Positions 1-64,000 of a stretch of DNA of 64,000 bases are shown one piece after another; the stretch's first letter is position 1; each line of letters begins with the position of its first letter. A program made the translations under genes and the position numbers. Where the stretch lies: contig NZ_JACOQL010000001.1 of assembly GCF_014490725.1 (NCBI RefSeq), positions 744,001-808,000 of the forward strand, written 5' to 3'. A model generated the notes under the pieces. The model had not been told where the DNA came from. It searched no databases and worked only from the letters and a program-made list of their open reading frames with translations. The DNA is from Paracoccus amoyensis. Lineage in GTDB: Bacteria > Pseudomonadota > Alphaproteobacteria > Rhodobacterales > Rhodobacteraceae.

Positions 1-768
1 GGGGGCATTGGGCTGACGCCGCAGGGGGAGTTTTTCCTGAACTACGCCCAGACCAGCCTGTCGGCGTTAGAGCAGGGGTTGGCTGGGATCGAGCAGGCCG
101 GTCGTGAAGGCGCGATGCAGTTGCGGGTCGGGGCTTTGCCCTCGGTCGCGGCGCGCCTGATGCCCGAAGCTGTATCAGAGGTGGCCCGGATCGCGGCTGA
201 ATTACGGTTGACCATTGCCGATGGTTCGCACGGACATCTGACGGGTATGCTGCGGGCAGGGCAGCTTGATCTGGTTATCGGACGTCTGGGCGAGCCGGAA
301 ACGATGCGCGATCTTAGTTTCACCCAATTGTATCTGGAAGAAGTCGCGGTTGTCGTTCGCCCCGGCCACCCGATCCTTGACGACCCCGATCTGCGCCGCA
401 TCGTCGATTGGCCCGTGATCTATCCCGCCCCCTGGGCCGCGATCCGGCCATTTGTCGAACGAATGCTGATCACGCATCAGGTGCCGATGCCGCCCCGCCG
501 AATTGAAACCGTTTCAGGGGCGTTTGGCCGCGTTCATACAAGGCGCAGTGACGCGGTCTGGTTCATTTCGGCCGGGGTGGTCGCGCGTGAGGTCGCCGAG
601 GGATTGTTGGTCCGTCTGCCCATCGCCACCGATCTGACCGAAGGGCCCGTTGGGTTGATGAGACGTGCAGATGCGCCCGAATCTGCGGCCTCACAAATCT
701 TTGTGCAGGCGGTGAGGCGGTCGATTGAACTTTTGGGACTTTCTGACCGCGATTCCGCTGCGGACTAG
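1..768 (+). CDS. pcaQ: PcaQ-like LysR-family transcriptional regulator, 5' end outside window
   Basis: The frame is open from base 1 (GGIGLTPQGEFF...) and ends at 768, so about 255 residues are visible and the N-terminal helix-turn-helix lies outside the window. What remains is the linker helix and the LysR substrate-binding domain. Features shared with PcaQ, the activator of the protocatechuate (beta-ketoadipate) pca genes, are RVGALP, the LRAGQLDLVIGRL block, RPGHP, IETVSGAFGR, the SDAVWFISAGVVA block and GPVGLMRRAD. PcaQ normally responds to beta-carboxy-cis,cis-muconate; that effector is family knowledge, not visible here. No pca genes lie downstream in the window; they would be expected on the other side. 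A different LysR specificity is possible. Confidence 0.72.
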   Translation, partial: GGIGLTPQGEFFLNYAQTSLSALEQGLAGIEQAGREGAMQLRVGALPSVAARLMPEAVSEVARIAAELRLTIADGSHGHLTGMLRAGQLDLVIGRLGEPETMRDLSFTQLYLEEVAVVVRPGHPILDDPDLRRIVDWPVIYPAPWAAIRPFVERMLITHQVPMPPRRIETVSGAFGRVHTRRSDAVWFISAGVVAREVAEGLLVRLPIATDLTEGPVGLMRRADAPESAASQIFVQAVRRSIELLGLSDRDSAAD

Positions 769-925
769 ACCCATATCATTGAAAAGACAGAGTTGTCCGC
801 GCAGTTTCCAGCGCGTCGCGGGAAGAGGTTGTTCTTCATTTAACTTGACGTTAGCGTGACCACCATGCGTTGTCGCCCGCTGCGGCTCAATGCCAAAAGA
901 GTTTTCATCCAGACGGGCGGACAGC

Positions 926-2194
926 ATGACCACGCTGACTCGGATCTATGTATTTGCTGGCCTGATGTCAGCGTTTGTAGCTGCTGGACAGGCCACGGCA
1001 CAGGGGCAGGAAGGCGAAGCACCGCCGCCTCCGCCGGTGACCGTGGTGACGCTGAAAGCGGAAGATGTGACGCTGACATCGAGTCTGCCGGGCCGCGTTG
1101 TCGCGCAGTCCGAGGCGAATTTACGCCCTCAGGTCAGCGGCCTGATCATCGAACGCCTGTTCGAGGAGGGCCGTCAGGTGACCGAGGGGGATCCGCTTTA
1201 CCGGATCGATCCCCGCACATACGAAGCTGCCGTCGCGCAGGCGCAAGCCGCCCTGGCACAAGCCGAGGCCGCGGCTGCAGCAGCCCGTCGCGAAGCCACG
1301 CGGGCCGAAACCTTGCGTGATCGCCGTGTCACCAGTGAACAGGCGCAGGATGCAGCAATTGCCGCGCGGGATGCCGCAGATGCGGCGGTCGAAGCTGCGA
1401 AAGCCCAATTGCTGGCCGCGAATATTGATCTGGACCGCACGACGATTACAGCACCGATCGATGGCGTCATCGGTCTGGCCCAAGCCAGCGCAGGTGCGCT
1501 TGTGACCGCTGGTCAGGCCGAATCTTTGGCGGTGATCCGCAAGATTGACCCGGTGCGTGTGGATGTGACCCAGTCGGCGGCCGATATCATCCGCTGGCAG
1601 CGTCAGGGCCCCGAGGCTGCTTTGCCAGCGGGGGGGGATCGGACCGTATCGTTGCGTCTGGCGGATGGCAGTATTTATGAACATACGGGTTCGCTGACCG
1701 GGGCCGAGCCTCATGTGAACGAAACCACAGGTGTGGTGACACTGCGGGTTGAATTTGAAAACCCCGAAGGCTTTCTGCTGCCCGGCATGTATGTGCAGGC
1801 TGAAATTCCGCAGGCGCAGCTGCCGGATGCAATCCTTGCTCCACAGGAAGGTGTCACCCGTGACCGTCGGGGACGTCCGGTCGCGATGGTTGTGAATGAC
1901 CAGAACATGGTTGAAGAACGCCAACTGGATATTGTTCAGGACCGCGGCAATCGATGGATCGTCAAGGAAGGTCTGAACGACGGCGACCGTCTGATCGTCG
2001 AAGGACTTCAGCGCATTGGTCCCGGCATGCAGGTCACCCCTGAAGAGCAGGCTGAAACACCTGCAGCCGACGCACCTGCGGCGGAACCTGCTGCGCCGGC
2101 CGCCGAAGGCGAAGCACCCGCGACTGAGGGTGAAGCCGCCGCCGCCGAAGGCCAGCAACAACCCGAGGATCAGCCCGAAGCGTCGGGGAACTGA
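926..2194 (+). CDS. RND efflux pump periplasmic adaptor subunit (MexA/AcrA type)
   Basis: A 422-residue membrane-fusion protein that would link the inner-membrane RND pump encoded next to it with an outer-membrane channel. It starts with a secretion signal (MTTLTRIYVFAGL then AGQATAQG) and a Pro stretch (EAPPPPPVTVVTL). The lipoyl/barrel-sandwich halves follow (LRPQVSGLIIERL and DGVIGLAQASAGALV), separated by an Ala-rich alpha-hairpin at about residues 75-165, then beta-barrel and membrane-proximal domains. The last ~40 residues are an Ala/Pro/Glu-rich tail beyond the usual family end. The ATG at 926 follows GGGCGG and begins the signal peptide directly; an in-frame ATG at 890 would put 12 unlikely residues ahead of it. 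The pump gene starts 40 bases downstream, so the two probably form one transcript. Confidence 0.9.
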   Translation: MTTLTRIYVFAGLMSAFVAAGQATAQGQEGEAPPPPPVTVVTLKAEDVTLTSSLPGRVVAQSEANLRPQVSGLIIERLFEEGRQVTEGDPLYRIDPRTYEAAVAQAQAALAQAEAAAAAARREATRAETLRDRRVTSEQAQDAAIAARDAADAAVEAAKAQLLAANIDLDRTTITAPIDGVIGLAQASAGALVTAGQAESLAVIRKIDPVRVDVTQSAADIIRWQRQGPEAALPAGGDRTVSLRLADGSIYEHTGSLTGAEPHVNETTGVVTLRVEFENPEGFLLPGMYVQAEIPQAQLPDAILAPQEGVTRDRRGRPVAMVVNDQNMVEERQLDIVQDRGNRWIVKEGLNDGDRLIVEGLQRIGPGMQVTPEEQAETPAADAPAAEPAAPAAEGEAPATEGEAAAAEGQQQPEDQPEASGN

Positions 2195-2234
2195 TCCGTC
2201 CAATATTTAACGCGCGACTGACAAGAGACTGATC

Positions 2235-5200
2235 ATGGCACGTTTCTTTATCGACCGACCCGTTTTCGCCTGGGTGATCTCGATCCTGATCATGGGGATC
2301 GGGATTTTGTCGATCATGACATTGCCGATTGCGCAATATCCGCAAATCGCCCCGCCATCGGTTTCGGTCAGCGCCACCTATCCGGGCGCGTCGGCAGAGA
2401 CGGTTTCCAATACGGTGACGCAGATCATCGAACAGGAAATGACCGGGCTGGATGGCTTGCGCTATATGTCCTCGAGTTCCACCTCGGCGGGGACATCCTC
2501 GACCACGCTGACGTTCGAGACAGGCACCGACGCCGACATCGCGCAGGTTCAGGTGCAGAACAAGCTGTCACAGGCGACCGCGTTGTTGCCCGAAGAGGTG
2601 CAAAGACAAGGGATCACAGTCGAAAAAGCCTCATCCAGCTTCCTGATGGTGATTGGTCTTATCGGGGATGAGAATTACGATCAGACCGACCTTTCGGATT
2701 ATATGGTATCAAACCTTGTGGATGATATCAGCCGGATCGAAGGCATCGGCAGCGTCGAGGTGTTTGGCGCCCAATATGCGATGCGCATCTGGCTGGATCC
2801 GTCCAAACTGGCCGCATATGAGATTTCGCCATCGGACGTGGTTGGTGCGGTGTCGGCTCAGAACACCCAGATTTCGGCAGGTGCGTTCGGCACCTTGCCC
2901 ACGGTTCCGGGGCAACAGCTGAATGCGACCGTTACCGCGCAATCGCTGTTGTCGACGCCCGATGATTTCCGCCAGATCGTTATTCGCGCCGAAGAAGACG
3001 GCGGCCTGGTTCTGCTGCAGGACGTTGCGCGGATCGAGATCGGGGCAGAAAACTACGCGACTGACGCAACCTATAACGGACGTCCGGCAACGGGGATGGC
3101 GCTTAGCCTTGCACCGGGCGCAAACGCGCTGGACACGGCCGAACTGGTCAAAGAACGCATGGTCGAATTCGCGGAATTTTTCCCCGAAGGCATGGATTAT
3201 GTGATCCCCTTCGATACCTCTCCCTTCGTGGAAATTTCGATTGAAGAGGTGGTCAAGACGCTGATCGAGGCCATCGTGCTGGTGTTCCTGGTCATGTATC
3301 TGTTCCTGCAGAACTGGCGCGCGACGCTGATCCCGACGCTGGCCGTGCCGATCGTTCTGCTGGGCACGTTCGGGATCATGGCGATGTTCGGCTTTACCAT
3401 CAACACGCTGACCATGCTGGCCATGGTGCTGGCCATCGGCCTGCTGGTCGATGACGCCATCGTCGTGGTCGAAAACGTCGAGCGGATCATGGAAGATGAG
3501 GGGTTACAGCCGCGCGATGCGACCCGCAAATCCATGGGTCAGATTACCGGTGCGCTAATCGGCATCGCGCTGGTGCTGTCTGCGGTGTTCGTGCCAATGG
3601 CGTTCTTCCCCGGCTCGACCGGCGTGATCTATCAGCAATTCGCCATCACCATTGTGTCGGCCATGGGGCTTTCCGTGGTGGTCGCGCTGACCCTGACACC
3701 CGCGCTGTGCGCATCCTTGCTGAAAGCCAAGGGGCATGGTGAAAAGCGCGGCTTCTTTGGCCTGTTCAACCGCAATTTCGACAGGGTTTCGGACGGATAC
3801 ACCGGGCTTGTCGGCTGGCTGGTGCGCCGGCCCCTGCGGACATTGGTGGTGTATGGAGTCATGGGCGCGGTGATGGTGCTGTTGTTCCTGCGCACACCAG
3901 AAGGCTTCCTGCCGGATGAAGATCAGGGGATCATGTTCGTTCTGGTGCAAGGCCCGACGGGGGCAACGACCGAGCGCACGGCCGCCGTGATCGACCAGAT
4001 CGAAGACTACTTCATGACGCAGGAAAAGGACTCGGTCGAATCCATGTTCGGTGTCGCCGGGTTCAGTTTCTCGGGGATGGGGCAGAACGTGGGCATGGCG
4101 TTCGTGCGGTTGAAGGACTGGGATCAACGTCCCGATCCGTCGCAATCGGTGCAGGCCATTGCGGGCAGGGCATTCCCGGCCCTGAGCGGCATTCGCGATG
4201 CCATGGTTTTCCCGATCGTCCCGCCGTCGGTCATTGAATTGGGCAACGTGTCCGGCTTTGACTTCTATCTGCAGGCGCGGGGCGGTCAGTCGCATGAACA
4301 ATTGCTGGATGCGCGCAATCAGTTGATGGGCATGGCGTCACAAAGCCCGCTGATCGCGCAAATCATGCCCTCAGGGCTGGAAGATGCGGCGCAATACCGT
4401 CTGAATATCGACTGGCGTGAAGCGGGTGCGATGTCGGTGACGGCGACCGACGTGGCCAACTTGCTGCAGATCGCGTGGACCGGGGCTTATGTGAATGACT
4501 TCATCGACCGGGGCCGCATCAAAAAGGTTTATGTGCAGGGCGAGGCGGATTCCCGGGCCGTGCCCAGCGATTTTGAAAAATGGCGCGTGCGGAATGCTGG
4601 TGGGGAATTGGTGCCCTTTTCGAACTTTGCGAAGGGCGAATGGACTTACGGACCGCAGGGCCTGAACCGCTATAACGGTATTCCGGCGATGCAGATTCAG
4701 GGCGGCCCGATTCCGGGCGTCAGTTCGGGCGAAGCGATGAACGAGATGGAGAACCTGGCAAGCCAGTTGCCGCAGGGGTTCGACATCGCATGGACGGGTC
4801 TTTCGCTGGAGGAACAATCCTCGGGCGATCAAACGACCCTGCTTTATACCCTGTCGCTGGCAGCCGTGTTCCTGTGTCTGGCGGCGCTGTATGAAAGCTG
4901 GTCAATCCCGCTTGCGGTTATTCTGGTCATGCCCATTGGTATCCTGGGCGCACTGATCGGGGCTTTTCTTGGCAAATTCGACAATGGCGTCTTCTTCCAG
5001 GTTGGCCTGCTGACGGTGATCGGTCTGACCGGCAAGAACGCCATTCTGATCGTGGAATTTGCCCGTGAACAGTCCGAGTCTGGGGTGCCGCTCTATCGCG
5101 CCGTGGTCGAGGCTGCGCGCCAGCGTTTCCGCCCGATCATCATGACCTCGATTGCCTTCTCTCTGGGGGTTCTGCCGCTGGTATTGTCCACTGGCGCGGG

Positions 5201-5363
5201 TGCGAATGGCCGGAACGCAATCGGCGCGACCGTGCTGAGCGGGACTTTGGCGGCGACGGCATTCGGTATCCTGTTCGCGCCGCTGTTCTATGTGTTGATG
5301 CGCCGCCTGTTGGGACGTGGCGACAAATACGAGGATGAACCGGAAACAGCACCCACGACATAA
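2235..5363 (+). CDS. RND multidrug efflux transporter permease (AcrB/MexB, HAE1 family)
   Basis: A full-length 1042-residue proton-driven inner-membrane exporter. The N-terminus (MARFFIDRPVFAWVISILIM) is the typical first transmembrane helix. FPEGMDYVIPFDTSPF and the following TM2 region are typical of HAE1 pumps, and AIGLLVDDAIVVVENVER in TM4 carries the paired Asp residues of the proton relay. The second half repeats the layout (GLTGKNAILIVEFA in TM10). Two large periplasmic loops give the porter and docking domains. Substrates cannot be read from the sequence; HAE1 pumps typically export drugs, detergents and aromatic compounds. It pairs with the adaptor just upstream. No TolC/OprM-type channel gene is nearby, so the pump probably borrows one encoded elsewhere. 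Confidence 0.95.
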   Translation: MARFFIDRPVFAWVISILIMGIGILSIMTLPIAQYPQIAPPSVSVSATYPGASAETVSNTVTQIIEQEMTGLDGLRYMSSSSTSAGTSSTTLTFETGTDADIAQVQVQNKLSQATALLPEEVQRQGITVEKASSSFLMVIGLIGDENYDQTDLSDYMVSNLVDDISRIEGIGSVEVFGAQYAMRIWLDPSKLAAYEISPSDVVGAVSAQNTQISAGAFGTLPTVPGQQLNATVTAQSLLSTPDDFRQIVIRAEEDGGLVLLQDVARIEIGAENYATDATYNGRPATGMALSLAPGANALDTAELVKERMVEFAEFFPEGMDYVIPFDTSPFVEISIEEVVKTLIEAIVLVFLVMYLFLQNWRATLIPTLAVPIVLLGTFGIMAMFGFTINTLTMLAMVLAIGLLVDDAIVVVENVERIMEDEGLQPRDATRKSMGQITGALIGIALVLSAVFVPMAFFPGSTGVIYQQFAITIVSAMGLSVVVALTLTPALCASLLKAKGHGEKRGFFGLFNRNFDRVSDGYTGLVGWLVRRPLRTLVVYGVMGAVMVLLFLRTPEGFLPDEDQGIMFVLVQGPTGATTERTAAVIDQIEDYFMTQEKDSVESMFGVAGFSFSGMGQNVGMAFVRLKDWDQRPDPSQSVQAIAGRAFPALSGIRDAMVFPIVPPSVIELGNVSGFDFYLQARGGQSHEQLLDARNQLMGMASQSPLIAQIMPSGLEDAAQYRLNIDWREAGAMSVTATDVANLLQIAWTGAYVNDFIDRGRIKKVYVQGEADSRAVPSDFEKWRVRNAGGELVPFSNFAKGEWTYGPQGLNRYNGIPAMQIQGGPIPGVSSGEAMNEMENLASQLPQGFDIAWTGLSLEEQSSGDQTTLLYTLSLAAVFLCLAALYESWSIPLAVILVMPIGILGALIGAFLGKFDNGVFFQVGLLTVIGLTGKNAILIVEFAREQSESGVPLYRAVVEAARQRFRPIIMTSIAFSLGVLPLVLSTGAGANGRNAIGATVLSGTLAATAFGILFAPLFYVLMRRLLGRGDKYEDEPETAPTT

Positions 5364-5383
5364 GTCGGGTTCAGATCACAATC

Positions 5384-5424
5384 ATGGCGCAGCCTTCGTT
5401 TGAAAGCTGCGCCATTTCTGTTTT
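5384..5424 (+). terminator. Intrinsic terminator after the RND pump gene
   Basis: A perfect 10-bp stem (ATGGCGCAGC at 5384-5393 with GCTGCGCCAT at 5406-5415), a 12-base loop and a T-rich tract (TTCTGTTTT), starting 20 bases after the pump stop codon. It separates the efflux operon from the LysR gene. Confidence 0.75.
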
Positions 5425-5451
5425 GATGCAGAGATCAGGAGAGTGCGGCAG

Positions 5452-6339
5452 ATGATCGACAAGTTGGAAATGTTTCTGGCCGTTGCCAAAGAGCAGCATT
5501 TTGGTCGTGCTGCTGCCAGCCTTGGAATTACGCAACCAACGCTGTCAGCCGGGATCAAGCAGCTTGAGGATCAACTGGGTGTCCTTTTGATCTTTCGCGG
5601 ATCGCGATTTGGCGGCCTGACGCCAGAAGGCAAGATTGCCCTGAACTGGGCGCGGCGCATCGTCGGGGATAGTCGGCAACTGCGCGAAGAAATGCGTGCC
5701 ACGCGTCACGGCCTGACCGGTCAATTGCGGATCGCCGCCATTCCAACCGCGCTGACATGGGCCGCACGTCTGTCGGCCCGGTTTGGGCAGCGTCACCCCA
5801 ATGTCAGCTTCACCATCATGTCCAAAACCTCGATCGAGATTCTGCAAATGCTGGACGATCTGGATGTCGATGCGGGAATTTCCTATCTGGACAATGAACC
5901 GCTGGGCAAGGTCAGCACTGTTTCGCTTTATGAAGAGCGTTACATGCTGGTCTGCGATCCGGCATCGGCTTTCGCGGAACATCAGCAAGTCGGCTGGGCA
6001 GACCTGAACGGCTGCCGTTTATGCCTGCTGTCGACGAATATGCAGAACCGACGGATCATCAATCGCAATCTGGCAAATGCAGGCGTGACCCCTCAGGTTG
6101 CGGTCGAATCCGCCTCGACGGTCGTGCTGGTCGCGCATGTGATGGAAGGAGGTTGGCTGACCATTCTGCCAGAAGATATCGCGCGCTTTCTGACGCAGGG
6201 TAAGGATCTGCGGCTGATCCCGATGCAGGACGGTGGCGCGGGGCACAGCGTCGGCCTGGTCGCGCCGTGGAGAGAGCCACATACACCCGTTCTGGACGCA
6301 TTGTTGACCGAGGCGCGGCGGATGGTTTCTGATAGATAA
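5452..6339 (+). CDS. LysR-family transcriptional regulator, probable FdsR of the formate dehydrogenase operon
   Basis: A 295-residue LysR regulator. The N-terminal winged helix-turn-helix is clear (KLEMFLAVAKEQHFGRAAA, then LGITQPTLSAGIKQLEDQLG), followed by a linker helix and an effector domain starting near LRIAAIPTALTW. It lies directly upstream of, and in the same direction as, fdsGBACD, the position of the FdsR-type regulator in other bacteria with this operon. An activating role with formate or formate-derived effectors is therefore inferred from context only. The ATG at 5452 is preferred because AGGAG sits 10 bases upstream; the GTG at 5443 would have almost no spacing. Two dyads lie at and just after its stop codon, in front of fdsG. 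Confidence 0.85.
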   Translation: MIDKLEMFLAVAKEQHFGRAAASLGITQPTLSAGIKQLEDQLGVLLIFRGSRFGGLTPEGKIALNWARRIVGDSRQLREEMRATRHGLTGQLRIAAIPTALTWAARLSARFGQRHPNVSFTIMSKTSIEILQMLDDLDVDAGISYLDNEPLGKVSTVSLYEERYMLVCDPASAFAEHQQVGWADLNGCRLCLLSTNMQNRRIINRNLANAGVTPQVAVESASTVVLVAHVMEGGWLTILPEDIARFLTQGKDLRLIPMQDGGAGHSVGLVAPWREPHTPVLDALLTEARRMVSDR

Positions 6340-6348
6340 TTTCTATCA
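6330..6348. promoter_or_regulatory. Perfect inverted repeat over the fdsR stop codon, possible second LysR site
   Basis: TGATAGA at 6330-6336 is mirrored by TCTATCA at 6342-6348 with a 5-base spacer. It overlaps the stop codon of the LysR gene and lies 10 bases upstream of the larger dyad at 6359. LysR regulators often occupy two adjacent sites, so this could be the second. It is too short, and lacks the T-run, to be a good terminator. Confidence 0.35.
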
Positions 6349-6358
6349 TCCAACGAAA

Positions 6359-6383
6359 CAACGATATTGATTTCGTATCGTTG
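6359..6383. promoter_or_regulatory. Candidate LysR operator upstream of fdsG
   Basis: A perfect 8-bp inverted repeat, CAACGATA (6359-6366) and TATCGTTG (6376-6383), around a 9-base spacer. The centre obeys the LysR T-N11-A rule (T at 6365, A at 6377). It begins 20 bases after the regulator's stop and ends 41 bases before the fdsG start, which is where an activator site is expected. Binding is inferred from symmetry and position. Confidence 0.6.
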
Positions 6384-6424
6384 CGGTTGTTTTCTTTGTG
6401 GTGGAATTTAGTGAAAGGCCAGCC

Positions 6425-6901
6425 ATGCATTTCAATGCGCCAGCCCCGACGTCCGAGGATATTCGTGCGATCGTCACGCCTCTGACCGCGTTGGAAGGAC
6501 CACTGTTGCCCATGCTGCATGCGTTGCAGCAGGAATTCGGGTTCATTCCCCAGGGTGCCGTTCCGGTTCTGGCCGATCTGCTGAACCTTGGTCGTGCCGA
6601 GGTGCATGGGGTCATCAGCTTTTATCATGATTTCCGTGATGCGCCTGCGGGTCGGCATGTGTTGAAGATCTGCCGGGCCGAAGCTTGTCAGTCGATGGGC
6701 TGCGATGCGCTGGCGCAGGCGACCCTGGACAAGCTGGGCATCGGCTGGCACGAAACCACCCGCGATGGCGCGGTGACGGTAGAGCCGGTTTATTGTCTGG
6801 GCATGTGCGCCTGTGCGCCTGCCGTCATGCTGGACGGACAGGTTGTCGCGCGCGTCGATACGGCAAGGATGCAGCACCTGCTGGACGAGGTTGGCGCATG
6901 A
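6425..6901 (+). CDS. fdsG: NAD-dependent formate dehydrogenase gamma subunit (NuoE-like, 2Fe-2S)
   Basis: A 158-residue thioredoxin-fold ferredoxin related to complex I subunit NuoE. It carries one 2Fe-2S cluster and, with FdsB, forms the NADH side of the cytoplasmic formate dehydrogenase. The ligands are visible as CRAEAC in the middle and CLGMC towards the C-terminus; VISFYHDF is a family signature. The ATG at 6425 follows AAAGG with 6-base spacing and begins MHFNAPAP; an in-frame GTG at 6398 has no such site. Its stop overlaps the fdsB start (ATGA at 6898-6901), so translation is likely coupled. Confidence 0.92.
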   Translation: MHFNAPAPTSEDIRAIVTPLTALEGPLLPMLHALQQEFGFIPQGAVPVLADLLNLGRAEVHGVISFYHDFRDAPAGRHVLKICRAEACQSMGCDALAQATLDKLGIGWHETTRDGAVTVEPVYCLGMCACAPAVMLDGQVVARVDTARMQHLLDEVGA

Positions 6902-8421
6902 AGATTTACGTCCCAATGGACAGCGCCGCCAAGGCCCTTGGCGCGGATGAGGTGGCCCGTGCCATCTTGCAGCACGCCGGGGCCCGTGGCTTGGATGTGC
7001 AGATGATCCGCAACGGCTCTTACGGGATGATCTGGCTGGAACCGCTGGTCGAAGTGGATCTGGGGCAGGGACAGGGGCGTCAGGCCTATGGCCCGGTCAC
7101 ACCTGCCGACGTTCCGGCCCTTCTGGAAGGCAAGTTGCAAAGCCTTGGGCCGGTTCAGGAAATCCCGTTCCTTGCCGGTCAAACCCGACTGACCTTTGCC
7201 CGCTGCGGCGTGATAGACCCGCTGGATCTAGATGATTACGAAGCACATGGCGGTCTTGTCGGGGTGAAGCGGGCCATTGCAATGGGCGCCCGCGATATCT
7301 TGCAAGAGGTCGTGGACAGCGGTCTGCGTGGTCGCGGCGGCGCGGGCTTTCCGACCGGGATTAAGTGGAAAACCGTGGCGGATGCGGATGCGGCACAGAA
7401 ATATATTGTCTGCAACGCGGATGAGGGCGACAGCGGCACATTCGCGGACCGCATGATCATCGAAGGGGATCCCTTCAGCCTGATCGAGGGCATGGCCATT
7501 GCCGGGATCGGCGTTGGCGCGACGCGTGGCTATGTCTATCTGCGGTCCGAATATCCAGACGCGATCAGGGTGCTGACCGATGCGGTGGATATCGCGCGGG
7601 CGCGCGGGTTGCTTGGTCCCAATGTGCTTGGCTCACCCCATGCCTTCGACATCGAGGTTCGGACAGGGGCCGGGGCCTATGTCTGCGGCGAGGAGACCGC
7701 GCTGCTGAATTCGCTGGAGGGCAAGCGTGGCACTGTCCGCGCCAAGCCGCCTTTGCCTGCACTGGAAGGGTTCATGGGCAAACCCACGGTGGTCAACAAT
7801 GTCATCTCGCTGGCGACGATCCCCGTGATCTTTGAAAAAGGCGCCGGGCACTATGCCGATTTCGGGCTGGGCCGGTCGCGCGGCACGGTCACGCTGCAAA
7901 TCGCGGGTAACATCAAACATGGCGGCCTGTATGAGACAGCTTTCGGCGTGACCTTGGGACAGGTGGTGAATGAGATCGGCGGCGGCACAGCCTCGGGTCG
8001 TCCGGTCAAGGCGGTGCAGGTGGGCGGTCCGCTTGGGGCCTATATGCCGGTGGAAAAATTCGACACGCCCATTGGCTACGAGGAATTTGACCAGCAGGGT
8101 GGCCTGATCGGCCATGCCGGTCTGGTCGTCTTTGACGATACTGCCGATATGCTGCACATGGCCCGCTTCGCGATGGAGTTCTGTGCCGTGGAAAGCTGCG
8201 GCAAATGCACGCCCTGCCGAATCGGTGCGGTGCGTGGCGTCGAAACGATCGACCGGATTGCGCAGGGCGACACCGCTGCAATCGAACTGTTGACCGATTT
8301 ATGTGATACAATGCGCGACGGGTCGCTTTGTGCGCTTGGCGGGTTTACCCCTTATCCGGTGATGTCGGCGCTGACACATTTCCCCGATGACTTTGCGACC
8401 CAGAAAGAGGCAGCCGAATGA
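6898..8421 (+). CDS. fdsB: NAD-dependent formate dehydrogenase beta subunit (NuoF-like, FMN and 4Fe-4S)
   Basis: A 507-residue diaphorase subunit that passes electrons from the Fe-S chain through FMN to NAD+. The first ~110 residues are the extra thioredoxin-like domain of FdsB proteins, and the rest matches NuoF. Visible motifs are the NADH/FMN glycine-rich loop (GLRGRGGAGFPTG), NADEGDSGTFADR, GAGAYVCGEETALLNSLEG and the 4Fe-4S ligands in ESCGKCTPCRIG with a later Cys in DGSLCALGG. The start is the ATG overlapping the fdsG stop; the longer open frame running back into fdsG is not credible. It overlaps fdsA by 4 bases (ATGA at 8418-8421). Confidence 0.95.
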   Translation: MKIYVPMDSAAKALGADEVARAILQHAGARGLDVQMIRNGSYGMIWLEPLVEVDLGQGQGRQAYGPVTPADVPALLEGKLQSLGPVQEIPFLAGQTRLTFARCGVIDPLDLDDYEAHGGLVGVKRAIAMGARDILQEVVDSGLRGRGGAGFPTGIKWKTVADADAAQKYIVCNADEGDSGTFADRMIIEGDPFSLIEGMAIAGIGVGATRGYVYLRSEYPDAIRVLTDAVDIARARGLLGPNVLGSPHAFDIEVRTGAGAYVCGEETALLNSLEGKRGTVRAKPPLPALEGFMGKPTVVNNVISLATIPVIFEKGAGHYADFGLGRSRGTVTLQIAGNIKHGGLYETAFGVTLGQVVNEIGGGTASGRPVKAVQVGGPLGAYMPVEKFDTPIGYEEFDQQGGLIGHAGLVVFDDTADMLHMARFAMEFCAVESCGKCTPCRIGAVRGVETIDRIAQGDTAAIELLTDLCDTMRDGSLCALGGFTPYPVMSALTHFPDDFATQKEAAE

Positions 8422-11323
8422 AGGATTTCATCATTCCGCAATTCCCGCCCGGCGATGATCGCGACATGGGCACGAAAATCGGCACCGGTGCGCCGGTATC
8501 GCTGGTGATCGACGGGATCGCCGTCACGGTGCCTGCGGGCACGTCGGTGATGCGCGCCGCTGCCGAAGCGGGCGTTGACGTGCCCAAACTGTGCGCCAGC
8601 GACAATATAGAAGCCTTCGGGTCTTGTCGGTTGTGTGTGGTTCAGATTGATGGCCGGCGTGGCACGCCTGCCTCCTGCACGACGCCGGTTGCCGAGGGAA
8701 TGGTGGTCCACACGCAATCTGAAAAACTGCGCAAGCTACGCCGCGGCGTCATGGAGCTGTATATCAGCGATCACCCGCTGGACTGCCTGACCTGTTCGGC
8801 CAATGGTGATTGCGAATTGCAGGATGCGGCGGGGGCCGTGGGGCTGCGCGATGTGCGCTATGAAGCGCCTGTGGGCGGCAGGCTGGACAACCATTTTGCC
8901 CGCCGCAACGGGGCCGAGGTGAATGCCCTTTATATCCCCAAGGACGACAGCAATCCCTATTTCAGCTATGACCCGGCGAAATGTATTGTCTGCTCCCGCT
9001 GCGTGCGTGCCTGCGAGGAAGTGCAGGGCACCTTTGCGCTGACCATCGAAGGGCGCGGATTTGACAGCCGTGTCAGTGCGGGCGCGATTGGCGACGATTT
9101 CCTGACCTCGGATTGTGTCAGTTGCGGCGCTTGCGTGCAGGCTTGCCCGACCGCGACCTTGCAGGAAAAATCGGTGATCGAGCTGGGAACGCCGCAGCGC
9201 TCGATCATCACGACCTGCGCCTATTGCGGCGTTGGCTGTTCGTTCAAAGCTGAACTGAACGGCGATCAACTGGTGCGCATGGTCCCTTACAAGCACGGCA
9301 AGGCAAACCGGGGCCATAGCTGTGTCAAGGGGCGCTTTGCCTATGGCTATGCCAAGCACAAGGATCGCATCCTGAACCCGATGATCCGCAACAGCATTGA
9401 TGAGCCGTGGCGAGAGGTGGGTTGGGACGAGGCCATGGCCTTTGCCGCCAGCCGCATCGCGACATTCAGAAGCATCATGGCCGCCAGTCCATCGGCGTCA
9501 TCACCTCCAGCCGCTGCACCAATGAGGAAACCTATCTGGTGCAGAAACTGACCCGCGCAGTCTTTCGCAACAACAATACCGACACCTGCGCACGGGTCTG
9601 CCATTCGCCGACCGGCTATGGTCTGGGCAAGACCTATGGCACCTCGGCCGGGACGCAGGATTTTGATAGCGTTGCGGATGCGGATGTCGTCGTTATCATC
9701 GGCGCGAATCCGACGGATGGGCACCCGGTCTTTGCCTCTCGCCTGAAGGCACGGCTGCGTCAGGGGGCGAAGCTTATCGTGATCGACCCGCGCCGCACGG
9801 ATATCGTGCGTTCCGCCCATGTCGAGGCGGCCTTTCACCTGCCACTGAAACCCGGCACCAATGTGGCGGTCGTGACGGCAATGGCGCATGTGATCGTGAC
9901 CGAAGGGCTGTTCGACGAAGCCTTTATTCGCGAACGCTGTGACTGGGACGAATTTCAGTATTATGTGGATTTCGTCGCCGATCCTCGCCATTCCCCCGAA
10001 AACATCGAGGCAATGACCGGCGTCCCAGCCGATGATTTGCGACAGGCCGCGCGCCTTTATGCGACGGGCGGCAATGGGGCGATCTATTACGGACTGGGCG
10101 TCACCGAACATAGCCAGGGTTCGACGACCGTCATCGGCATCGCCAATTTGGCCATGCTGACCGGAAATATCGGTCGCGCGGGCGTGGGCGTGAATCCCTT
10201 GCGCGGGCAGAATAACGTGCAGGGCTCCTGCGATATGGGCAGCTTTCCGCATGAATTGCCCGGCTATCGCCACGTGAAACTGCCCGAGGTCCGGGCGATC
10301 TATGAAAACGCGTGGGGGGTGGAAATCGATCCCGAACCCGGCCTGCGCATCCCGAACATGCTGGATGCGGCGGTCGAGGGCACCTTTCGCGGGCTGTATT
10401 GTCAGGGCGAAGATATCTTGCAGTCCGACCCGGATACACACCACGTGGCCGCTGGCTTGCGGGCGATGGATTGCGTCATCGTCCATGACCTGTTCCTGAA
10501 TGAGACGGCAAATTACGCCCATGTCTTCCTGCCCGGTTCGTCGTTTCTGGAAAAGGACGGCACATTCACCAATGCCGAACGCCGCATCAATCGCGTGCGT
10601 CGCGTGATGGCGCCGCGCAACGGCTATGAGGATTGGGAAATCACCCAGATGCTGGCCAATGCGATGGGCGGAAACTGGACCTATACCCACCCGTCGCAGA
10701 TCATGGATGAAATCGCGGCCACGACGCCCAGCTTTGCCAATGTCAGCTATGAACTGCTTGAGGAGAAAGGCTCGGTCCAGTGGCCGTGCAATGGCTCTGC
10801 CCCCGAAGGCACGCCGATGATGCATGTCGATGGCTTTGTCAGCGGAAAGGGGCATTTCATGGTCACGGAATATGTCGCGACCGACGAACGCGCCGGGCCT
10901 CGCTTCCCCTTGCTGCTGACCACGGGGCGTATCCTGTCGCATTATAATGTGGGTGCGCAGACGCGGCGGACGGAAAATGTCGTCTGGCATCCCGAGGATA
11001 TATTGGAAATTCATCCTCATGACGCCGAACAGCGTGGCGTCAAGGAGGGGGATTGGGTGCGGCTGGCATCGCGGGCGGGCGAAACCACCCTGCGTGCGAC
11101 ACTGACGGACCGGGTTGCGGCGGGCGTGGTTTATACGACCTTCCATCACCCGACGACGCAGGCTAACGTCGTGACCACGGATTTTTCGGATTGGGCCACG
11201 AACTGCCCGGAATACAAGGTCACAGCGGTGCAGGTCAGTCCTTCGAATGGTCCGTCGGACTGGCAGGAAAGCTATAACGCGCAGGCCGAATTGGCCCGGC
11301 GGATTTTGCCAGCGGCGGAATGA
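8418..11323 (+). pseudogene. fdsA: NAD-dependent formate dehydrogenase alpha subunit (molybdenum catalytic subunit), frameshifted
   Basis: This is the catalytic subunit that oxidises formate to CO2 at a bis-MGD molybdenum centre, but it reads in two frames: 8418 to about 9467, then about 9470 to 11323. Restoring one missing base near 9468 gives a continuous protein of about 968 residues, normal for FdsA. Order of domains: N-terminal 2Fe-2S (CASDNIEAFGSCRLC), His-Cys cluster (HPLDCLTCSANGDC), two 4Fe-4S motifs (CIVCSRCVRAC, CVSCGACVQAC), the Mo-domain cluster (CAYCGVGC), then the molybdopterin domains. The catalytic position is Cys-His (ARVCHSPTG, about residue 395), so it is not a selenoprotein. 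As written, frame 1 ends at 9551 and lacks the active site. Every other domain and the downstream genes are intact, so a sequencing error or a very recent mutation is likely. Confidence 0.9.
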
Positions 11324-12148
11324 ATGACATTGCCGGACCCGACAGCACGGGCGAAAGCCAGCCATTATCGGAACAGCAGCGTTTCCGCAGTCAGCCGCGA
11401 GTTGCCCGAGGAAACGGCTGTGGCGATGGTTTATAACGGCTCGACCCAGGCGGTGATGATGGCGACGCCTGCCGATCTGGAGGACTTCGGCTATGGCTTT
11501 TCGCTGACCGAAGGTATCGTCGATCACCCCGATCAGATTGCTTCATCCGAGGTGATCGCGCATCCCAAAGGATTGGAAGTGCAGATGTGGCTGGCCGAAG
11601 ACCGGGCCGAGGCGATTTCAGCGCGTCGGCGCGCGATGGCCGGACCAGTGGGCTGCGGGCTATGCGGGATCGACAGTCTGGATCAGGCGGTGCGGGATCT
11701 GCCCGACCTCAGCAACCTTGGGCCGGGCTTGACCGTCGCGGAAATCAGCGGCGCCACCGACGCCTTGCGTGCGTGGCAACCCTTGCATGATCGCAGCCGC
11801 GCGGTTCACGCTGCCGGATTTCTGATGCCGGGGCATGGAATCCTGATGGCCCGCGAAGATGTGGGCCGCCACAATGCGCTGGACAAGCTGATAGGTGCGA
11901 TGGCGCGTCAGGGTGTTGATGCAGGGCAGGGGATGTTCGTGTTGACCAGCCGCGTCTCGGTCGAGATGGTGCAGAAAAGTGCGATGGCGGGCTGTGCCGT
12001 GCTGGTCGCGGTGTCGGCACCAACCCTGCACGCGCTGCGTCTGGCCGAACAGGCCGGGATCACGCTGGCCGCATTTGCGCGCGGCGATGGTTTCGATCTG
12101 TTTTCACATCCCCACCGACTTTCCGACAGGATTTCCGATGTCGCCTGA
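11324..12148 (+). CDS. fdsC: Formate dehydrogenase accessory sulfurtransferase (FdhD/FdsC family)
   Basis: A 274-residue FdhD-family chaperone. The family passes a sulfur from a cysteine desulfurase to the molybdenum cofactor and holds bis-MGD before insertion into the formate dehydrogenase. The conserved Cys pair is visible in GPVGCGLCGIDSL, and GFSLTEGI, HAAGFLMPG, REDVGRHNALDKLIG, and TSRVSVEMVQKSAMAG are family hallmarks. The ATG at 11324 comes directly after the fdsA stop codon, indicating coupled translation. Its 3' end overlaps fdsD by 11 bases. In fds operons this gene is named fdsC; it is the functional equivalent of fdhD. Confidence 0.93.
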   Translation: MTLPDPTARAKASHYRNSSVSAVSRELPEETAVAMVYNGSTQAVMMATPADLEDFGYGFSLTEGIVDHPDQIASSEVIAHPKGLEVQMWLAEDRAEAISARRRAMAGPVGCGLCGIDSLDQAVRDLPDLSNLGPGLTVAEISGATDALRAWQPLHDRSRAVHAAGFLMPGHGILMAREDVGRHNALDKLIGAMARQGVDAGQGMFVLTSRVSVEMVQKSAMAGCAVLVAVSAPTLHALRLAEQAGITLAAFARGDGFDLFSHPHRLSDRISDVA

Positions 12149-12338
12149 CAAGATGATCCGCATGGCGAACCAGATCGCGACCTTTTTCAAATCCCAGCCG
12201 GGCGACGCACCGGAAAAAATTGCTGACCATCTGCGCGACTTCTGGGAGCCGCGGATGCGCCAGCAATTGTTAAGCTATATCTCGCAAGGGGGCGAGGGGC
12301 TTGACGAATTGGTGACGAAAGCCGCGTTGCGATTGTGA
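12138..12338 (+). CDS. fdsD: NAD-dependent formate dehydrogenase delta subunit
   Basis: A 66-residue protein starting at the ATG inside the last codons of fdsC (11-base overlap). It matches the small FdsD family (DUF5070-like/FdsD): MIRMANQIATFF, the HLRDFWEPRMRQQL core and a GLDELVTKAA end. FdsD is required for full activity of NAD-dependent formate dehydrogenases and is thought to help assembly or stability. It closes the fds operon; the next gene starts 54 bases later behind a small palindrome. Confidence 0.88.
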   Translation: MSPDKMIRMANQIATFFKSQPGDAPEKIADHLRDFWEPRMRQQLLSYISQGGEGLDELVTKAALRL

Positions 12339-12353
12339 AACCGGAACCGGTTT
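12338..12353. repeat. Perfect palindrome after fdsD
   Basis: AAACCGG and CCGGTTT separated by AA, beginning at the last base of the fdsD stop codon. The 2-base loop and lack of a T-run argue against a terminator; a protein-binding site in front of the lipid-kinase gene is possible. Confidence 0.4.
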
Positions 12354-12392
12354 GGCGGGTTAGGCTGAAACAGCAGAGCCACGGAACTGGTT

Positions 12393-13340
12393 ATGACGCA
12401 GAAAAACCCCCAGCCAGTCGACCTCTCAAAAGCGCGGCTTTGTGTGATCCGAAATCGCGGGTCAGGGAAAGAGGACGATCAGGTCGTCCGGACAATCACC
12501 GAAGGATTGCAGCCGTTTGTTGCAGAATTTGACCTGCGGCAGACCGATGAAGGCAGTCAGTTGCTGGACATGGCACGACAAGCTGTCGATGACGGTTTCG
12601 ATATCATCGTTGCCGCCGGAGGCGATGGCACACAGTCTGCCGTTGCTGGTGCGCTTGCCGGCAGCGATGCAACGATGGGCGTCTTGCCCGGCGGCACCTT
12701 CAACTATTTCGCGCGTGACCTTGGCGTGGGCGAAACGATGGAAGACGCCATTCAGACTTTGCGCAATGGCGTCGCGAAACAGGTGGATGTCGGTCAGATA
12801 GAAAACCTGATTTTCCTGAACAACGTCAGTCTGGGCATCTATCCGCATATCCTGAAAACGCGGGAAAGCATCTATCGCAGGTGGGGGCGCTCTCGCATTG
12901 CGGCTTATTGGTCGGTGCTGGTCGCGCTGCGCCGTTTGCGCCATCCCATGAACTTGACTGCCCGTGTCGAGGGCGAAAGCAAAAGCTATTCCACCGCCTT
13001 GGCCTTTGTCGCACGCAGCGCCTATCAACTGGAAAGTTTCGGGTTGGAAGGTGCTGACGCCATACGCGATGGCAATTTCGCAGTCTTGATTGCAAAGGCG
13101 CGCAAACCCGTTCCTTTGCTGCGATCTGCCCTTCGGCTGACGATTGGTCTAAGTGCAAAGGATAGCGATTTCGACCTGATCATCACCGACGAAATCAACA
13201 TCGAAACATATAAACCACAGCAGTTGATTGCGCATGACGGCGAAAAGACCCGACTGGCAAGCCCGTTTCATCTGAAGGTCTGGCATGATGCCCTGACCGT
13301 ATTGGTGCCCGCCGGTGGAGAGAACAAGACCAAGGACTAA
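12393..13340 (+). CDS. Diacylglycerol/lipid kinase family protein (YegS/DagK-like)
   Basis: A 315-residue member of the DAGK-catalytic family, which phosphorylates lipid alcohols with ATP. The nucleotide-binding GGDGT motif is present (IIVAAGGDGTQSAVAGAL), followed by MGVLPGGTFNYFARDLG, the expected second motif. The C-terminal half is the beta-rich domain with NNVSLGIYPH. There is no membrane helix, so it is probably cytoplasmic and membrane-associated. The true substrate is unknown. The metallophosphoesterase gene begins 3 bases after its stop, so the two are almost certainly co-transcribed; kinase and phosphoesterase acting on related molecules is an inference. Confidence 0.85.
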   Translation: MTQKNPQPVDLSKARLCVIRNRGSGKEDDQVVRTITEGLQPFVAEFDLRQTDEGSQLLDMARQAVDDGFDIIVAAGGDGTQSAVAGALAGSDATMGVLPGGTFNYFARDLGVGETMEDAIQTLRNGVAKQVDVGQIENLIFLNNVSLGIYPHILKTRESIYRRWGRSRIAAYWSVLVALRRLRHPMNLTARVEGESKSYSTALAFVARSAYQLESFGLEGADAIRDGNFAVLIAKARKPVPLLRSALRLTIGLSAKDSDFDLIITDEINIETYKPQQLIAHDGEKTRLASPFHLKVWHDALTVLVPAGGENKTKD

Positions 13341-13343
13341 GTC

Positions 13344-14189
13344 GTGACGCGTATCCTTCATTTGTCAGATCTACACTTCGGATTTGAGCGGAAACAACTG
13401 GTCGGACCGTTATTGGCACTGGTAAACCGCCTGCGCGCCGATCTGGTCGTCGTGACCGGCGACCTGACGCATCGCGGGCGTCCCGGTGAATATCGCAAGG
13501 CTGCCGAGTTTCTGGACCAGATAACCGCTCCGGTCATGGCTGTTCCGGGCAACCATGATGTTCCGCTTTATAATATTCCGGTCCGCTTTCTGATCCCCTA
13601 CAGGAACTATGAACAAGCGATCAGTCCCGACCTGTCGCCAACCCGGCAGGCAGGTGACGTTCGCGTTTTCGGCGTGAACAGTGTCGATCCGTTCACCGTT
13701 CAGCGCGGCGTTCTGCGACCCAAGGATATTACGGGTGTGATTGCCGGGCTGGATCCCCTGGCCACCAATATCGTCGCGCTGCATCACCCGATGGAGCAGT
13801 TGCCACAGGTGGATAAGGAGTTGGCCCGCAATGCGCCGCAATCCCTGGCATCCATGGCGCAGGCCGGGGTTCAGATCGCGCTTAGCGGGCATCTGCATCT
13901 GTATGATACGGATATGCTGATGGCGGTGACGGCTTACCCTGAAATCCTGCAGGTTCAGGCAGGGACGGCGCTATGCGACCGTGCGGGTGATCTGCAGAAT
14001 GAGTTTGCGGTGCTGGATATAAACGGGACCGAACTGACCATCGAGCGGCACATCGCACCGATGGACCAGCAGGGATTTCAGCCCCCCTTGTTGCAGCACT
14101 ATTCCCGCGCTTCGGGTGTTTGGGTTGCGCTGGATCGGGATACGGAAACACTTCCGGGCGCGACCGAGACGGTCTTCAGAACTGCATGA
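13344..14189 (+). CDS. Metallophosphoesterase (calcineurin-like, class III phosphodiesterase type)
   Basis: A 281-residue calcineurin-like phosphoesterase. All the metal-binding blocks are visible in order: LHLSDLHFG, VVTGDLTHRG, VPGNHD, LHHPME and SGHLHLYD. These bind two divalent metals for phosphodiester or phosphomonoester hydrolysis. The start is GTG at 13344 after AAGGAC. It follows the lipid-kinase-like gene with 3 bases between them. The last 91 bases overlap the convergent modC gene. The substrate is unknown: cyclic nucleotides, nucleotide sugars (LpxH-like) and lipid headgroups are all possible, and nothing in the sequence decides. Confidence 0.87.
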   Translation: MTRILHLSDLHFGFERKQLVGPLLALVNRLRADLVVVTGDLTHRGRPGEYRKAAEFLDQITAPVMAVPGNHDVPLYNIPVRFLIPYRNYEQAISPDLSPTRQAGDVRVFGVNSVDPFTVQRGVLRPKDITGVIAGLDPLATNIVALHHPMEQLPQVDKELARNAPQSLASMAQAGVQIALSGHLHLYDTDMLMAVTAYPEILQVQAGTALCDRAGDLQNEFAVLDINGTELTIERHIAPMDQQGFQPPLLQHYSRASGVWVALDRDTETLPGATETVFRTA

Positions 14190-15217
14190 ACCGATTTGCC
14201 GGGGCGGAGGTTCAAGGTTGCTGCCGAGCGGCGGGTGATGTGGGACAGGATCGTCTCTGTTCCCATATCCAGCCGCACCAGAACGCCCTCGGGCGTATCT
14301 GACAGATCGCGGATATGTGCTGCGATGATATTCAGCGCAGATATGCCGGTTGGCGGTTCAAGCGCCAGAAGCACATCCTTGGCCATGATCCGCAGGCGCA
14401 ATTCAGCGCCGGGCTGTAACCGATGCTGTGCCAGCCACAGGGAACCGCCAGATGTTTGCAGCCGGGCCAGCCCATCGGCTTCTATCGCCTCGACCCGTGC
14501 GCGAATGATCGCCCCCGCCTCGGCCATCCCCAGCAAAGAAGCGGTCGCCGGATCGCTGAAAATCTCGCTTGTCGGACCCGCCGCCACGACGCGTCCCGCA
14601 TTAAGCATCACAACCGTGGTTGCCAGACGTGCAACTTCGCTGACCGAGTGGGTCACATAAAGGATCGGCAGGTGCGTTTCATCCCGCAGGCGTTCCAGAT
14701 AGGGCAGGATTTCGGCCTTGCGGGCATCGTCCAGCGCAGCCAGCGGTTCATCCATCAACAGCATCCGGGGACGCGACAGGATTGCGCGCCCAATCGCGAC
14801 ACGCTGTTTTTCACCGCCCGACAAGGCACCGGGGCGACGCGTCAGCAAATGCTCAATTCCCATCATGTCGACGATATGACCGAAATCCGTGCTAGCTTTG
14901 CGGGTTTTCGCGAACCAGCCGCCATAAAGCAGGTTTTGTCGAACCGTCAGATGCGGAAACAGCCTGGCATCCTGAAAGACATATCCAACTTGGCGCCGAT
15001 GCGCTGGCAGATACTGTCGTTTGGCGCTGTCATAGAAAACCACGCCATCCACCTCGATCTGGCCGGAATCGGGCCGGGAAAGACCGGCAATTGCATTGAT
15101 GATAGTTGTCTTTCCCGAACCGGATTGGCCGAACAGCACCGTCAGCCCTGCGGGCGCACTGAACCCTGCATCCAGATCGAAGCCCAAGAAATGCTGTTGA
15201 ATATTGACCACCAGCAT
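14099..15217 (-). CDS. modC: Molybdate ABC transporter ATP-binding protein
   Basis: A 372-residue ATPase that powers molybdate import. It has Walker A (FGQSGSGKTT), Q-loop region (GYVFQDARLFPHL), signature LSGGEKQRVAIGRA, Walker B LLMDEPLAALD and the switch His in YVTHSVSE. The C-terminal part is a molybdate-binding TOBE domain (about residues 290-350). The ATG at 15217 overlaps the modB stop codon (ATGA), so translation is coupled. Its 3' end overlaps the convergent metallophosphoesterase gene by 91 bases, including the end of the TOBE domain. Confidence 0.95.
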   Translation of the reverse strand: MLVVNIQQHFLGFDLDAGFSAPAGLTVLFGQSGSGKTTIINAIAGLSRPDSGQIEVDGVVFYDSAKRQYLPAHRRQVGYVFQDARLFPHLTVRQNLLYGGWFAKTRKASTDFGHIVDMMGIEHLLTRRPGALSGGEKQRVAIGRAILSRPRMLLMDEPLAALDDARKAEILPYLERLRDETHLPILYVTHSVSEVARLATTVVMLNAGRVVAAGPTSEIFSDPATASLLGMAEAGAIIRARVEAIEADGLARLQTSGGSLWLAQHRLQPGAELRLRIMAKDVLLALEPPTGISALNIIAAHIRDLSDTPEGVLVRLDMGTETILSHITRRSAATLNLRPGKSVHAVLKTVSVAPGSVSVSRSSATQTPEARE

Positions 15218-15915
15218 CAGTTTGCCCTGATCCGCTTGGCGACGGCCTGCGCCACCCATTCGGACAAGGCCAGGGCGGCAATGGCGATGAAAATGGCGAT
15301 CAACACCAGTTTTGCGGCCGAACTTTCACCGCCGGGCACTTGCAGGAATGAATAGATGGCGGAGGGCAAGGTTTGCGTCTGACCTGGAATGTTGGAGACG
15401 AATGTGATCGTTGCCCCGAATTCGCCCATGGCCTTGGCAAAGGCCAGCACCATGCCTGCCAGAATACCGGGCAGGATCAGCGGCAGGGTCACGGTCAGAA
15501 AGACCCAGAACCGGGACGCGCCAAGGGTCGAGGCTGCAGCCTCCAACCGGGGATCGACCGCCTCGACCGCCAGACGGATCGCGCGCACCAGCAAGGGAAA
15601 CGACATCACGGCAGCGGCCAAAGCCGCGCCGGTCCAGCGGAAGGCAAAGACGATGCCGAACCATTGATCCAGAAACTGTCCGACCGTTCCGCGCCGTCCG
15701 AAGGTCAGCAACAGCAGATAGCCCGTCACGACGGGGGGCAGCACCAGCGGCAAATGGACCAGCCCGTTCAGAACGCCATGTCCCCAGAACCGCCATCGCG
15801 CCAGCGCATAGGCCACCAGCACGCCCAACGGCAGGCTGGCCAACACCGCGACGATCGAAACTTTCAGCGACAGGGCAACGGCCTGCCATTCCTGCGGGGT
15901 CAGCCAGTCGGTCAC
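15217..15915 (-). CDS. modB: Molybdate ABC transporter permease
   Basis: A 232-residue inner-membrane permease with about five to six hydrophobic helices. The EAA loop that contacts the ATPase is readable as EAAASTLGASRFWVFLTVTL, and GEFGATITFVSNIPGQTQTL is characteristic of ModB. It starts 4 bases after the modA stop codon and its own stop overlaps the modC start, giving a tight modA-modB-modC operon. Confidence 0.95.
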   Translation of the reverse strand: MTDWLTPQEWQAVALSLKVSIVAVLASLPLGVLVAYALARWRFWGHGVLNGLVHLPLVLPPVVTGYLLLLTFGRRGTVGQFLDQWFGIVFAFRWTGAALAAAVMSFPLLVRAIRLAVEAVDPRLEAAASTLGASRFWVFLTVTLPLILPGILAGMVLAFAKAMGEFGATITFVSNIPGQTQTLPSAIYSFLQVPGGESSAAKLVLIAIFIAIAALALSEWVAQAVAKRIRAN

Positions 15916-15919
15916 GTGA

Positions 15920-16684
15920 TCACTTCAATACGGTAAAGCCCTGTTTCTCGAAGGCTGTTGCAGCCTGATCCGACGATAGCACATCATAGAATGCGCGGTC
16001 AGCCTCATCCGCAGCAACGCTGGTCAGCGCGGCCGGATAGATGATCTTGGGATAGCTGTCAGCGGGAAATTCTCCGATCACGGTGACATTGTCCTCGGCT
16101 GCGGCATCGGTGGCATAGACGATGCCATAAGGCGCCTCGCCGGTCGCGACCAGGGCCAGTGCGGCACGCACATTGTCGACCTGCGCAACATCCGGCGCAA
16201 CCGCATCCCAGATTCCAAGGGTTTCCAGCGCCGCCTTGCCATATTGACCGGCGGGCACGGAATCGACCAGGGCCATCGCCAGTTTGCCGTCGCCCAGCAT
16301 GGTGGGCAGGTCCAGATCTTTCATCGCATCTTCCGACAGCACTTCGGCCTCTTGGCCATGCGCGATCAGGACCAGCTTGTTGCCCAGCAGGTCTTCGCGC
16401 GTGCCCTCGGCCAGCAGTCCGGCCTTTTCGACCTCGTCCATCCATTCCTCATTGGCCGAAATGAAAATATCGGCAGGCGCCCCCTGAATGATCTGCTGCG
16501 CCAGCTGGTTCGACCCGGCATAAGAGATCGTGACATGATTTCCGGTGTCTTCAGTATAGCTGGCGGCAACCTCGTCCAGCGCGTTTTTCAGCGATGCGGC
16601 GGCGAAAACGGTGATCTCCTCTGCCCAGACCGGCAGGGCGGTCGCGGTGAAGGCGGTGGCAAGTAGGATGGAGCCTGGACGCAT
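15920..16684 (-). CDS. modA: Molybdate ABC transporter periplasmic binding protein
   Basis: A 254-residue secreted protein that captures molybdate. It begins with a signal peptide (MRPGSILLATAFTATALPVWA) and continues with EITVFAAASLKNALDEVA, the ModA signature for oxyanion binding, then SYAGSNQLAQQIIQGAPADIF. The ATG at 16684 has a strong GGAGGAAG site 7 bases upstream; the longer upstream reading frame lacks signal-peptide properties. It is the first gene of modABC, divergent from rpsA, with a dyad resembling a Mo-box 25 bases ahead of the start. Confidence 0.95.
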   Translation of the reverse strand: MRPGSILLATAFTATALPVWAEEITVFAAASLKNALDEVAASYTEDTGNHVTISYAGSNQLAQQIIQGAPADIFISANEEWMDEVEKAGLLAEGTREDLLGNKLVLIAHGQEAEVLSEDAMKDLDLPTMLGDGKLAMALVDSVPAGQYGKAALETLGIWDAVAPDVAQVDNVRAALALVATGEAPYGIVYATDAAAEDNVTVIGEFPADSYPKIIYPAALTSVAADEADRAFYDVLSSDQAATAFEKQGFTVLK

Positions 16685-16708
16685 TAATTCTTCCTCCCGG
16701 AGCTGGCT

Positions 16709-16733
16709 GCGATATATCCGGCAGAACATAACC
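16709..16733. promoter_or_regulatory. Candidate Mo-box (ModE/MopA-type site) ahead of modA
   Basis: An imperfect inverted repeat: on the minus strand GGTTATGT is followed by a spacer and ATATATCGC, so both arms resemble the CGNTATAT arms of known molybdate-repressor boxes. It lies 25 bases upstream of the modA start and overlaps the likely -10 element, fitting repression when molybdate is plentiful. No modE gene is in the window. The arms match at 6 of 10 positions. Confidence 0.42.
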
Positions 16734-16755
16734 ACATCAGGAATTCCGCCCGCAA
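16726..16755 (-). promoter_or_regulatory. Candidate modA promoter
   Basis: Reading leftward, TTGCGG (16755-16750) and TTATGT (16731-16726) are separated by 18 bases and lie about 40 bases ahead of the modA start. The match to a sigma-70 promoter is modest; it gains weight from overlapping the Mo-box. Confidence 0.35.
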
Positions 16756-16799
16756 GAGTTATTTCCGACCGGCCATATCGCAAGAGATGCAATTTATCG

Positions 16800-16828
16800 T
16801 TGAGTTTCCCTGTTTTCACGCTTATATC
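16800..16828 (+). promoter_or_regulatory. Candidate rpsA promoter
   Basis: TTGAGT (16800-16805), a 17-base spacer and TATATC (16823-16828) fit a sigma-70 promoter. Transcription from here would leave a leader of about 150 bases before rpsA, room for the S1 autoregulation known in other bacteria. Confidence 0.42.
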
Positions 16829-16985
16829 GGCGACAGTCTTTCGGGCGAAATGGTCACAACAGGCCACTGCAAATATGGGTCGGGCGAACAGCCGCGACCC
16901 TTTGTCGTTCCCAAAGGACACCATAAAGACCGGCGGAGCCAACCGTCAGGCCAGAAAAAACGATGAAAAAGGAAACCGTTACTGC

Positions 16986-18665
16986 ATGTGCGCTAAAACA
17001 ACGATGGAGGAATTCGAAGCCCTCCTGAACGAAAGCTTCGAAATTGACACCCCCGAAGAGGGTTCGGTTGTCAAAGGCAAGGTCATTGCGATTGAAGCAG
17101 GCCAGGCCATCATCGACGTCGGCTACAAAATGGAAGGCCGCGTTGATCTGAAAGAATTCGCAAATCCCGGTGAAGAAGCCAAACTGGCAGTCGGCGACGA
17201 AGTCGAGGTCTATCTGGACCGCGTCGAGAACGCCCGCGGTGAAGCTTCGATCTCGCGCGAAAAAGCGCGTCGTGAAGAAGCCTGGGATCGTCTGGAAAAA
17301 GCCTATGCTGACGAAGAGCGCGTCGAAGGCGCCATCTTCGGTCGCGTCAAGGGCGGCTTCACGGTTGATCTGGGCGGCGCTGTCGCGTTCCTGCCGGGTT
17401 CGCAAGTGGACGTTCGTCCAGTTCGCGACGCTGGCCCGTTGATGGGTCTGAAGCAGCCATTCCAGATCCTGAAAATGGATCGCCGCCGTGGCAACATCGT
17501 TGTCTCGCGCCGCGCCATTCTGGAAGAAAGCCGCGCCGAACAGCGCGCGGAAGTCATTGCCAACCTGACCGAAGGTCAGACGGTGGACGGCGTTGTCAAG
17601 AACATCACCGAATACGGCGCCTTCGTCGATCTGGGCGGTGTTGACGGTCTGCTGCACGTCACCGACATGGCATGGCGCCGCGTCAACCACCCGTCGGAAA
17701 TCCTGACGATCGGTGAAACCGTCAAAGTTCAGGTCATCAAGATCAACAAAGACAGCCACCGCATCAGCCTGGGCATGAAACAGCTTCAGGCCGATCCGTG
17801 GGATACCGTCGGCGACAAATTCCCGATCGGTTCGGTCCATCAGGGCCGCGTGACCAACATCACCGATTACGGCGCATTCGTTGAGCTGCAAGCCGGTGTC
17901 GAAGGTCTGGTCCACGTTTCGGAAATGAGCTGGACCAAGAAGAACGTCCATCCCGGCAAGATCGTCTCGACCTCGCAGGAAGTCGAAGTCATGGTGCTGG
18001 AAATCGACGAAGCCAAGCGTCGCGTTTCTCTGGGCCTCAAGCAGACGCAGCGCAACCCGTGGGAAGTCTTTGCAGAGACCCATCCATCGGGCACCGTCAT
18101 CGAAGGCGAAGTCAAGAACATCACCGAATTCGGTCTGTTCATCGGCCTCGACGGCGATATCGACGGTATGGTTCACCTGTCGGACATCAGCTGGGATGCC
18201 CGCGGCGAAGACGCCATTCAGGACTACCGCAAGGGCGACATGGTGAAAGCCGTTGTTCAAGACGTGGATGTCGAGAAAGAGCGTATTTCGCTGTCGATCA
18301 AAGCCCTGGAAAACGAGCATATGGCCGAAGCCGTTGACGGCGTGAAGCGTGGCTCGGTTGTGACCGTGGAAATCACCGCGATCGAAGATGGCGGCGTCGA
18401 AGTGGAATACAATGGGGTGAAGTCGTTCATCCGTCGCAGCGATCTGGCCCGCGACCGTCAGGACCAGCGCCCCGAGCGCTTCCAGGTCGGCGACAAGGTT
18501 GATGTGCGCGTCACCAATGTCGACACCAAGACCCGCCGTCTGGGTCTGTCGATCAAGGCACGCGAAATCGCCGAAGAAAAAGAGGCCATCGACCAATACG
18601 GCAGCTCGGATTCGGGCGCGTCGCTGGGCGATATCCTTGGCGCGGCTCTGAACCGCAATAACTGA
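16986..18665 (+). CDS. rpsA: 30S ribosomal protein S1
   Basis: A 559-residue S1 protein, which holds mRNA on the 30S subunit during initiation. Six S1 RNA-binding repeats can be followed, with the repeated core (VKNITEYGAFVDLGGVDGLLH, TNITDYGAFVEL, VKNITEFGLFIGL) and repeated ends (ISLGMKQ, VSLGLKQ, ISLSIKA, LGLSIKA). The length is normal for alphaproteobacteria. The ATG at 16986 (MCAKTTMEEFEALLNESF) fits the family start; the open frame continues upstream to 16611 only by chance through the modA promoter. ihfB follows after a terminator, a common arrangement in proteobacteria. Confidence 0.96.
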   Translation: MCAKTTMEEFEALLNESFEIDTPEEGSVVKGKVIAIEAGQAIIDVGYKMEGRVDLKEFANPGEEAKLAVGDEVEVYLDRVENARGEASISREKARREEAWDRLEKAYADEERVEGAIFGRVKGGFTVDLGGAVAFLPGSQVDVRPVRDAGPLMGLKQPFQILKMDRRRGNIVVSRRAILEESRAEQRAEVIANLTEGQTVDGVVKNITEYGAFVDLGGVDGLLHVTDMAWRRVNHPSEILTIGETVKVQVIKINKDSHRISLGMKQLQADPWDTVGDKFPIGSVHQGRVTNITDYGAFVELQAGVEGLVHVSEMSWTKKNVHPGKIVSTSQEVEVMVLEIDEAKRRVSLGLKQTQRNPWEVFAETHPSGTVIEGEVKNITEFGLFIGLDGDIDGMVHLSDISWDARGEDAIQDYRKGDMVKAVVQDVDVEKERISLSIKALENEHMAEAVDGVKRGSVVTVEITAIEDGGVEVEYNGVKSFIRRSDLARDRQDQRPERFQVGDKVDVRVTNVDTKTRRLGLSIKAREIAEEKEAIDQYGSSDSGASLGDILGAALNRNN

Positions 18666-18691
18666 TTTTTATCAGTTGTCAGAACAGAAAT

Positions 18692-18725
18692 CCGCCCGGC
18701 AAATAGCAGCCGGGCGGGTTTTTTT
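18692..18725 (+). terminator. Intrinsic terminator after rpsA
   Basis: A perfect 9-bp GC stem (CCGCCCGGC at 18692-18700, GCCGGGCGG at 18709-18717), an 8-base loop and seven Ts, 26 bases past the rpsA stop codon. Confidence 0.92.
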
Positions 18726-18885
18726 GTGCGGATTTGGGGACTTGGCTCAAACTCAGATCTTGCGCGGCTGCGGTAAAACTGCAACGCTATGCAACTAATA
18801 CAGTGCCCTGACGTTAACCAAGGGTAATGAACGACGCAACCGACGCAGCTCGTATCGACGCCGTTGCCGTATTGTTGGAGAAGCC

Positions 18886-19170
18886 ATGATCCGCTCTGAA
18901 TTGATCCAGAAAATTTCGGATGAAAATCCGCATCTGTTCCGCCGCGATGTGGAGCGTATCGTGACCACCGTATTTGAAGAGATTATCGATGCGATGGCGC
19001 GCGGCGACAGAGTTGAACTTCGAGGGTTTGGGGCGTTTTCTGTGAAGAAGCGCGATTCTCGCACGGGGCGGAACCCGCGAACTGGCGATTCGGTCGAGGT
19101 TGATGAAAAGCACGTGCCCTTCTTCAAAACGGGAAAGTTGCTGCGTGATCGGTTGAACGGCGAAGCCTGA
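18886..19170 (+). CDS. ihfB: Integration host factor beta subunit
   Basis: A 94-residue DNA-bending protein of the HU/IHF family; it pairs with IHF-alpha encoded elsewhere. The start [26 protein letters not shown] and the DNA-intercalating arm [12 protein letters not shown] with the Pro at its tip are typical, and [13 protein letters not shown] closes the fold. A GGAG site precedes the ATG. IHF bends promoter DNA and supports sigma-54 promoters and recombination. Its location after rpsA matches the arrangement in many proteobacteria. It has about 160 bases of own upstream region after the rpsA terminator, so it may also have its own promoter. Confidence 0.95.
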
Positions 19171-19235
19171 CCAGCTTACAAGGGCCTGAACCCGGCGGCC
19201 GTCATCCCGCCTTACAGAACTACCAAGGAATGCCG

Positions 19236-19661
19236 ATGCGTCTTATCCGTTTGATATTCATTGTGCTGGTTGGACTCTTTTTGATCGCGCTGGCCTTGGC
19301 CAACCGTGAATTGGTGACACTTTCTGTATTTCCAGCGAATTTCGGGACCTTCCTTGGTGGGCAATGGACCATCACCCTACCGTTGTTTCTGGTCATTTTT
19401 GTGGCCTTCGCGCTTGGCATGATCTTTGGCCTTGTCGGGGAGTGGATGCGTGAATCGCATATCCGTCGGCAAGCACGAGAGGAGGCGAACAAGGCGGCGC
19501 TTCTGCAGACCGAGGTTGGCAGCTTGCGCAAGGAACACGCCGCCCCGCGCGATGAAGTTCTTGCGATTGTCGATCAGCCAAGGAAAACGCGATCACCCGA
19601 ACCGATGCCGATTGCGTCGGCCGAACCCGCTCCGGGCACGACATTGCCCTTGCCCCGCTGA
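19236..19661 (+). CDS. LapA-domain (DUF1049) membrane protein
   Basis: A 141-residue inner-membrane protein with two hydrophobic helices (about residues 3-22 and 42-65), separated by NRELVTLSVFPANFG, then a charged region likely to form a coiled coil (IRRQAREEANKAALLQTEV) and a Pro-rich tail. This layout matches LapA/YciS-type proteins, which in E. coli act in lipopolysaccharide assembly control with LapB. The ATG at 19236 is preferred over that at 19230 because AAGGA lies 6 bases before it. It sits between ihfB and trpF with short gaps (4 bases to trpF) and is probably co-transcribed. Confidence 0.8.
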   Translation: MRLIRLIFIVLVGLFLIALALANRELVTLSVFPANFGTFLGGQWTITLPLFLVIFVAFALGMIFGLVGEWMRESHIRRQAREEANKAALLQTEVGSLRKEHAAPRDEVLAIVDQPRKTRSPEPMPIASAEPAPGTTLPLPR

Positions 19662-19665
19662 CACC

Positions 19666-20298
19666 ATGGCTCAGGTAAAGATTTGCGGTCTAAGCGATCC
19701 TGCCAGCATCGAGGCGGCAGTCAAGGCCGGTGCAACCTATCTGGGCTTTGTCTTTTTCCCCAAATCGCCGCGCGCGGTGACGCCTGAACAGGCTGCCGCA
19801 TTGATGGCGGCCGTGCCCGTCGGCATCGCCAAGGTCGGCCTGTTCGTCAACCCAAGCGATGAGCAATTGACCACGACTTTGGCTGTGGCACCTTTGGACG
19901 TGATCCAGTTGCACGGGCAAGAAAGCGTGGATCGGGTTGCGCAGGTCAAGGAATTGACCGGGCTTCCGGTCATGAAAGCCATCGGCATCTCGGGGCCAGA
20001 GGATTTGCCAGCGCTGATAGATTATGGTCTGGTCGCGGATATGCTGTTGGTGGACGCGAAAGCGCCGAAGGACGCGATTTTGCCCGGTGGAAACGGCCTT
20101 GTCTTTGACTGGCGCTTGCTGGTCGGTCGCAAATGGCTGCGCCCATGGTTGCTGGCCGGTGGCCTGACCCCCAGCAACGTCGCCGAGGCAATTCGTCTGA
20201 CCGGTGCGCGGGGCGTGGATGTTTCCTCTGGCGTCGAAAGCGAACCGGGCATCAAGGATGCGAACCTGATCCGCAGCTTTATCAGCGCGGCCAGCTGA
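19666..20298 (+). CDS. trpF: Phosphoribosylanthranilate isomerase
   Basis: A 210-residue TIM-barrel enzyme of tryptophan synthesis that converts phosphoribosylanthranilate to CdRP by an Amadori rearrangement. The catalytic Cys is in the first strand (VKICGLSDP), the general-acid Asp in LLVDAKAP, and the phosphate loops in AGGLTPSNVAEA and GVDVSSGVE(S). FFPKSPR and DVIQLHGQE are further signatures. The ATG at 19666 (MAQVKICGL) is used; the open frame extends upstream through the previous gene but that is not coding. It is followed after 4 bases by a GNAT gene and then trpB. Confidence 0.95.
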   Translation: MAQVKICGLSDPASIEAAVKAGATYLGFVFFPKSPRAVTPEQAAALMAAVPVGIAKVGLFVNPSDEQLTTTLAVAPLDVIQLHGQESVDRVAQVKELTGLPVMKAIGISGPEDLPALIDYGLVADMLLVDAKAPKDAILPGGNGLVFDWRLLVGRKWLRPWLLAGGLTPSNVAEAIRLTGARGVDVSSGVESEPGIKDANLIRSFISAAS

Positions 20299-20302
20299 TC
20301 TT

Positions 20303-20755
20303 ATGCCGGGACTGGTTGTTTTTCGATCCGGCACCCGCGACGACGTGGCAGAGGTCGTTGCGATGTTGGCCGATGATGTCTTGGGGCGTGACCGTGAACG
20401 CGGTGATTTGGACCTGTATCTGCGCGCCTTTGATCAGATGCTGACCGAAGGAGCCAATCACCTGATTGTTGGGGATCTGAATGGTATGGTCGTGGCTTGC
20501 TATCAGATCACCTTCATCTCGGGCTTATCCCTTGGCGGGATGCGCCGTGCGCAGATCGAAGGTGTGCGTGTCGCGACCGAAATGCGCGGTCAGAAACTGG
20601 GTGAAGCGCTGATTGCCGACGCCGAAGCGCGCGCCCGGAATGCCGGATGCAGTATCCTGCAATTCACCACCAGTAAATCGCGGCAAGACGCACATCGCTT
20701 CTACGACAGGCTGGGCTTCACCCCAAGCCATATCGGTTATAAGAAGGCGCTGTAG
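20303..20755 (+). CDS. GNAT family N-acetyltransferase
   Basis: A 150-residue acetyl-CoA-dependent acyltransferase. The acetyl-CoA loop is readable as RVATEMRGQKLGEALIADAE, followed by ARNAGCSILQFTTSKSR and the closing FYDRLGFTPSHIGYK typical of the fold. The acceptor is unknown. It sits between trpF and trpB, 4 bases after trpF and 42 bases before trpB, so it is likely part of the same transcript, though a role in tryptophan metabolism cannot be claimed. Confidence 0.85.
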   Translation: MPGLVVFRSGTRDDVAEVVAMLADDVLGRDRERGDLDLYLRAFDQMLTEGANHLIVGDLNGMVVACYQITFISGLSLGGMRRAQIEGVRVATEMRGQKLGEALIADAEARARNAGCSILQFTTSKSRQDAHRFYDRLGFTPSHIGYKKAL

Positions 20756-20797
20756 GGCCTTTGGCCATAATTCAAGATTCAGCAAAGGGCAGATTCC

Positions 20798-22024
20798 ATG
20801 GCCGACGATCTGGTAAACAGCTATAAGACCGGACCAGATGATCAGGGTCGTTTCGGCATCTATGGCGGCCGCTTCGTCAGCGAAACACTCATGCCGCTGA
20901 TCCTGGACCTCGAAGCCGAGTATGAGCGTGCCAAGACTGATCCCGAATTCTGGGCGCAGATGGATGATCTTTGGACCCATTACGTTGGCCGACCGTCGCC
21001 GCTGTATTACGCGGAACGCCTGACCGAGCGTCTGGGCGGTGCAAAAATCTATATGAAGCGTGACGAGTTGAACCATACCGGTGCGCATAAGATCAATAAC
21101 GTCCTTGGCCAGATCTTGCTGGCGATGCGCATGGGCAAGACTCGGATCATCGCCGAAACCGGAGCAGGGCAGCACGGTGTTGCCACGGCGACAGTCTGCG
21201 CACGCTTTGGTTTGAAATGTGTCGTCTATATGGGCGCGACCGATGTGGAACGTCAGGCACCGAACGTATTTCGCATGCGTCTGCTGGGGGCCGAGGTTGT
21301 GCCAGTCACCAGCGGTCGCGGCACGTTGAAGGATGCGATGAACGATGCGTTGCGGGATTGGGTGACGAATGTCCGCGATACCTTCTATTGCATCGGCACG
21401 GTTGCTGGCCCGCACCCTTATCCTGCGATGGTGCGTGATTTTCAGTCGATCATCGGCAAAGAGGTCAAGGAACAGATCATGCCGCGTGAAGGCCGGCTGC
21501 CCGATACGCTGATTGCGGCGATTGGCGGCGGATCGAACGCGATGGGCCTGTTTTATCCGTTCCTTGATGACAAAGAGGTTCGGATTATCGGGGTTGAGGC
21601 GGGTGGCCACGGCGTAGATGACCGGATGGAACATTGCGCCAGCCTGTCGGGCGGTCGTCCCGGGGTTCTGCATGGCAACCGCACCTATCTGTTGCAGGAT
21701 GCCGACGGCCAGATCCTTGAAGGCCATTCGATCAGCGCGGGTCTGGACTATCCGGGGATCGGCCCTGAACATGCATGGCTGAACGACATTGGGCGGGCCG
21801 AATATGTCAGCATCACCGACAAAGAAGCGCTTGCCGCGTTCCAGCTGTGCTGTCAGACTGAAGGGATCATTCCGGCGCTGGAGCCCAGCCACGCACTGGC
21901 CCATGTGATCAAGATCGCGCCAGATCTGCCCAAAGACCATCTTATCGTGATGAACATGTGCGGTCGGGGCGACAAGGATATTTTCACGGTGGCAAAACAC
22001 CTTGGCGTCGATATTCAGACCTGA
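20798..22024 (+). CDS. trpB: Tryptophan synthase beta chain
   Basis: A 408-residue PLP enzyme that joins indole and serine to make tryptophan. The PLP lysine is in [13 protein letters not shown], the phosphate-binding loop is [10 protein letters not shown], and [33 protein letters not shown] and [13 protein letters not shown] are signatures of the standard TrpB1 type that works with TrpA. trpA is not downstream; the next gene is an unrelated secreted protein, so trpA must be elsewhere or outside the window. Confidence 0.97.
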
Positions 22025-22056
22025 TCCAGCTTGCGCCTGTAACGTCCCAATTTCGT

Positions 22057-22062
22057 TATAAT
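22057..22062 (+). promoter_or_regulatory. TATAAT -10-like element
   Basis: A perfect TATAAT lies 67 bases upstream of the secreted-protein start. The only -35-like hexamer (TTGCGC at 22031) is 20 bases away, too far for a standard spacer, so this is a weak promoter call. Confidence 0.35.
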
Positions 22063-22090
22063 GTTATCGGTATGGGAACCTGTTTCATGC

Positions 22091-22111
22091 ATTCGGGGTT
22101 GCACCCCGAAT
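22091..22111 (+). promoter_or_regulatory. Leader stem-loop ahead of the secreted-protein gene
   Basis: A perfect 8-bp stem (ATTCGGGG and CCCCGAAT) with loop TTGCA ends 5 bases before a very strong AAGGAGGT ribosome-binding site. No T-run follows, so it is more likely a leader structure that affects stability or translation than a terminator. Confidence 0.5.
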
Positions 22112-22128
22112 GCGTGAAGGAGGTAATC

Positions 22129-22887
22129 ATGCTGAAGAAAAGTCTTAACACTGCGTTGATCGGTGGGAAAGTTCTGGCGCTTGGTGCGCTGATGGGCACC
22201 ACCGCCATCGCACAGACGACCATTGTGGTTGAGGAAAGCGATACCGTTGTTGAAACCCCCGCTGGCAATACCGCCGTGGTCCCGGGAACTGCGGCCACTC
22301 CGGGTGCGCCTGTAGGTGCCGTGGTCGAGGGCGAATACCGCTTGATCGAACAGATCGATAATGACCAGGCCGTAGCCGAAACACTGATCGCGCAAGGGTT
22401 CAGTGACGTGCACATCCTGCGTGAAGGCGCACTGATGACGGTTACAGCGCAACGCAACGGCGTTCCAACCGAACTGGTTTACAGCATCGCCAACGGCAGT
22501 CTTGTGTCGGTCGATGGTGTTGAATTGCGCGAAGAAGGTGACACCAGCAGCGAAAAAGATGCAAATGCGGCAGCTACCTCGACCGATGCTGCGGATGACG
22601 CGACTGATGACGGCACCGACGCGGGCGAAGATTCAGATACCGACGGCGCAACCGATGGGACCGATAGCGACGCTGACAGCGATGGTGATAGCACCGGAAC
22701 CGATGGCACCGACGGATCTGATGGCTCCTCTGACGGCGATAGCGGCTCGGATGGGTCTGGTTCCGACAGCGGTTCGGACAGCGACGGCTCGGACGGCGGC
22801 TCAGACGGGTCTGACGGTGGTGATGGCGGCTCCGACGGCGGTGATGGCGGCTCCGACGGTGGTGATGGCGGCGAAAACAACGGCTGA
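22129..22887 (+). CDS. Secreted protein with PepSY-like domain and Asp/Ser/Gly-rich tail
   Basis: I do not recognise this 252-residue protein as a named family. Residues 1-28 form a signal peptide (hydrophobic GGKVLALGALMGTTAIAQ), then a Thr/Pro/Ala linker. About residues 70-128 form a small alpha/beta unit (EYRLIEQIDNDQAVAETL... SIANGSLVSVDGVEL) that loosely resembles PepSY domains. The last ~120 residues are almost only Asp, Ser, Gly and Thr, extremely acidic and probably disordered; the 3' end is built of 21-base DNA repeats. Such tails bind divalent cations or keep surface proteins soluble; here that is inference. The start is fixed by a perfect AAGGAGGT 4 bases upstream. It follows trpB but has its own leader hairpin and terminator. 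Confidence 0.75.
   Translation: MLKKSLNTALIGGKVLALGALMGTTAIAQTTIVVEESDTVVETPAGNTAVVPGTAATPGAPVGAVVEGEYRLIEQIDNDQAVAETLIAQGFSDVHILREGALMTVTAQRNGVPTELVYSIANGSLVSVDGVELREEGDTSSEKDANAAATSTDAADDATDDGTDAGEDSDTDGATDGTDSDADSDGDSTGTDGTDGSDGSSDGDSGSDGSGSDSGSDSDGSDGGSDGSDGGDGGSDGGDGGSDGGDGGENNG
22813..22872 (+). repeat. 21-base tandem repeat inside the secreted-protein gene
   Basis: About 2.9 copies of a 21-base unit (starts 22813, 22834, 22855; unit begins GACGGYGGTGATGGCGGC) encode DGGDGGS in frame. The copies differ at a single third-codon position, pointing to recent slippage and possible length variation between strains. Confidence 0.85.
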
Positions 22888-22911
22888 CCAACCCTTCCGA
22901 GATCTCAAAAG

Positions 22912-22941
22912 CCGGGCGCTGATTGCGCCCGGTTTTCTTCT
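22912..22941 (+). terminator. Intrinsic terminator after the secreted-protein gene
   Basis: CCGGGCGC (22912-22919), loop TGATT, GCGCCCGG (22925-22932), then TTTTCTTCT. It lies 25 bases after the stop and reaches the stop codon of the convergent DUF4893 gene. Confidence 0.85.
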
Positions 22942-23563
22942 ACCGGGTCAGCAACAAGATGTTGAACTTCGATTCAAGAACGGGATAGGGAAACAGGATA
23001 CGCGCGCGATTGGTGTTGATGACTTGCAGAATGCCAACCTCGGGAACGCGCTGCGGCAGGGATTGTGGGTCCACCGGGTCGGGCAGATCGGCATAGGCTG
23101 GTGGCTGCGGATCGTCATAGATGAATCCCGTTCCCAGATAAACCAACTGGTCGCCGTCGCGGTGAACCGCGCCTTTGGTCCGCTGTGACCCGGTCAGTTT
23201 TTCAAAACTTCCGTCGCTGCCTGCCGAGCACTTAAAGGGCTGATACACGACCGCCCCCAAATTGCCCCCCAATTTCATCATCTGACAGGACCACGTGCCC
23301 GGCAATTCCTGCAAGGCATCTTCCGATGGCATTGGCTGACCCAGCAATGCTGCGGCAACAGCGTTACGATCTGCCTCGGACGCGAACGCCATCATGTCCA
23401 GAAGCGCCGATCCTGCAGCAGCATCGAATTGCGCCAACCGCGCCACGTCATCCATTCGGATAGGCGTGCCGTCGCCCAGTTCCTGCGATTGCGCGGCGAC
23501 GGGCAGGGCGCATGCCAACAGCAACGCCGCCGCCAGTTTAATCTTGGGGATTGACAACAGCAT
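22940..23563 (-). CDS. DUF4893 domain-containing secreted protein
   Basis: A 207-residue protein with a signal peptide (KLAAALLLACALPVAAQSQ). The body matches DUF4893 as I remember it: an early Asp/Ala-rich segment, LPGTWSCQMMKLGG, then FEKLTGSQRTKG and a closing block ARILFPYPVLESKFNILLL. The function is unknown; the predicted location is periplasmic. The ATG at 23563 lies inside the upstream DUF2237 gene (26-base overlap), so the two are translationally linked. Confidence 0.75.
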   Translation of the reverse strand: MLLSIPKIKLAAALLLACALPVAAQSQELGDGTPIRMDDVARLAQFDAAAGSALLDMMAFASEADRNAVAAALLGQPMPSEDALQELPGTWSCQMMKLGGNLGAVVYQPFKCSAGSDGSFEKLTGSQRTKGAVHRDGDQLVYLGTGFIYDDPQPPAYADLPDPVDPQSLPQRVPEVGILQVINTNRARILFPYPVLESKFNILLLTR

Positions 23564-23915
23564 GGGTACGCAAAAGCTCCAACGGGATAATGTCCAGGGC
23601 ACGGGCATGTGTCGCCTCCAGCACAACTTGCGGTGCCGCAAATTCCTGTGCCGCCTGCATGAAACGCCCTGCGCAAAGGCACCAGCGATCACCGGGTTTC
23701 AGGCCCGCAAATCGAAACTCCGGTCGAGGTGTGGAAAGATCATTGCCCAGATACTTGGACATTGCCAGAAATTCGGCGGTCACAACGACGCAGACCGTAT
23801 GGCTGCCCTGATCCTCTGGCCCCGTGTCGCAGCAACCGTTTCGATAGAACCCGGTCAAGGGATTGCCCGAGCATGTCTGCAATTTGGTTCCGATCACATT
23901 CACGGATGGCTCCAT
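23538..23915 (-). CDS. DUF2237 family protein
   Basis: A 125-residue protein with the Cys-rich DUF2237 pattern: NVIGTKLQTCS, LTGFYRNGCCDTGPEDQGSH, GNDLSTPRPEF, GLKPGDRWCLCAGR, VVLEATHARAL and IIPLELL. The conserved Cys and His residues suggest metal or redox chemistry, but no function is established. No signal peptide is visible. It overlaps the DUF4893 gene by 26 bases and lies 36 bases downstream of the DUF2332 gene, forming a run of uncharacterised genes behind pth. Confidence 0.85.
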   Translation of the reverse strand: MEPSVNVIGTKLQTCSGNPLTGFYRNGCCDTGPEDQGSHTVCVVVTAEFLAMSKYLGNDLSTPRPEFRFAGLKPGDRWCLCAGRFMQAAQEFAAPQVVLEATHARALDIIPLELLRTHAVVNPQD

Positions 23916-23951
23916 GTTTCGATCCTCCTCGCCTCTATGAAAAGATTACAA

Positions 23952-25028
23952 TCACTTCGGCGAATGACCAAGTGCCAAGAGGTTCACATCTTGTGGCGGT
24001 ATTTCCTTGGGCTGCCACGTGATCCAGCGACCATGAAAATCCGCGCGACCCAAAATCCATGCACGTTCAGCGCCATCCCAAAGTCGCAAGGACAGACGAG
24101 CGCCGTCACCACCATCGGATTCCATCGAAAAATGGATCAACGGCGCACCGCGCGATGCAGCACGACCTGCGTTTTGCAATGCGGCCTCGCAGGTGGTCAG
24201 GGTGTCGCGCGGAAAATACTGCGCGGCTATCGTATGAAAGACGAAGGTTGTTTGGCCCAAGGTGGCATGATCCAGTTGCGCCTTAAGCCACGCACCAGCA
24301 TCCCCCTGATCCACAGTGGTCGGGTGTTGCTGCGCAAGTGTCAGCGCCGCGTCCAATCGCGCCAACCGATCTTTCTGATCTGGCCAGCAATAACTGCGCA
24401 AACGAAGCGCGTGCGTCACGGGGTTCAGCGGATTCAGGTCGATACCACGGGCCGTGGCGACTGACAGATCGGCCAGGGGGATTTCCCCCGACCACTTTGG
24501 TCGCAGAATAACGCCGTCATGTTCTTCTGGATATTTGTTGTCTATATCGATGTCACATCTATGAAAATTCAGGTTCAAACCGGCCGAAGACCCAAGTTCC
24601 AGCGCACGCATGGGCAGCGTCGTGAATTGCTGAATAAATCGGGCAGCGGCAATGATTGCGGCAGACCTGGCAACCTCGTTGGTTTGCGGCGGGCTTTGCA
24701 GCCATTCATGAAGAAAGCAACGATGCCGCTGAATCGCGTCGATCAACAAGGCGGGTCCGATCTCGCGATTGGTGTAAGCCCGCACCAGATCTGGCGAAAG
24801 CCCCGTCAGAACCAGCGCGTGTAATCCACCGCACAGACGCAACGGCACCGAGTCGGCCTTTCCCGAGGGATCGCCCCGCCAGCCCAGAACCTGTTCGGCA
24901 ACCGGGCCTTGATCTGGCTGTAAAACCCTGGCCAGCATATCGCATATCCCGGCGGTAAAGTCCGATCCCAGCATACGGCAGGCGGTGGCCTGATCGCGGA
25001 AAGCACGACGGACTGCGGCCTCGGTCAT
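23952..25028 (-). CDS. DUF2332 family protein
   Basis: A 358-residue cytoplasmic protein matching DUF2332, an uncharacterised family. Visible blocks are [12 protein letters not shown] near the N-terminus, the segment [19 protein letters not shown], which resembles an S-adenosylmethionine-binding glycine loop, [24 protein letters not shown], and a His-rich [13 protein letters not shown] methyltransferase-like fold is plausible but unproven. Its ATG overlaps the pth stop codon (ATGA at 25025-25028), so it is translated together with peptidyl-tRNA hydrolase. Confidence 0.82.
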
Positions 25029-25735
25029 TTGAAGCGCTGCGTCAGGCTTCGCAGTTTGTCGGCGAAGCTTTGCGGAGTATCTTCGGGGGCTGCTTCGGAT
25101 GGTTTTGGGGCCGGTTTGACCTCTGGGGATAAACGCTTGCCCTGTGGCTCGGTGCCTGTGTTGCGGGGCGGAACGGTCCGCGCGGCGACCGCATTCTGGA
25201 ACCGACCGCCATCGCCTGAGGCCAGATAGGCCGCGCCATCGGAAACGCCGCGCATCAGATCGTCAAGCCAGTCCTGATCCGCCTTGGCAAAGTCAGACAG
25301 CACGTAACCCGCAACGCGATCCTTATGGCCCGGATGCCCGATGCCCAACCGCACCCGTTCGTAATCGGCACCGATGTGCTGATGGATCGAACGCAGACCA
25401 TTATGTCCAGCATGACCGCCCCCGGTTTTGACACGGCACTTGCCGGGCGCCAGATCCAGTTCGTCATGCAGCACGATAACATCCGCCGGGGTCAACTTAA
25501 GATAGCGCATGGCTTCGCCCACTGATTGCCCAGACAGGTTCATGAAAGTCGAAGGTTTCAGCAGCATCACCCGTTCAGTGCCCAGACGCCCTTCGGATGA
25601 CAGTCCCTGAAAACGCGTTTTCCACGGTGTGAAACCGTGATCGGCGGCAATGCGATCCAGCGCCATAAACCCGATATTATGGCGATTGGCGGCATATTTC
25701 GCGCCCGGATTACCCAAGCCGACGATCAGTTTCAT
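25025..25735 (-). CDS. pth: Peptidyl-tRNA hydrolase
   Basis: A 236-residue enzyme that frees tRNA from peptidyl-tRNA dropped by stalled ribosomes. The catalytic His is in ANRHNIGF, the Asp in [31 protein letters not shown] and [13 protein letters not shown] are signatures. The catalytic domain ends near residue 185; a Pro/Glu/Lys-rich tail of about 45 residues ending in a basic helix ([12 protein letters not shown]) is additional. The ATG at 25735 starts MKLIVGLG, the family start. It heads a minus-strand run with three DUF genes and is divergent from clpP. Confidence 0.96.
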
Positions 25736-25778
25736 CTGCGCACCCTTTCTTAAATTCCGACCTGCGAGCGGCGATTTG

Positions 25779-25797
25779 CACCGCATCCCTTGCGGTG
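25779..25797. repeat. Inverted repeat between pth and clpP
   Basis: CACCGCA and TGCGGTG around TCCCT, in the divergent pth-clpP region. The same heptamers form the stem between clpP and clpX (26585-26610). No T-run follows on either side. Confidence 0.45.
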
Positions 25798-25900
25798 GAC
25801 CTTGCCCGTTACTAAGACTCTGTCAACCTTTCGCGAATATCAGTTGGGATCAATGCCCGGTCGAATCGCGGGGACAGGGAATAACAGGCAAGGACTGAAG

Positions 25901-26533
25901 ATGAGCGATCCGGCAGAATTTTATATGAATACCCTCGTTCCCATGGTGGTTGAGCAAACCTCTCGCGGGGAACGCGCCTATGACATTTTCTCACGCCTTC
26001 TGAAAGAACGGATCATCTTTGTATCGGGTCCGGTCCATGATGGCATGTCGACGCTGATTTCAGCGCAACTGCTGTTTCTCGAGGCAGAAAACCCCTCGAA
26101 AGACATCAGCATGTATATCAACAGCCCCGGGGGTGTCGTGACATCGGGCCTGTCGATCTATGACACGATGCAATATATCCGTCCGCGCGTCTCTACGCTG
26201 GTGGTGGGGCAGGCATCGTCGATGGGATCACTGCTGCTGGCCGCAGGTGAAAAGGGTCTGCGGTATTCGCTGCCCAATAGCCGGATCATGGTTCACCAGC
26301 CCTCGGGCGGCTTCCGCGGCACGGCCAGCGATCTTCTGATTCAAGCGCGTGAAACGGAAAGCCTGAAGCGCCGCCTGAATGATATCTATGTTCGCCACAC
26401 CGGGCGCACGCTGGAGGAAGTTGAAGCGGCCCTGGACCGTGACAGCTATATGTCGCCGGAAGAGGCGAAAAACTGGGGCCTGATCGACGAGGTTCTTGAA
26501 CCTCGCGGCAAAGCCGAGCCGGAAAAGAAATAG
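25901..26533 (+). CDS. clpP: ATP-dependent Clp protease proteolytic subunit
   Basis: A 210-residue serine protease that forms the ClpP barrel. The catalytic Ser is in [14 protein letters not shown] and the catalytic His in [10 protein letters not shown]; the Asp follows in the C-terminal domain. [20 protein letters not shown] is the oxyanion-side signature. The start ATG at 25901 has AAGGA upstream and begins [17 protein letters not shown]. It is followed by its ATPase partner clpX after 154 bases that contain a hairpin. Confidence 0.97.
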
Positions 26534-26584
26534 GTTCGTTAGGGATTGTGACGGCTGGCCGTCGTCCTTAACATAGCAGAAACG

Positions 26585-26610
26585 GCTGCGGTGGCATTAC
26601 GCACCGCAGC
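26585..26610 (+). repeat. Hairpin between clpP and clpX
   Basis: A perfect 9-bp stem, GCTGCGGTG and CACCGCAGC, with an 8-base loop and no T-run. It could tune the ratio of clpP and clpX transcripts. It shares its 7-base arms with the dyad upstream of clpP. Confidence 0.5.
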
Positions 26611-26687
26611 AGATGACAAAGCGGCACTGGCTTGGCCAGTCCGCCTGTTCGACCTTGATGGCGGGCAGCAACGAAGGAATTGGACGT

Positions 26688-27953
26688 ATGGCGAACCAGT
26701 CCGGCGGCGACAGCAAAAATACGCTCTATTGCAGCTTTTGCGGCAAGAGCCAGCATGAGGTGCGCAAACTGATTGCAGGCCCGACCGTTTTCATCTGCGA
26801 TGAATGCGTCGAGCTGTGCATGGATATCATCCGCGAGGAAACGAAATCGTCCGGTCTGAAATCCGGCGATGGTGTTCCAACGCCGAAGGAAATCTGCGGC
26901 GTGCTGGATGATTATGTGATCGGGCAGGAACATGCCAAGCGTGTTCTGTCTGTCGCAGTCCATAACCATTACAAGCGTCTGAACCACGGCTCGAAATCGG
27001 ATATCGAGCTGGCGAAGTCGAACATCCTGCTGATTGGCCCGACTGGCTGCGGTAAAACGTTGTTGGCCCAGACACTGGCCCGGATTCTGGATGTTCCCTT
27101 CACCATGGCTGACGCAACCACGCTGACCGAGGCTGGTTATGTCGGTGAGGACGTAGAGAACATCATCCTGAAGCTGTTGCAGGCATCTGAATACAACGTC
27201 GAACGCGCACAGCGCGGCATCGTCTATATTGATGAGGTCGACAAGATCACGCGCAAATCGGACAATCCCTCGATCACCCGCGACGTGTCGGGCGAGGGGG
27301 TTCAGCAAGCATTGCTGAAAATCATGGAAGGCACTGTGGCCAGCGTTCCGCCGCAGGGCGGTCGTAAGCATCCCCAGCAGGAATTCCTGCAGGTAGACAC
27401 GACGAACATTCTTTTCGTTTGTGGCGGTGCTTTTGCCGGATTGGATCGGATCATCGCGCAGCGCAACAAGGGCACGGCGATGGGCTTTGGCGCGACGGTC
27501 AAGGAAAATGACGATCGTGGCGTAGGCGAGTTGTTCAAGGAATTGGAACCGGAAGATCTGCTGAAATTCGGCCTGATCCCTGAATTCGTCGGCCGTCTGC
27601 CGGTGATTGCCACGCTGACCGACCTGGATGAAGAGGCCCTGATCATCATTTTGACCAAACCGAAGAATGCCTTGGTGAAACAGTATCAGCGACTGTTCGA
27701 TCTGGAAGGCGTTCAGCTGACCTTCACCGAAGACGCGCTAAGCGCCATCGCCAAGCGCGCGATCCAGCGCAAGACCGGTGCACGCGGGTTGCGCTCGATC
27801 ATGGAGGATATCCTTCTGGATACCATGTTCGACCTGCCGGGCATGGACAGTGTCAAGGAAGTGGTTGTGAACGAAGACGCCGTTACCAATGCAGCGGTGA
27901 AACCATTGTTGATCCATTCGGATGAGAAAAAGGAAAGCGCCTCGGCCAGCTGA
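26688..27953 (+). CDS. clpX: ATP-dependent Clp protease ATP-binding subunit ClpX
   Basis: A 421-residue AAA+ unfoldase that feeds substrates into ClpP. The N-terminal zinc domain ([15 protein letters not shown] ... ICDECVELC) binds adaptors, Walker A is [12 protein letters not shown], Walker [11 protein letters not shown], and the pore loop GYVGEDVE precedes it. [21 protein letters not shown] is the small AAA subdomain. The ATG at 26688 ([10 protein letters not shown]) follows GAAGGA. An intrinsic terminator follows. In related Caulobacter ClpXP controls the cell cycle; that role is not shown here. Confidence 0.97.
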
Positions 27954-27977
27954 TATTTTCAGCTTCGACACTTTCCC

Positions 27978-28010
27978 GGCCGCCGGTAGGTCCTGACCGG
28001 CGGCCATTTT
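27978..28010 (+). terminator. Terminator-like hairpin after clpX
   Basis: A perfect 10-bp stem (GGCCGCCGGT and ACCGGCGGCC), an 8-base loop, then ATTTTC. The T-tract is short, so termination may be partial. Confidence 0.65.
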
Positions 28011-28124
28011 CATGGCTTGCATTCGCTTGCCGCGCCGATTTGAACATGCGCTGATCGCGAAGTCTGGACCTTGCGTCCGGATTACTGCATATCCAAGATA
28101 GCACGTCCTCAGGAGGTCTTATCC

Positions 28125-28508
28125 ATGTCTGCCAAATCCCTCTTCCTCCGCTTTTTCACCTGGTGGAACAGTGAGACCTGGAACACGCAGTTCTGGACCT
28201 GGCGGCACGGCCAAAAGGTCGGCGAGGACGAACAGGGGAATATCTTCTACCAGACCAAGGACGGCAAACGCCGTTGGGTAATTTACAACGGCGAGTCCGA
28301 AGCAAGCCGGATCACGCCGGAATGGCATGGCTGGTTGCATCATACCTGGGCCGAACCGCCGACCAAGGCTCCGTTGCAACATCGGCCGTGGGAAAAACCG
28401 CATTTGCCGAACCTGACCGGCACGGTCGAGGCCTATCACCCAACCGGCTCGCTTTATCGTGCGGAACCCGCTGCGCGTCGCGATTATGATGCATGGCAGC
28501 CTGAATAA
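28125..28508 (+). CDS. NADH:ubiquinone oxidoreductase subunit NDUFA12 family protein
   Basis: A 127-residue homologue of the mitochondrial complex I accessory subunit NDUFA12 (B17.2). Alphaproteobacteria, Paracoccus included, carry this supernumerary subunit. [29 protein letters not shown] and the Trp-rich [16 protein letters not shown] are conserved. The ATG at 28125 has a strong AGGAGGT upstream; the long open frame before it is not coding. It is predicted to bind the membrane-matrix arm interface on the cytoplasmic side. It sits away from the nuo operon, next to DUF2155, as in relatives. Confidence 0.9.
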
Positions 28509-28536
28509 GCTTGCATACAGGATTCGAGGTGACGCG

Positions 28537-28896
28537 ATGATGCGTCTTTTGACCGCCATCACATTGATTTTCGGCTTGGCTTTGCCTGCGGCTGCGCAAC
28601 AGGTCGCCCGCGCGGATGGTGCATTGCTGCGGGGTTTGGACAAAGTTTCCGGGCGTACAACCGATATCAATCTGGCCGTCGGCGAATCCGCGGCTTATGG
28701 CCGGTTGGAAGTCAGTCTGGGTGAATGCCGCTATCCGGCGGGCGACCCCAGTTCAGATGCCTATGCACAATTGACGATCAAGGACGTGACGCAGAATACG
28801 ACCGTTTTTGCGGGGTGGATGATTGCGTCTTCGCCCGCCTTGTCAGCCCTTGATGATGCGCGCTACGACGTTTGGGTCATTTCCTGCCAAAGCTGA
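28537..28896 (+). CDS. DUF2155 domain-containing secreted protein
   Basis: A 119-residue protein with a signal peptide (MMRLLTAITLIFGLALPAAAQ). The DUF2155 core is LLRGLDKVSGRTTDINLAVG, ECRYPAGDPSSDAYAQL and a C-terminal [20 protein letters not shown] with a last-strand Cys, so one disulfide (two Cys in total) is likely. It is conserved in alphaproteobacteria near NDUFA12 and aat; the function is unknown. The 3' end overlaps the convergent aat gene by 34 bases. Confidence 0.85.
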   Translation: MMRLLTAITLIFGLALPAAAQQVARADGALLRGLDKVSGRTTDINLAVGESAAYGRLEVSLGECRYPAGDPSSDAYAQLTIKDVTQNTTVFAGWMIASSPALSALDDARYDVWVISCQS

Positions 28897-29498
28897 TCCG
28901 CATCAGGCAGCGGCTTTGCGGTGAAATCTGCGTTGATCTGTAACGCCTGTTTCAGCTGCGCCTTATAGATCCCGCGTGAAATTTCGATCCCGCCCATATT
29001 TTTCAGATGAGGGGTCAGAAACTGCGTATCGAACAAAGTGAATCCACAGCGGGCCAGATGGCTGGACGTCCAGAGCAGTGCCATTTTTGATCCATTGGTC
29101 TGCCCCGACACCATGGATTCACCAAAAAAGGCACCGCCCAGCGTTACCCCGAAAATGCCGCCGGCAAACTGCCCGCCCTTCTGAATTTCAATGGAATGGG
29201 CGTAACCGGCCTGATGAAGCGCATGATAAATTGCAAATAGCGGTCCGTTGATCCAGGTTGCTTCGCGGTTCGAACAGGCGCTTACAACGGCATCGAAATC
29301 ACGATTCAGATGGGCGGACCATTCACCGCGTCGCAGATCGCGCCGTAAGGAACGCGAGGCATGGACCCGTCCGACGGGGATAATCCCCCTTTGCGCGGGA
29401 TCGAACCAATGCAGTTGCGGATCATCCGCGCTTTCGGCCATGGGAAAGACGCCCTGCGCATAGGCGTTCAGCAACAGCGCGGGCGTCAATTGGGTCAC
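28863..29498 (-). CDS. aat: Leucyl/phenylalanyl-tRNA-protein transferase
   Basis: A 211-residue N-end-rule enzyme that adds Leu or Phe to N-terminal Arg/Lys, marking proteins for the ClpS-ClpAP system. It shows [55 protein letters not shown] and [13 protein letters not shown]. The GTG at 29498 overlaps the accC stop codon (GTGA) and starts TQLTPALLL, in keeping with the family; a TTG at 29537 would add 13 residues read through accC. It shares its last 34 bases with the convergent DUF2155 gene. Confidence 0.93.
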
Positions 29499-30847
29499 AG
29501 ATCCGCTTTTTGCCTTTCCAGCCAGCGTTCCAGCCAATGGATCGAGTAATTGCCGGACTGGATATCAGGCTCTTGCAGAAGTGCCTGGAACAAGGGGATG
29601 GTGGTATCCACGCCGTCGATGATCAATTCGCCCAAGGCGCGGTTCAGACGCGCCAGCGCCTCGGGGCGATCACGGCCATGAACGATCAGCTTGCCGATCA
29701 AACTGTCGTAATAGGGCGGGATCGAGTAGCCATCATACAGCGCCGAATCGATCCGAACACCCAGACCCCCCGGGGCGTGGAACTGGGTGATCCGGCCCGG
29801 AGACGGGCTGAAATTCGGCAGCTTTTCGGCATTGATGCGAACTTCGATGGCGTGACCGTTGATCTTCAGCTTGTCTTGATCCAACTCCATCGGCTCGCCT
29901 GCGGCGACACGGATTTGTTCGCGAACCAGATCGACGCCATAGATGGCCTCGGTCACGGGATGTTCGACCTGAAGGCGGGTGTTCATTTCGATGAAATAGA
30001 ATTCACCATCTTCATAAAGAAATTCGATGGTGCCAGCGCCAGCATATTGGATTTTTGCAATCGCATCGGCGCAGACCTTGCCGATCCGGGCACGCTCTTC
30101 CGGCGTGATGACCGGACCGGGGGCTTCTTCCAGCACTTTCTGGTGGCGGCGCTGCAACGAACAATCGCGTTCCCCCAAATGGACGGCGTTGCCCTTGCCA
30201 TCACCAAATACCTGGATTTCGATGTGGCGCGGCTTCTGGAGGTATTTCTCGATATAGACATCTGGATTGCCAAAAGCGGCTTTCGCCTCGCTTCGTGCGG
30301 TGCGGAAGGCGACTTCAAGACCTTTTTCATCTTGCGCGACCTTCATGCCGCGACCGCCACCGCCAGCCGTTGCCTTGATGATGACCGGATAACCGATCTG
30401 GGCGGCAACCTTTTTCGCATCATCGACATCATCAACGCCGCCATCGCTGCCGGGAACGACCGGGATACCAAGCGCCTTGGCCGTATCCTTGGCAGTGATT
30501 TTATCACCCATGATGCGGATATGTTCGGCCTTGGGGCCAATGAAGGTGATGTCGTGATCTTCCAGCATCTGAACGAAATTGGCGTTCTCGGACAGGAAGC
30601 CATAGCCGGGATGCACGGCCTGCGCTCCGGTGATTTCGCACGCGGCAATGATCGCCGCCGGGTTCAGATAGCTCTCTGTGGATGAATTGGGGCCGATACA
30701 GACCGATTCATCAGCCATGCGCACATGCATCGCATCAGTATCGGCAACCGAATGAACAGCAACGGTCTGAATGCCCATCTCGCGGCAGGCGCGGATCACA
30801 CGCAGGGCAATTTCGCCCCGGTTGGCGATCAGGATTTTATCAAACAT
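29495..30847 (-). CDS. accC: Acetyl-CoA carboxylase, biotin carboxylase subunit
   Basis: A 450-residue ATP-grasp enzyme that carboxylates the biotin of AccB, the first step of fatty acid synthesis. Signatures are [31 protein letters not shown], the ATP loop [30 protein letters not shown] and [14 protein letters not shown] with the catalytic residues. It lies 7 bases downstream of accB, giving an accB-accC pair, and its stop overlaps the aat start. Confidence 0.97.
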
Positions 30848-30854
30848 GACCGCC

Positions 30855-31376
30855 TCACTCGACGATCATCAGCGGCGAGCCAAATTCGACCGGGGTGCCG
30901 TCATCAATCAGGATGCGCTTTACGGTGCCTGCGCGCGGGGCAGGGATGTGGTTCATGGTCTTCATGGCTTCGACGATCATCAGCGTATCGCCTTCGGCCA
31001 CGGTCTGGCCAATCTGCACGAAGGGCGCGGCACCGGGTTCAGCCGCCAGATAGGCCGTCCCGACCATGGGCGAGGTGACGGCACCTGGCAAGGTTGCCGG
31101 ATCTTCCGATGCGGCGGCTGCAGGGGTGGCCGCCGCAGTCGCTGCTACAGACGCTGCAACGGGCGCTGCTGCAGTCGGCGCGACATAGGCCGGTGGGGCG
31201 GCATAGGTGACTTGTTTCCCCTGCTTCGACAGGCTGACCGTCAGGCGATCATGTTCGCCATATTCACGTTTGACCGAAATATCAGCCAGATTGCTGGCGT
31301 TCAAAAGCTCGGCCAGCGACTGAATAAAGGCCACGTCGCCATCATGATGTTTGTCGTGTTTGGGGTCGTTGCTCAT
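30855..31376 (-). CDS. accB: Acetyl-CoA carboxylase biotin carboxyl carrier protein
   Basis: A 173-residue protein carrying the biotinylated domain. The target Lys is in [15 protein letters not shown] near the C-terminus; the central Ala/Pro-rich stretch ([18 protein letters not shown]) is the usual flexible linker, and the N-terminal part ([19 protein letters not shown]) contacts the carboxylase. The ATG at 31376 follows AGAGGA and is preferred over the ATG five codons upstream. It heads the accB-accC-aat operon. Confidence 0.95.
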
Positions 31377-31503
31377 GCCGTCCTCTGCCATGTGTTGTTC
31401 GCGCCTTCTGCCGAAGCAGCAGCGTTTGCTTGCTTATAGCCTTGTATGCTGTCCAAGGGGAAGGGATTCGCGCAAATGCACCGTTTCAAGGGGTTCGATG
31501 TCG

Positions 31504-31821
31504 TCACGCGGGGCGGTTCGCCCTTTCCGCGATCCCGGATACGCCCTCGCGCCGCGTCAGTTCCGCCTCGACTTCGGTCAGGGTGACGCCGCGCGACGTG
31601 AGCATGACCAGCAGATGAAAGATCACGTCTGCCGCCTCGGATGTCAGCCGATCGCGGTCGCCCTTCACCGCCTCGATAATGGCTTCCACCGCTTCTTCGC
31701 CAAATTTTTCGGCGCATTTTTCCGGGCCTTTTGCCAGCAGCTTGGCGGTCCAACTGGAATCTGGATCGGCGGTTTTGCGCGCCTCGATGGTGGTGGCAAG
31801 GCGTTGGATGGCGGTGGTCAT
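31504..31821 (-). CDS. hisE: Phosphoribosyl-ATP pyrophosphatase
   Basis: A 105-residue all-helical enzyme of the MazG fold that removes pyrophosphate from phosphoribosyl-ATP, the second step of histidine synthesis. [17 protein letters not shown] and [16 protein letters not shown] carry the acidic metal ligands. Its ATG overlaps the hisF stop codon (ATGA), so hisF and hisE are coupled. HisE is separate from HisI here. Confidence 0.95.
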
Positions 31822-32579
31822 GTCAACCTCATCGGGATTCCTGCAGCGGCCATGTGGGCCTTGGCTTCGGCAATGGTGAAGGTGCCGAAGTGAAAGATCG
31901 ACGCGGCCAGAACGGCCGAGGCATGGCCTTCGGTCACACCCTCCACAAAGTGATCCAGCGTTCCGACGCCTCCCGACGCGATAACGGGGATGTTTACCGC
32001 ATCAGCAATCGCGCGGGTCAATGGGATGTTGAAGCCAGCCCGCGTGCCATCGCGGTCCATCGAGGTCAGCAGGATTTCGCCCGCGCCCCTGGCTGCGACC
32101 GTGCGGGCAAACTCGACCGCGTCGATGCCGGTCGGTTGGCGCCCACCATGCGTGAATATTTGCCACTCCCCCGGAGCCACAGTTTTCGCATCTATCGCCA
32201 CGACGATGCACTGGCTGCCAAACCGATCTGCCGCTTCGGCCACCACATCGGGATTGGCCACAGCGGCGGAATTGAAGCTGACCTTGTCAGCGCCAGCCAG
32301 CAACAGATTGCGCACGTCATGGTGACTGCGCACGCCACCACCAACGGTCAGGGGCACGAAGCATTGTTCCGCCGTCCGCGTCACCAGATCGAACATCGTG
32401 CCACGGTTTTCATGGGTCGCGTGAATGTCGAGGAAACAGATTTCGTCTGCCCCCGCTGCGTCATAGGCCCGGGCCGCCTGAACCGGATCGCCGGCATCGA
32501 CCAGATCGACAAAATTGACGCCCTTGACGACGCGGCCATCAGCCACATCCAGACAGGGAATGATGCGGGTTTTCAGCAT
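31818..32579 (-). CDS. hisF: Imidazole glycerol phosphate synthase, cyclase subunit
   Basis: A 253-residue TIM barrel that, with the HisH glutaminase encoded elsewhere, makes imidazole glycerol phosphate and AICAR. The catalytic Asp residues are in [15 protein letters not shown] and [29 protein letters not shown] and [11 protein letters not shown] are the phosphate loops. hisE follows with a 4-base overlap. Confidence 0.96.
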
Positions 32580-32655
32580 CGGATCGCCTTTCCTTGGCCC
32601 TTGGGCCGCTTGCTTGCCTGTTACCTAAGCATAAATCGCCGCGCCGACCAGAGGG

Positions 32656-33486
32656 TCAGGCCTGCGTCGCCTTGCGCGCCTGCACGCTGCGCCAGATGAA
32701 TGCCACGATAAAGATCAGCGTCAGCACCAGAATGACGGTCGGGGCAGGGGCGCTGTCCAGAAAGAAGCTGAGATAGGTTCCGGTCAGCATCGCTATCGTG
32801 CAGACCGCGACCGCGACGACCAGCATCCGTCCAAAGCTGCGCACCAGCAGAAAGGCAATTGCGCCCGGTGCGATCAGCAGGCCGACGGCAAGGATCAGCC
32901 CCGTCGCGGTCAGCGTCGCGACAATGGTCAGCGACAGGATCATCAGCAGGCCGTAATGCAGCAGGCCAACCCGCAAGCCGGACGCCCGCGCCTGAATGGG
33001 ATCAAAGGCGAACAGCATCAGGTCTTTCCAGAAGATCAGCAACAGTGCCGACACCGCGACCGAGATGATCCCTGCCGTCAACAGATCCTGAAGTCCGACC
33101 CCCAGCATATTGCCGAACAGGATATGATCCAGATCCACGCCCGAGTTGATCGAGGTATAAAGCACGATCCCCAACCCGAACATTCCCGAAAAGACCACGC
33201 CCATCACCGTATCCTGCTTGATCCGGCTGTTTTCCGACAGAAAGCCCGTGGCAAGCGCGGTGAACATGCCCGCAAGAAAGGCCCCGATGACCAGCGGGAA
33301 GTTCAGGATATAGGCCAGAACGACGCCGGGCAGAACCGCATGGCTGACCGCATCGCCCATCAGTGCCCAGCCTTTCAGGACCAGAAAACAAGACAGCAGG
33401 GCCGTCGGCACTGCAACGATCACCCCGATCAGAAAGGCGTTCTGCATGAAGGGAAACTGGAACGGCATCAGCAGGGTCTCGATCAT
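32656..33486 (-). CDS. sitD: Metal (Mn/Fe-type) ABC transporter permease, SitD-like
   Basis: A 276-residue permease of the ABC-3 family with about eight hydrophobic helices; residues near the start (FQFPFMQNAFLIGVIVAVPTALLSC) and VSHAVLPGVVLAYILNFP are typical. It is the last of four genes and overlaps the previous one by 4 bases (33483-33486). Two different permeases in one operon indicates the SitABCD/MntABCD layout rather than the single-permease ZnuABC. Confidence 0.88.
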   Translation of the reverse strand: MIETLLMPFQFPFMQNAFLIGVIVAVPTALLSCFLVLKGWALMGDAVSHAVLPGVVLAYILNFPLVIGAFLAGMFTALATGFLSENSRIKQDTVMGVVFSGMFGLGIVLYTSINSGVDLDHILFGNMLGVGLQDLLTAGIISVAVSALLLIFWKDLMLFAFDPIQARASGLRVGLLHYGLLMILSLTIVATLTATGLILAVGLLIAPGAIAFLLVRSFGRMLVVAVAVCTIAMLTGTYLSFFLDSAPAPTVILVLTLIFIVAFIWRSVQARKATQA

Positions 33487-34346
33487 TCAGCCGCTCCTTC
33501 CCGCAAGGCTGCGGCGGCTTTTGCCCGCGCCGCCAGAAGTCCGTGTTTGGGCGCAAAGATGAATACCAGAACGAAAATCAATGTTTGCAGACAGACGATG
33601 ATCCCGCCCGTCGCACCATCCAGGAAATAACTGAGATAGGCACCGACAAAACTGGTCAGCGTGCCGATCAGAACCGACATCACGATCAGGCGCGGAAAGC
33701 GGTCGCACAACAGATAGGCCGTGGCGCCCGGTGTGACGACCATGGCTATGACCAGAAAAGCGCCCACCGTCTGCATCGCCGCAACGACGCAGGCTGACAG
33801 CAGGACGAAAAACATGCCCTTCAAAAGTCGTGGACGCAAGCCGATGGTGCGGGCGTGGTTTTCGTCGAAAAACACGACCATCAGGTCTTTCCATTTCAGC
33901 AGCAGAACCGCCAATGACACGAAACCGATGATTGCCAGTTGCAGCGTATCTTCGGGCGTGATGGCAAGAATGTTGCCCATGACGATGCTTTGGATCGACA
34001 CCGACACCGGATTGATCGAGATCATGAACAGGCCAAGACCAAAGAATGCCGTGAAGATCAGGCCTATCACCACATCGACCTTTAGCCCCGACCGATCCGA
34101 CAGAAAAAGCATCGCAGCCGCTGCCAGTCCACCTGACAGGAACGCACCAAGCGCAAAGGGTAACCCCAGCATATAGGCGCCCGCCACACCCGGCACGACC
34201 GAATGGGACAGTGCGTCACCAATCAGCGACCAGCCGCGCAGCATCAGATATGCCGACAGAAAGGCACAGACCCCGCCGACAAGGGCCGACACCCACATTG
34301 CGTTGGTCATGTAGCCATAGGTGAATGGCTCCAGCAGCAGGTTCAT
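33483..34346 (-). CDS. sitC: Metal (Mn/Fe-type) ABC transporter permease, SitC-like
   Basis: A 287-residue ABC-3 permease. The first helices ([29 protein letters not shown]), [16 protein letters not shown] and [12 protein letters not shown] are family features. It pairs with the second permease downstream as a heterodimer and overlaps both neighbours by 4 bases, so the four genes are translated together. Confidence 0.88.
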
Positions 34347-35263
34347 TTCATATGATCTCGCGCCGCGCGACTGTGTTCTGCGCTGTCCAGCACATGCGTT
34401 CTGTCGCCATATTGAACCAGCGGCCGTTCGTCGTCGCTGATGATCGAGATGCGCCGCGGATCGTCGTCGTCATGCAGCGCCTGACCGCCCAACGTGAAGT
34501 GACGCAAGACCCCGCCAAAGGTCTTTTCCAGGTTGGCGCGGGTAAAGGTTGTCTCGGTCGGGCCATAGGCCAGCACGGTTCCCTTGACCAGCACCACGCG
34601 GTCGCAAAATTCCGGAACCGAGCCAAGGTTATGGGTCGAAACCAACATCACCCGACCTTCGTCGCGCAATTCGCCCAAAAGGTGTATAATCTGTTCTTCG
34701 GTTTTGACATCGACGCCGGTGAACGGTTCGTCCAGCAGGATGACCTGACCATCCTGCGCCAAAGCACGGGCCAGAAAGACGCGCTTTTTCTGACCGCCTG
34801 ACAACTCTCCGATCTGGCGGTGGCGGTAATCCTGCATGTTCACACGGCGCAAGGCAGCATCGACGGCGTCGTGATCCGCTTCGGATGGACGGCGCAGCAA
34901 GCCCATTTTGCCATAACGCCCCATCATCACGACATCTTCGACCAAGACGGGAAAGGACCAGTCGACTTCTTCGGCTTGCGGCACATAGGCAACAAGATTG
35001 CGCTTCAAAGCCTCGTCGACGGTCAGGCCCAGCAGGCGGATATTGCCCTTGGCCGATGGAATGAACCCCATGATCGCCTTGAACAGCGTCGATTTGCCAG
35101 AACCATTGACACCGACCAAAGCGGTCACCGTGCCGCGCGGAATTTCAAAACTGGCGTGGCGCAATGCGGTGTGGCCATTGCGATAGGTGACGGTGACATC
35201 ATCTGCCATGATGCCGCCGCCCGGATCGTTTGTATCGACTGTCTGTGCCTGACGTGTCATCAT
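34343..35263 (-). CDS. sitB: Metal (Mn/Fe-type) ABC transporter ATP-binding protein, SitB-like
   Basis: A 306-residue ATPase: Walker [14 protein letters not shown]-loop [10 protein letters not shown], signature [16 protein letters not shown], Walker [13 protein letters not shown] and the switch His in STHNLG. The C-terminal extension after about residue 240 holds a His/Asp-rich stretch ([15 protein letters not shown]), a possible metal contact or simple tail. It starts 1 base after the sitA stop codon and overlaps the permease gene by 4 bases. Confidence 0.9.
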
Positions 35264-35264
35264 C

Positions 35265-36176
35265 TTATTCCACCCGTTTCAAGCCATTCTGCAAGCCATC
35301 CGCAAGCGTTTGCGAGGTAAGTTTCAGCAGGTCCAGATAGGTGGGCACGGGGCCGTCGGGTTCGGACAGGCTGTCGACATACAGCACGCCCCCATAATGC
35401 GCCCCGGTTTCCCGCGCGACCTGTTCGGCCGGGCCCGTATTCACCGTGCTTTCGCAGAATACCGCAGGGATCTCGTGCTGCTTGATCCCGTCGATCACCT
35501 CGCGGATCTGACGCGGCGTGCCCATCTGATCTGCGTTGATCGGCCATAGATAAAGCTCTTTCATCGCGAAATCGCGGGCCAGGTAGCTGAAAGCCCCTTC
35601 GCAGGAAACCAGCCAGCGTTTCTCTGCAGGGACTTGTTCAATCTGTTGGCGCAGTGGTTCGATGGTGGCTTGCAGCTGTTCCTTATAGGCCGCGGCATTG
35701 GACGCATAGGTCTGCGCGTTCGTCGGATCCGCGGCGGCTAGCGCTTTTTCAATATTGTCGACATAGATCAAAGCGTTTTCCAGACCCATCCATGCATGAG
35801 GATTGGGCTTGCCGTCATAATCCCCGCCCGCAATCGCAATAGGCGTGATCCCGTCACTTACGGTGACTTCCGGAATGTTGCGCAGATTGGCCAGAAACTG
35901 TTCGAACCATCGTTCCAGATTAAGCCCGTTCCACAGGATCAGATCAGCGCCCTGGGCACGCACCAGATCTTGCGGGGTTGGTTCATAGCCATGGATTTCC
36001 GCGCCCGGTTTGGTGATCGACACAACCTCGGCCGCGTCGCCCGCGACGTTTTGCGTCATATCCGCCAAGACAGTGAAGGTGGTGACAACCTTCAGCTTAT
36101 CCTGAGCCTGAGCCGTTCCAGCAGTCAGCATGGTGATCGCCATCACGTTTATCAGCGTGGTCTTTCTTCGTCGCAT
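35265..36176 (-). CDS. sitA: Metal (Mn/Fe-type) ABC transporter periplasmic binding protein, SitA-like
   Basis: A 303-residue cluster A-I metal-binding protein with a signal peptide ([18 protein letters not shown]). The four metal ligands are recognisable: His in [11 protein letters not shown], His in [12 protein letters not shown], Glu in [10 protein letters not shown] and Asp in [11 protein letters not shown]. There is no His/Asp-rich loop, the hallmark of zinc-specific ZnuA, which favours manganese or iron. It heads sitABCD and lies downstream of the promoter with two Fur-family-like boxes. Confidence 0.9.
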
Positions 36177-36206
36177 TTTTTCCGTCGCATCTGTGTTGTT
36201 CGGATC

Positions 36207-36236
36207 AGTAAATGCGAACGATTCTCATAAAGTCAA
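36207..36236 (-). promoter_or_regulatory. Candidate sitABCD promoter
   Basis: Reading leftward, TTGACT (36236-36231) and TTTACT (36212-36207) are 18 bases apart and end 31 bases before the sitA start. The spacer is occupied almost exactly by one of the two boxes. Confidence 0.6.
36213..36227. promoter_or_regulatory. Fur-family-like box 1 (in promoter spacer)
   Basis: TGCGAAC-G-ATTCTCA, a 7-1-7 inverted repeat matching at 5 of 7 positions, between the candidate -35 and -10 of sitA. It begins exactly 30 bases from box 2, three helical turns, so both face the same side of the DNA. Confidence 0.6.
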
Positions 36237-36242
36237 TACAGA

Positions 36243-36257
36243 TGCGAATAATTCGCA
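36243..36257. promoter_or_regulatory. Fur-family-like box 2 (perfect)
   Basis: TGCGAAT-A-ATTCGCA, a perfect 7-1-7 palindrome of the symmetry used by Fur-family repressors, lying 6 bases beyond the candidate -35. In alphaproteobacteria such sites control manganese and iron uptake through Mur/Fur or related proteins. Which member binds is not shown. Confidence 0.65.
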
Positions 36258-36302
36258 ACTAAGTGAAAGTATCTCTACCGCTTGCTATACCACAGGCACG
36301 GA

Positions 36303-37955
36303 TCAGCGATCTTTGGCGATATCGTCGGCCCTGACGCGCAGCATGAACTTCTGAATTTTTCCCGTCGATGTTTTGGGCAATTCCTCGAACATGATCCGGG
36401 CAGGTATTTTGTAACCCGCCAGCAGGCTGCGACAATGCGCGATCAGGGCGGCTTCGTCAGTGTTATTGCCATCCCGGATCTCAACGAAAGCACAGGGACG
36501 TTCGCCCCATTTTGGGTCAGGCATCGCGACGACGGCACAGGCCGCCACTGCAGGGTGGCGATACAACGCCTCTTCGACCTCGATGGACGAGATGTTCTCG
36601 CCGCCGGAAATGATGATATCCTTGGACCGGTCTTTCAGTTGGATGTAGCCGTCAGGGTGCATCACGCCCAGATCGCCGGAATGGAACCAGTCTTTTGCAA
36701 AAGCTTTCTCGGTCGCGTCGTGATTTTTCAGATAGCCTTTCATCACGATATTGCCGCGCTGCATCACCTCGCCCAGCGTTTCGCCATCGGCTGGAACGGG
36801 CTGCATCGTTTCGGGGTCCAGAACGGCCAGATCGGATAATGACAGGTATCTGACCCCCTGGCGCGCCTTATACGCCGCTTGGGTGGCGGCGGGCAGATCG
36901 TCCCAAGCACCGTTCCAGTCATTCACAACGCTTGGGCCATAGGTTTCGGTCAGACCATAAACATGGGTGACGTGAAAGCCTTCCTCGGCCATGGCCTGCA
37001 AGATGGATTCGGGCGGCGGCGCGGCGGCCGTGTTGAAATTCACCTGATGCGGCAAGGGGCGCTTTTGGTCAGGCGACGCGGCCAGCAGGGTGGACATCAC
37101 GATGGGCGCACCGCACAAATGGGTAACGCCATGTTCGGCAATCGCTGAATAGATCGCCCCGGCCCGGACCCACCGAAGGCAAACATGCGTGCCTGCCTGC
37201 ACCGAAAGGGTCCATGGAAAGCACCAGCCATTGCAATGGAACATGGGCAGCGTCCACAGATAGACCGGATGCTTGCCCATATCTGCGTGGATCGTGTTGT
37301 TCAGACACATCAGCGCCGCGCCACGATGGTGATAGACCACGCCTTTCGGGTTGCCCGTCGTCCCCGAGGTGTAGTTCAGCGTGATCGCGTCCCATTCGTC
37401 CAGAGGCAGCGAATAGGTGTAATCAGGATCGCCGCTGGCCAGAAACTCGGCGAAATCAAGCGTGCCGATGCGGTCGCCCTTTGGCGCGGGTGCATCGCTT
37501 GGATATTCCGGATCGTCGAAATCGATGATGATGGGTTTGACCGTGGCAAGTTTCAATGCTTCGGCCATGACAGTCGAAAATTCCCGGTCGACGATCACAA
37601 ATTTTGTTTCCGCGTGATCCAGCTGAAAGGCCAGCGTCGCCGCATCAAGCCGCGTATTCAGCGACAAAAGCACCGCACCATTGGCCATCGGCACCGCATA
37701 ATGGGCCAGGATCATCGGCGGCGTATTGGACAGCATGACCGCCACCGTATCGCTACGTCCGATCCCCTGAGCCGCAAAAGCCGAGGCCAGGCGGCGGCTA
37801 TCCCTCCACATTTCGCGATAGGTGCTGCGCAGATTGCCGTGAATGATGGCGACATGATCGGGATAGACGCGGGCGGCACGTTCAAGAAATGAAATCGGTG
37901 TCATCGGCTGATGGTTGGCCGGGCGGCGCTGCAAGCCATCTTCGAATTTATCCAT
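36303..37955 (-). CDS. AMP-binding acyl-CoA ligase
   Basis: A 550-residue acyl-CoA synthetase of the ANL family; it activates a carboxylic acid with ATP and transfers it to CoA. Core motifs are LNYTSGTTGNPKGVVYHHR (phosphate loop), YGLTETYGPS, WFHSGDLGVMHPDGYIQLKD and the catalytic Lys in KTSTGKIQKF near the end. It resembles the medium-chain/AAE-like group that includes methylmercaptopropionyl-CoA ligases (DmdB); the exact acid cannot be read. It shares the strand with sitABCD, but the regulated sit promoter lies between them. Confidence 0.87.
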   Translation of the reverse strand: MDKFEDGLQRRPANHQPMTPISFLERAARVYPDHVAIIHGNLRSTYREMWRDSRRLASAFAAQGIGRSDTVAVMLSNTPPMILAHYAVPMANGAVLLSLNTRLDAATLAFQLDHAETKFVIVDREFSTVMAEALKLATVKPIIIDFDDPEYPSDAPAPKGDRIGTLDFAEFLASGDPDYTYSLPLDEWDAITLNYTSGTTGNPKGVVYHHRGAALMCLNNTIHADMGKHPVYLWTLPMFHCNGWCFPWTLSVQAGTHVCLRWVRAGAIYSAIAEHGVTHLCGAPIVMSTLLAASPDQKRPLPHQVNFNTAAAPPPESILQAMAEEGFHVTHVYGLTETYGPSVVNDWNGAWDDLPAATQAAYKARQGVRYLSLSDLAVLDPETMQPVPADGETLGEVMQRGNIVMKGYLKNHDATEKAFAKDWFHSGDLGVMHPDGYIQLKDRSKDIIISGGENISSIEVEEALYRHPAVAACAVVAMPDPKWGERPCAFVEIRDGNNTDEAALIAHCRSLLAGYKIPARIMFEELPKTSTGKIQKFMLRVRADDIAKDR

Positions 37956-38013
37956 CGTTCATCCTCCGCTGCGTGTGCCGCAGTTGAATGATCTCGGCAG
38001 GGATTTGCAAGCT

Positions 38014-38060
38014 GCGGTTCGGGGCGGCGGTTCGGGGCCGCGGATCGGGGCGGCGGATCG
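38014..38060. repeat. 13-base GC-rich tandem repeat ahead of selD
   Basis: About 3.6 copies of a 13-base unit (starts 38014, 38027, 38040, 38053; GCGGTTCGGGGCG with T/A variation) in the divergent 189-base region between the acyl-CoA ligase and selD. Confidence 0.8.
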
Positions 38061-38144
38061 CCACGTTGCTGGCCCGCATGGCTGTGCCTATGCTGTCTGA
38101 AACGCCGCGAGTCGTCGCGGCATGTATTCAGGAAAGGCGTTCCG

Positions 38145-39200
38145 ATGGATGATCCGCGCACAACCGAACCCCGGCTGACCTCGCTTTCCCATGGCGGCGG
38201 CTGCGGCTGCAAGATAGCCCCGGGCGTGCTGACCGGTTTGCTGCGCGGAACCAGAATGCTGCCCGTGCCCGATGAGCTTCTGGTGGGGATCGAGACATCG
38301 GATGATGCTGCGGTCTATCAATTGAACGACCATCAGGCGTTGGTCGCGACCACGGATTTTTTCATGCCCATCGTGGACGACCCGCTGGATTTCGGCCGCA
38401 TCGCCGCAACCAATGCGATCAGCGATGTCTATGCCATGGGCGCGACCCCGATCATGGCTTTGTCACTGGTGGGCATGCCCATCAACACGCTGTCATCTGA
38501 AACCATCGCGAAAATCCTCGAGGGCGGTGCCATGGCCTGCCGTGATGCAGGCATCCCGATAGCAGGGGGCCACACCATCGACTCGGTCGAGGCGATCTAT
38601 GGTCTGGTTGCGCTTGGTATCATGGATCCCGCCCATGTGAAGCGGAATTCGGGTGCCAGACCCGGCGATGTGCTGATCCTTGGCAAGCCGCTGGGCGTGG
38701 GCATCATGTCTGCTGCGCTGAAAAAAGGGGCGCTTGGCGATGCAGGCTATGCCCAGATGATCGCGGCGACGACACGGCTGAACAAGGCCGGTCCCGATCT
38801 GGCGCGGCTGCCCGGCGCTCATGCGATGACCGATGTGACAGGCTTCGGCCTTGGCGGTCATGCGCTGGAAATGGCGCGTGGATCGGGCTGCGATCTGGTT
38901 CTGGATTGGGCGGCTGTGCCGCTTTTGGCTGGCGTATCCGACCTTGCCTCGGCGGGCTACATCACGGGCGCATCGGGCCGTAATTGGGCAAGCTACGGCG
39001 GAGATGTTCGGCTGTCCGAGGCGATCACCGACATTGATCGCGCCGTGCTGACCGATCCGCAGACAAGCGGTGGTCTGCTGGTCGCGATTGCCGAACAGGA
39101 TGTTGAAAGCGCGATGGCGATTTTCGCGGATCACGGTTTTGCCGAAGCGACGGTGATTGGCCGCGCCGTCGAAGGCACGGGCCAGTTGGTGGTGCGCTGA
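38145..39200 (+). CDS. selD: Selenide, water dikinase (selenophosphate synthase)
   Basis: A 351-residue enzyme that makes selenophosphate from selenide and ATP. The catalytic pair is Cys and Lys in HGGGCGCKIAPG, so the enzyme is the Cys form without selenocysteine. ATTDFFMPIVDDPLDFGRIAA, NAISDVYAMGATP, GGHTIDS and TDVTGFGLGGHALEM are signatures. Selenophosphate is needed for selenocysteine or for 2-selenouridine in tRNA. selA, selB and the selU/mnmH gene are not in the window. The gene stands alone, divergent from an acyl-CoA ligase gene. Confidence 0.95.
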   Translation: MDDPRTTEPRLTSLSHGGGCGCKIAPGVLTGLLRGTRMLPVPDELLVGIETSDDAAVYQLNDHQALVATTDFFMPIVDDPLDFGRIAATNAISDVYAMGATPIMALSLVGMPINTLSSETIAKILEGGAMACRDAGIPIAGGHTIDSVEAIYGLVALGIMDPAHVKRNSGARPGDVLILGKPLGVGIMSAALKKGALGDAGYAQMIAATTRLNKAGPDLARLPGAHAMTDVTGFGLGGHALEMARGSGCDLVLDWAAVPLLAGVSDLASAGYITGASGRNWASYGGDVRLSEAITDIDRAVLTDPQTSGGLLVAIAEQDVESAMAIFADHGFAEATVIGRAVEGTGQLVVR

Positions 39201-39220
39201 CGGCTGTCGGTGACGCGGAT

Positions 39221-39256
39221 TTCGCCTCCGGCGGGGGTATTTGGGCAAAGAAGAAA
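39221..39256. repeat. Rhodobacteraceae-type intergenic repeat after selD
   Basis: A stretch TTCGCCTCCGGCGGGGGTAT continuing through TTTGGGC to an A/G-rich end, directly after selD and before the convergent ABC exporter stop. I recall near-identical segments (CCTCCGGCGGGGGTATTT) scattered between genes of Rhodobacteraceae; this copy has a small CGCC-TCC-GGCG hairpin. Only one copy is in the window. Confidence 0.5.
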
Positions 39257-39258
39257 GG

Positions 39259-41115
39259 CTAGCGATAGCCTTGGGCCTGAAGCTCGAACAGTTCGCGATA
39301 ACGACCGTTCTGGACCAGCAGTTGTTCATGCGTGCCCTGAGCCTGTACTTTGCCATCTTCCAGAACAAGGATGCGGTCGGCCATGCGCACGCTGCTGAAG
39401 CGGTGCGAGATGAGCAGCGCGGTTTTGGCCGAGGAAAGGTCTTTGAACCGCTGAAACACCTCGAATTCCGCGCGGGCGTCAAGGGCGGCGGTTGGCTCAT
39501 CAAGGATCAGCACCTGTGCATCGCGCATATAGGCGCGGGCAATGGCCAGTTTCTGCCATTCGCCACCCGAGAGTTCGACACCGCGGGCAAATCGCTTGCC
39601 GACCATCTGATCATAGCCCGCGGGCAGTTTGGCGATCACCTGATCGGCCAAAGCGCGTTCGGCGGCGTTTTCGATGCGACCGCGATCATCCCGCGCGTCG
39701 ATCCGGCCCGCGGCGATATTGTCCGCCGCCGTCATGGCGTAGCGGACAAAATCCTGAAAAATGACGCCAATGGAGGCGCGCAGATCATCCAGATCGTAAT
39801 CGCGCAGGTCGCGGCCATCCAGCAGGATGCGCCCCTCTGTCGGCTCGTAAAGGCGGGCAAGCAGCTTGACGATGGTCGTTTTGCCCGCGCCGTTTTCACC
39901 AACCAGCGCCACCGTTTCACCGGCATGAAGTTCAAAGGACAGACCGCGCACCGCCCAGCGTTCGGCCTCGGGATATTTGAAGCCGACATTTTCGAACGCG
40001 AAGCCTTGGCGGATCGGGTTGGGGATGGGCAAGGCATTCGGGCCGGATTGGATCAGCGGTTCCTCATCGAAGAATTTATAAAGATCGTCCAGATAAAGCG
40101 CCTGGCCAGCCATGTTGGAAAAGGAAATCAGCAGTCCCTCGATCAAGCCACGCAGGCGGAGGAAACTCCCCGACAGAAAGGTCAGATCGCCAAGGCTGAG
40201 TGTGCCGGTCAGTGTGCGGCCGATGATCCACAGATAGGCGCTGTAATAGCACAGTGTTCCAAGCGAGGTCAGTAGCGCCATGACGGCAAGTTGGCGGCGA
40301 GAGATGGCGCGGTTTTCACGATAGAAGCGTTGGGCCAGCAGGTGATAGCGGTCGCGCAGGAAGCTGTTCAGACCAAATATCTTGACCTCTTTTGCGGAAT
40401 CGGCGGCGCTGCCGATCATGCGCAGGTAATCGCGTTCCCGCCTGTCCGCCGCGCGTCGCCAGTTCAGCATGTAAAGTTCGCTGTTGAAATGCATTTCCCC
40501 CCAGAACGCGGGGATCAGCGCGATCATAAGCAGCAGAACCAGCCAGGGGTTATAGGCGATCAGACCCGCGCCGAAGCTGATGACGGTCACACTGTCCTGC
40601 AATTGCTGCATGACCTGGCCGAGGATGGGAATGCGTCCCATCGTCTGGCGCCGGGCGCGGTCCAGCCGGTCCTGAAATGCCGCATCTTCGAACGTGGCAA
40701 GGTCCAGGTCAGAGGCATGATCCATCAGTCGCACCGATAGTGAGATGACCAGCTTTTCCTGCAACAGGCTGTCGGTATAGGTCACCAAACGCCCGATGAT
40801 GTCGGACCCAAGAGCAAGCGCCAATTCCGCAATCACCAGCCACAGCAGGTGGTTGGCCATGCCCGTGATCCACCAGTCACCCAGTTGGGATGGGTGACCC
40901 TCCAGCGCGATCAGGCGGACGACTTCGTCGATGATCAGCTTGCCGACCCATAACATCGCAACCGGCGTCAAGGCGCGGATCAGGCGCAGCAGGATCATCA
41001 CGCTGGTCAGGCCCGGACTGGCGCGCCAGATCATCGCCAGAAATGGCGGGATGTTTTTCAGCGCCGCCCAGCGTTCGGCGTAAACCTGCGGATTGGCAGG
41101 TTCCGGTTTTGCCAT
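39259..41115 (-). CDS. ABC exporter half-transporter (permease fused to ATPase)
   Basis: A 618-residue type IV ABC protein. The first ~340 residues hold about six membrane helices; the ATPase domain follows with Walker A VGENGAGKTTIVKLL, signature ELSGGEWQKLAIARAYM, Walker B VLILDEPTAALDA and switch His in LISHRFSS. It probably works as a homodimer and exports its substrate; none can be named. The ATG at 41115 comes 1 base after the oppF stop codon (TGACATG), so the gene is coupled to the peptide importer. An exporter as the sixth gene of an opp operon is unusual. Confidence 0.88.
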   Translation of the reverse strand: MAKPEPANPQVYAERWAALKNIPPFLAMIWRASPGLTSVMILLRLIRALTPVAMLWVGKLIIDEVVRLIALEGHPSQLGDWWITGMANHLLWLVIAELALALGSDIIGRLVTYTDSLLQEKLVISLSVRLMDHASDLDLATFEDAAFQDRLDRARRQTMGRIPILGQVMQQLQDSVTVISFGAGLIAYNPWLVLLLMIALIPAFWGEMHFNSELYMLNWRRAADRRERDYLRMIGSAADSAKEVKIFGLNSFLRDRYHLLAQRFYRENRAISRRQLAVMALLTSLGTLCYYSAYLWIIGRTLTGTLSLGDLTFLSGSFLRLRGLIEGLLISFSNMAGQALYLDDLYKFFDEEPLIQSGPNALPIPNPIRQGFAFENVGFKYPEAERWAVRGLSFELHAGETVALVGENGAGKTTIVKLLARLYEPTEGRILLDGRDLRDYDLDDLRASIGVIFQDFVRYAMTAADNIAAGRIDARDDRGRIENAAERALADQVIAKLPAGYDQMVGKRFARGVELSGGEWQKLAIARAYMRDAQVLILDEPTAALDARAEFEVFQRFKDLSSAKTALLISHRFSSVRMADRILVLEDGKVQAQGTHEQLLVQNGRYRELFELQAQGYR

Positions 41116-41116
41116 G

Positions 41117-42142
41117 TCAGGCGACCTCGGACTGACGGGCGCGGGCAATTTCCGCGGCGGTCAGCGGACCGGGGAAGTGACAGGCGACCTGTTGGTCATT
41201 GCCCAGAAGGAGGGGCACCTCGGATGCGCACCGGGCCTGCGCCCTTGGGCAGCGCGTGCGGAAGACGCAACCTGACGGAGGGTTGAACGGGGATGGCAAC
41301 TCACCATGCAGCGGCACGACAGTGTTTGTCGGGTCGAAATCGGGGTCGGGAACCGGCACCGCCGACAGCAGGGCCTGCGTATAGGGATGCTGCGGGGCGG
41401 AATAGAGATCGGTGGAAGATGCGATCTCCATAACCTTGCCCAGATACAGCACCATCACCCGGTCGCTGATATGCTTCACCACCGACAGATCATGAGCGAT
41501 GAAGATCAGCGACAGGCCCAGTTCGCGTTGCAGTCGGATCAGCAGGTTGATGACCTGCGCCTGAATGGAAACATCCAGCGCCGAAACGGGCTCATCACAG
41601 ATGATCAGCTTTGGTTCGACAATCAACGCGCGGGCGATGCCGATACGCTGACATTGGCCGCCGCTGAATTCATGCGGATAGCGATTGATCTGGTTCGGCA
41701 GCAGGCCGACCTTTTCCATCATCGCCTTGACGCGTTCCTTCACCTCGGCCTTCCTGAGGCCAGGGCGATGCGTGATCAGCGGTTCGGCAATGATCTGGCC
41801 CACGGTCATGCGCGGGTTCAGGCTCGCCAGCGGGTCCTGAAACACCATCTGGATATCGCTGCGATATTTCATCATCTGGCGTGGCGACATGGCGATCAGA
41901 TCCTTGCCGTCGATCCATTCCGCCTTGCCCGTCGCATCGGCCAGCCCGATCAACGCACGGGCCAGCGTGGATTTTCCGCTGCCGGATTCACCGACAATCC
42001 CAAGGGTCTCTCCCTGGTTCAAGGTAAAGTTTACGCCATTCACTGCATAAAGGCTGCGCGGCTTGGTCCATGGCATCGCGGCCTGCGAATGGATGCGAAA
42101 GATCACGTGCAGGTCGCGGACATCAAGAAGCGGTCTGGTCAT
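41117..42142 (-). CDS. oppF: Oligopeptide ABC transporter ATP-binding protein OppF
   Basis: A 341-residue ATPase: Walker A GESGSGKSTLARALIGL, signature EFSGGQCQRIGIARAL, Walker B LIICDEPVSALDVS and the C-terminal oligopeptide-transporter domain with a Cys-rich patch (GCVFRTRCPRAQARC, then CASEVP) that binds a 4Fe-4S cluster in this family. It lies 7 bases downstream of oppD. Confidence 0.92.
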   Translation of the reverse strand: MTRPLLDVRDLHVIFRIHSQAAMPWTKPRSLYAVNGVNFTLNQGETLGIVGESGSGKSTLARALIGLADATGKAEWIDGKDLIAMSPRQMMKYRSDIQMVFQDPLASLNPRMTVGQIIAEPLITHRPGLRKAEVKERVKAMMEKVGLLPNQINRYPHEFSGGQCQRIGIARALIVEPKLIICDEPVSALDVSIQAQVINLLIRLQRELGLSLIFIAHDLSVVKHISDRVMVLYLGKVMEIASSTDLYSAPQHPYTQALLSAVPVPDPDFDPTNTVVPLHGELPSPFNPPSGCVFRTRCPRAQARCASEVPLLLGNDQQVACHFPGPLTAAEIARARQSEVA

Positions 42143-42149
42143 GGCTGGG

Positions 42150-43169
42150 CTACCTCTTCTGCGGCGGCATCAATATCTGGCAGCACAATGGTTTCGCGGC
42201 CTGCCTGAACATCCTCAGCGGCGCGAAACAGGCGCGGGCGCGGTCTGCGGTGAAGTATTCAAGCGCGGGGCGCTGTTGGGCGCAACCATCGCGGCGATAG
42301 GTGCAGCGTGGTTCAAAGGCGCAGCCGGGCGGCGGATGCGACATGTTGGGCGGTGATCCGGGAATCGCGGCCAGTTCGTCGTCATTTTGATCGACGCGCG
42401 GGATCGCCGCCAGCAACCCCTGTGTATAGGGATGCGCCGGTTCCCTGAACAATGGACCGACCGGCCCAAGTTCGCGGATGCGCCCGCCATACATGACGGC
42501 AACGCGCTCGCAAGCGCCGGCGACAACGCCCAGATCATGGGTGATCAGGATCATCGCCATGCCAAATTCGCGCTGCAAATCTGCCAGCAGGGTCATGATC
42601 TGGGCCTGAACGGTCACGTCCAGCGCGGTCGTGGGTTCATCTGCGATGAGCAGTTTCGGACGGCACAGCAGCGCCATGGCGATCATCACGCGCTGTCGCA
42701 TGCCGCCCGAAAATTCGTGCGGATACAGGCGCACCCGACCTTTGGCATCGGGGATTTTGACCGCATCCAGCATCGCGACCGACTCGGCCAGGGCATCGCG
42801 TCTGCTCAGCCCCTTGTGCAGGGTCAGCACCTCGGCCATCTGGTCCGAGACGCGCATATAGGGGTTCAGCGAGGTCATCGGATCCTGAAAGATCATCGCG
42901 ATCTTTTCGGCGCGGATCCTGTTCAGCACCTTGGGCGGCGCGTTCAGGATTTCCTGCCCATCGAATGTCACGCTGCCCGTTGCCTGCCCGTTCTGCGCCA
43001 AGAGGCCCATGATGGCAAAGGAAAGCTGTGATTTGCCGCTGCCGGATTCGCCTACGATGCCCAAAGGTTCGCCCGCGTCGACTGATAGGTCAACATTGTT
43101 GACCGCGTGAACGGCGCCGTCATTGGTTTTGAAACGGACGTTCAGGTTCTTGATTTCAAGAAGTGCCAT
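42150..43169 (-). CDS. oppD: Oligopeptide ABC transporter ATP-binding protein OppD
   Basis: A 339-residue ATPase paired with OppF. Motifs are GESGSGKSQLSFAIMGLL (Walker A), EFSGGMRQRVMIAMALL (signature), LLIADEPTTALDVT (Walker B), and the C-terminal GCAFEPRCTYRRDGC Cys patch. The ATG at 43169 follows GAAGGAG with 8-base spacing; the TTG at 43175 is inside that spacing and unlikely. It starts 3 bases beyond the oppC stop. Confidence 0.93.
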   Translation of the reverse strand: MALLEIKNLNVRFKTNDGAVHAVNNVDLSVDAGEPLGIVGESGSGKSQLSFAIMGLLAQNGQATGSVTFDGQEILNAPPKVLNRIRAEKIAMIFQDPMTSLNPYMRVSDQMAEVLTLHKGLSRRDALAESVAMLDAVKIPDAKGRVRLYPHEFSGGMRQRVMIAMALLCRPKLLIADEPTTALDVTVQAQIMTLLADLQREFGMAMILITHDLGVVAGACERVAVMYGGRIRELGPVGPLFREPAHPYTQGLLAAIPRVDQNDDELAAIPGSPPNMSHPPPGCAFEPRCTYRRDGCAQQRPALEYFTADRARACFAPLRMFRQAAKPLCCQILMPPQKR

Positions 43170-43171
43170 GC

Positions 43172-44098
43172 TCAACGCTCCTTCGGGTCAAGCGCATCAC
43201 GCAGCCCGTCGCCGACAAAGAAAAAGCCGAACAGGGTGATGACAAAGAAGAACAGTGGGAAGGCCAATTGCCACAGCGTGCCATAGGCCATGGTTTTCGA
43301 CCCTTCCGAGATCAAGGCCCCCCATGAGGTCAGCGGCTCCTGCACGCCCAAGCCAAGAAAGCTGATGAAGCTTTCCGTCAGGATCATAAGTGGCACCAGC
43401 AATGTGGCATAGACCGCGACCACGCCCAGCAGGTTCGGGACGATATGCCGAATGATGATTTTCCAGGTGGAAACGCCGGTCGCGCGGGCGGCCTCGATGA
43501 ACTCGCGGTTCTTCAGGGACAGGGTCTGGCCGCGCACGATGCGCGACATATCCAGCCATGAAATCAGCCCGATGCCCAGAAACAGCATCGCGATGGACCG
43601 GCCGAACATGACCAGCAACAGGATCAGCACGAACATGTAGGGGATCGACATCAGGATATCGACCGCGCGCATCATCAACTGATCCGTGCGGCCACCGATA
43701 TAACCTGCCGTTGCGCCATAAAGCGTGCCCGCGATCACAGCGATGGCCGCGCCGACAACGCCGACCATCAGACTGATCTGCGTGCCTTGCACCGTCCGTG
43801 AAAACAGATCGCGGCCCAGATCATCAGTGCCGAAATAATGACCGTTTTCGATCGACGGCTGACCCATCGTGGCGACTTGCCCCATGACGTTGAAGTCAAG
43901 TTCCTCGTTCGACCAGACGGCGATCCAGTTCCCGAAGATGGCAAACAGCACGACGAAGATCAGGATGCACAGCCCGAACATCGCGGCCTTGTTGCGCACG
44001 AATCGCTTGCGTGCGTCGGCCCATGGGCTTCGGCCCTTGACCTCGTGTTCGACCATCGTGCTGGCCAGCGATTGCATTTTGCTTTGCTCGATCACCAT
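43172..44098 (-). CDS. oppC: Oligopeptide ABC transporter permease OppC
   Basis: A 308-residue permease with an N-terminal OppC_N segment (RKRFVRNKAAMFGLCILIFVV), a periplasmic loop with FGTDDLGRDLFSR, and the EAA loop EAARATGVSTWKIIIRHIVP. About six helices. The start is 3 bases after the oppB stop codon. Confidence 0.93.
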   Translation of the reverse strand: MVIEQSKMQSLASTMVEHEVKGRSPWADARKRFVRNKAAMFGLCILIFVVLFAIFGNWIAVWSNEELDFNVMGQVATMGQPSIENGHYFGTDDLGRDLFSRTVQGTQISLMVGVVGAAIAVIAGTLYGATAGYIGGRTDQLMMRAVDILMSIPYMFVLILLLVMFGRSIAMLFLGIGLISWLDMSRIVRGQTLSLKNREFIEAARATGVSTWKIIIRHIVPNLLGVVAVYATLLVPLMILTESFISFLGLGVQEPLTSWGALISEGSKTMAYGTLWQLAFPLFFFVITLFGFFFVGDGLRDALDPKER

Positions 44099-44101
44099 GG
44101 C

Positions 44102-45025
44102 TCAATACCGGATCTTCGGGTCGATCCACGCGTAAAGGATATCGACGACAAGGTTGAATAGGATGGTCAGCGTGCCGACCAGAATGGTAATGCCCATCAT
44201 CACCGCATAATCGCGGTTCAGCGCGGAATCGACGAATGCCTTGCCGATTCCCCCGGTCGAGAAATACATGTCGATCACGACCGATCCGGTGATCATCGAC
44301 ACGAAAACCGGCCCAAGATAGCTGATCACCGGCAACATCGCAGGTTTCAGCGCATGGCGCAGGATGACGCGATGTTCGGGTATTCCCTTGGCGCGAGCGG
44401 TTCGGATGTGGTTGCTGCCCAACACCTCCAGCATCGAGGATCGTGTGATCCGCGCGATTGACGCCATATAGCTGGTGGCAAGCGCGATGATTGGCATGAC
44501 CCAGAAAGACGGGTCGTTGAAGCTCCACCCGCCGCCGGGCAACATGCGATACCACAGCGTAAAGATCAGCACGAGGATGGGGGCCATGACGAAATTCGGC
44601 AGGACCTGCGCGCCGATGGAAATGCCGACCGCCAGGTAGTCCAGCCAGGTGTTGTGCCAGATTGCCGCAACCACCCCCAGGCTGACGCCCACCATGATCG
44701 CGGCAACAAAGGCCAGCGTGCCATAGGTCAGCGTCACCGGGAAGCCCGACGCGATCAGGTCGTTCACCGTGCGATCGGGATAGACAAAGCTGGGTCCGAA
44801 ATCGAAATGGACGACGATCCCATAGACATAGTTCCAGATCTGTCGCCACAGTGGTTCATCCAGCCCGTATTTGGCGTTCAGATTGGCCAGAACCTGCGGC
44901 GGCAGGGCGCGTTCCTGCGAAAAGGGGCCGCCCGGTGCAAGATGCATCAGAATGAATGAAAAGATGATCAGCAGAAGCAATGTAGGTATCGCCACCGCCA
45001 ATCGTCGCAGAATATATGCGAACAT
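44102..45025 (-). CDS. oppB: Oligopeptide ABC transporter permease OppB
   Basis: A 307-residue permease beginning MFAYILRRLAVAIPTLLLL, with the EAA-like loop RTARAKGIPEHRVILRHALK. The ATG at 45025 follows GGGAGG; the frame runs further upstream without a ribosome-binding site. A strong stem-loop lies between oppA and this gene. Confidence 0.93.
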   Translation of the reverse strand: MFAYILRRLAVAIPTLLLLIIFSFILMHLAPGGPFSQERALPPQVLANLNAKYGLDEPLWRQIWNYVYGIVVHFDFGPSFVYPDRTVNDLIASGFPVTLTYGTLAFVAAIMVGVSLGVVAAIWHNTWLDYLAVGISIGAQVLPNFVMAPILVLIFTLWYRMLPGGGWSFNDPSFWVMPIIALATSYMASIARITRSSMLEVLGSNHIRTARAKGIPEHRVILRHALKPAMLPVISYLGPVFVSMITGSVVIDMYFSTGGIGKAFVDSALNRDYAVMMGITILVGTLTILFNLVVDILYAWIDPKIRY

Positions 45026-45068
45026 CGGGTGTGCCTCCCTGCGGGAACGGTCGTTGTTGAAATGAGGG

Positions 45069-45096
45069 GGACGAAAGGGGACATGCCCTTTCGTCC
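45069..45096 (-). terminator. oppA-oppB intergenic stem-loop (partial terminator or mRNA stabiliser)
   Basis: A perfect 11-bp stem (GGACGAAAGGG and CCCTTTCGTCC) with a 6-base loop, starting 16 bases after the oppA stop. No T-run follows. In many binding-protein operons such stems give more binding protein than permease. Confidence 0.6.
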
Positions 45097-45112
45097 GGGT
45101 CAAAGGCTGATG

Positions 45113-46729
45113 TTATTCGGCGACGCGATACATGTCCTTGGCATACCAGGCCGACATCACGTTTTCCAACGGAACGCCCCGGATGTCAGGCTTGATCATC
45201 TGCGCCATGGCGTAGTGATAGACGGGGGCCAAGGCCATCTCGTCGATCAGGATTTCTTCCGCCTGACGATACAGGTCATTGGGGTTTTCGGCCGTCGCGG
45301 AATCCGCCAGCAACTTGTCGTAATCCGCATTGGTCCACTTGCCCTGATTGTAACCACCGCTGCGGAAGTAATCGAGATAGGTCGAAGCCTCGTTATAATC
45401 GCCACACCACGCATAGCGGGCCACCTCGAAGTCCTGATTGTTCAGGCGGTCGATATGAACCTTCCATTCGTAATTGTTCAGCGTGACATTCACGCCAATG
45501 GCCTTCCAGAACTGCTGAACGGCGATGGCCAGCTTTTTGTGGTCTTCGCTGGTATTATACTGGATCGACAGGTTCAGCGGGTTATCCGGGCCATAGCCCG
45601 CCTCGGCCAACAATTCCTTGGCCTTTTCGACACGCTCGGCCTGCGTCCACTGACCCCAATCCTCCTCGGGGATGGTATAGCCTTCGGTTGCCCAGTGGAC
45701 CCAATTAAAGGCCGGACGCTGGCCACCCTGCAAAACGCGATCCACGATGATGTCGCGGTCGATGGCATAGGCCAAAGCCTGACGGACACGCGCATCTTTC
45801 AGTTCCTCGGGGCCTTTGTCGGACAGGTTGAAGATATAGGCATAAGAGCAGGACCAGGGGGCGCTGATCGCCTCGTCCGGGTATTCCTGCTGCAACTGGG
45901 GCAGGCGACCTGCGGGCAGCGTGTTCATCCAGTCGATTTCGCCGGCCAGATAACGGGTCAGGCCGATGTTCTGGTCGTTCACGGTAATGAACTTCACCTC
46001 ATCCATGATGGTGTGTTCGGCATCCCAATACTGGTCGTTCTTGACCGCCACAGCCTCGACCCCAAGGTCATGGCTTTGCAGGACATAGGCGCCGTTGCCG
46101 ACCATCTTGCCGGGCTGCGTCCAGGCATCGCCTTCGGCCTCGATCACCGCTTGCGGCACAGGATAGGTGGTCGAATGCGACAGGGTTTTCAGGAAATATG
46201 GCGTCGGCTTGGTCAGTTTGACCTCTAGCGTCTTGTCGTCCACCGCGGTCACGCCCAATTCTTCCGGGGCTTTTTCGCCCTTCACGATCTCGGACGCGTT
46301 CACAAGGTTCATCAGCTCCATGAACCACGCGTATTCGGACGCGGTTTCCGGGTTCACCGCGCGACGCCACGCATAGACGAAATCATTTGCCGTGACGGGC
46401 TCGCCGTTGGACCAGTTCGAATCGCGCAGATGAAAGGTATAGGTCAGGCCGTCTTCGCTGACATCCCAGGTTTCGGCCACGCCGGGAACCATTGCACCTG
46501 TCGAGTCCTCGTTCAGCAGACCTTCGAACAGCTGACGGATCATGTCCGAGTCGGTCCGCGACGATGTCAATTGCGGGTCAAGCGATTTGAATGCATCAAG
46601 AATCCAGAATTTCAGATCCTGATTTTCCGCCAGCGTCTCTCCCTCGCCGGGCTGTGCTGCCAAGGCGGGCGCAAAAGCGGGCAAGGCCAATGCGGCCAGC
46701 AGCGCCGTTGTCGTAAACAGCTTGGTCAT
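45113..46729 (-). CDS. oppA: Peptide ABC transporter substrate-binding protein OppA
   Basis: A 538-residue SBP family 5 protein with a signal peptide (LFTTTALLAALALPAFAPALA). It matches OppA: SLDPQLTSSRTDSDMIRQLF, EGLLNEDSTGAMVPGVAETW, the motif DGLTYTFHLRDSNWSNGEPV, and the peptide-binding C-terminal lobe. GGAGGA precedes the ATG. It is first in an oppABCDF operon followed by an ABC exporter. Likely substrates are oligopeptides. Confidence 0.93.
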   Translation of the reverse strand: MTKLFTTTALLAALALPAFAPALAAQPGEGETLAENQDLKFWILDAFKSLDPQLTSSRTDSDMIRQLFEGLLNEDSTGAMVPGVAETWDVSEDGLTYTFHLRDSNWSNGEPVTANDFVYAWRRAVNPETASEYAWFMELMNLVNASEIVKGEKAPEELGVTAVDDKTLEVKLTKPTPYFLKTLSHSTTYPVPQAVIEAEGDAWTQPGKMVGNGAYVLQSHDLGVEAVAVKNDQYWDAEHTIMDEVKFITVNDQNIGLTRYLAGEIDWMNTLPAGRLPQLQQEYPDEAISAPWSCSYAYIFNLSDKGPEELKDARVRQALAYAIDRDIIVDRVLQGGQRPAFNWVHWATEGYTIPEEDWGQWTQAERVEKAKELLAEAGYGPDNPLNLSIQYNTSEDHKKLAIAVQQFWKAIGVNVTLNNYEWKVHIDRLNNQDFEVARYAWCGDYNEASTYLDYFRSGGYNQGKWTNADYDKLLADSATAENPNDLYRQAEEILIDEMALAPVYHYAMAQMIKPDIRGVPLENVMSAWYAKDMYRVAE

Positions 46730-46857
46730 ATGATGTCCTCCATGTCGGTAGGGTGGCGTAGCACCCGGAATAACCCGGCAAATTAATTAAACGCACGTTC
46801 AGGTAAAGCAGATTTCCGGCTTTTCATGTCTGGCGTGCTGTGAAACAGATGCAACCA

Positions 46858-47388
46858 ATGACGCGATTCGGGCATATCACCATGGTTACGGGCGGCGCGC
46901 GCTCGGGCAAGTCAGCATTGGCTGAACGGCTGGTAAAGCGGCACGATTTACCCCGCATCTATATCGCCACGGCACAGGCGGGCGATGGCGAGATGGCCGA
47001 AAGAATAGCGCAACATCAACAAAATCGCGGTGCCGGATGGACCACGGTGGAAGAACCGGTCGATCTGGTTCGTGTGCTGGGCGAAACAGACGGGCAGGGC
47101 GTGCGGTTGGTCGATTGTCTGACGCTGTGGATGTCGAACAGTTTCGGGAATTGTGACGTGGCGTCACTTTGCGAAACACTGCGTCGGCAAACCTCTCCGG
47201 TTGTGCTGGTGACGAATGAACTGGGCCAGGGCATCGTGCCCGATAACCAGTTGGCCCGCATGTTTCGCGATCAGCACGGATGGATGAATCAAGCCGTTGC
47301 CACGATCGCGGATGAGGTTTGGATGGCGGTATCGGGAATGCCGCTGCGTCTGAAGCCAAGGGGAGAGAACCCTGATGAAAGCCTTTGA
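46858..47388 (+). CDS. cobU: Adenosylcobinamide kinase/adenosylcobinamide-phosphate guanylyltransferase
   Basis: A 176-residue bifunctional enzyme that phosphorylates adenosylcobinamide and attaches GMP. The P-loop is VTGGARSGKSALAERL; ARPRIYIATA-like, RLVDCLTLWMSN and VTNELGQGIVPDN are family blocks. The start is uncertain: ATGs lie at 46849 and 46858 and a GTG at 46840, none with a convincing ribosome-binding site. It overlaps cobT by 14 bases. It is divergent from oppA. Confidence 0.9.
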   Translation: MTRFGHITMVTGGARSGKSALAERLVKRHDLPRIYIATAQAGDGEMAERIAQHQQNRGAGWTTVEEPVDLVRVLGETDGQGVRLVDCLTLWMSNSFGNCDVASLCETLRRQTSPVVLVTNELGQGIVPDNQLARMFRDQHGWMNQAVATIADEVWMAVSGMPLRLKPRGENPDESL

Positions 47389-48328
47389 CATTGCCGCAGC
47401 CAATGGCGCCCGCGCACGTCAGGACAGCCTGACCAAACCGCCAGGATCGCTGGGCAGGCTTGAGGAATTGGCGGTCTTCATGGCGGGCTGGCAGGGGCGG
47501 GCGATCCCACGATTGAACGTGGCACAGGTCGTCGTATTCGCCGGAAATCACGGAATCGTCGCGCAAGGTGTAAACCCCTTTCCGCCGGAAGTAACCGCCC
47601 TGATGGTTGAAAATTTCAGGAATGGCGGCGCGGCAATCAACCAGCTTTGCAAGGTTGCGGGTGCTGAACTATCGGTCGTGCCGCTTGATTTGGCCCATCC
47701 GACGGCTGATTTCACCAAAGCGTCCGCGATGACGGTTTCCGAGGTCGACCAGACCATGGCGGCGGGGGCGGCTGCAGTGGATCCGAAAGCCGATGTTCTG
47801 GTCCTTGGTGAAATGGGGATTGGCAATTCCACCATCGCCGCTGCCCAATCTGCGTTGGTTTTTGGCGGCTGTGGCAAGGATTGGGTCGGCCCCGGGACGG
47901 GCGCCAATCCCGAAGAGATGGCAAACAAACGTCGCGCCATCGACGAAGGTCTGGTCTTGCACCGGCCGAAAACCACACGCGATGCCTTGGCGGCCTTTGG
48001 CGGACGCGAACAGGCGGCGATCTGCGGGGCGATTTTGCAGGCTCGGCGGATTGGCCTGCCGGTCATTCTGGACGGGTTCATCTGCACCGCTGCTGCTGCC
48101 GTTCTGACATTGGATAATCCCGATGCGCTGGAACATTGCCTGATCGGTCATCAAAGCGCCGAGCCGGGCCATCAGCGTCTGATCGCGGGCCTCGAAATGT
48201 CCCCGATCCTGTCGCTGGACATGCGTCTGGGCGAAGGGTCGGGCGCGGCGGTCGCCCTGATGGTGCTGCGTGGCGCAATTGCATGCCACAGCGGTATGGC
48301 AACCTTTGCCGAGGCCGGAATTGGTTAA
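47375..48328 (+). CDS. cobT: Nicotinate-nucleotide-dimethylbenzimidazole phosphoribosyltransferase
   Basis: A 317-residue enzyme that makes alpha-ribazole phosphate, the lower ligand of cobalamin. TKPPGSLGRLEELAVFMAGW, FAGNHGIVAQGVNPFP, LGEMGIGNSTIAAAQ and the Glu-bearing end (DMRLGEGSGAAVALMVLR) are characteristic. The ATG at 47375 lies inside cobU; cobS begins before its stop, so the three genes are strongly coupled. Confidence 0.96.
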   Translation: MKAFDIAAANGARARQDSLTKPPGSLGRLEELAVFMAGWQGRAIPRLNVAQVVVFAGNHGIVAQGVNPFPPEVTALMVENFRNGGAAINQLCKVAGAELSVVPLDLAHPTADFTKASAMTVSEVDQTMAAGAAAVDPKADVLVLGEMGIGNSTIAAAQSALVFGGCGKDWVGPGTGANPEEMANKRRAIDEGLVLHRPKTTRDALAAFGGREQAAICGAILQARRIGLPVILDGFICTAAAAVLTLDNPDALEHCLIGHQSAEPGHQRLIAGLEMSPILSLDMRLGEGSGAAVALMVLRGAIACHSGMATFAEAGIG

Positions 48329-49061
48329 GGCGCAGCAACTGGTGCAGCAACTGGTTCTGGCGCTGGTCTTTTTGACCCGCCTGCCTTTGGGACGTTTTTT
48401 GCCTGCCCGAATGTTACCGCTGTCGCAAAGCCTGTGGGCCTTTCCGCTGGCTGGACTGCTGGTCGGACTGATCGCGGCGTTGCCGCTGTGGGCATTGGGT
48501 TCAAGCCTTCTGTCTGCAGTGCTTTCCGTCACGCTGGCGGTCTGGTTCACGGGTGCGTTGCACGAAGACGCGCTTGCCGATTTTGCCGATGCGGCGGGCG
48601 GCAAGGATCGTCACGACCGTTTGCGTATCATGCGGGACTCCGCGATAGGCAGTTATGGGGTCATGGCATTGATCCTTTGCACCGCGATGCGGATTGCGGC
48701 CATCGCGCAGCTTACGCCTTTGGCCGTTATCGCGGCTGCCATCGCTGGCCGAACGGCCGTTGTCATCGCCATGGCGATCCTGCCGCCAGCGCGGTCCGAT
48801 GGGCTGGGAAAATCGGCAGGCAGAGCCGACGCTGCCAATATCGCCATTGCATCGCTGATCGGCGGTCTGACGATGCTATTTTTAGGAGGCCCCGGAATAG
48901 CAGCCGCGATTGCCGGTCTGATCGCCCTTGGACTGGTGATCCGAAAGGCAAAGCAATGGCTTGGGGGGCAGACGGGCGACGTGCTGGGCACGGCGTCAAT
49001 CATAACGGAAACCGCCGTTCTGGCGGTTTTGTCGATATTCGCAGGTATGGCCATTGCCTGA
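48321..49061 (+). CDS. cobS: Adenosylcobinamide-GDP ribazoletransferase (cobalamin synthase)
   Basis: A 246-residue membrane enzyme that joins the ribazole ligand to adenosylcobinamide-GDP. About six hydrophobic helices; the acidic motif GALHEDALADFADAAGG with KDRHDRLRIMRDSAIGSYG is the catalytic signature. The start is probably TTG at 48321 (VKAQQLVQQL), 6 bases after GAGG and 8 bases before the cobT stop ends; an upstream in-frame ATG at 48270 has no such support. With cobU and cobT it completes late cobalamin assembly. Confidence 0.9.
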   Translation: MVKAQQLVQQLVLALVFLTRLPLGRFLPARMLPLSQSLWAFPLAGLLVGLIAALPLWALGSSLLSAVLSVTLAVWFTGALHEDALADFADAAGGKDRHDRLRIMRDSAIGSYGVMALILCTAMRIAAIAQLTPLAVIAAAIAGRTAVVIAMAILPPARSDGLGKSAGRADAANIAIASLIGGLTMLFLGGPGIAAAIAGLIALGLVIRKAKQWLGGQTGDVLGTASIITETAVLAVLSIFAGMAIA

Positions 49062-49171
49062 AATCCTTGACCGGTTCGAGGGCATCGCGCATACCGCCAA
49101 TTCTGGACAAGCCGTAACGTAAACACGGCCAGGACCCACAAGTGGTCTCGGATGGGAGGGAGGATATTTCC

Positions 49172-49825
49172 ATGGGTGGCCTTTTGGCCCTTTCACGCGG
49201 CATTGACCGCATAAATACCGCGATCGGACGCGCTGCGTCGTGGCTGATCCTGGTGGCGATTTTCGTCAGTGCGGGCAACGCTATTGTCCGCAAGGTCTTC
49301 AGCATCTCATCCAATGCGTGGCTGGAATTGCAGTGGTATCTGTATGGCGGCGCATTCCTGCTGGCAGCGGCGTATACGTTGCTGGAAAATGAACATATCC
49401 GCATCGACATCATCTATGGAAACTGGTCGCGCAGGACTCAACATTGGCTGGACCTGCTGGGGCATCTGTTCTTTCTGATGCCGATGCTTCTGGTGTCGCT
49501 GTGGTATATGTGGCCATGGTTGCTGGGCAGCATCGAACGCGGCGACCGATCAATGAACGCCGGCGGCCTTGTCCTTTGGCCGGCACGGGCGTTGTTGGTG
49601 GCTGGATTTGTTCTTCTGTTCTTTCAGGGGATTTCCGAAATCATCAAGAAAATCGCGGTTATGCGCGGCATCATAGAAGACCCGCATCCACAGACAGGCC
49701 ACCACGCACCGTTGGAAATGGACGACGAGCTGCTGGAGCAAGCCGGCTTTGTGGCCCAGGATGATGCCCGCGCCGACATGTTGCATGACGCCGGCGACAA
49801 GCGCCGCCCGGAGGACCGCAAATGA
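49172..49825 (+). CDS. TRAP transporter small permease (DctQ/TakQ family)
   Basis: A 217-residue membrane protein with four helices and NAIVRKVFSISSNAWLELQWYLYGG, the DctQ signature. The C-terminal ~45 residues after the last helix (PHPQTGHHAPLEMDDELL...) are hydrophilic. The ATG at 49172 follows GGGAGGGAGGA. The large permease starts within its stop (ATGA). A matching binding protein lies on the opposite strand at 52214. Confidence 0.92.
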   Translation: MGGLLALSRGIDRINTAIGRAASWLILVAIFVSAGNAIVRKVFSISSNAWLELQWYLYGGAFLLAAAYTLLENEHIRIDIIYGNWSRRTQHWLDLLGHLFFLMPMLLVSLWYMWPWLLGSIERGDRSMNAGGLVLWPARALLVAGFVLLFFQGISEIIKKIAVMRGIIEDPHPQTGHHAPLEMDDELLEQAGFVAQDDARADMLHDAGDKRRPEDRK

Positions 49826-51702
49826 TTCTCGAATTTATTGCGCAGAACATGGCACCGATCATGTTCCTGTCACTGATCATTTTCCTGCTTTACGGTTACC
49901 CCGTCGCATTCGCACTATCGGCTTGCGGCCTGCTGTTCTTTGTCATCGGCGTTGAACTGGCTCCGCTGTCAGGCGGGACAATCAACCTCAGCTGGCCGCT
50001 GTTACGCGCCATCCCTGACCGTTTCTTCGGAGGCGTGGTCGCGAATGAGACCCTGCTTGCCGTCCCATTCTTTACCTTCATGGGAATCGTGCTTGAGAAA
50101 TCGGGCATGGCCGAGGATCTGCTGGACACGATCGGACAGCTGTTCGGACCGGTGCGCGGTGGCCTGGCCTATGCGGTGATCATCGTGGGTGCGTTGCTTG
50201 CGGCAACAACAGGTGTCGTTGCGGCATCGGTGATCGCCATGGGCCTGATCTCTCTGCCGATCATGCTGCGCTATGGTTATGATCGCAGGATCGCGGCAGG
50301 GACGATTGCGGCATCAGGCACATTGGCGCAGATCATCCCGCCGTCGCTGGTGCTGATCGTGCTGGCTGACCAATTGGGCCGCTCGGTCGGTGACATGTAT
50401 AAAGGCGCGTTGATCCCCGGTCTGGTTCTGACCGGCATCTACATGCTTTACATCTTCCTGATGTCGATCTTCCGTCCGCACACGGTGCCCGCATTGCCGA
50501 AAGAGGCGCGGACGCTTGGCTCGGGCGTCACATCGCTGATCGTGGCGCTGGCCATTGGTGGGGCGATCTTCTACGGCCTGTATCACTTCTTCCACCCGAC
50601 CTACGGCAAAAACGCCGACGTGGTGGCTGCGGTCGTTGCGGTCCTGGTGATCTATCTGGTCGCTGTCATCGACAAGGGCGCCAAAATTGGCCTGATGTCA
50701 CGACTGGCCCAACAGGTCATCATCGTGCTGATCCCACCACTGACGCTTATCTTTCTTGTTCTGGGAACGATCTTCCTTGGCATCGCGACTCCGACCGAAG
50801 GTGGCGCAATGGGCGCGGTCGGCGCACTGATCCTTGCCGGAGCAAAGGGACGCCTGAACTATACCGTCATCAGCCAGGCGCTTGCCGCCACGACGCGCCT
50901 TTCGGCCTTCGTGATGTTCATCCTGATCGGTGCCCGTATCTTCTCGCTGACCTTCTATGGCGTGAACGGACATATCTGGGTCGAACATCTGCTGACCTCG
51001 TTGCCGGGGGGCGAGTTGGGCTTCCTGATCGCGGTGTCGGTGCTGGTCTTTCTGCTGGCCTTCTTCCTCGACTTCTTCGAGCTGGCCTTCATCATCGTGC
51101 CACTTCTGGCACCTGCCGCGGAAAGCCTTGGGATCGATCTGATCTGGTTCGGCGTCATTCTGGGCGTCAACATGCAGACCAGCTTTATGCACCCGCCGTT
51201 TGGCTTTGCGCTGTTCTATCTGCGTTCGGTCGCGCCCAAATTACCCTATACGGATCGGGTGACGGGCAAGACGATGGCACCGGTCAAATCCAGCCAGATC
51301 TATTGGGGGGCAGTGCCCTTCGTTGCGATCCAGCTGATCATGATCGCCATCGTGATCGCCTTTCCGCAGATGGTGATGCACTACAAGGGACCGGTCGTGG
51401 ATACCTCGAACGTCAGGATCGAGATTCCGTCGGGTGGTTCCGGCGGGCTTGGTGGCGGGTTTGGCAGCCTTGGCGGTTTGGGGTCACCCTTTGGCCAGCC
51501 CTCTGCACCCGCGGGTGGACAGGTCGCACCACAAGGTGGCGGTTTGGGCACGCCGCCGAATTTCGGCGGTCCTGCGCCTGATGCCCCGGCACCCGCAGCA
51601 CCAGCGCCCCAAGCCCCCGCCACGCCACAGGAAACGCAGCCTGCGGCCCCCGGCGGACTGGGCCTTGGCGGCCCGCCGCCCGGACTTGGCGGCAGCAACT
51701 GA
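49822..51702 (+). CDS. TRAP transporter large permease (DctM/TakM family) with Gly/Pro-rich tail
   Basis: A 626-residue ion-coupled permease with about twelve or more hydrophobic segments. GIVLEKSGMAEDLLDTIGQLFGPVRGGLAYAVI and LGIATPTEGGAMGAVGAL are DctM signatures. The final ~95 residues are a soluble tail of Gly, Pro, Ala and Gln (GGSGGLGGGFGSLGG ... PAAPGGLGLGG), well beyond the usual ~430-residue family length even allowing for the larger subtype. It overlaps the small permease by 4 bases and is followed by a strong terminator. Confidence 0.92.
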   Translation: MILEFIAQNMAPIMFLSLIIFLLYGYPVAFALSACGLLFFVIGVELAPLSGGTINLSWPLLRAIPDRFFGGVVANETLLAVPFFTFMGIVLEKSGMAEDLLDTIGQLFGPVRGGLAYAVIIVGALLAATTGVVAASVIAMGLISLPIMLRYGYDRRIAAGTIAASGTLAQIIPPSLVLIVLADQLGRSVGDMYKGALIPGLVLTGIYMLYIFLMSIFRPHTVPALPKEARTLGSGVTSLIVALAIGGAIFYGLYHFFHPTYGKNADVVAAVVAVLVIYLVAVIDKGAKIGLMSRLAQQVIIVLIPPLTLIFLVLGTIFLGIATPTEGGAMGAVGALILAGAKGRLNYTVISQALAATTRLSAFVMFILIGARIFSLTFYGVNGHIWVEHLLTSLPGGELGFLIAVSVLVFLLAFFLDFFELAFIIVPLLAPAAESLGIDLIWFGVILGVNMQTSFMHPPFGFALFYLRSVAPKLPYTDRVTGKTMAPVKSSQIYWGAVPFVAIQLIMIAIVIAFPQMVMHYKGPVVDTSNVRIEIPSGGSGGLGGGFGSLGGLGSPFGQPSAPAGGQVAPQGGGLGTPPNFGGPAPDAPAPAAPAPQAPATPQETQPAAPGGLGLGGPPPGLGGSN

Positions 51703-51710
51703 TCTGGAAA

Positions 51711-51736
51711 GGCCGGGTATCAACCCGGCCTTTTTT
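51711..51736 (+). terminator. Intrinsic terminator after the TRAP permease genes
   Basis: GGCCGGGT and ACCCGGCC with loop ATCA, followed by six Ts, 8 bases after the stop codon. Confidence 0.92.
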
Positions 51737-51756
51737 CTTCGCGAAGGGATTGTTGC

Positions 51757-52161
51757 ATGGCACAAACGCTGGCGCATGTCGCACTGGTCGTTCGCGACTA
51801 TGATGAGGCGATCGGCTTTTTCACAGGAAAGCTTGGCTTCGATCTGGTTGATGACACCTATCAACCGGAACAGGACAAACGATGGGTCGTTGTCCGTCCG
51901 GCGGGGAGTAGCGGCAGCTCTATCCTTTTGGCCCGCGCGTCGGACGATCACCAATCCCGCTATATCGGCGATCAGGCCGGGGGCAGGGTATTCCTGTTTC
52001 TACGCACGGATGATTTCTGGCGAGATTATGAAGCATACCTGTCACGCGGCGTCGAATTCGTGCGTGAACCGAAAGAAGCTGATTACGGAATCGTCGCAGT
52101 GTTTCGCGATCTGTATGGCAACCTGTGGGATCTGATCCAGTTCACCGATGGGCGCCCATGA
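51757..52161 (+). CDS. VOC family protein (glyoxalase/dioxygenase-like)
   Basis: A 134-residue vicinal-oxygen-chelate protein: LAHVALVVRDYDEAIGFFTGKLGFDL at the N-terminus gives the first metal His, and FREPKEADYGIVAVFRDLYGNLWDLIQF ends with the usual Glu/Asp position. Catalytic chemistry unknown. It starts 20 bases after the TRAP terminator and ends in the bidirectional terminator shared with the TakP-like gene. Confidence 0.85.
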   Translation: MAQTLAHVALVVRDYDEAIGFFTGKLGFDLVDDTYQPEQDKRWVVVRPAGSSGSSILLARASDDHQSRYIGDQAGGRVFLFLRTDDFWRDYEAYLSRGVEFVREPKEADYGIVAVFRDLYGNLWDLIQFTDGRP

Positions 52162-52199
52162 AAAAACCGCCGCGATCAATCGCGGCGGTTCGATATTTT
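52161..52199. terminator. Bidirectional terminator between the VOC and TakP-like genes
   Basis: A 12-bp stem (AACCGCCGCGAT and ATCGCGGCGGTT, 52165-52190) with a 2-base loop; A/T tracts on both sides give a six-base T-run on the minus strand and ATTTT on the plus strand. Confidence 0.9.
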
Positions 52200-52213
52200 A
52201 GCAGTGTGACAGC

Positions 52214-53380
<1,167 letters not shown>

Positions 53381-53606
53381 TTAACTCCTCCGCTCAGACC
53401 AGGAAAAGCGATCACTCCGACGACTTTCCGGCCTGCATGATGCGGGCAGTTTAGCCAGTGGCCGCTGTCTGTCGAGGGGGCAATCCGCCCCGATAGCGGA
53501 TAATTTTAGTTGCCCCTGCGTCATCTATGTGACCTTACGGGAAGTAACGTCTTTTCCGACACTTGAAAGTAGAAAAGACTGCACTTTTGGCGGTCGTATG
53601 CCCAAA

Positions 53607-53637
53607 GAAAAACCCCGCCCGAACGTGTCGGGCGGGG
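53607..53637 (-). terminator. Intrinsic terminator after eno
   Basis: Reading leftward from eno, CCCCGCCCGA, a 5-base loop, TCGGGCGGGG and then TTTTTC; the stem begins 6 bases after the eno stop codon. The remaining 226 bases to the TakP-like start hold its upstream region, with no clear promoter. Confidence 0.9.
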
Positions 53638-53643
53638 CTGATT

Positions 53644-55669
<2,026 letters not shown>

Positions 55670-55731
55670 CGAGGCGGTCGACAAGGGTCATGATCCAACA
55701 CTAGACAAGGGATTATTCACCGCAACCGGCA

Positions 55732-57132
55732 TCATGTGCCACAAAAGGTCTGACGCACGACCTGTGCCGGTTCCGGGGCGTTGGCAAGGTCATCCCATTC
55801 CGCCCGCTGTTCGCGGGGATGCGTGACAGCCTCAAACAGACGGTTGAACGGTGCAAGATCGCCCGCAACCGCTGACGCGATGATCTCCTCGATCCGGTGA
55901 TTGCGGGGAATGCGGACAGGATTGGCATGCGTCATCAACGCCGCATCCGGGTTTTCGTTTCGCCATTCGGTCGCCCATTCGTCGAATTTTGAAGGATCGG
56001 CGAATTCGTTCCGCGCCGTGCCTGTCGCGAGGCCCGCAAAGACGCGCGTAAAATCGGCATCCTGCTGCGCCATGATGGTCAGCAAACCTTCCGCCAGCGG
56101 CTGGACCTTTGCCTGATCGCTCAGGCCCAGTTTTTCGCCAAAACGATGCAGCCACGCGGCCTGATACAATGGCGCGAAACTGTGAACAGACTTAGTCGCC
56201 GCTTCTATCGCCGCGTCCTTTTCACCCATCAACGGGATCAGGCACGTCGCAAGCTGAGCCAGGTTCCAGACCGCGATTTGCGGCTGTTGCGCCCAGGCAT
56301 AGCGGCCGGTTCGGTCGATGGATGAAAACACCTTGTTCGGGTTATATTCATCCATGAACGCACAGGGTCCATAGTCGATGGTTTCCCCTGACACAGCCAT
56401 GTTGTCGGTGTTCATCACCCCATGGATGAAGCCAAGCGCCATCCATTGCGCAATTGTTTCTGCCTGTCGCGCGACCACATGATCCAGCAGCGACAAGGGG
56501 CCGTTCGCCGTCGGGTAGTGGCGCTGGATGACGTGCTCCGTCAATTCTTTCAATGATGCCTCATCCCCGCGGACGGCAAAGAACTGAAATGTGCCGACAC
56601 GGATATGGCTGGCGGCGACACGGGTCAGAACCGCGCCGGGCAGACCGTTTTCACGCCAGACTGTTTCGCCGGTCGAGACCGCCGCCAACGCGCGTGTCGT
56701 GGGCACGCCCATGGCATTCATGAATTCACTGACCAGATATTCGCGCAAGACCGGCCCCATCCACGCACGGCCATCGCCGCGACGGGAAAACGGCGTAGGG
56801 CCGCTGCCCTTCAACTGGATGTCAAAGCGCGCCTTGTCGGGGGTGACCACCTCGCCCAACAGCACCGCGCGGCCGTCGCCAAGCTGTGGAACAAAGCCGC
56901 CGAACTGATGGCCGGCATAGGCCTGTGCAATCGGATCAGCACCTTCGGGCAGGGCGTTGCCTGACAACATGGCCAGCCCCTCTGGGCTGCGTAGCCAATC
57001 GCCATCCAGACCCAGTCGGCCAGCCAGCGCATCGTTCAATGCAAGCAGATGCGGTTCGGCCACAGGTGTCGGTGCAACGCGGACAAAGAAACCTTCGGGC
57101 AGGCGGGCATAGCTGTTGTCAAAGTGAATCAT
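55732..57132 (-). CDS. selO: SelO family protein (pseudokinase AMPylase, YdiU/UPF0061)
   Basis: A 466-residue SelO. The family transfers AMP from ATP to Ser/Thr/Tyr of target proteins and helps with redox stress. [41 protein letters not shown] and [12 protein letters not shown] with the ATP-binding Asp residues are visible. In eukaryotic SelO a selenocysteine sits three residues from the end; here that position is Cys (FCGT at the C-terminus). The ATG at 57132 is supported by AGGAGG; 7 extra codons lie before it. Confidence 0.9.
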
Positions 57133-59612
<2,480 letters not shown>

Positions 59613-59623
59613 AAGGGGCGAAC

Positions 59624-59899
59624 ATGTCGCATCATCTGGAAATCACCTATTGCACCGGCTGCAACTGGCTCTTGCGTGCGGGCTGGTATGCGCAGGAATG
59701 CTTGTCAACCTTCGGAACCGATATCCGGGTCACCATCATCCCGGATGATTCAGGCGGCGTTTTCCGCATCACGCTTGACCAGACCCAGATATGGGAGCGT
59801 AAGAAAGACGGCGGCTTCCCAGATATCCGGACGCTGAAGCAACGCATCCGCGATCAGATCGATCCTGAACGCGCACTTGGCCACCTGGACAGTCGGTAA
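59624..59899 (+). CDS. SelW/SelT/SelH-like thioredoxin-fold protein (Rdx family), Cys form
   Basis: A 91-residue protein of the Rdx family. The redox motif is CTGCNW near residue 10 (ITYCTGCNWLLRAGW), where animal SelW has C-X-X-U; here both residues are Cys. QTQIWERKKDGGFPDIRTLKQRIRDQI is the family C-terminal part. A thiol-redox role is inferred. It starts 11 bases after proB behind AAAGGGG and is probably transcribed with obgE-proB. Confidence 0.88.
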   Translation: MSHHLEITYCTGCNWLLRAGWYAQECLSTFGTDIRVTIIPDDSGGVFRITLDQTQIWERKKDGGFPDIRTLKQRIRDQIDPERALGHLDSR

Positions 59900-59941
59900 A
59901 TTCCCCATCCTGCTTGGGTCGTCAAATATCCCACAGGGGGT

Positions 59942-59964
59942 CCGGGGGACGTGAAGTCCCCCGG
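59942..59964. terminator. GC hairpin between convergent genes, part of a Rhodobacteraceae-type repeat
   Basis: A perfect 9-bp stem, CCGGGGGAC and GTCCCCCGG, with loop GTGAA. It sits between the SelW-like gene and the convergent acyltransferase gene. There is no T-run on the plus strand and a weak one on the minus. The preceding segment (AATATCCCACAGGGGGT) resembles a repeat I recall from relatives. Confidence 0.5.
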
Positions 59965-59978
59965 CGGGCGCACCACGC

Positions 59979-60899
59979 CTAGGCGATCTTTTTTGATCCT
60001 GACACCAGTCGCGCACCTGTTTTGGCGCGGGTCAAGCGTGCGGCATCCGGTCCCGGAGCTGGCAGCGCAAGCACCGTGTCCCGCAGCATGCTGATCGCCT
60101 CTTCGCTGCCGCGGGGCAGGTCCGTCGGATCGATCGCAGATCCGATTGTAATGCGATACGGCTGACGCTTCTTGTTCAGCACCTCGTTGAAAAGCGTCAC
60201 ATCACGCAAGGTCGGATGGATCGCATCCAAGGCATAGAACAACAGCGAATTTCGGGCGCGGATATGCAGCGGAATGATCGGAACGCTGAATTTGCGCGCA
60301 ATCATCGCCGCACTGGCCATCCACGGGCGTTCGTGCAGGGTCAGACCTTGTCGCTTTGCCAGCCGCCCCGAAGGAAAGATCAGTCCGATGCGTCCCGCCT
60401 GCAATGCCTCTCGGGTGTAATCCATCGTCGCGCGGGTTTTCGCATGACTGCGCTTATCAATCCGCCATTCGACGCCTGCGATCAGGTCGGCCGTCTGCGG
60501 CAGGACGCGGATCATGTCATGGTTGGCATAAATGAACAGATCGTCGCGCAGTTCCGACACCAGCGTGTGCATGACAATGCCATCTGCGATGCCCGTAGGG
60601 TGGTTCGACACGATCAGTGCCGGACCCGAGGCCGGGATATTTTCCATCCCCTCGACCCGCACATCACGGACCATCAGATCCGACACACGGCGCATGATTT
60701 CCGAGGTTGGCTGATCCTTGACCTCGGCGCCCAACTGGATCGTGCGGGGATAGCGCAGCAGGCGCAGCATGGCCTGACGCGCGATCCGGTGATGCAGCTT
60801 GTCGGAAAACAGCCATGGTGCCCGCTCTGCGATCAGCGGATCAAGTCTGGCCTGCATTTCGGCCCGGGCATCAGCGTATCGTTCATTCATTCGGGTCAT
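59979..60899 (-). CDS. Lysophospholipid acyltransferase family protein (PlsC/hemolysin-like)
   Basis: A 306-residue acyltransferase. The catalytic His-Asp motif appears as VSNHPTGIADG (the H-X5-D form seen in the hemolysin-like/OlsA-type group, not the classical H-X4-D), followed by FPSGRLAKRQGL as the Glu/Gly-Arg block and ARKFSVPIIPLHIRARNS. It probably acylates lysophospholipids or lyso-ornithine lipids at the membrane; the acceptor is not known. It lies downstream of pepN, 32 bases after its stop. Confidence 0.82.
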   Translation of the reverse strand: MTRMNERYADARAEMQARLDPLIAERAPWLFSDKLHHRIARQAMLRLLRYPRTIQLGAEVKDQPTSEIMRRVSDLMVRDVRVEGMENIPASGPALIVSNHPTGIADGIVMHTLVSELRDDLFIYANHDMIRVLPQTADLIAGVEWRIDKRSHAKTRATMDYTREALQAGRIGLIFPSGRLAKRQGLTLHERPWMASAAMIARKFSVPIIPLHIRARNSLLFYALDAIHPTLRDVTLFNEVLNKKRQPYRITIGSAIDPTDLPRGSEEAISMLRDTVLALPAPGPDAARLTRAKTGARLVSGSKKIA

Positions 60900-60931
60900 C
60901 CTGCCTCGACGGATTTACAACCACAAGCGCC

Positions 60932-63523
60932 TTATGCGCCGGCGGCGATCATCCGCGAGACCATCTCACGGGTGTTGCGACTCAAACCCGCGACAGCAGC
61001 GATTTGTTCCAGTGCCACCAATGCCTTGGCCCGTCTGACGGTGTCGTATCGCGGCCAGGTTTCAAAGACCGATGACATCCGGGCTGCAATCTGTGGGTTG
61101 ACCGGGTCCATCTTCATGATCCATTCGGCGACAAAATTGTAACCCGATCCATCTCTGGCGTGAAAAGCCGCATGGTTGGCCGACAGCCCCCCAATCAGCG
61201 CCCGATATCGGTTCGGATTCTTCCAATCGAAATCGGACCGCTGGGCCAGTTCGCGGGCGGTGGCAACCGCGCTTTCCGGCGGCGCAGCCATCGGCTGGAC
61301 CGAAAACCATTTATCCATGACCAGCCGATTATCGCCAAACTGCTCCAGCAGGATTTGCAACGCCGTCTGGCCACGGCCGCGACGGATCAGGCAAGTCAGC
61401 GCGGCCATCCTCTCGGTCATATTGGTGGCCGTGCCGAACAGAATTTCGGCCCGTTCCCCACCGTCGATCCTGTTCAACAGGCTTAATGCCGCGATCCGCA
61501 AGGCGCGTTTGGCCGAGGGTTCGGCATCCGGCGAATAGGCCCCCGATACCTGCATGCTGTCATAGATGCGGGCCAGAAGGTCCTGATGCGTTTCGGCAAT
61601 CCTGCGGGCCAGATCCTGCCGCGCCTGATAGATTGCATCCGGGTCGGGCTCGATCCCAAGCGTGGAGAGCCGCGTGGCGATTTCCTCGTCGCCCGGCAGG
61701 TTCAGGCAAAGCGCCCGGAAGGCAGGGTCGGCATCGTCATCGGCGATCAGTTGACCAATGGCTTTGACATAGCTGTCACCGCCCGGCTGTCCCTGTGACA
61801 GCGCGACAAGCGCAGCGATTGCCAGTTCACGACCTGCTTCCCAACGGGCGAAGGGATTGGGGTCGTTCGCCAACAGGAAAGCACGGGTATCGTCGTCGAT
61901 GTTTCGCGTCAAAATGACCGGCGCGGAAAAGTCCCGCAATGCCGATACGACAGGCCGCGCGCCCAACCCCTCAAAACTGAAACCTTGGCTCGCTTGCGTC
62001 ATTTCAAGAATTTGCGTCGGCAGCACCTCATCGCCGTTCGGGCCAATCAATCCGACCGCAATCGGAATGACGCGTGCCGGCTTGTCGGGCTGCCCCGGCG
62101 TCGGTGGCGTATTTTGCGTGAAGGTCAGCGTCAACGTGCCGCCCGCCGTGGTTTCCGACCACTCCTCGACCATGTTCAGATGCGGGGTGCCGGCATCTGT
62201 ATACCAATGCTTGAACTGGGTCAGATCGCGCCCGGTCGCATCCTGGAACACGTTCAGCCAATCCTCGATGGTTGCGGCGTCGCCATCGTGACGGTCGAAA
62301 TACAGATCCAATGCCTGACGATAACTGTCGTCGCCGATCAGGCGTTTCAGCATGCCGATCACCTCGGCACCTTTTTCATAGACGGTCGCGGTGTAGAAAT
62401 TGTTGATTTCTTCATAGTGGTCGGGACGCGGCGGATGGGCCAGCGGTCCAGCGTCTTCACGGAACTGGCGCGCCCGCAGAGTTTGCACGTCCATGATCCG
62501 TTTGACCGGTGCGCTGCGCATATCGCTGGTGAATTGCTGGTCGCGGAAGACCGTCAGACCCTCTTTCAGGCAAAGCTGAAACCAATCGCGACAGGTGATC
62601 CGGTTACCGGTCCAGTTGTGGAAATATTCGTGGCCGATCACGCCCTCGATGCGTTCATAGTCGCCATCTGTCGCGGTTTCGGGGGACGCCAGAACCAGTT
62701 TCGAGTTGAAGATGTTCAGACCCTTGTTTTCCATCGCGCCCATGTTGAAGTCGTCAACGGCAACAATATTGAACACCTCCAGATCGTATTCGCGGCCATA
62801 GGCTTCTTCATCCCATTTCATCGACCGGATCAGCGATTCCATGGCGAAATCCGCGCGATCCTCATCGCCCGGTCGGACCCAGACGTTCAGATCGACCTTG
62901 CGCCCGGAAAGCGTGGTAAAGCTGTCGCTGATCGCGACCAGATTTCCGGCGACCAGTGCGAACAGATAGGACGGTTTCGGCCACGGGTCATACCATTCGG
63001 TTCCACATTCCTTTTGTCCGATCAGATTGCCGTTGGACAGCAGCACATTCTGATCGCTGTGAATGCCAACCCGAAACGTCGTCATGACATCCGGGCGGTC
63101 CGGATAGAAGGTGATGTGGCGAAAACCCTGGGCTTCGCACTGCGTGCAGAACATGCCGCCGGACATGTAAAGCCCTTCAAAGGTTGTGTTCGCCATCGGG
63201 TTGATCTCGACCTCGGTCTCGACCGTGAAGGGGGCATCGGGCAGGGCGGTTGCGGCAATGGTCAGGGTTTCATCCTGCCGCGTGACATGGGCCGGATCTG
63301 GTTCATGACCGTCGATGGTCAACGAGATCAGCTTCACCTCTTCCCCGCCGTCAAGGACCAGATCCTGAGACTGGCCGGAATCTCGCGGGGCGAAGGACAG
63401 GATCGCTTTGACGCGCGTTGCATCGGGAACCAGCGTAAAATCCAGTCGCGTTTCGGACAGGATGAATGGATAGGGGCGGTAATCGGCAAGATATTGCACA
63501 ATTTGACGCTTTTCTTGGGCCAT
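60932..63523 (-). CDS. pepN: Aminopeptidase N
   Basis: An 863-residue M1 zinc metalloprotease that removes N-terminal residues from peptides. The exopeptidase motif is NMGAMENKGLNIFNS, and the zinc site is HEYFHNWTGNRITC (HEXXH), with the third ligand Glu in LCLKEGLTVFRDQ. The N-terminal beta domain and the helical C-terminal domain are both complete. The ATG at 63523 follows AGAGGA; the open frame runs on upstream without a site. It faces a membrane-anchored protein gene. Confidence 0.95.
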   Translation of the reverse strand: MAQEKRQIVQYLADYRPYPFILSETRLDFTLVPDATRVKAILSFAPRDSGQSQDLVLDGGEEVKLISLTIDGHEPDPAHVTRQDETLTIAATALPDAPFTVETEVEINPMANTTFEGLYMSGGMFCTQCEAQGFRHITFYPDRPDVMTTFRVGIHSDQNVLLSNGNLIGQKECGTEWYDPWPKPSYLFALVAGNLVAISDSFTTLSGRKVDLNVWVRPGDEDRADFAMESLIRSMKWDEEAYGREYDLEVFNIVAVDDFNMGAMENKGLNIFNSKLVLASPETATDGDYERIEGVIGHEYFHNWTGNRITCRDWFQLCLKEGLTVFRDQQFTSDMRSAPVKRIMDVQTLRARQFREDAGPLAHPPRPDHYEEINNFYTATVYEKGAEVIGMLKRLIGDDSYRQALDLYFDRHDGDAATIEDWLNVFQDATGRDLTQFKHWYTDAGTPHLNMVEEWSETTAGGTLTLTFTQNTPPTPGQPDKPARVIPIAVGLIGPNGDEVLPTQILEMTQASQGFSFEGLGARPVVSALRDFSAPVILTRNIDDDTRAFLLANDPNPFARWEAGRELAIAALVALSQGQPGGDSYVKAIGQLIADDDADPAFRALCLNLPGDEEIATRLSTLGIEPDPDAIYQARQDLARRIAETHQDLLARIYDSMQVSGAYSPDAEPSAKRALRIAALSLLNRIDGGERAEILFGTATNMTERMAALTCLIRRGRGQTALQILLEQFGDNRLVMDKWFSVQPMAAPPESAVATARELAQRSDFDWKNPNRYRALIGGLSANHAAFHARDGSGYNFVAEWIMKMDPVNPQIAARMSSVFETWPRYDTVRRAKALVALEQIAAVAGLSRNTREMVSRMIAAGA

Positions 63524-63717
63524 GACGTCCTCTGACAGAAAAAAGCTGTTCGCTTCAAGGAACCCGAACTGTCTCAGTGTGTTAGTCGCCTGAGAGCCGG
63601 GTCGCAAGTCGGGCGGTTCAGTATCTGATGTTAGCGGCAAGAATGGCCGTATCGGGGCTGGATTGCTGTTGAAACAATGCTAAACCGGTGTCTGTAAAAG
63701 GAAATTGGAGGCCAGAA

Positions 63718-64000
63718 ATGACCTATGACCCGAACGATCCGACCCGCACCAAGCCTGCGGAGCAAGACCCGGCAGCACCCAAAGAAACATATGTTGAACC
63801 GGTAGAGCGTCGCTCGTCGCCGTTGCCGCTGATCATCGGTATCCTGCTGGCGTTGGCTTTGGCCTATTTCGCGCTGACACGCTTCATGGGCGACGATCAA
63901 GCCGCCATTGAAGGCGACAGCACGACAGTCACCACCACTGAAGAAGCCAGCGACGCTGCCGCTGCGACTGACGCAGAAGTTGCAGCCGAAGACGCTGCTG
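63718..64000 (+). CDS. Membrane-anchored protein of unknown function, 3' end outside window
   Basis: An open frame from ATG 63718 (GGAGG 7 bases upstream) to the window end, 94 codons visible without a stop. The product begins with a hydrophilic Pro/Glu-rich segment (MTYDPNDPTRTKP...), has one clear membrane helix (LPLIIGILLALALAYFAL, about residues 37-54) and continues with an Ala/Thr/Glu/Asp-rich stretch. No family is recognised. The composition suggests a single-pass protein with an acidic periplasmic or extracellular tail. Confidence 0.65.
   Translation, partial: MTYDPNDPTRTKPAEQDPAAPKETYVEPVERRSSPLPLIIGILLALALAYFALTRFMGDDQAAIEGDSTTVTTTEEASDAAAATDAEVAAEDAA

Follow-up and report, generated by a model that had tools for sequence, protein, structure and literature searches.

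The window analysed here, a stretch of 64,000 nucleotides from Paracoccus amoyensis, contains a gene for a LysR-type regulator followed, on the same (plus) strand, by the fds genes of an NAD-linked formate dehydrogenase (Table 1). Both domains of the regulator, the N-terminal HTH (PF00126, 64.1 bits) and the LysR substrate domain (PF03466, 128.4 bits), scored above their cut-offs. The NCBIfam model ranking first for it was that of the CynR-type LysR regulators, but the score, 150 bits, was far below the cut-off of 277, and by this test the protein is thus not a CynR. No solved structure matched the regulator at E≤1e-20. The fdsA counterpart in a relative (L202) is a single open frame of 968 aa; the split seen here may reflect either a truly broken gene or an assembly indel. 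With fdsA in two frames, the fds operon may be non-functional in the strain sequenced. Upstream, between the LysR gene and an open frame of 1042 aa (2235-5363) that by eye resembles an RND pump, we noted a perfect 8+8 dyad at 5386-5413, followed by a T-rich stretch. It looks like a terminator, and is absent from the list of our terminator scan, which was restricted to loops of 3-8.

Table 1. Coordinates of genes and predicted regulatory elements in the window.
Feature	Coordinates	Strand	Basis
LysR-type regulator gene, FdsR-like, 295 aa	5452-6339	+	Pfam HTH_1 and LysR_substrate above cut-offs
Site 1, dyad TGATAGA-N5-TCTATCA, predicted high-affinity recognition site (IR1)	6330-6348		Sequence and conservation
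Conserved block ACG-N2-A-N3-C-N2-TATTGAT, predicted activation site (IR2 position), reaches the -35 box	6353-6371		152 loci
Highlighted dyad, IR3 position; left part in the conserved block, right arm in the promoter spacer	6359-6383		Alignment
Predicted -35 box TTGATT	6367-6372	+	TTG invariant in 152 loci, TTGAT being part of the anchor
Predicted weak -10 box TTTTCT, 17 bp past the -35 box	6390-6395	+	TAATCT-like there in the distant Paracoccus clade
fdsG, formate dehydrogenase gamma subunit, 158 aa	6425-6901	+	NCBIfam NF004638 equivalog, 234.8 bits, cut-off 198
fdsB, operon gene 2	6898-8421	+	Open frame; 83% identical to the gene after fdsG in L202
fdsA, two frames in the present assembly, break near 9458	8418-11323	+	Open frames

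An earlier note on this DNA had drawn attention to a perfect T-N11-A dyad in front of fdsG (the highlighted dyad), with a second perfect dyad 10 bases before it, and the letters bear out both. In the highlighted dyad, CAACGATA (6359-6366) and TATCGTTG (6376-6383) flank a 9-base spacer, the T-N11-A pair being T6365 and A6377. The second dyad (site 1), TGATAGA-TAATT-TCTATCA, is perfect over 7+7 bases and is of the T-N11-A type too (T6333 and A6345). Since it takes in the stop codon of LysR, TAA at 6337-6339, it is not strictly downstream of the gene. The gap between the dyads spans 6349-6358, their centres are at 6339 and 6371, and GATA-N9-TATC is common to both.

A lone dyad with arms of 8 is weak evidence, because the window has 22 perfect dyads with arms of at least 8 and spacers of 3-12, against 6-18 (mean 11.5) in eight shuffles. 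When the 105 bases of 6320-6424 were shuffled 5000 times, an arm-8 dyad appeared in 1.1% of the shuffles, and an arm-8 dyad together with a second, arm-7 dyad in one (0.02%). The 3.73-Mb genome has 17 copies of GATA-N9-TATC (7 of a control pattern), two of them at the present locus, and only one of the 17, at 6331-6347, is an exact GATAG-N7-CTATC. With one mismatch allowed, the latter is neither rarer nor commoner than its control (70 versus 69).

We compared the stretch behind the LysR gene in 186 loci, made up of 106 genome rows (G050 and G051 being of other families) and 80 named loci, among which there are repeats. The LysR places compared were at least 47% identical; G007, G031, G130 and paralogues of 33-42% identity were left out. 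Eight of the rows are Paracoccus loci with names, and one or more of these duplicate another row (L046 is the same as G003), so that the totals of 163 and 161 used below count some loci twice. A codirectional fdsG was found within 1.4 kb behind LysR in 163 of the 186 loci. The comparison revealed a composite of fixed spacing, GATAG-N7-CTATC-N5-ACG-N2-A-N3-C-N2-TATTGAT, made up of site 1 and the conserved block of Table 1. A 14-letter form of it, GATNG-N7-CNATC-N18-ATTGAT, fitted 87, 48, 20 and 6 of the 163 fdsG-linked loci with 0, 1, 2 and 3 mismatches, respectively, and two fitted worse; among the 23 loci without an adjoining fdsG, there was 1 mismatch in two and 3-7 in 21. The alignment anchor took in most letters of site 1 and ATTGAT, which favours those columns and not the others. 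Outside the anchor, A22 (99%), C23 (99%), G24 (95%), A27 (87%), C31 (88%) and T34 (75%) stand out among 152 distinct segments, and conservation drops off past position 6373. The block by itself is not a clear dyad.

We grouped the aligned loci into 57 of a close Paracoccus clade, 41 of a distant Paracoccus clade, 44 other Rhodobacterales-like and 10 Rhizobiales loci, leaving out the eight named Paracoccus loci, G050, G051, neighbourhoods without fdsG, loci with more than three mismatches and identical segments. The expectation that dyad arms would be kept in relatives held for site 1: in the close clade a mean of 6.11 of its 7 pairs, mostly anchor letters, could form, compared with at most 3.68 in slid registers. 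Its T-N11-A letters, typical of a LysR operator, are present in 57/57, 41/41, 44/44 and 10/10 loci; because this T and A belonged to the anchor, the fit of 161 of the 163 loci within three mismatches is the stronger fact. The arms tend to covary (GATAG with CTATC, GATTG with CAATC), as expected for a site bound by a protein dimer. In shuffles that ignore relatedness, arm pairing in the distant Paracoccus clade (5.63) exceeded the maximum of 500 row shuffles (5.59), and in the other groups it was just short of the maximum (6.11 versus 6.14, 5.20 versus 5.23 and 6.30 versus 6.70). Site 1 and the LysR stop codon share bases in 113 of 161 loci; several registers occur, as do all three codons (TAA, TAG and TGA), so the DNA site is kept regardless of where the protein ends.

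The same expectation failed for the highlighted dyad. All eight of its pairs are present in one of the 57 close loci, namely the window itself, and in 0/41, 0/44 and 0/10 loci of the other groups; slid registers gave 1.18-3.23 pairs, a range that takes in the close-clade mean of 3.04 of 8. At the place of the right arm, 8 of the 57 close loci have TATC, and GATA and TATC occur together in 6 of the 57, in none of the 41 distant Paracoccus loci, in 1 of 44 Rhodobacterales-like and in none of the 10 Rhizobiales loci. What remains of the right arm in the close clade is just an A (74%) and a T (63%). In the distant clade, 36 of 41 loci have CTATC at offsets 45-49, a register shifted by one base, so the right half appears to be a real but lineage-dependent element. 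The alignment of relatives ruled out the highlighted dyad as the conserved site. As far as these alignments go, its perfect symmetry is special to this species, and site 1 is the deeply conserved anchor. The earlier note is right on the kind of element and on its place, but it chose the less conserved of the two dyads.

The highlighted dyad might instead act in RNA, as a terminator or attenuator hairpin between fdsR and fdsG. Indeed, 6359-6383 is among the hits of the terminator scan, its tail being T-rich. However, the predicted fold of 6350-6410 was little better than those of shuffled sequences (z -0.81, with 41 of 200 shuffles as good), the hairpin stem has only three G-C pairs out of nine, and its right arm is not conserved, all of which makes this reading extremely improbable. 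Judged by the same z score and G-C count, 6359-6383 was rejected as an intrinsic terminator, that is, a stable G+C-rich hairpin followed by a T run. In all likelihood, the neighbouring LysR has its operator at 6330-6383, in front of fds.

We then used the composite as a search pattern of 22 fixed letters, allowing up to 3 mismatches, with the reversed pattern as a control. It was found in 80 of 125 Paracoccus genomes (control, 0); Paracoccus matches with 3 mismatches on contig 9 of G005 and contig 29 of G019 were left out of the gene-neighbour tally. The window's own genome has no further target with the full composite, the fds site being the only one. Class-wide, a search of 385 alphaproteobacterial genomes gave 17 places, those of the window's own genome and of G050 among them (control, 0). 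Of these, 13 precede fdsG, 1 the beta subunit gene of a tungsten-type formate dehydrogenase, 2 an MFS transporter gene after LysR, and 1 neither; the class-wide match without a formate gene behind it is L237. Phylum-wide, 39 places were listed in 37 of 398 genomes (control, 1 genome). Thirty of the 39 were examined, and 27 of them lie before fdsG and 3 before the tungsten-type beta subunit gene; the nine places outside this tally include G742, G650 and G408 (the last tallied class-wide as L242). G742 and G650 are the two phylum-wide matches beyond Alphaproteobacteria, with 3 mismatches each.

Among 21 further genomes, 20 of which have LysR away from fdsG, 18 have the composite. Of its 20 places there, 13 precede the tungsten-type beta subunit gene, 3 fdsG, 2 FdhD and 1 an MFS transporter gene, and at L224, directly behind LysR, nothing was recognised downstream. 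The three further genomes without a match were G145, G146 and G051; G145 and G146 have a looser copy (4 of 22 letters mismatched) before fdsG. The scores of the MFS transporters are below the cut-offs of the top models (lactate or oxalate/formate type). On plasmids, the fds locus of S. meliloti has 2 mismatches and that of P. pantotrophus 5 (the distant-clade form), the Methylobacterium aquaticum and Azospirillum brasilense plasmid fds loci have no good copy (at best 7 of 22 mismatched), and the Azoarcus, Halomonas and Thiodictyon plasmid loci have no composite within 7 mismatches. By this pattern search, the composite is highly specific to formate dehydrogenase genes, but not universal.

Several of the loci found have features of their own. 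Composites before the tungsten-type formate dehydrogenase often follow a MoeA-like gene (L203, L205, L206 and 10 of the 20 loci L212-L231), which may encode a dedicated metal insertase of that enzyme. Genome G027 has two LysR-fdsG loci (L014 and L162) with one composite each; in L272, L275 and L276, LysR is on the strand opposite to fdsG, and the composite is still ahead of fdsG. In genome G156, two composites (L230 and L231, 3 mismatches each) lie ahead of FdhD-like genes, and the FdhD-like protein of L231 scores above the NCBIfam cut-off for FdhD.

LysR relatives were found at E≤1e-40 in 106 of the 125 genomes of the genus, and the composite in 0 of the 19 Paracoccus genomes without such a match. 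Seventeen of the 19 also have no fdsG at E≤1e-15, and the other two have no composite in their fdsG locus. Among the 106 LysR-bearing genomes, 26 have no composite within 3 mismatches, many of them carrying the looser form of the distant clade. A regulator other than the neighbouring LysR could be proposed to bind the composite, since it is kept before formate dehydrogenase genes also in genomes that have the LysR gene at another place; in G018, G067 and G106 it precedes both fdsG and the tungsten-type operon, in neither case behind LysR. We consider this very improbable, given that a T-N11-A dyad is typical of LysR proteins, that the composite is missing in all 19 LysR-less Paracoccus genomes, including the two with fdsG, and that LysR adjoins it in most loci examined. 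What the comparison itself establishes is the composite with its fixed spacing, its conservation, and its near-exclusive link to formate dehydrogenase, even where the regulator is elsewhere. Since the LysR gene in the window is codirectional with fdsG, its self-regulation through this operator is not evident.

In the window, the highlighted dyad overlaps the predicted -35 box. A scan for consensus sigma-70 promoters found no promoter, and the putative -10 box is poor. Transcription starting near 6402 would put site 1 at about -63 and the highlighted dyad at -31. For the OccR regulator of Agrobacterium, PMC5002191 describes sites in the occR-occQ intergenic region, with IR1 at -64, IR3 at -33 and an IR2 that shares a half-site with IR3, and states that IR3 is occupied without inducer. 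By analogy with OccR, the conserved block would be the inducer-state site and the highlighted dyad the no-inducer site. Because its position matches that of IR3, the highlighted dyad is probably not the activation site.

Alternatively, both dyads could be full recognition sites of equal standing, the highlighted one being the activation site. Both are perfect in this species, with GATA-N9-TATC in common and centres 32 bp (about three helical turns) apart. We find this rather unlikely, as the highlighted dyad has all its pairs in just one of 57 close loci and takes the position of the OccR site used without inducer. The earlier note had read the two dyads as recognition and activation sites of FdsR. 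A two-part operator of the neighbouring LysR before fds is retained in our reading, and the role that the note gave to the highlighted dyad is, on the OccR analogy, probably wrong.

In the model that we prefer, 6330-6383 is the predicted fds operator-promoter, bound by the FdsR-like LysR encoded just upstream, and in this model as a whole, drawn from sequence comparison, we have high confidence. What we infer within it is that this LysR binds, that formate acts as the effector, where transcription starts, and that a dimer moves from one site to another. One dimer would sit on site 1, at about -63, and a second would adjoin the first, over the -35 box; the second site adjoins the predicted -35 box at a fixed spacing and in helical phase with site 1. 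The half-sites would be GATAG (6331-6335) and CTATC (6343-6347), which form the recognition site, ACG (6353-6355) and CGATATTGAT (6362-6371), with a fifth, TATCG (6376-6380), in this species. With formate, the promoter-side dimer would assist RNA polymerase from half-sites three and four (the block 6353-6371); in the absence of formate, it would occupy half-sites four and five (the highlighted dyad) and cover the -35 box.

The best reading of the element is an operator-promoter of LysR type that serves the fds operon. It is of an ordinary kind; the comparison defines it sharply and adds a second formate dehydrogenase as a predicted target. A broader proposal, which in our judgement is evenly balanced between right and wrong, is that a single regulator with a single 41-bp operator defines one formate regulon across Rhodobacterales, Rhizobiales and part of the other Alphaproteobacteria. 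Two different NAD-linked formate dehydrogenases would belong to it, one of the molybdenum type (fds) and one of the tungsten type (MeFDH1-like); some species would add FdhD and a carboxylate transporter of the MFS family. Gain or loss of the fifth half-site would tune how tightly the promoter is shut off without formate. The results correct which of the two dyads matters most. They define the operator of formate oxidation genes in many Alphaproteobacteria precisely enough for it to be searched for, which may be of use in annotating formate use and in building formate-responsive promoters, and they predict joint control of molybdenum- and tungsten-type formate dehydrogenases. Among the titles and abstract openings listed in our searches of open-access literature, none describes this operator in Alphaproteobacteria.

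Among known systems, FdsR of Cupriavidus necator (Ralstonia eutropha), the regulator of fdsGBACD, is linked to the same operon for an NAD-linked formate dehydrogenase and responds to formate, according to PMC7057948, and formate is for this reason the effector that we propose here. The tungsten-type operon that forms the second target has an alpha subunit (L203) matching 7vw6 chain A with 1348 bits, which makes it closely homologous to MeFDH1, a tungsten formate dehydrogenase, and tungsten-type by homology; the window's own genome has no MeFDH1-like alpha subunit at E≤1e-200. The fdsR gene of C. necator is in divergent order, whereas the LysR gene of the window is codirectional with fds, and the likeness between the two is one of description. 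On the Azoarcus plasmid, the one betaproteobacterial fds locus examined, no LysR is annotated in the stretch and there is no composite within 7 mismatches. In Methylosinus trichosporium OB3b, a LysR gene named fdsR lies directly before fdsG, as described in PMC3615186, and the likeness here is one of gene order. The OccR operator offers the parallel in architecture, with sites predicted here at -63 and -31 and the conserved block between them. It differs in that little of the last half-site is left in the close Paracoccus clade and in that the LysR gene of the window is codirectional with its target.
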